From the NCBI GenBank assembly GCA_902792495.1, contig CADBAC010000028.1, positions 1 through 11,809 of the forward strand: 11,809 nt of DNA, written 5' to 3'. The notes beneath the pieces were generated by a model that was not told the DNA's origin, did not search any database, and worked only from the letters and a program-made list of their open reading frames with translations. A program made the position numbers and the translations under genes. This DNA comes from Ruminococcus flavefaciens (GTDB lineage: Bacteria > Bacillota > Clostridia > Oscillospirales > Ruminococcaceae). Below, piece by piece: positions 1 through 11,809 of this stretch (its first letter is position 1; the number at the start of each line of letters is the position of its first letter).

Positions 1-443
1 CTGATGCTCAGGCATACTTCGACGAACGTAAGCAGAGCCGTGTGAACATAACGGTCAGATTTGCTAATTTGTCCGAAGTTGAGAAGTACAAGCAGTTTCT
101 GGAGCTCGATAGCTTCGAGGTCGGCGATAAGATAACAGTATATCATAAGGAGCTCGACATTTACTACTCAAACTTGGAAATTATTTCAAAAACATATGAT
201 GTGGTTGCTCAGAGGACTATGGAGATACAGATCGGTAACTTCAAAAACGCTATCACGCGCCGTCCTTTTATGTCCGATACTGTTAGTAGTGGCAATAGTG
301 CAGTTGATAAGAGTACATCTGCATTGGCTCAAGATATTTATGCTACAAATACAAGTATTATGGCTGCAAGCATATCAGGTATGGAAATTTTTGCAATATC
401 TGAGCTTGAGAAACGTACAATAGCAGAATTGGAAGGAGAATAA
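1..443 (+). CDS. Phage tail/baseplate protein, C-terminal part (5' truncated by window)
   Basis: The reading frame is open from the first base, so this is the C-terminal ~147 residues of a larger protein; the GTG at 42 is internal, not the start. The segment with VGDKITVYHKELDIYY, then SKTYDVVAQRTMEIQIGN, resembles the end of prophage endopeptidase-tail / tail-associated proteins, where a 'GD.v.v.d..l.i' strand is followed by a 'yd....r...i.lGn' strand. Such proteins sit at the tail tip and help contact or digest the cell wall. The last ~60 residues are Ser/Thr/Ala-rich and look like a linker or stalk. It is followed after one base by the tail-fibre-like gene, with an AAGGAGAA ribosome site inside its own 3' end, so the two are co-translated late genes. 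The family call rests on pattern memory only; the catalytic part, if any, lies outside the window. Confidence 0.6.
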   Translation, partial: DAQAYFDERKQSRVNITVRFANLSEVEKYKQFLELDSFEVGDKITVYHKELDIYYSNLEIISKTYDVVAQRTMEIQIGNFKNAITRRPFMSDTVSSGNSAVDKSTSALAQDIYATNTSIMAASISGMEIFAISELEKRTIAELEGE

Positions 444-444
444 T

Positions 445-993
445 ATGTCAACAACATATACCGAAAACTATAATTTAGGTAAACAGACAAATACAGCTGA
501 CAAATTTGATATGTCGATAATTACTGATAATATGGATAAGATAGATCACTATCTAAAAGAAAATGCTGAAGAAATAGATGATGCAGCCGCTGCAATTTAT
601 GCAGCGCTTAGTGCTCTTACAGATAGGGTTGCTAATCTGGAGGCTTCTGGTATTTCTTTAACAATTGTCGAGCTGCTCAGCGCTCCGATTGTAGGAGCGG
701 TAAATTCAATAGCACTTACCGACGATATGAATAAATATGATATTCTCGTATTCAGGTTTGGAATTACAGCCGGCGGCGTAAACCAGCAATTCGAGAATAC
801 TCTTTGGGTGCGAGATGTATACAACAAGCCTTTATCTGAGAAATTCTTTATATCCGGGTATTTATCACCCGGGTACGGCGTGTACTATGGATTATCATAT
901 GCTGATAGTAAACATTTTACCGTTGTTGACAGCTCTCAGAGAATGTGGAGCGAAGACAGGACGATTTTCGGCATATCCGGTATTAAATTCTGA
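445..993 (+). CDS. Tail-fibre / baseplate receptor-binding-like protein
   Basis: A 182-residue protein starting at an ATG preceded by GGAAGGAG. The N-terminus (TENYNLGKQTNTADKFDMS, then NMDKIDHYL) is the familiar anchor motif of Firmicutes phage tail-fibre and baseplate-upper proteins ('nYnL.kP...d..d...iN.NmdkiD'). Residues ~38-68 form an Ala/Leu-rich heptad-like helix, consistent with a short trimeric coiled-coil stalk. The C-terminal ~110 residues are predicted beta-rich and aromatic (SPGYGVYYGLSY, ending in IFGISGIKF), as in small receptor-binding head domains. It lies between a tail-tip gene and the lysis genes, the normal place for a host-recognition protein. The exact receptor, and whether it is a fibre or an accessory baseplate protein, cannot be told from sequence. 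The role is inferred from the N-terminal motif and position. Confidence 0.65.
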   Translation: MSTTYTENYNLGKQTNTADKFDMSIITDNMDKIDHYLKENAEEIDDAAAAIYAALSALTDRVANLEASGISLTIVELLSAPIVGAVNSIALTDDMNKYDILVFRFGITAGGVNQQFENTLWVRDVYNKPLSEKFFISGYLSPGYGVYYGLSYADSKHFTVVDSSQRMWSEDRTIFGISGIKF

Positions 994-1006
994 GGAGGCG
1001 GGGGCA

Positions 1007-1240
1007 ATGGACACTAATGTAATCGTGGCGATGCTCTCACTGGTCGGAACTCTTGGCGGTTCTCTCGGCGGCATACTCGTCAGCTCCAAGTTGACCAATT
1101 ACCGCTTGCAGCAGCTCGAAAACCGCGTTGCTGAGCACAACCACTTCGCACAGAGACTGCCCGTCATCGAGGAGCAGATCAAGGTCATCAACCATAGATT
1201 GGAGGACTTGGAACGTGAAAATCAAAGAGCGCATAGCTAA
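1007..1240 (+). CDS. XhlA-like phage membrane protein (lysis cassette)
   Basis: A 77-residue protein. The ATG at 1007 is chosen because GAGGAGG lies about 8 bases upstream; the longer open frame that starts at 815 would run through the preceding gene. Residues ~5-26 (VIVAMLSLVGTLGGSLGGIL) form one hydrophobic Gly-rich helix. It is followed by TNYRLQQLENRVAEHN and a charged heptad helix to the C-terminus. This N-membrane/C-coil layout with 'tnyRl.qLE.kV..Hn' is typical of haemolysin XhlA-like proteins encoded beside holins in Bacillus and clostridial phages. These are thought to associate with the membrane and assist the holin. The next gene begins inside its 3' end. The lysis role comes from family resemblance and position; a holin function of its own is possible. 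Confidence 0.7.
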   Translation: MDTNVIVAMLSLVGTLGGSLGGILVSSKLTNYRLQQLENRVAEHNHFAQRLPVIEEQIKVINHRLEDLERENQRAHS

Positions 1241-1403
1241 ACTAATTGACGTGAAAACTCTGGTGACATTCACGCTGACCGGAGTTTTCGGATATTTGTC
1301 TGTCAACGGCGATGTCAAGCCGGAGATCTTCGTGACTATCTACACGACAGTCATTGGCTTCTATTTCGGCACTCAGGCTAATAAAGGAGGTAAAAATATA
1401 TGA
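1215..1403 (+). CDS. Small phage holin candidate
   Basis: A 62-residue protein starting at GTG 1215, with GGAGG at 1201-1205 at good spacing. Its start overlaps the end of the preceding gene by 26 bases in another frame. Residues ~14-30 (KTLVTFTLTGVFGYLSV) and ~37-53 (EIFVTIYTTVIGFYFGT) are two hydrophobic helices separated by a short polar loop. The N-terminus is charged (KIKERIAKL) and the tail is basic (NKGGKN). Small size, two membrane helices, charged ends and the position directly before the endolysin make this the likely holin that permeabilises the membrane. Its stop overlaps the endolysin start (ATGA at 1400-1403), giving translational coupling. Similar short clostridial phage proteins are annotated as holins or as of unknown function; no holin family was confirmed by search. 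Confidence 0.65.
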   Translation: MKIKERIAKLIDVKTLVTFTLTGVFGYLSVNGDVKPEIFVTIYTTVIGFYFGTQANKGGKNI

Positions 1404-1993
1404 ACTCACCCTACTGCGGAAAATTCCGCGTAACACAGCAATACAAGCCCGGTACGCACGACGGTCTCGATCTCGTCGGCATCGACTCAAAGGAGGTACA
1501 CGCTACAATCAGCGGTACAGTCCACTACGCCGGCTGGGAAAATCCCGGCAACCATGCTCAGGGCTTTGGACAGTACGTCTGCATCAGAGGTACGGACGGG
1601 CTTCTTTATTACTACGGACACTTGTCCGAATTAAAGTGCAAGACCGGCGATCTTGTAGCCTGCACGGACGTTATCGGCATCGAGGGCTACACAGGGCACG
1701 TCATACCTTCCGGTCCCGGTGGCAGCCACTGCCACTACGAGATACGCGGAGCGTTCTACAAGGGCGCTAAGGTGTACGATGTGTGCAGCCGTTCCGGGAT
1801 CCCGAATGTCAAGGACGGCGTTTACGATGACGGCTATCGTCCCGGAACTGCTCCGGCTAAGAAAGAGCCCGACATCAAGGCAGTCCAGTCCGCTCTCAAC
1901 GCTCACGGCTACGACTGCGGAACAGCTGACGGTATCGCAGGACCTAAGACATTAAATGCACTCATAAATGCTATTTCAGATCTTTGGTGCTAA
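1400..1993 (+). CDS. M23-family endolysin with C-terminal peptidoglycan-binding domain
   Basis: A 197-residue enzyme expected to cut peptide cross-bridges of the host wall at lysis. The M23 (LytM/lysostaphin) zinc ligands are visible: H20-x3-D24 in THDGLDLVG, and H110-x-H112 in GGSHCHYEIR. H74 in the YYGHL motif is the expected third catalytic histidine. After a Pro/Ala linker (~148-156), residues ~157-192 (DIKAVQSALNAHGYDCGTAD, then GIAGPKTLNAL) match the peptidoglycan-binding type 1 repeat, apparently a single short copy. No signal peptide is present, so export must use the upstream holin. The ATG overlaps the holin stop and has AAAGGAGG upstream. Several cysteines (6, 61, 80, 88, 111, 129, 173, 197) are noteworthy for a secreted-side enzyme. 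It ends the late operon just before a strong terminator. Family assignment is firm; bond specificity is unknown. Confidence 0.9.
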   Translation: MNSPYCGKFRVTQQYKPGTHDGLDLVGIDSKEVHATISGTVHYAGWENPGNHAQGFGQYVCIRGTDGLLYYYGHLSELKCKTGDLVACTDVIGIEGYTGHVIPSGPGGSHCHYEIRGAFYKGAKVYDVCSRSGIPNVKDGVYDDGYRPGTAPAKKEPDIKAVQSALNAHGYDCGTADGIAGPKTLNALINAISDLWC

Positions 1994-2004
1994 AAATTAC
2001 AATC

Positions 2005-2051
2005 AATCCCCCTTAGAGATATACTCTCTTTGGGGGATTTTGTGTTTTTTT
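2005..2051 (+). terminator. Rho-independent terminator of the late/lysis operon
   Basis: AATCCCCC (2005-2012) and AGAGA (2015-2019) pair with TCTCT (2025-2029) and GGGGGATT (2032-2039) around a TATAC loop, with one T-T internal mismatch pair. A T-rich run (TTTTGTGTTTTTTTT) follows. It lies 11 bases after the endolysin stop. Confidence 0.9.
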
Positions 2052-2090
2052 AACAAGATAACACATTGATATTGTGCAAGTATACAAAAC

Positions 2091-2105
2091 TCACTCAAAG
2101 AGTGA
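2091..2105. promoter_or_regulatory. Upstream operator of the moron cassette (perfect inverted repeat)
   Basis: TCACTC-AAA-GAGTGA is a perfect 6-3-6 inverted repeat. It lies 18 bases upstream of the -35 box and 41 bases (about four helical turns) from a second, nearly identical copy. It is followed by a T-rich stretch, so a weak terminator hairpin is an alternative reading. The matched second copy favours an operator, probably for the HTH protein encoded at 2445-2615. Confidence 0.6.
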
Positions 2106-2123
2106 TTATTTTTTTAAAAGCTA

Positions 2124-2152
2124 TTGACATTTCACTCAATGGGTGATATAAT
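2124..2152 (+). promoter_or_regulatory. Perfect-consensus sigma-A promoter of the moron cassette with operator in its spacer
   Basis: TTGACA (2124-2129), then exactly 17 bases, then TATAAT (2147-2152). The spacer holds TCACTC-AAT-GGGTGA (2132-2146), a 6-3-6 inverted repeat with one mismatch that copies the upstream operator. A protein bound here would block RNA polymerase directly. The predicted transcript starts near 2159 and carries an AAGGAGG ribosome site at 2191-2197 before the first gene. Confidence 0.85.
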
Positions 2153-2202
2153 ATAATCAAGGAAAACGAAACACGACCGCCCGATAGGGTAAGGAGGATT
2201 TT

Positions 2203-2436
2203 ATGATGTATACACTTACAGCTATCAAAGCAATCGCAGAGTCCGCTAACGATGTAGAAGTTCAGGACGCTATATTAGTACATCTCAACAAAGACAAGTT
2301 CAATGACGGCGACTGTGTACTTTTCGGATATAGCATTGATGATTTCGAGAACGATAATGATATTACCGATGCACTTATAAATAATACACCAATATCCGAT
2401 TATACCGTTGATGATAATGGCATATATCACGCTTGA
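2203..2436 (+). CDS. Small acidic protein of unknown function (anti-CRISPR-like candidate)
   Basis: A 77-residue protein not recognised as any known family. It holds 13 Asp and 3 Glu against 3 Lys and no Arg, so it is strongly negative (about -13) and could be a DNA mimic. The acidic residues cluster in the second half (SIDDFENDNDITD, then TVDDNG). No membrane helix or signal peptide is seen. AAGGAGG lies 5 bases before the ATG at 2203 and 8 before a second ATG at 2206, so the start may be either. It is the first gene after a perfect promoter with two operators and is followed directly by a small HTH gene, the arrangement of anti-CRISPR (acr-aca) operons and of some toxin-antitoxin or other morons. 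Codon use is more AT-rich than the flanking late genes, consistent with separate acquisition. The Acr role is inference from context only. Confidence 0.7.
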   Translation: MMYTLTAIKAIAESANDVEVQDAILVHLNKDKFNDGDCVLFGYSIDDFENDNDITDALINNTPISDYTVDDNGIYHA

Positions 2437-2444
2437 TAAAAGCT

Positions 2445-2615
2445 ATGACTATAAAAGAACTTCGTACCGCCTGCGGTATGACTCAGAAAGCATTTGCAGA
2501 ATACTTCAGTATTCCGAAAAGATCAATTGAGAATTGGGAAGGCGGAACAAGAAATGCTCCGGAATATCTGATAGAACTTATGGAATACAAATTAAGAAAA
2601 GAGGGGCTTATATAG
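2445..2615 (+). CDS. Small XRE-type HTH regulator (Aca-like)
   Basis: A 56-residue DNA-binding protein, almost entirely one helix-turn-helix. TIKELRTACGMTQKAFAEYF and IPKRSIENWEGGTR are the XRE-family helices 1-4, with the recognition helix around IPKRSIENWE. A basic C-terminal helix (LMEYKLRKEG) may dimerise. The start is uncertain: ATG 2445 is preferred by the usual MTIKEL beginning of relatives, but TTG 2433, overlapping the upstream TGA, would add four residues. Neither has a clear ribosome site, so translation is probably coupled to the upstream gene. The natural target is the pair of TCACTC-N3-GAGTGA operators in its own promoter, giving autorepression as described for Aca proteins, which are of similar size (about 60-80 residues). 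HTH membership is firm; the Aca role is inferred. Confidence 0.8.
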   Translation: MTIKELRTACGMTQKAFAEYFSIPKRSIENWEGGTRNAPEYLIELMEYKLRKEGLI

Positions 2616-2626
2616 CCTCTTTTTTT
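2597..2626 (+). terminator. Terminator of the moron cassette
   Basis: GGCT (2605-2608) pairs with AGCC (2614-2617) around TATAT. AAAAGA/TCTTTT extends the stem across a 2-base GG bulge, ending in TCTTTTTTT. The HTH stop codon (2613-2615) lies inside the hairpin. It closes the cassette as an independent transcription unit. Confidence 0.65.
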
Positions 2627-2913
2627 AGCGAAAAATCAGATTGTAGACCAGGCTTTTTTTTTTTTTTTTCTATCCTATATGGAGTATTAAAGCAATGCGA
2701 GAGATATATGTTGTAAATCAAAAATTTCCCCTCTGAGGTCATTCCTCGGAGGGGAACTTTTCTTTATATTCAGCAAATTTCGACAATTAACGGCATCATT
2801 CTCAGTTACAATGTTGATAATTCGTGATTTTATGTTGTATATACTGGAATACTATATATCTTTAATGAGCGTATGAATATGCACATCAATGATATATATG
2901 ACAGGTAACGAAA
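2627..2913. other. Noncoding gap between the moron cassette and the integrase 3' end; candidate attP region
   Basis: About 290 bases without a supportable gene. It contains a 16-base T homopolymer (2654-2669), a strong bidirectional terminator (2726-2756) and an AT-rich 150-base stretch up to the integrase stop. Large serine integrases recombine a short (~50 bp) attP that normally lies beside their own gene. The other side of the integrase leaves only 49 bases, so attP is most likely here, at about 2757-2913. A weak dyad, TATATACT/ACTATATA around GGAAT (2838-2858), is one candidate centre. This is inference; no attB partner is available to compare. Confidence 0.35.
2726..2762. terminator. Bidirectional terminator downstream of integrase and moron
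   Basis: TTCCCCTCTGAGG (2726-2738) pairs with CCTCGGAGGGGAA (2744-2756) through 13 pairs including one T-G pair, with loop TCATT. On the + strand CTTTTCTTTAT follows; on the - strand ATTTTTGATTT follows. It would stop both rightward read-through and the leftward lysogeny transcript. Confidence 0.85.
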
Positions 2914-4419
2914 TCAGAATAGCGATATTTCGAGAGAAAAGGGGACAGGGTGCCATTTATCGCGGATGTCAGTTTCTCGGTGGTAGGTGATAGCCTTGAC
3001 AGCCGCCCGGAGCAAGCGGTTCTTTTCTTCGGCAGAAGCCGCTTCGTCTTCAAGCACCTTGACAGCTTCCTGGAGCGCGATATATCTCTGCTGATAGTCT
3101 ATGTCTGTAATTTCCATAGCCTTAGCTTCCTCGATAGCTTCCTGCAATTCCTTACGTCTCTGAGCGAGAGCTGCGTTACGCTTCACAAATACCTCGCTGG
3201 TATATATGCCTTGTTCGAGGAATTCATATAATCGGTCCTGCTGAGTCTCCAGGGCGTTGAGCTCCTTCTGCAAGTTAGCTGTGATAGCCTTATGCGCTTT
3301 CGGAGTTTCTGCTGAGTTGCCATTCAGCATCTCTTTCAGATCTGCCGCGAGACTGCGCAGAGCCTTGATGACTTCTTCCTCAACCTCTGCATAAGTAGCC
3401 GAGCGATTACCGCACCGCATCTGATATGCACAGTGGAGACGCGGTGCGCTCGCACGCTGAGGCTGGTATATCATCGGCCTGCCGCAGGAGCAGCGGAGTA
3501 TACCTGCGAATGGATTACACAAGCCGGATGCTGCCTTAACCTTCGGCACCGCACCGAACTTAGCGAGGGAAGCGTTGAACGTCTCTTCGGATATGATCGG
3601 CTCATGCTTGCCATCAACGAGGATCCAGTCTTCTTTCTTGGACTTCGGGCGCGAAGAAATGAGCTCACCGTCTTCATACTTCTTGATAGTTTTTCTCCAG
3701 TTCCAGCGAATCTTTCCGATGTATACGGGATTTCTGAGCATATCTCTTACGCTGGCGCTGCTCCAAAGTTCGGACTTCCTCGGTCTGATATGCAGAGCAT
3801 TAAGGCGATTAGCGATAGTAGTAGTGCCGAGGCCCTCTTTCGTCCATAGCTCGAACATGAGGCGCACGGTATCGGCTTCGGCATTAGGAGCGAGAGTGTA
3901 CGACTTTCCGACTTTGATCTTATCGTACCCGAAAGGCGGCACTGAGCCTATGAAGTTACCCTCATTCACGGAAGCCAAGCGCCCGCGGTTCATGATCTCT
4001 TTGATGTATTCGAGGTAGTCATTGCCTCGCATCAGTTCCATTTCAAAGAACTTCCTGTCGAACTTCTCCGCGAGGTCGTATGTCTTCGGCGGCGTGATGA
4101 TAAGAGTATCGGTATACCGGAACGCTCTGATTATAGTACCGCAGTCTGAAAGGTCGCCTCGGCTGAGTCGCTGGGGATCCACTACAAGAACGCCTGTTAT
4201 ATCCTCGGCCTGAATACGGTCGAGGATTTTTTTCATTTCAGGGCGGTCCTGGATGGTTTCGCCGGAGACTACTTCCCGATAGATATATTCTTCCGGTATA
4301 GCTCCGCCGAGCTTGCTGACAGCATAGTCTTGCAAGATGCGGTAATGCTTCGCCAGGACTTCTTCAACTGACTCATGCTCACCGTCAGCTCGTGACTTTC
4401 TGAGGTATATCAGATACAT
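2914..4419 (-). CDS. int: Large serine recombinase / phage integrase
   Basis: A 501-residue site-specific recombinase that integrates and, with a directionality factor, excises the phage through a Ser-DNA covalent intermediate. Residues 1-~145 are the resolvase catalytic domain: YLRKSR holds the nucleophile Ser9, and VVDPQRLSRGD (79-89) holds the conserved Arg residues. Residues ~150-285 are the recombinase DNA-binding domain (GSVPPFGYDK, and ELWSSASVRDMLRNPVYIGK). The zinc ribbon uses Cys310, Cys312, Cys330 and Cys336. A long charged coiled coil (~350-470) follows, as usual for synapsis control. Length is within the family's normal range and no disruption is seen. The ATG has AAAGGAG six bases upstream. 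It is the last gene of the leftward lysogeny module, separated from the exonuclease gene by a hairpin. No excisionase/RDF was identified in the window. Confidence 0.95.
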   Translation of the reverse strand: MYLIYLRKSRADGEHESVEEVLAKHYRILQDYAVSKLGGAIPEEYIYREVVSGETIQDRPEMKKILDRIQAEDITGVLVVDPQRLSRGDLSDCGTIIRAFRYTDTLIITPPKTYDLAEKFDRKFFEMELMRGNDYLEYIKEIMNRGRLASVNEGNFIGSVPPFGYDKIKVGKSYTLAPNAEADTVRLMFELWTKEGLGTTTIANRLNALHIRPRKSELWSSASVRDMLRNPVYIGKIRWNWRKTIKKYEDGELISSRPKSKKEDWILVDGKHEPIISEETFNASLAKFGAVPKVKAASGLCNPFAGILRCSCGRPMIYQPQRASAPRLHCAYQMRCGNRSATYAEVEEEVIKALRSLAADLKEMLNGNSAETPKAHKAITANLQKELNALETQQDRLYEFLEQGIYTSEVFVKRNAALAQRRKELQEAIEEAKAMEITDIDYQQRYIALQEAVKVLEDEAASAEEKNRLLRAAVKAITYHRETDIRDKWHPVPFSLEISLF

Positions 4420-4442
4420 AAGCTACTCCTTTCTAAGAATAA

Positions 4443-4460
4443 CCCCTGCGGATGCAGGGG
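4443..4460 (-). terminator. Hairpin between exonuclease and integrase genes (attenuating terminator)
   Basis: CCCCTGC (4443-4449) pairs with GCAGGGG (4454-4460) around a 4-base loop. On the - strand it is followed by TTATTCTT, a weak U-tract, then the integrase ribosome site. On the + strand GGCGGTTTTTATT follows at a distance. It may separate integrase expression from the cI-exonuclease transcript or only reduce it. Confidence 0.5.
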
Positions 4461-4468
4461 GGCGGTTT

Positions 4469-5383
4469 TTATTCAGTAACAAAAAGGTTTTCAAGGTCAA
4501 TTTCTTTTCTGTCTGCAACTATACATTTGAAGAGTTCACCAGCTGCATAGCTATCATATAGTGCATTGTGTGCGTTGCAAATATAGATATTGTTAAGCTC
4601 ACATATGTCCTTTAATTTATAACTGTAATGATCTTTATATGTTCTGCGGCTTAGCGATAGAGTATCATATACGGTTTTATTTTCGACCGAATCCAGTCCA
4701 TTAACATACAAATGCTTTATATCAAAAGGAGCATTATGTGCTACAAGCGGCATATCCTCTATAAATTCATTAAAGCTGTCGATTATTTGGTAGAACCGAG
4801 GTGATTTTTCGACCATATCGTCAGATATACCGTTGATTTCAGTTGCTGTTTCAGGTATTGGCTTTCGTGGCTTTATGTAAGTATTAAATGCCTCAACAGG
4901 GCTGAAATCTTTATATTTTACTGCCGAGAGCTGGATAATATCGTTTCCGCCTGTTTTTAATCCGGTAGTTTCAACATCAACGGCTATAAAATCCTTAATA
5001 CTTTTGATAGGGGTAGATTTTGTTATGTTCTTACACTCTTTATCAACTATATTTATTTCCGGATTTCGATTTCGCTTTTCGTCGGACAGTTTTATTTCAA
5101 ACAAAGGAAGATTATCAACAACTGCTTTGAATTCTGAATGCTTTTTACTCAGAAATTCTTCGCGTCTTTTGGCAGCTTCTTTTCTTTCGTTTTCTCGTTG
5201 AATAGCTTTTTGTTCCTCTTCAAGTCTTCGTTGTTCTTCTATTCTCGCTCTTTCGATTGCTTCAAGTTGTGCTTTTTGCTGAGCAAGTTTTTTAGGATCA
5301 TTTTTATAAGAATATACAGCCCACAGAATTAGAAATAATAAAACTGAGATTATGAATACAAAGAATAATATGACATCTCCCAT
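4469..5383 (-). CDS. Membrane-anchored DnaQ-like (DEDDh) 3'-5' exonuclease
   Basis: A 304-residue protein with three parts. Residues ~3-25 (DVILFFVFIISVLLFLILW) form one N-terminal membrane helix; the following KNDPKK suggests the rest is cytoplasmic. Residues ~33-80 are a highly charged Glu/Arg/Lys/Gln coiled coil. Residues ~130-295 are an RNase T/DnaQ-fold exonuclease: FIAVDVETTGL supplies D136 and E138, VAHNAPFDIKHL supplies D221, and NAHNALYDSYAAGELF supplies H272 and D277. All DEDDh residues are present, so it should be active on DNA or RNA ends. It follows the cI repressor by 13 bases, with AAGGTGAT overlapping the cI stop, so it should be made in the lysogen. This setting suggests a superinfection-exclusion or defence role at the membrane; replication or repair use is the alternative. 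Domain calls are firm, the role is inferred. Confidence 0.85.
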   Translation of the reverse strand: MGDVILFFVFIISVLLFLILWAVYSYKNDPKKLAQQKAQLEAIERARIEEQRRLEEEQKAIQRENERKEAAKRREEFLSKKHSEFKAVVDNLPLFEIKLSDEKRNRNPEINIVDKECKNITKSTPIKSIKDFIAVDVETTGLKTGGNDIIQLSAVKYKDFSPVEAFNTYIKPRKPIPETATEINGISDDMVEKSPRFYQIIDSFNEFIEDMPLVAHNAPFDIKHLYVNGLDSVENKTVYDTLSLSRRTYKDHYSYKLKDICELNNIYICNAHNALYDSYAAGELFKCIVADRKEIDLENLFVTE

Positions 5384-5396
5384 AGCTATATCACCT

Positions 5397-6056
5397 TCAT
5401 ACAGATTTTATGATTTTTTTAACTACGCCGACTATCTTGATCGCATCTAATTCGGGACCAGCAAACGACATAGGCGGATATGCAGGATTGATAGATTCCA
5501 GCGTGAGTTTGTTCTTAGATTGGAAGGCTCGCTTCACAAATCCATCGTTTTCACCGCATACGATAGCAACAACAATGTCACCGTTCTCAAAGCAGTCCTG
5601 CTTATGGACTATAACGAGATCATCCTCTTCGATTTTCGGATACATTGAATCTCCTTTGACAGCAATAGCGATAGTTTCCTCAGCTTCGCTCGGATTATTC
5701 AAATATATCGGTTCGTATCCAATAACATGATTATCTGCGTAAGCACCAAAACCGGCAGAAACACTTCCGAAGATAGGGATCATATAGATATTATCTTTAT
5801 TAAGAACATTAAAACCGTGATATTCATTACTATCAGACAGAGAGGGTTCGTTACAAGTCACAGTATTGCCGAGCAATCTATCAGAAGATATGCCGAGCGT
5901 TTTACAGATATTCAAGATAACAGAAGTATTGATGTCACGCTCCCCTCGTTCATAAGAAGCATATGTGCGAGCATTCATATTAAGCGTTTCAGCGAACTCT
6001 TTTTGAGAAAGCTTCATTTCTTTGCGAATGCTCTTTAAATTATCTTCTACTGACAT
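5397..6056 (-). CDS. CI-like phage repressor (XRE HTH + S24/LexA-type peptidase)
   Basis: A 219-residue lysogeny repressor. Residues ~7-62 are an XRE helix-turn-helix (LSQKEFAETLNMNARTYASY, then ERGERDIN). Residues ~92-215 are an S24 self-cleavage domain: the expected cleavage site is Ala101-Gly102 in SVSAGFG, the catalytic Ser137 lies in VKGDSMYPKIEEDD, and the catalytic Lys175 lies in GFVKRAF. It should repress lytic transcription as a dimer and be inactivated by RecA-stimulated autocleavage after DNA damage. The ATG has AAGGAGG at 8-base spacing. It is transcribed leftward from a promoter whose spacer contains one of its likely operators, implying autoregulation. The divergent gene encodes a Cro-like protein. 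All catalytic residues are present, so the switch appears functional. Confidence 0.95.
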   Translation of the reverse strand: MSVEDNLKSIRKEMKLSQKEFAETLNMNARTYASYERGERDINTSVILNICKTLGISSDRLLGNTVTCNEPSLSDSNEYHGFNVLNKDNIYMIPIFGSVSAGFGAYADNHVIGYEPIYLNNPSEAEETIAIAVKGDSMYPKIEEDDLVIVHKQDCFENGDIVVAIVCGENDGFVKRAFQSKNKLTLESINPAYPPMSFAGPELDAIKIVGVVKKIIKSV

Positions 6057-6088
6057 AGTTCAAACCTCCTTCTTGTTTCCTTGTGTAA

Positions 6089-6117
6089 ATTATAACACAC
6101 AAACTGTGTCGAGTCAA
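6089..6117 (-). promoter_or_regulatory. Leftward lysogeny promoter (PRM-like) for cI-exonuclease
   Basis: Read on the - strand: TTGACT (6117-6112), 17 bases, then TATAAT (6094-6089). Operator ACAC-AAACT-GTGT (6097-6109) fills the spacer. The cI ribosome site follows at 6065-6071. Confidence 0.85.
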
Positions 6118-6241
6118 GTAGAATTTAAAACACGAAATGTGTTAAAATTGCACATAGAATAACAACACGATTTGTGTAGTATTACGGTATTGACAAACTA
6201 CACAAAACGTGTTATAGTATACACATAAACACGAAACGTGT
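6097..6241. promoter_or_regulatory. Five-copy operator array of the lysogeny switch
   Basis: Five copies of ACAC-N5-GTGT lie at 6097-6109, 6130-6142, 6165-6177, 6200-6212 and 6229-6241. The last is a perfect 15-base 6-3-6 palindrome, AACACG-AAA-CGTGTT (6228-6242). Start-to-start spacings are 33, 35, 35 and 29 bases. Copies 1 and 4 lie in the 17-base spacers of the leftward and rightward promoters, copies 2 and 3 lie upstream of their -35 boxes, and copy 5 covers the rightward start site. CI and the Cro-like protein are the obvious ligands. Confidence 0.9.
6190..6218 (+). promoter_or_regulatory. Rightward early promoter (PR-like)
   Basis: TTGACA (6190-6195), 17 bases, then TATAGT (6213-6218). 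Operator ACAC-AAAAC-GTGT (6200-6212) fills the spacer, and a second operator covers the expected start site. It drives the Cro-like gene and the early operon. Confidence 0.85.
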
Positions 6242-6260
6242 TGGAAAGTAAGGTGATAAC

Positions 6261-6467
6261 TTGGAAACAGTATTCATGAACATTCGTGCTGAGTGCGTAA
6301 GGAATGGCATTACAATCGAAGAACTAAGCCGGAAACTCGGTATTGAAAGAAAGACGTTCTACAACTGGGAAAGCAAGAAAGATTTTCCGACAAGCTATCT
6401 TGTAAGAATGGCAAACATCTTTCGTGTAACTACCGATAACCTGCTTGGCATCACAGCGGAACAGTAA
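6261..6467 (+). CDS. Cro-like XRE-family regulator
   Basis: A 68-residue single-domain HTH protein. IRAECVRNGITIEELSRKLG and IERKTFYNWESKKDFP form the HTH, followed by the typical MANIFRVTTDNLLGI tail also seen in XRE repressors. The TTG at 6261 is preferred because AGGTGAT lies about 5 bases upstream; the internal ATG at 6276 would leave the ribosome site about 20 bases away. It is the first gene of the rightward early operon and divergent from cI, the position of Cro, so it probably binds the same ACAC-N5-GTGT operators with a different preference and helps commit to lytic growth. The use of TTG may keep expression low. HTH identity is firm; the Cro role is by position. Confidence 0.85.
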   Translation: METVFMNIRAECVRNGITIEELSRKLGIERKTFYNWESKKDFPTSYLVRMANIFRVTTDNLLGITAEQ

Positions 6468-6468
6468 A

Positions 6469-6484
6469 GCAACCGGTACAACCC
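6469..6484 (+). repeat. 16-base direct repeat, copy 1
   Basis: GCAACCGGTACAACCC, just after the Cro-like stop and upstream of the next ribosome site. An identical copy lies at 6933-6948. The similarity continues loosely (ATAGAGATA versus GTAAAGCATA). Confidence 0.8.
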
Positions 6485-6513
6485 ATAGAGATAAAGGAAA
6501 GGAGGGGAAAATA

Positions 6514-6666
6514 ATGGAAAGCAAAAAAGCACCAGTAAAAATAGAACTTGATACATCAGAAGCTGAAGGGAAACTTGATAAGCTCCTGAAGACTGCATAT
6601 GAAATCCGGCAAACGCTTCTTGAGACTGAGAAAATAGCAGACAGAATGATGAAAATGCTTGATTAA
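6514..6666 (+). CDS. Small phage early protein, unknown function
   Basis: A 50-residue protein with start ATG 6514 preceded by AAAGGAGGGG, a very strong ribosome site. The sequence is mostly charged helix (VKIELDTSEAEGKLDKLL, then a Lys/Glu-rich amphipathic helix ending in RMMKML). The N-terminal 'vkieldtseAegkldkLl' motif is seen in small proteins of Firmicutes phages of unknown role. No membrane segment or metal site is present. It lies between the Cro-like gene and the noncoding structured gap. A dimeric coiled-coil or a small inhibitor of a host protein would fit, but there is no direct evidence. Confidence 0.65.
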   Translation: MESKKAPVKIELDTSEAEGKLDKLLKTAYEIRQTLLETEKIADRMMKMLD

Positions 6667-6978
6667 GCAACAAAGAGACCAAGAGAGAGAGCCGCTGGCA
6701 CACGCGACTCTTGGTGATGGGCGAATCAGTTATCGCCGTTTGCGGCAGCGATAACCAATTCTTTTAACTCGGCGCGAGTTGGAATTTGGCTGGACACCTC
6801 TGCCAACTGCGCTTCAAGTTCCCATATAGGATCAAAGAAAAAGAAGATATACACCCCCTTTCTGAAAGGGGATAGGCATCAGCTGAACAATGTGCCTTGT
6901 GCAGTGTACCACCAATATTATATCACATACCGGCAACCGGTACAACCCGTAAAGCATAGCATAGAAAGAGGTGATATT
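6667..6978 (+). ncRNA. Hairpin-rich noncoding region in the early operon (candidate structured RNA)
   Basis: About 310 bases without a supportable + strand gene, in an otherwise tightly packed operon. Consecutive inverted repeats are ACCAAGAG/CTCTTGGT (6678-6685/6708-6715), GTTATCGC/GCGATAAC (6729-6736/6748-6755), AACTCG-GCG-CGAGTT (6766-6780) extended by AATTC/GAATT (6757-6761/6782-6786), TTGGC/GCCAA (6786-6790/6802-6806), CCCCTTT-CTG-AAAGGGG (6855-6871) and TACCGG-CAA-CCGGTA (6928-6942). None is followed by a U-tract, so they are not ordinary + strand terminators. No tRNA or known riboswitch pattern is recognised. A cis-acting leader, a processed small RNA or protein-binding sites are all possible. 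Confidence 0.45.
6933..6948 (+). repeat. 16-base direct repeat, copy 2
   Basis: Exact copy of GCAACCGGTACAACCC at 6469-6484, again a short distance upstream of a ribosome site. Here it overlaps a perfect stem TACCGG-CAA-CCGGTA (6928-6942). Confidence 0.8.
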
Positions 6979-7218
6979 ATGAAAAACGATATCAGGAACT
7001 GGCAGGAGACCGAGACCGAGACCGAACGCATCGTGAATTACGATACCGACAAGGCGCATATCACGGTCCACATTCCGAAGCGAACTCCAGTGGAGCAAGC
7101 GGAGTACGAGAAGAGGATGCGTGCGGCACTGAGAAGGTTTTATCATCATGTCACTGTCGAGCGCGGCTATGACTGGGATGAACTTGTTGCGAAACACGAA
7201 GACGACTTGTGCAGTTGA
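6979..7218 (+). CDS. Small phage protein, unknown function
   Basis: A 79-residue protein with start ATG 6979 preceded by GAGGTGAT; the frame upstream to 6892 is open but lacks a better start. The N-terminal ETETETER is a dipeptide repeat encoded by GAGACC repeats. The middle (DTDKAHITVHIPKRTPVEQAEYEKRMRAALRRFYHHV) has a strand followed by a basic helix, an arrangement common in short phage proteins of unknown role. The C-terminus is acidic. The stop codon lies inside a 16-base palindrome at 7209-7224. No enzymatic motif is present and the protein is not assigned to a characterised family. Confidence 0.65.
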   Translation: MKNDIRNWQETETETERIVNYDTDKAHITVHIPKRTPVEQAEYEKRMRAALRRFYHHVTVERGYDWDELVAKHEDDLCS

Positions 7219-7224
7219 CTGCAC
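7209..7224. repeat. Palindrome GTGCAGT-TG-ACTGCAC, copy 1
   Basis: A 7-2-7 perfect inverted repeat that overlaps the stop of the upstream gene and sits just before the next ribosome site (GGAAAGGAG). A copy with CA in the centre lies at 8486-8501, and a one-mismatch copy lies at 10784-10799. Confidence 0.75.
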
Positions 7225-7239
7225 GGAAAGGAGAGCAAT

Positions 7240-7464
7240 ATGTATGATACCGCATATAAGTTAGCGTTAATACTGGCAGCCGCAGTGATCGCCTTCTGCA
7301 TTGCATACATTATCGAAGAAGGCAAGGCGCTCAAAGCCGAGTATAACGAGTGGAGCACACGGAAGCACCGGGCACAGTACCGAATACCCGCGTACAAGCA
7401 GATGAACAAGCGCTGGACTCAGCACGTCAACCGCGAAACCCTATGGACGGAGGTGAACAAGTAA
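7240..7464 (+). CDS. Small single-span membrane protein, unknown function
   Basis: A 74-residue protein starting at ATG 7240 after AAAGGAGAG. Residues ~5-25 (AYKLALILAAAVIAFCIAYI) form one membrane helix. It is followed by an acidic-to-basic amphipathic cytoplasmic-type tail rich in Arg/Lys/Tyr/Trp (TRKHRAQYRIPAYKQMNKRW). Topology with a short N-terminus outside and a basic tail inside is likely. The stop overlaps the next start (TAATG), so it is coupled to the downstream gene. Small membrane proteins in the early operon of temperate phages may act in superinfection exclusion or in membrane-linked replication, but nothing here fixes the role. It does not look like the holin, which is already accounted for in the late operon. 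Confidence 0.65.
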   Translation: MYDTAYKLALILAAAVIAFCIAYIIEEGKALKAEYNEWSTRKHRAQYRIPAYKQMNKRWTQHVNRETLWTEVNK

Positions 7465-8027
7465 TGTCAGGATTGGCAATGTCGAATGACGAGATAGTCG
7501 TGCGCTACAAGCAGGCGAAGAACAAAGGCAATCAGGTGCAGGTCCTTGCAGAGCTGAACGATTGTCCGATAGAACGCATCATCGGGATACTCGTTGCAAG
7601 CGGAGAAGACAACAGGTGTTTCAATCATCTTCGTTCAAAGCTGAAAAAGCAGGAAGAAAAGGCAGCGAAGAAATTTGAGAAGCTGCGTGAAGAGCACCAG
7701 GAACAACTGGCAATACAAGCTGAAGCAATGAAAGCGATGCCACCTGAGCCGGTTAAGGCTGCGGTCGCTGAAAAGATGCAGGAAGTCCTTTACAGCAAAT
7801 CGCCTGCGGGCAAGCAGCAGGATTTCGAGGATATTGATCTGATTGAAATAGGCGGACATCTCTATGAGGACAGCGAGCTGATAGATGCATTTGGCAAAAA
7901 AGTCCATGCCTTGATAGATCGTCGTCGGGAGCTCGTTGCAGAGATAGAGGATATTGATGTAATGCTCACCAAGTACGCCTATATGATATCAGATCTTCGT
8001 GAGGCTATTGACTGTGAAGGGGGGTAG
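7464..8027 (+). CDS. Phage protein with HTH-like N-terminus and coiled coil, unknown function
   Basis: A 187-residue protein. ATG 7464 is chosen because GGAGGTG lies 9 bases upstream and it overlaps the preceding stop; an open frame further 5' shadows the preceding gene. Residues ~7-46 (NDEIVVRYKQAKNKGNQVQV, then LAELNDCPIERIIGILVASG) look like a small tri-helical HTH of a type repeatedly seen in clostridial phage early genes. Residues ~58-100 are a charged coiled coil (KKQEEKAAKKFEKLREEHQE). Residues ~145-175 form another helix (KKVHALIDRRRELVAEIEDI). A DNA-binding or scaffold-type regulator of the early operon is plausible, but the family is uncharacterised. No catalytic motif is visible. 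Confidence 0.65.
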   Translation: MSGLAMSNDEIVVRYKQAKNKGNQVQVLAELNDCPIERIIGILVASGEDNRCFNHLRSKLKKQEEKAAKKFEKLREEHQEQLAIQAEAMKAMPPEPVKAAVAEKMQEVLYSKSPAGKQQDFEDIDLIEIGGHLYEDSELIDAFGKKVHALIDRRRELVAEIEDIDVMLTKYAYMISDLREAIDCEGG

Positions 8028-8031
8028 AGAT

Positions 8032-8244
8032 ATGACAAGGTACAGGATAAAAGACGTAGCTTTCGAGTGTGACGAGCAGACCGGAAAGGCAAGGATAATC
8101 ACGCAAGCTCAGAGCACAGAGTTCATCAATCCGATAGAGGCGTGGAACACGTTCACGATGTCAGCGCTGAAGCCTCTGGAAGATGAACTCCGGGACAAGC
8201 TCGAAGCTAATGGCTTCAACCGCTGGACAGGCATTCGCGTGTAG
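8032..8244 (+). CDS. Small phage protein, unknown function
   Basis: A 70-residue protein starting at ATG 8032, with the G-rich ribosome site AAGGGGGG about 8 bases before. The N-terminus (YRIKDVAFECDEQTGKARI) suggests a small beta unit with one Cys. The C-terminal half (LKPLEDELRDKLEANGFNRW) is an amphipathic helix. Nothing identifies a function. It starts four bases after the preceding stop and is followed within one base by the next gene, so it is part of the early operon. Confidence 0.6.
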   Translation: MTRYRIKDVAFECDEQTGKARIITQAQSTEFINPIEAWNTFTMSALKPLEDELRDKLEANGFNRWTGIRV

Positions 8245-8245
8245 T

Positions 8246-8482
8246 ATGGGAAAGAAGATACCTTACGATCAGGCGTTACGCCTCGGACGAGTCGAGCAGA
8301 AAACTTCTATTTTCGCAAAGAATAACCCCTACGGCTTCCAGATAGACGTTAATCACCCGAAGATCCTGCCGCTGTATGAGCGCTACAAAGAAAAAGTCGG
8401 GGAGCGCATACTTTCCGACGAGCAGAGGCACGATTTCGAGGAGCACATATTCAGGATGCTTGAACGAGTAAACAAAAAATGA
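8246..8482 (+). CDS. Small phage protein, unknown function
   Basis: A 78-residue basic protein starting at ATG 8246, one base after the upstream stop. No good ribosome site is seen, so reinitiation after the upstream gene is likely. It contains YDQALRLGRVEQKTSIF, then NNPYGFQIDVNHPKILPLYE, and a C-terminal charged helix (DEQRHDFEEHIFRMLERVNK). The NNPYGFQIDVNHP.I.PLY segment reads like a folded small domain, and short phage proteins of this kind are common in clostridial siphoviruses, but I cannot name a function. It is followed by a palindromic element before the PcfK-like gene. Confidence 0.6.
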   Translation: MGKKIPYDQALRLGRVEQKTSIFAKNNPYGFQIDVNHPKILPLYERYKEKVGERILSDEQRHDFEEHIFRMLERVNKK

Positions 8483-8485
8483 GTT

Positions 8486-8501
8486 GTGCAGTCAACTGCA
8501 C
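8486..8501. repeat. Palindrome GTGCAGT-CA-ACTGCAC, copy 2
   Basis: Same 7-2-7 inverted repeat as at 7209-7224, with its two central bases changed from TG to CA; this makes it the exact reverse complement of copy 1. It lies in the gap between the 8246 gene and the PcfK-like gene, again just before a ribosome site (GAAAGG). Flanking TTGTGCAGT and AGAAAGG resemble copy 1. Confidence 0.75.
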
Positions 8502-8517
8502 AGAAAGGCAGGATTTC

Positions 8518-8877
8518 ATGAACAAAGAGACATATTTCAAGACTACCGATATAAAAGGCAAGAAGCAGGAAGCAATTGCTATTGATACCGCAATAGCTCT
8601 GAAAAGCTTCTGCGAGCAGGAGCCTGAATTTGAGCAGGCGATAGAACAGAGTGGAAAGACGTTCCAGGAATGCCTCAACGACGTTGTCAAAGGCATCGGA
8701 AACAGTATTTCCGATATTGAAGTCTTTCGCCGTGCCGTGAAGTTCTACTTCTCTACTGCAACGGTTAATTTCGTGATGAATATTGACCTTAGTGGAGATA
8801 ACGGCGCCGCTCCTAATATTACAATGACCGAGAACAAGACATTGAGCGTTTCCCTCGATGATCTTCTTGACTTCTGA
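8518..8877 (+). CDS. PcfK-like protein
   Basis: A 119-residue protein starting at ATG 8518, with AGAAAGGCAGGA upstream. The middle section (FEQAIEQSGKTFQECLNDVV, then ISDIEVFRRAVKFYF) follows the PcfK pattern of a helix with 'f.dCl.yi' then 'isD.evy..avhyy'. The C-terminus is polar and acidic (SLDDLLDF). PcfK is named from the conjugative plasmid pCF10, where it precedes PcfJ; its biochemical role is not established. Here too the PcfJ-like gene follows, 10 bases downstream, and that neighbour strengthens the assignment considerably. A role in phage DNA metabolism is likely from operon position. The similarity is moderate and should be tested against the family profile. Confidence 0.6.
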   Translation: MNKETYFKTTDIKGKKQEAIAIDTAIALKSFCEQEPEFEQAIEQSGKTFQECLNDVVKGIGNSISDIEVFRRAVKFYFSTATVNFVMNIDLSGDNGAAPNITMTENKTLSVSLDDLLDF

Positions 8878-8887
8878 GGTGATTGCC

Positions 8888-10507
8888 ATGGAAGGATTCG
8901 TAAACGTCGCCGCGCATCTCGAAGAGATTGACCTGTATATGCCGCACTTCGTTTTCTACCGCAGAGGAATCCGCTCACCTGGTATCGGAGTTTTCGGAGA
9001 ATACATTGGAGTCGAGCACAACAGCAAGGTGACGGACTGCTATTGCACAGCCTGTCACGAACGCTATGAAGATGATATCAACAGCCCGAAGCACTACAAG
9101 CATAAGAAGTTTGGTTACTGTACTCACTGCCGCGCACCGGTAGAATACAGGCAGATGAACTACGGAAGATCAACATACTACTACACGAAAAACTTTGCCG
9201 TATTTGAAGGAGCAGGAGACAGGATGCACATTGAGTGCATCAAGGTTAGTCAGAAATTCGAGGATGAAGAGAATGAACTTCAGCCGGTTCTCGACTGGCA
9301 TACCGTTACAAGATATGAGCTCGAACCCGGCAGAGCTACACAGTACCGTCTCGTATGGGAACGGCCAGGGTACAAATGGAAGCCTAAGAAAGGAAAAGCC
9401 ATAGAACCGAATTTCACACTCGGTTGCTTCGGATATGGAGACCGCTCATATACGCTTATCAATCATGAAGCAGTTTCACACAGCTTCCTGAAATATCTAT
9501 TCAAGGATGTTGAGAACCTGCCATCACTCTATATAGAATGGCTGTGCAGATATGCAGAACATCATCAGCTTGAATACCTTATGCACGGCGGTCTATATCA
9601 AGTAGCTGAACAGTATGTCACAAAGAACCTTCACGGGATTCGTCTTAACTGGAGAAGCAACGACCTGAAAAAGATCGTTCGGCTTCATAAGGTCGAGATT
9701 GAATATCTCGCCAAGGATGATGGACTATGGTACAGAGACTACATACATTGGAGAAAGAACACCTTTGAAGGAAAGACACCTGCGGAGACAATAAAGTATT
9801 ATTCGAAGTTCCGCAGCAGTGAAAGATACATCAAAGAGGTACAGGAAATAACAAACCTGACAACAAAGAAGATAATGGACTATACGCTCAAGCGGCGGAA
9901 TAGTGAAGGCCCGGCGTTCTTCCTCATATGCTGGCGCGATTATCTCCGAGATTGCATTGAGCTTAAATACGATATGCAGTCAGAGTCCGTGATAATGCCG
10001 AAGGACTTATTCACGTTACACGAGAGAACGCAGCACATCCTCGAAGGCATAAGAGACGCTCATATGAATGACGAGCTTCAGAAAAGTGACATCAAGCGAA
10101 AAGACCTTGAGTGCGTTGATATGGAACTCGGACTCGCTCTATATCTTCCGAGAACAGTCAAGGATATAGCGAGAGAGGGCGCAGAGCTAAGTCATTGCGT
10201 CGGGGGATATGCTGACCGTCATGCCAAGGGCAAGCTAACAATCATGTTCCTTAGGACGCTCAGACATCCCGGCAAACCGTACTACACTATGGAAATATCG
10301 AACGACCTTGAGATAGTTCAGTGCCGCGGATATAGAAATAATCTTGCTCACAACCCGAAACCGGATACAATTATCGAGTTCGAGCGCAGATATACCGAGT
10401 ATCTTGCAGTAGTCAAGGAGAACCGGCGAAAGGCTAAAGAAAAAGAAGCAAGGAAGAAAAGGCAGCAGACCAAAGCAAAGACTAAAGCTAAAGTCAAAGC
10501 CGCGTAA
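8888..10507 (+). CDS. PcfJ-like protein with N-terminal zinc ribbon
   Basis: A 539-residue protein. ATG 8888 (after GAGGTG) is chosen over 8858, which lies inside the upstream gene. Residues ~51-88 form a zinc ribbon: CTAC (C53, C56) and CTHC (C78, C81), with an extra C51. The middle third is helical and rich in Tyr, Trp and His. Residues ~415-505 carry the PcfJ signature: LSHCVGGYADRHAKGKLTIM (H436, C437, G439), then PYYTMEIS, and IVQCRGYRNN. The C-terminus (~510-539) is a very basic Lys/Arg/Ala tail suited to nucleic-acid binding. PcfJ-type proteins occur in conjugative elements and many Firmicutes phages; their activity is unknown, but the conserved His-Cys and Gln-x-Arg-Gly core looks enzyme-like. 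It is the largest gene of the early operon and is paired with a PcfK-like gene. Confidence 0.85.
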   Translation: MEGFVNVAAHLEEIDLYMPHFVFYRRGIRSPGIGVFGEYIGVEHNSKVTDCYCTACHERYEDDINSPKHYKHKKFGYCTHCRAPVEYRQMNYGRSTYYYTKNFAVFEGAGDRMHIECIKVSQKFEDEENELQPVLDWHTVTRYELEPGRATQYRLVWERPGYKWKPKKGKAIEPNFTLGCFGYGDRSYTLINHEAVSHSFLKYLFKDVENLPSLYIEWLCRYAEHHQLEYLMHGGLYQVAEQYVTKNLHGIRLNWRSNDLKKIVRLHKVEIEYLAKDDGLWYRDYIHWRKNTFEGKTPAETIKYYSKFRSSERYIKEVQEITNLTTKKIMDYTLKRRNSEGPAFFLICWRDYLRDCIELKYDMQSESVIMPKDLFTLHERTQHILEGIRDAHMNDELQKSDIKRKDLECVDMELGLALYLPRTVKDIAREGAELSHCVGGYADRHAKGKLTIMFLRTLRHPGKPYYTMEISNDLEIVQCRGYRNNLAHNPKPDTIIEFERRYTEYLAVVKENRRKAKEKEARKKRQQTKAKTKAKVKAA

Positions 10508-10519
10508 AGGAGGATTATT

Positions 10520-11521
10520 ATGAATGAAATCATAACAACAGAAGATATGCTCCCGGCCACAGCGAGAGCAGTAATGATAACAGAGCGCATCAAGTCTAAC
10601 GGCAGGGCGGCAGTGAACGCAGTCTGCATGATAGGCAAGGACCTGCGCACGATGAAGATAGACAAGCTGTATACCTCTCTCGGCTATGCTGAATTTGAGG
10701 ACTATGCCGAGAAGGAATTTCAGATAAAGCGCCGACAGGCGTATCAGTACATATCAGTCTATGAAAAGCTCGGCGAGGAGTTTGTGCAGTCAAATGCACA
10801 GCTCGGAATTACAAAGCTCGCACTCCTGGCAGCGGCGAATCCTGAGGACCGTGCCGAGGTGATGGAGAACAAGGACGTATCGGATATGACATCGAAGGAA
10901 CTTGAAGAAGCTCTCGCCAAGTGCAAGCAGCAGGGAGAACAACTCTCAATGTTAGAGGAAGAGAATACCGAGCTGAAGAACGCCGCCAAAGGCAGGGAGG
11001 AACTTGAAAAGGAGCTCGAAGAATACCGCAGGCGTTGCATAGAACAGCAGGACAAGCTCGATGCACTTGAAAAAGAACCGAAAGACGTAGAGATTCAGAC
11101 GAAAGAAGTCATCAAGGAAGTTCCTGACAAGAAGACAGAAAAAGAGCTGGCGGCAGCGAAGAAAGCTCAGAAGGCGACAGAAAAGGAACTGCAAGAAGCT
11201 CAGGAAGCAAAGAACAAGGCAGAGAAGGAACTCGCAGCAGTAAAGAGGGAACTGGAAGCCAAGACCTCGGAGCTTCAGAGAGCAACGGTGAAACCGACAG
11301 AGAGTTCAGACAAGAGCAGCTTCAAGCAGATGCTTGCCAGTGCTTACAAAGAAATGACTGGACTCATTGAGTTTGTCAAAACATCGGAGCCGGAAGACAG
11401 AGAGCTCTTCCTTCGGAAAGCTCTTGAAATCCTTACAGCTTGCAAGACAGCTCTTATGCAGATAGATCCTTGCGTAGGAGTTCCGGCGGAATCAGAGGAA
11501 GACGATGGAGAGGCTGACTGA
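10520..11521 (+). CDS. KorB/DUF3102-like DNA-binding coiled-coil protein
   Basis: A 333-residue protein with start ATG 10520 after AAAGGAGG. Residues ~50-115 (YTSLGYAEFEDYAEKEFQIK, then RRQAYQYISVYEKLGEEFVQ, then LGITKLALLAAANPEDRAEV) form an HTH of the ParB/KorB-like type, in which a 'kRqayqyi..Y..l' recognition helix is followed by 'lgitKl..La'. Residues ~124-255 are an almost unbroken charged coiled coil with repeated AEKEL, ATEKEL and KNKAEKEL units. A conserved-looking C-terminal helical domain (~265-318) and an acidic tail follow. Such proteins in clostridial phages and plasmids may be partition-like, DNA-bridging or regulatory. It has no ParA partner in the window, so true partition is not supported. 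A variant copy of the operon palindrome lies within its own gene at 10784-10799. Confidence 0.7.
   Translation: MNEIITTEDMLPATARAVMITERIKSNGRAAVNAVCMIGKDLRTMKIDKLYTSLGYAEFEDYAEKEFQIKRRQAYQYISVYEKLGEEFVQSNAQLGITKLALLAAANPEDRAEVMENKDVSDMTSKELEEALAKCKQQGEQLSMLEEENTELKNAAKGREELEKELEEYRRRCIEQQDKLDALEKEPKDVEIQTKEVIKEVPDKKTEKELAAAKKAQKATEKELQEAQEAKNKAEKELAAVKRELEAKTSELQRATVKPTESSDKSSFKQMLASAYKEMTGLIEFVKTSEPEDRELFLRKALEILTACKTALMQIDPCVGVPAESEEDDGEAD
10784..10799. repeat. Palindrome GTGCAGT-CA-AATGCAC, degenerate copy 3
   Basis: Matches copy 2 at 15 of 16 bases, with one stem mismatch. It lies inside the KorB/DUF3102-like coding region, where it encodes VQSNAQ, so it may be partly constrained by protein sequence. 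A chance match cannot be excluded. Confidence 0.4.
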
Positions 11522-11690
11522 TCGTAGAGTAGCTGAAGCCCTTCGGGATAATGCCGAGGGGCTAATAGCTAAGGGCGTTAAGCCAGCGATAGACGACCTG
11601 CGATACATCAAGCTCGCAGAGTATGAGAACGAACAGGAACGGAAAGAGAAGGTCTTGAGTACCTTCGGAACTGAAGATTATTACGAATAA
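11505..11690 (+). CDS. Small phage protein, unknown function
   Basis: A 61-residue protein starting at ATG 11505, 17 bases before the upstream stop and in another frame; the GGAAGACG preceding it is a weak ribosome site, so coupling is likely. It contains MERLTDRRVAEAL, then KGVKPAIDDLRYIKLAEYEN, a pattern repeatedly seen in short proteins of clostridial phages ('mErLTdr....L...a.gl...g..p...dlryikLAeYEn'). These occur near replication or early genes and have no known role. The protein is mostly helical and acidic overall. Followed by AAGGAGG and the next gene. Confidence 0.65.
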   Translation: MERLTDRRVAEALRDNAEGLIAKGVKPAIDDLRYIKLAEYENEQERKEKVLSTFGTEDYYE

Positions 11691-11703
11691 GGAGGAAAAT
11701 CAT

Positions 11704-11809
11704 ATGCAGATCAATGGTAAATGGTATACAGAGCCTCAGCTCGCAGCATACGTTAAAGAGCTCGAGGGTGAGCTCAAGGAGATACAGGAGCAGGCTGACA
11801 ATGGCAAAC
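11704..11809 (+). CDS. Phage protein, N-terminal fragment (3' truncated by window)
   Basis: Starts at ATG 11704 with AAGGAGG at 11690-11696 and runs off the window after 35 residues. The fragment begins MQINGKWYTEPQLAAYV and continues with a charged helix (KELEGELKEIQEQADNG). The beginning is common in short early phage proteins with an N-terminal 'y.ep.l.ayv..Le' helix. Too little is present to assign a family. Confidence 0.55.
   Translation, partial: MQINGKWYTEPQLAAYVKELEGELKEIQEQADNGK

Follow-up and report, generated by a model that had tools for sequence, protein, structure and literature searches.

Organization of the cassette and its surroundings

The stretch of DNA analysed here (the window, 11,809 nucleotides) is the whole of one contig (C28) of a Ruminococcus flavefaciens MAG that is 79.6% complete. 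It carries a compact two-gene cassette with the following features.

2072..2088, plus strand: upstream element TTGTGCAAGTATACAAA, ending 2 bp 5' of the distal operator
2091..2105, no strand assigned: putative distal operator, a 15-bp inverted repeat, TCACTCAAAGAGTGA, with perfect arms
2124-2129, plus strand: -35 box TTGACA, from the promoter search
2132..2146, no strand assigned: putative proximal operator, an inverted repeat, TCACTCAATGGGTGA, with one mismatched pair, filling the promoter spacer
2147-2152, plus strand: -10 box TATAAT, from the promoter search
2153..2202, plus strand: leader with ribosome-binding site
2203..2436, plus strand: acidic cargo ORF, 77 aa, net charge -13
2445..2615, plus strand: HTH ORF, 56 aa from an ATG start, HTH_3 above cut-off, probable autorepressor
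2596..2626, plus strand: intrinsic terminator hairpin (-16.1 kcal/mol, z -4.1), overlapping the HTH stop codon

The promoter matches the consensus at 12 of 12 positions (TTGACA / 17 bp / TATAAT), bearing out the perfect promoter claimed in the preliminary description. The other elements named there were recovered as well: two matching inverted repeats, 41 bp apart; a small, very acidic protein, with 13 D, 3 E, 3 K and 0 R in 77 aa; an HTH gene of about 56-60 residues, which encodes 56 aa from the ATG or 60 aa from an alternative TTG start at 2433; a private terminator; and a place between lysis genes and integrase, which Pfam resolves as an M23 lysin upstream (1400-1993) and a serine recombinase downstream (2914-4419, minus strand). 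Absent from that description was the exact fit of the second repeat into the promoter spacer, in the order TTGACA, 2 bases, 15-bp repeat, TATAAT. The HTH ORF begins 8 nt past the cargo ORF and stands at the end of the operon, the position expected of an Aca gene. The 2091-2105 repeat is terminator-like on both strands; a terminator reading of the repeats was rejected because the same repeat recurs in promoter spacers.

The lysin and recombinase flanks are confirmed by Pfam only in the window and in L145. By eye, an integrase-like ORF is present in the cassette stretches of L129 (L012), L010, L118 (L018) and L123 (L013), and a lysin-like ORF in those of L129, L118, L123, L146 (L138) and L033, with other genes intervening in several of these loci.

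We made some further observations on the window. A run of 16 T follows right after the cassette terminator (2654-2669). Between the integrase and the repressor, the ORF at 4469-5383 encodes a DEDDh-type exonuclease domain (RNase_T), preceded by a hydrophobic N-terminal stretch and then a charged linker. Several ACACGAAANGTGT-like repeats occupy 6090-6245, between an S24-type repressor gene (5397-6056) and a Cro-like gene (6261-6467), and to the eye this region is likely the lysogeny switch. In the early region, the near-palindrome TTGTGCAGTCAACTGCACAG occurs three times (7207-7226, 8484-8503 and 10782-10801), two of its copies directly preceding genes; its first bases are similar to the TTGTGCA with which the upstream element of the cassette starts.

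The operators and the HTH protein

With at most one mismatch allowed, the operator consensus gives four strand matches in the window, where shuffles averaged 0.07 and none of 200 reached four. Loci encoding relatives of the HTH protein were drawn from viral contigs, genomes and phage records; once loci sharing the upstream 300 bases plus the match had been merged, and those with fewer than 60 bases upstream dropped, the set comprised 145 distinct loci. In 64 of these, the window included, a palindrome sits in the spacer of a sigma-70-like promoter within 1400 bp, compared with 14 among 725 shuffles of upstream regions. To the eye, a few of the 64 promoters (L024, L101) seem spurious; they were retained, here and in the cargo count given below. 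Counting by operator sequence, on another list of 64 loci that leaves out the window, we found an operator at most 800 bp upstream in 12 loci, and 15 sites in 51,200 bp of upstream DNA against 2 in 403,240 bp elsewhere, these two also lying in promoters, further upstream. The other 81 of the 145 loci have no spacer palindrome, which counts against a general model. YCAC-N7-GTGR was found within 1500 bp in none of eight palindrome-less loci rechecked with looser rules, among them HTH relatives at 64-73% identity (L032, L034, L014); in L023 and L025, palindromes of other kinds occupy promoter-like positions some 1 kb upstream.

Two operators at 41-bp spacing also occur in L012, L013 and L018. This tandem pattern was found in 15 viral contigs, of which three with 41-bp and one with 42-bp spacing encode the HTH protein and the other 11 do not, and in 1 of 396 family genomes, that of the host; no viral contig contains the window's exact promoter. 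The upstream element occurs once in the window. Its core, TTGTGCAANTATAC, is shared by 16 of 142 loci, which comprise copies of the window and of L012/L013/L018, together with L047 and, with two occurrences each, L033 and L138/L142.

The HTH protein consists of one small domain and has 213 database relatives at E 1e-5. Relatives are encoded in 23 phage records (protein search), in 76 of 391 class genomes at E 1e-7 and in 5 of 60 genus genomes, the host being included in both genome counts. HigA2, Aca10 and 2ppx tie as its best structural matches. In sequence, the similarity to Aca10 is weak (phmmer E 0.86); R36 of the HTH protein aligns with Aca10 R44, and Aca10 Q37 falls on E29. R44 is reported to be needed for the DNA binding of Aca10 (PMC9410881). 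The preliminary description had predicted an Aca-type repressor, and this prediction gains from the operator in the core promoter, from the covariation of operator and residues described next and from the presence of Aca10 among the tied structural matches. Because of the spacer operator, the covariation and the correspondence of R36 with Aca10 R44, we regard the protein as probably an Aca10-like autorepressor of its own promoter.

Comparison across loci also supports the view that the HTH protein would read this very operator. Mutual information was computed between HTH columns and operator positions in the 64 loci with a spacer palindrome, the input including 12 of the 23 phage records and loci from the search of the 391 class genomes, among others. 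For operator base 5 the strongest column is residue 30 (z 20.6 for all 64 loci, 18.1 for the 49 with Pro24, a subset that drops 15 of the 64 rows), and for base 6 it is residue 36 (z 14.4 and 9.8, respectively). Within the Pro24 set, D30 goes with G at base 5 in 38 of 42 half-sites, N30 with T or C in 46 of 46, Q30 with T in 2 of 2, S30 with A in 4 of 4 and A30 with A in 1 of 2. At base 6, C accompanies R36 in 74 of 76 half-sites and other residues in 0 of 22. After one further row (E30) is dropped from the test, which leaves 48 rows and 96 half-sites, 91 of the 96 agree with the code, a score reached by none of 20000 permutations; after collapse to 18 clusters under 60% identity, 32 of 34 agree, again with none of 20000 permutations reaching this. 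The residue-30 code was derived first on part of the loci and then applied to all. Related sequences are not independent, for which permutation corrects only in part. The window fits the code, with N30 and T or C at base 5 and with R36 and C at base 6. In loci with Ser24, N30 goes with A at base 5, and hence the code does not extend to the whole family.

The relatives of the HTH protein also bear on a different explanation of the cassette, namely a toxin-antitoxin pair in which the acidic protein would be the toxin and the HTH protein the antitoxin and autorepressor, with the toxin gene first as in HigBA or MqsRA. HigA2 shares the best structural match with Aca10, the best NCBIfam match is the MqsA antitoxin family, at a score far under the cut-off, and distant relatives are paired with kinase-like or RelE-like genes (names given by eye). 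The pairing with a kinase-like gene is seen in L071, L074, L081 and L088-L090; in L074, L081, L088, L089 and L090 the HTH lies within a 168-aa protein, followed by a gene that we take to be kinase-like from its RSSKGNQLKF motif, and an AAAATTT-centred palindrome lies in the promoter, so that these five loci form a possible toxin-antitoxin branch of the family. For the window itself we think the toxin-antitoxin explanation unlikely, since the HTH protein is one small domain, the cargo matches no toxin family, two HTH types accompany a single acidic cargo family, and L143 carries the window's acidic family without this HTH (see below).

Other relatives serve other genes. Some are fused to a domain that looks nucleotidyltransferase-like by eye, in L072 (3995-4477), L073, L075 and L080, all four with the same operator type in the promoter spacer. 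In L037, L046, L062, L066, L147-L149 and others, very short peptides, several of them hydrophobic, are encoded between operator and HTH. From 3998 onward in L064, an HTH stands in frame with an NAD-synthetase-like protein (so named by eye), a possible fusion or else an accident of the reading frame. It follows from these associations that the regulator alone is no marker of anti-defence cargo.

Cargo exchange and the proposed role of the acidic protein

The promoter region of the window aligns with those of L012, L013 and L018, where the cargos are unrelated, and the leader is partly conserved in all three although the cargo differs. In 39 cargo-first cassettes, 48 cargo ORFs fall into 42 families; since ORF calling relied on start codon and ribosome-binding site, a few may be false. 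For ten cargos of related cassettes there was no Pfam match above cut-off and no PHROGs match better than E 0.03, and eight of the ten, searched against NCBIfam, gave none above cut-off. The exchange can be followed in one acidic cargo family, first met in L018 with an HTH of the window's type. In L138, a prophage region of a same-genus genome, two cassettes stand head to head, each starting with TTGTGCAAGTATAC, and one of them encodes an acidic protein 85% identical to the L018 cargo beside a 119-aa HTH protein that resembles the window's HTH type in its C-terminal part only, at 38% to the other HTH of L138. In L033 (Ruminococcus flavefaciens SAb67), two cassettes lie in tandem, their promoter repeats covering 94 and 61 nt at 81-82% identity, and one of them again combines the L018 cargo family with the 119-aa HTH type. 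L145 carries an L018-type cargo (71%) between a recombinase 63% identical to that of the window and an M15 lysin. The comparison thus supports promoter and HTH gene as what appears to be a reusable frame for the exchange of unrelated small cargos.

The acidic protein of the window belongs to a real family. A single-sequence query yielded 5 clusters and a profile 22, none of them named; identities run from 45 to 78%, in an alignment that omits the window's own protein (P0001) and a 58-aa shifted variant (P0005). Net charge lies between -11 and -17 in 21 of 21 aligned members, and the conserved core is found around QDAILVH and DGDCILFGYS. No named family scored above cut-off in searches that included Pfam and NCBIfam, and there was no PDB sequence match, and no similarity to a known Acr; nor did the phage collection contain any similar DNA. 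A structure model built before the wider alignment reached a pLDDT of 68.6, and a fold search with this low-confidence model gave no match at E 0.001. Among viral contigs, the family was found nowhere with a four-sequence alignment and at one locus with the wider one. It occurs in 1 of 394 order genomes and in 4 of 297 family genomes at E 0.01, where only the window's own match is convincing, the other three (9e-4 to 3e-3) lying inside long frames. Perhaps the protein is a DNA mimic.

In locus L143, the window's acidic family is present at 45% under another promoter, the spacer of which holds a different palindrome, TATCACATGTGATA, and no relative of the window's HTH was found in the 8.2 kb of this locus. 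This 29-bp promoter occurs there in two identical copies, at 2707-2735 and 3831-3859, one ahead of the family's gene and the other ahead of a further acidic ORF (125 aa, pI 4.4) 1.1 kb upstream. This repeated promoter looks like a second kind of shared-promoter frame and counts for the idea of a shared frame. Downstream of the acidic gene, L143 also encodes an RHH-like protein of 68 aa, for which RHH_1 and DUF6290 both fall slightly short of the cut-off; a terminator-like hairpin, at -20 kcal/mol with flanks, separates its gene from the acidic gene, so that the RHH-like gene may not regulate the acidic gene, and this weighs against regulators having simply been changed. On the upstream side, 1.4 kb from the acidic gene, is the end of a protein that matches DUF3560 above the cut-off and ArdC-N below it, and between the two lies a zinc-ribbon-like protein with a 46-residue stretch at 59% to the cargo of L036.

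We consider it fairly probable that the locus is a self-repressing prophage moron cassette, with an early anti-defence protein as its most likely cargo. On this proposal, the strong promoter would fire on phage entry, and the acidic protein would be made at once and act as an early anti-defence protein. The HTH protein, made from the shared transcript, would then bind the spacer repeat and also the second repeat 41 bp upstream, about four helical turns away, and so shut the operon down. We infer both the repression in the cell and its timing. Given the exchange between cargos and regulators, the orphan cargos and the repressed promoter, we prefer an early anti-defence role for the protein to membership in a fixed toxin-antitoxin pair.

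The preliminary description had gone further and proposed an anti-CRISPR protein with its Aca. The layout is that described for acr-aca operons in PMC9410906, and Cas1 was found in 14 of 60 genus genomes. Set against this, Cas1 was found neither in the host MAG, 79.6% complete as it is, nor in any of the five genus genomes that carry the HTH, host included, a result that is uninformative because chance gives it with probability 0.25; Cas1 as a marker moreover would miss systems that have no adaptation module. The nuclease domain of Cas9, HNH_4, was found at any size in 11 of 60 genus genomes and within a frame of Cas9 size in only 2 of the 60, the host match lying in a 146-aa frame, and the cargo lacks similarity to any Acr and matches no named family. 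In the same source, Acrs that were known, candidate or putative accompanied only 386 of 2599 Aca-like proteins (15%), and an Aca-like gene alone is for that reason weak evidence for an acr. The anti-CRISPR claim in particular is therefore one that we do not uphold, and activity of the acidic cargo against CRISPR-Cas seems to us unlikely. The host MAG has a partial match to the type I restriction protein HsdR, which makes restriction an equally open target. Of the wider claim, the anti-defence role holds by analogy only, with the changing orphan cargos and the place beside lysin and integrase, and that the acidic cargo would act against any defence system at all strikes us as close to an even call.

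The same place between lysin and integrase, the orphan cargo and the small hydrophobic peptides in some related cassettes would suit a lysogeny-phase moron whose target is the host itself (host takeover) or superinfecting phages (superinfection exclusion) and not a defence system. We find this rather doubtful: a repressed strong promoter would fit an early burst better than constant lysogenic expression, and the acidic gene of L143 has an ArdC-N-like protein nearby (DUF3560 over the Pfam cut-off, ArdC-N under it).

Going beyond the window, we tentatively propose that Clostridia prophages may share a plug-in frame consisting of the upstream element, one or two operators in the promoter and an Aca10-like repressor with residues 30 and 36 specifying the operator. 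This frame would serve for the exchange of dozens of orphan cargos unrelated to one another, most of them putative anti-defence genes, and the acidic family of the window would be a new, DNA-mimic-like one that moves to other regulators too. This larger picture is plausible to us, and we do not yet lean towards it.

Significance and comparison with known systems

With no sequence in common, anti-defence genes are difficult to find, and to our knowledge few are known from gut Clostridia phages. A searchable frame of promoter, operator and repressor, with a readable protein-DNA code, offers a handle on the orphan cargos of these phages. If the plug-in frame proves true, the two-residue code would find cassettes and predict, from sequence, which repressor silences which. 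Residue 36 corresponds to R44 of Aca10, and so the code also yields testable predictions, at the level of single residues, for repressors of the Aca type. No title on this cassette appears among the literature matches listed, a coverage largely outside subscription papers and preprints.

Our verdict is that the cassette would work like an acr-aca operon, with good support on the side of the regulator. According to PMC9410906, Acas found with Acrs are mostly 60-65 aa, and acr-aca operons always have one repeat in the core promoter and, in several families, a second; the cassette shares with them the small HTH gene at the operon end and the inverted repeat in the core promoter. It differs from the acrIC7-acrIC6-aca10 operon (PMC9410881) in containing no known acr. 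Aca10 itself comes from Pseudomonas, whereas the host of the window is a Ruminococcus, of the Clostridia; the outer operator bases differ, and the sequence similarity is the weak one given above (E 0.86). The distinction from the DNA-binding domains of HigA2 and MqsA is that the window's HTH protein is a single domain of 56 residues and its partner no known toxin.

Two further comparisons extend to the cargos. In the aca5/aca9 anti-defence clusters, as portrayed in PMC7648647, the cargos were assayed, whereas those of the cassette are known from sequence alone; there too, unrelated small genes stand beside one HTH marker, and anti-restriction genes lie nearby, for which L143 may be compared. 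The anti-defence genes of archaeal viruses that are marked by regulatory sequences (PMC11065993) differ in that the cassette has a bacterial sigma-70 promoter, an operator in the spacer and a linked repressor gene; in those viruses, as in the cassette, a conserved strong promoter and a regulatory sequence precede small early genes that change.
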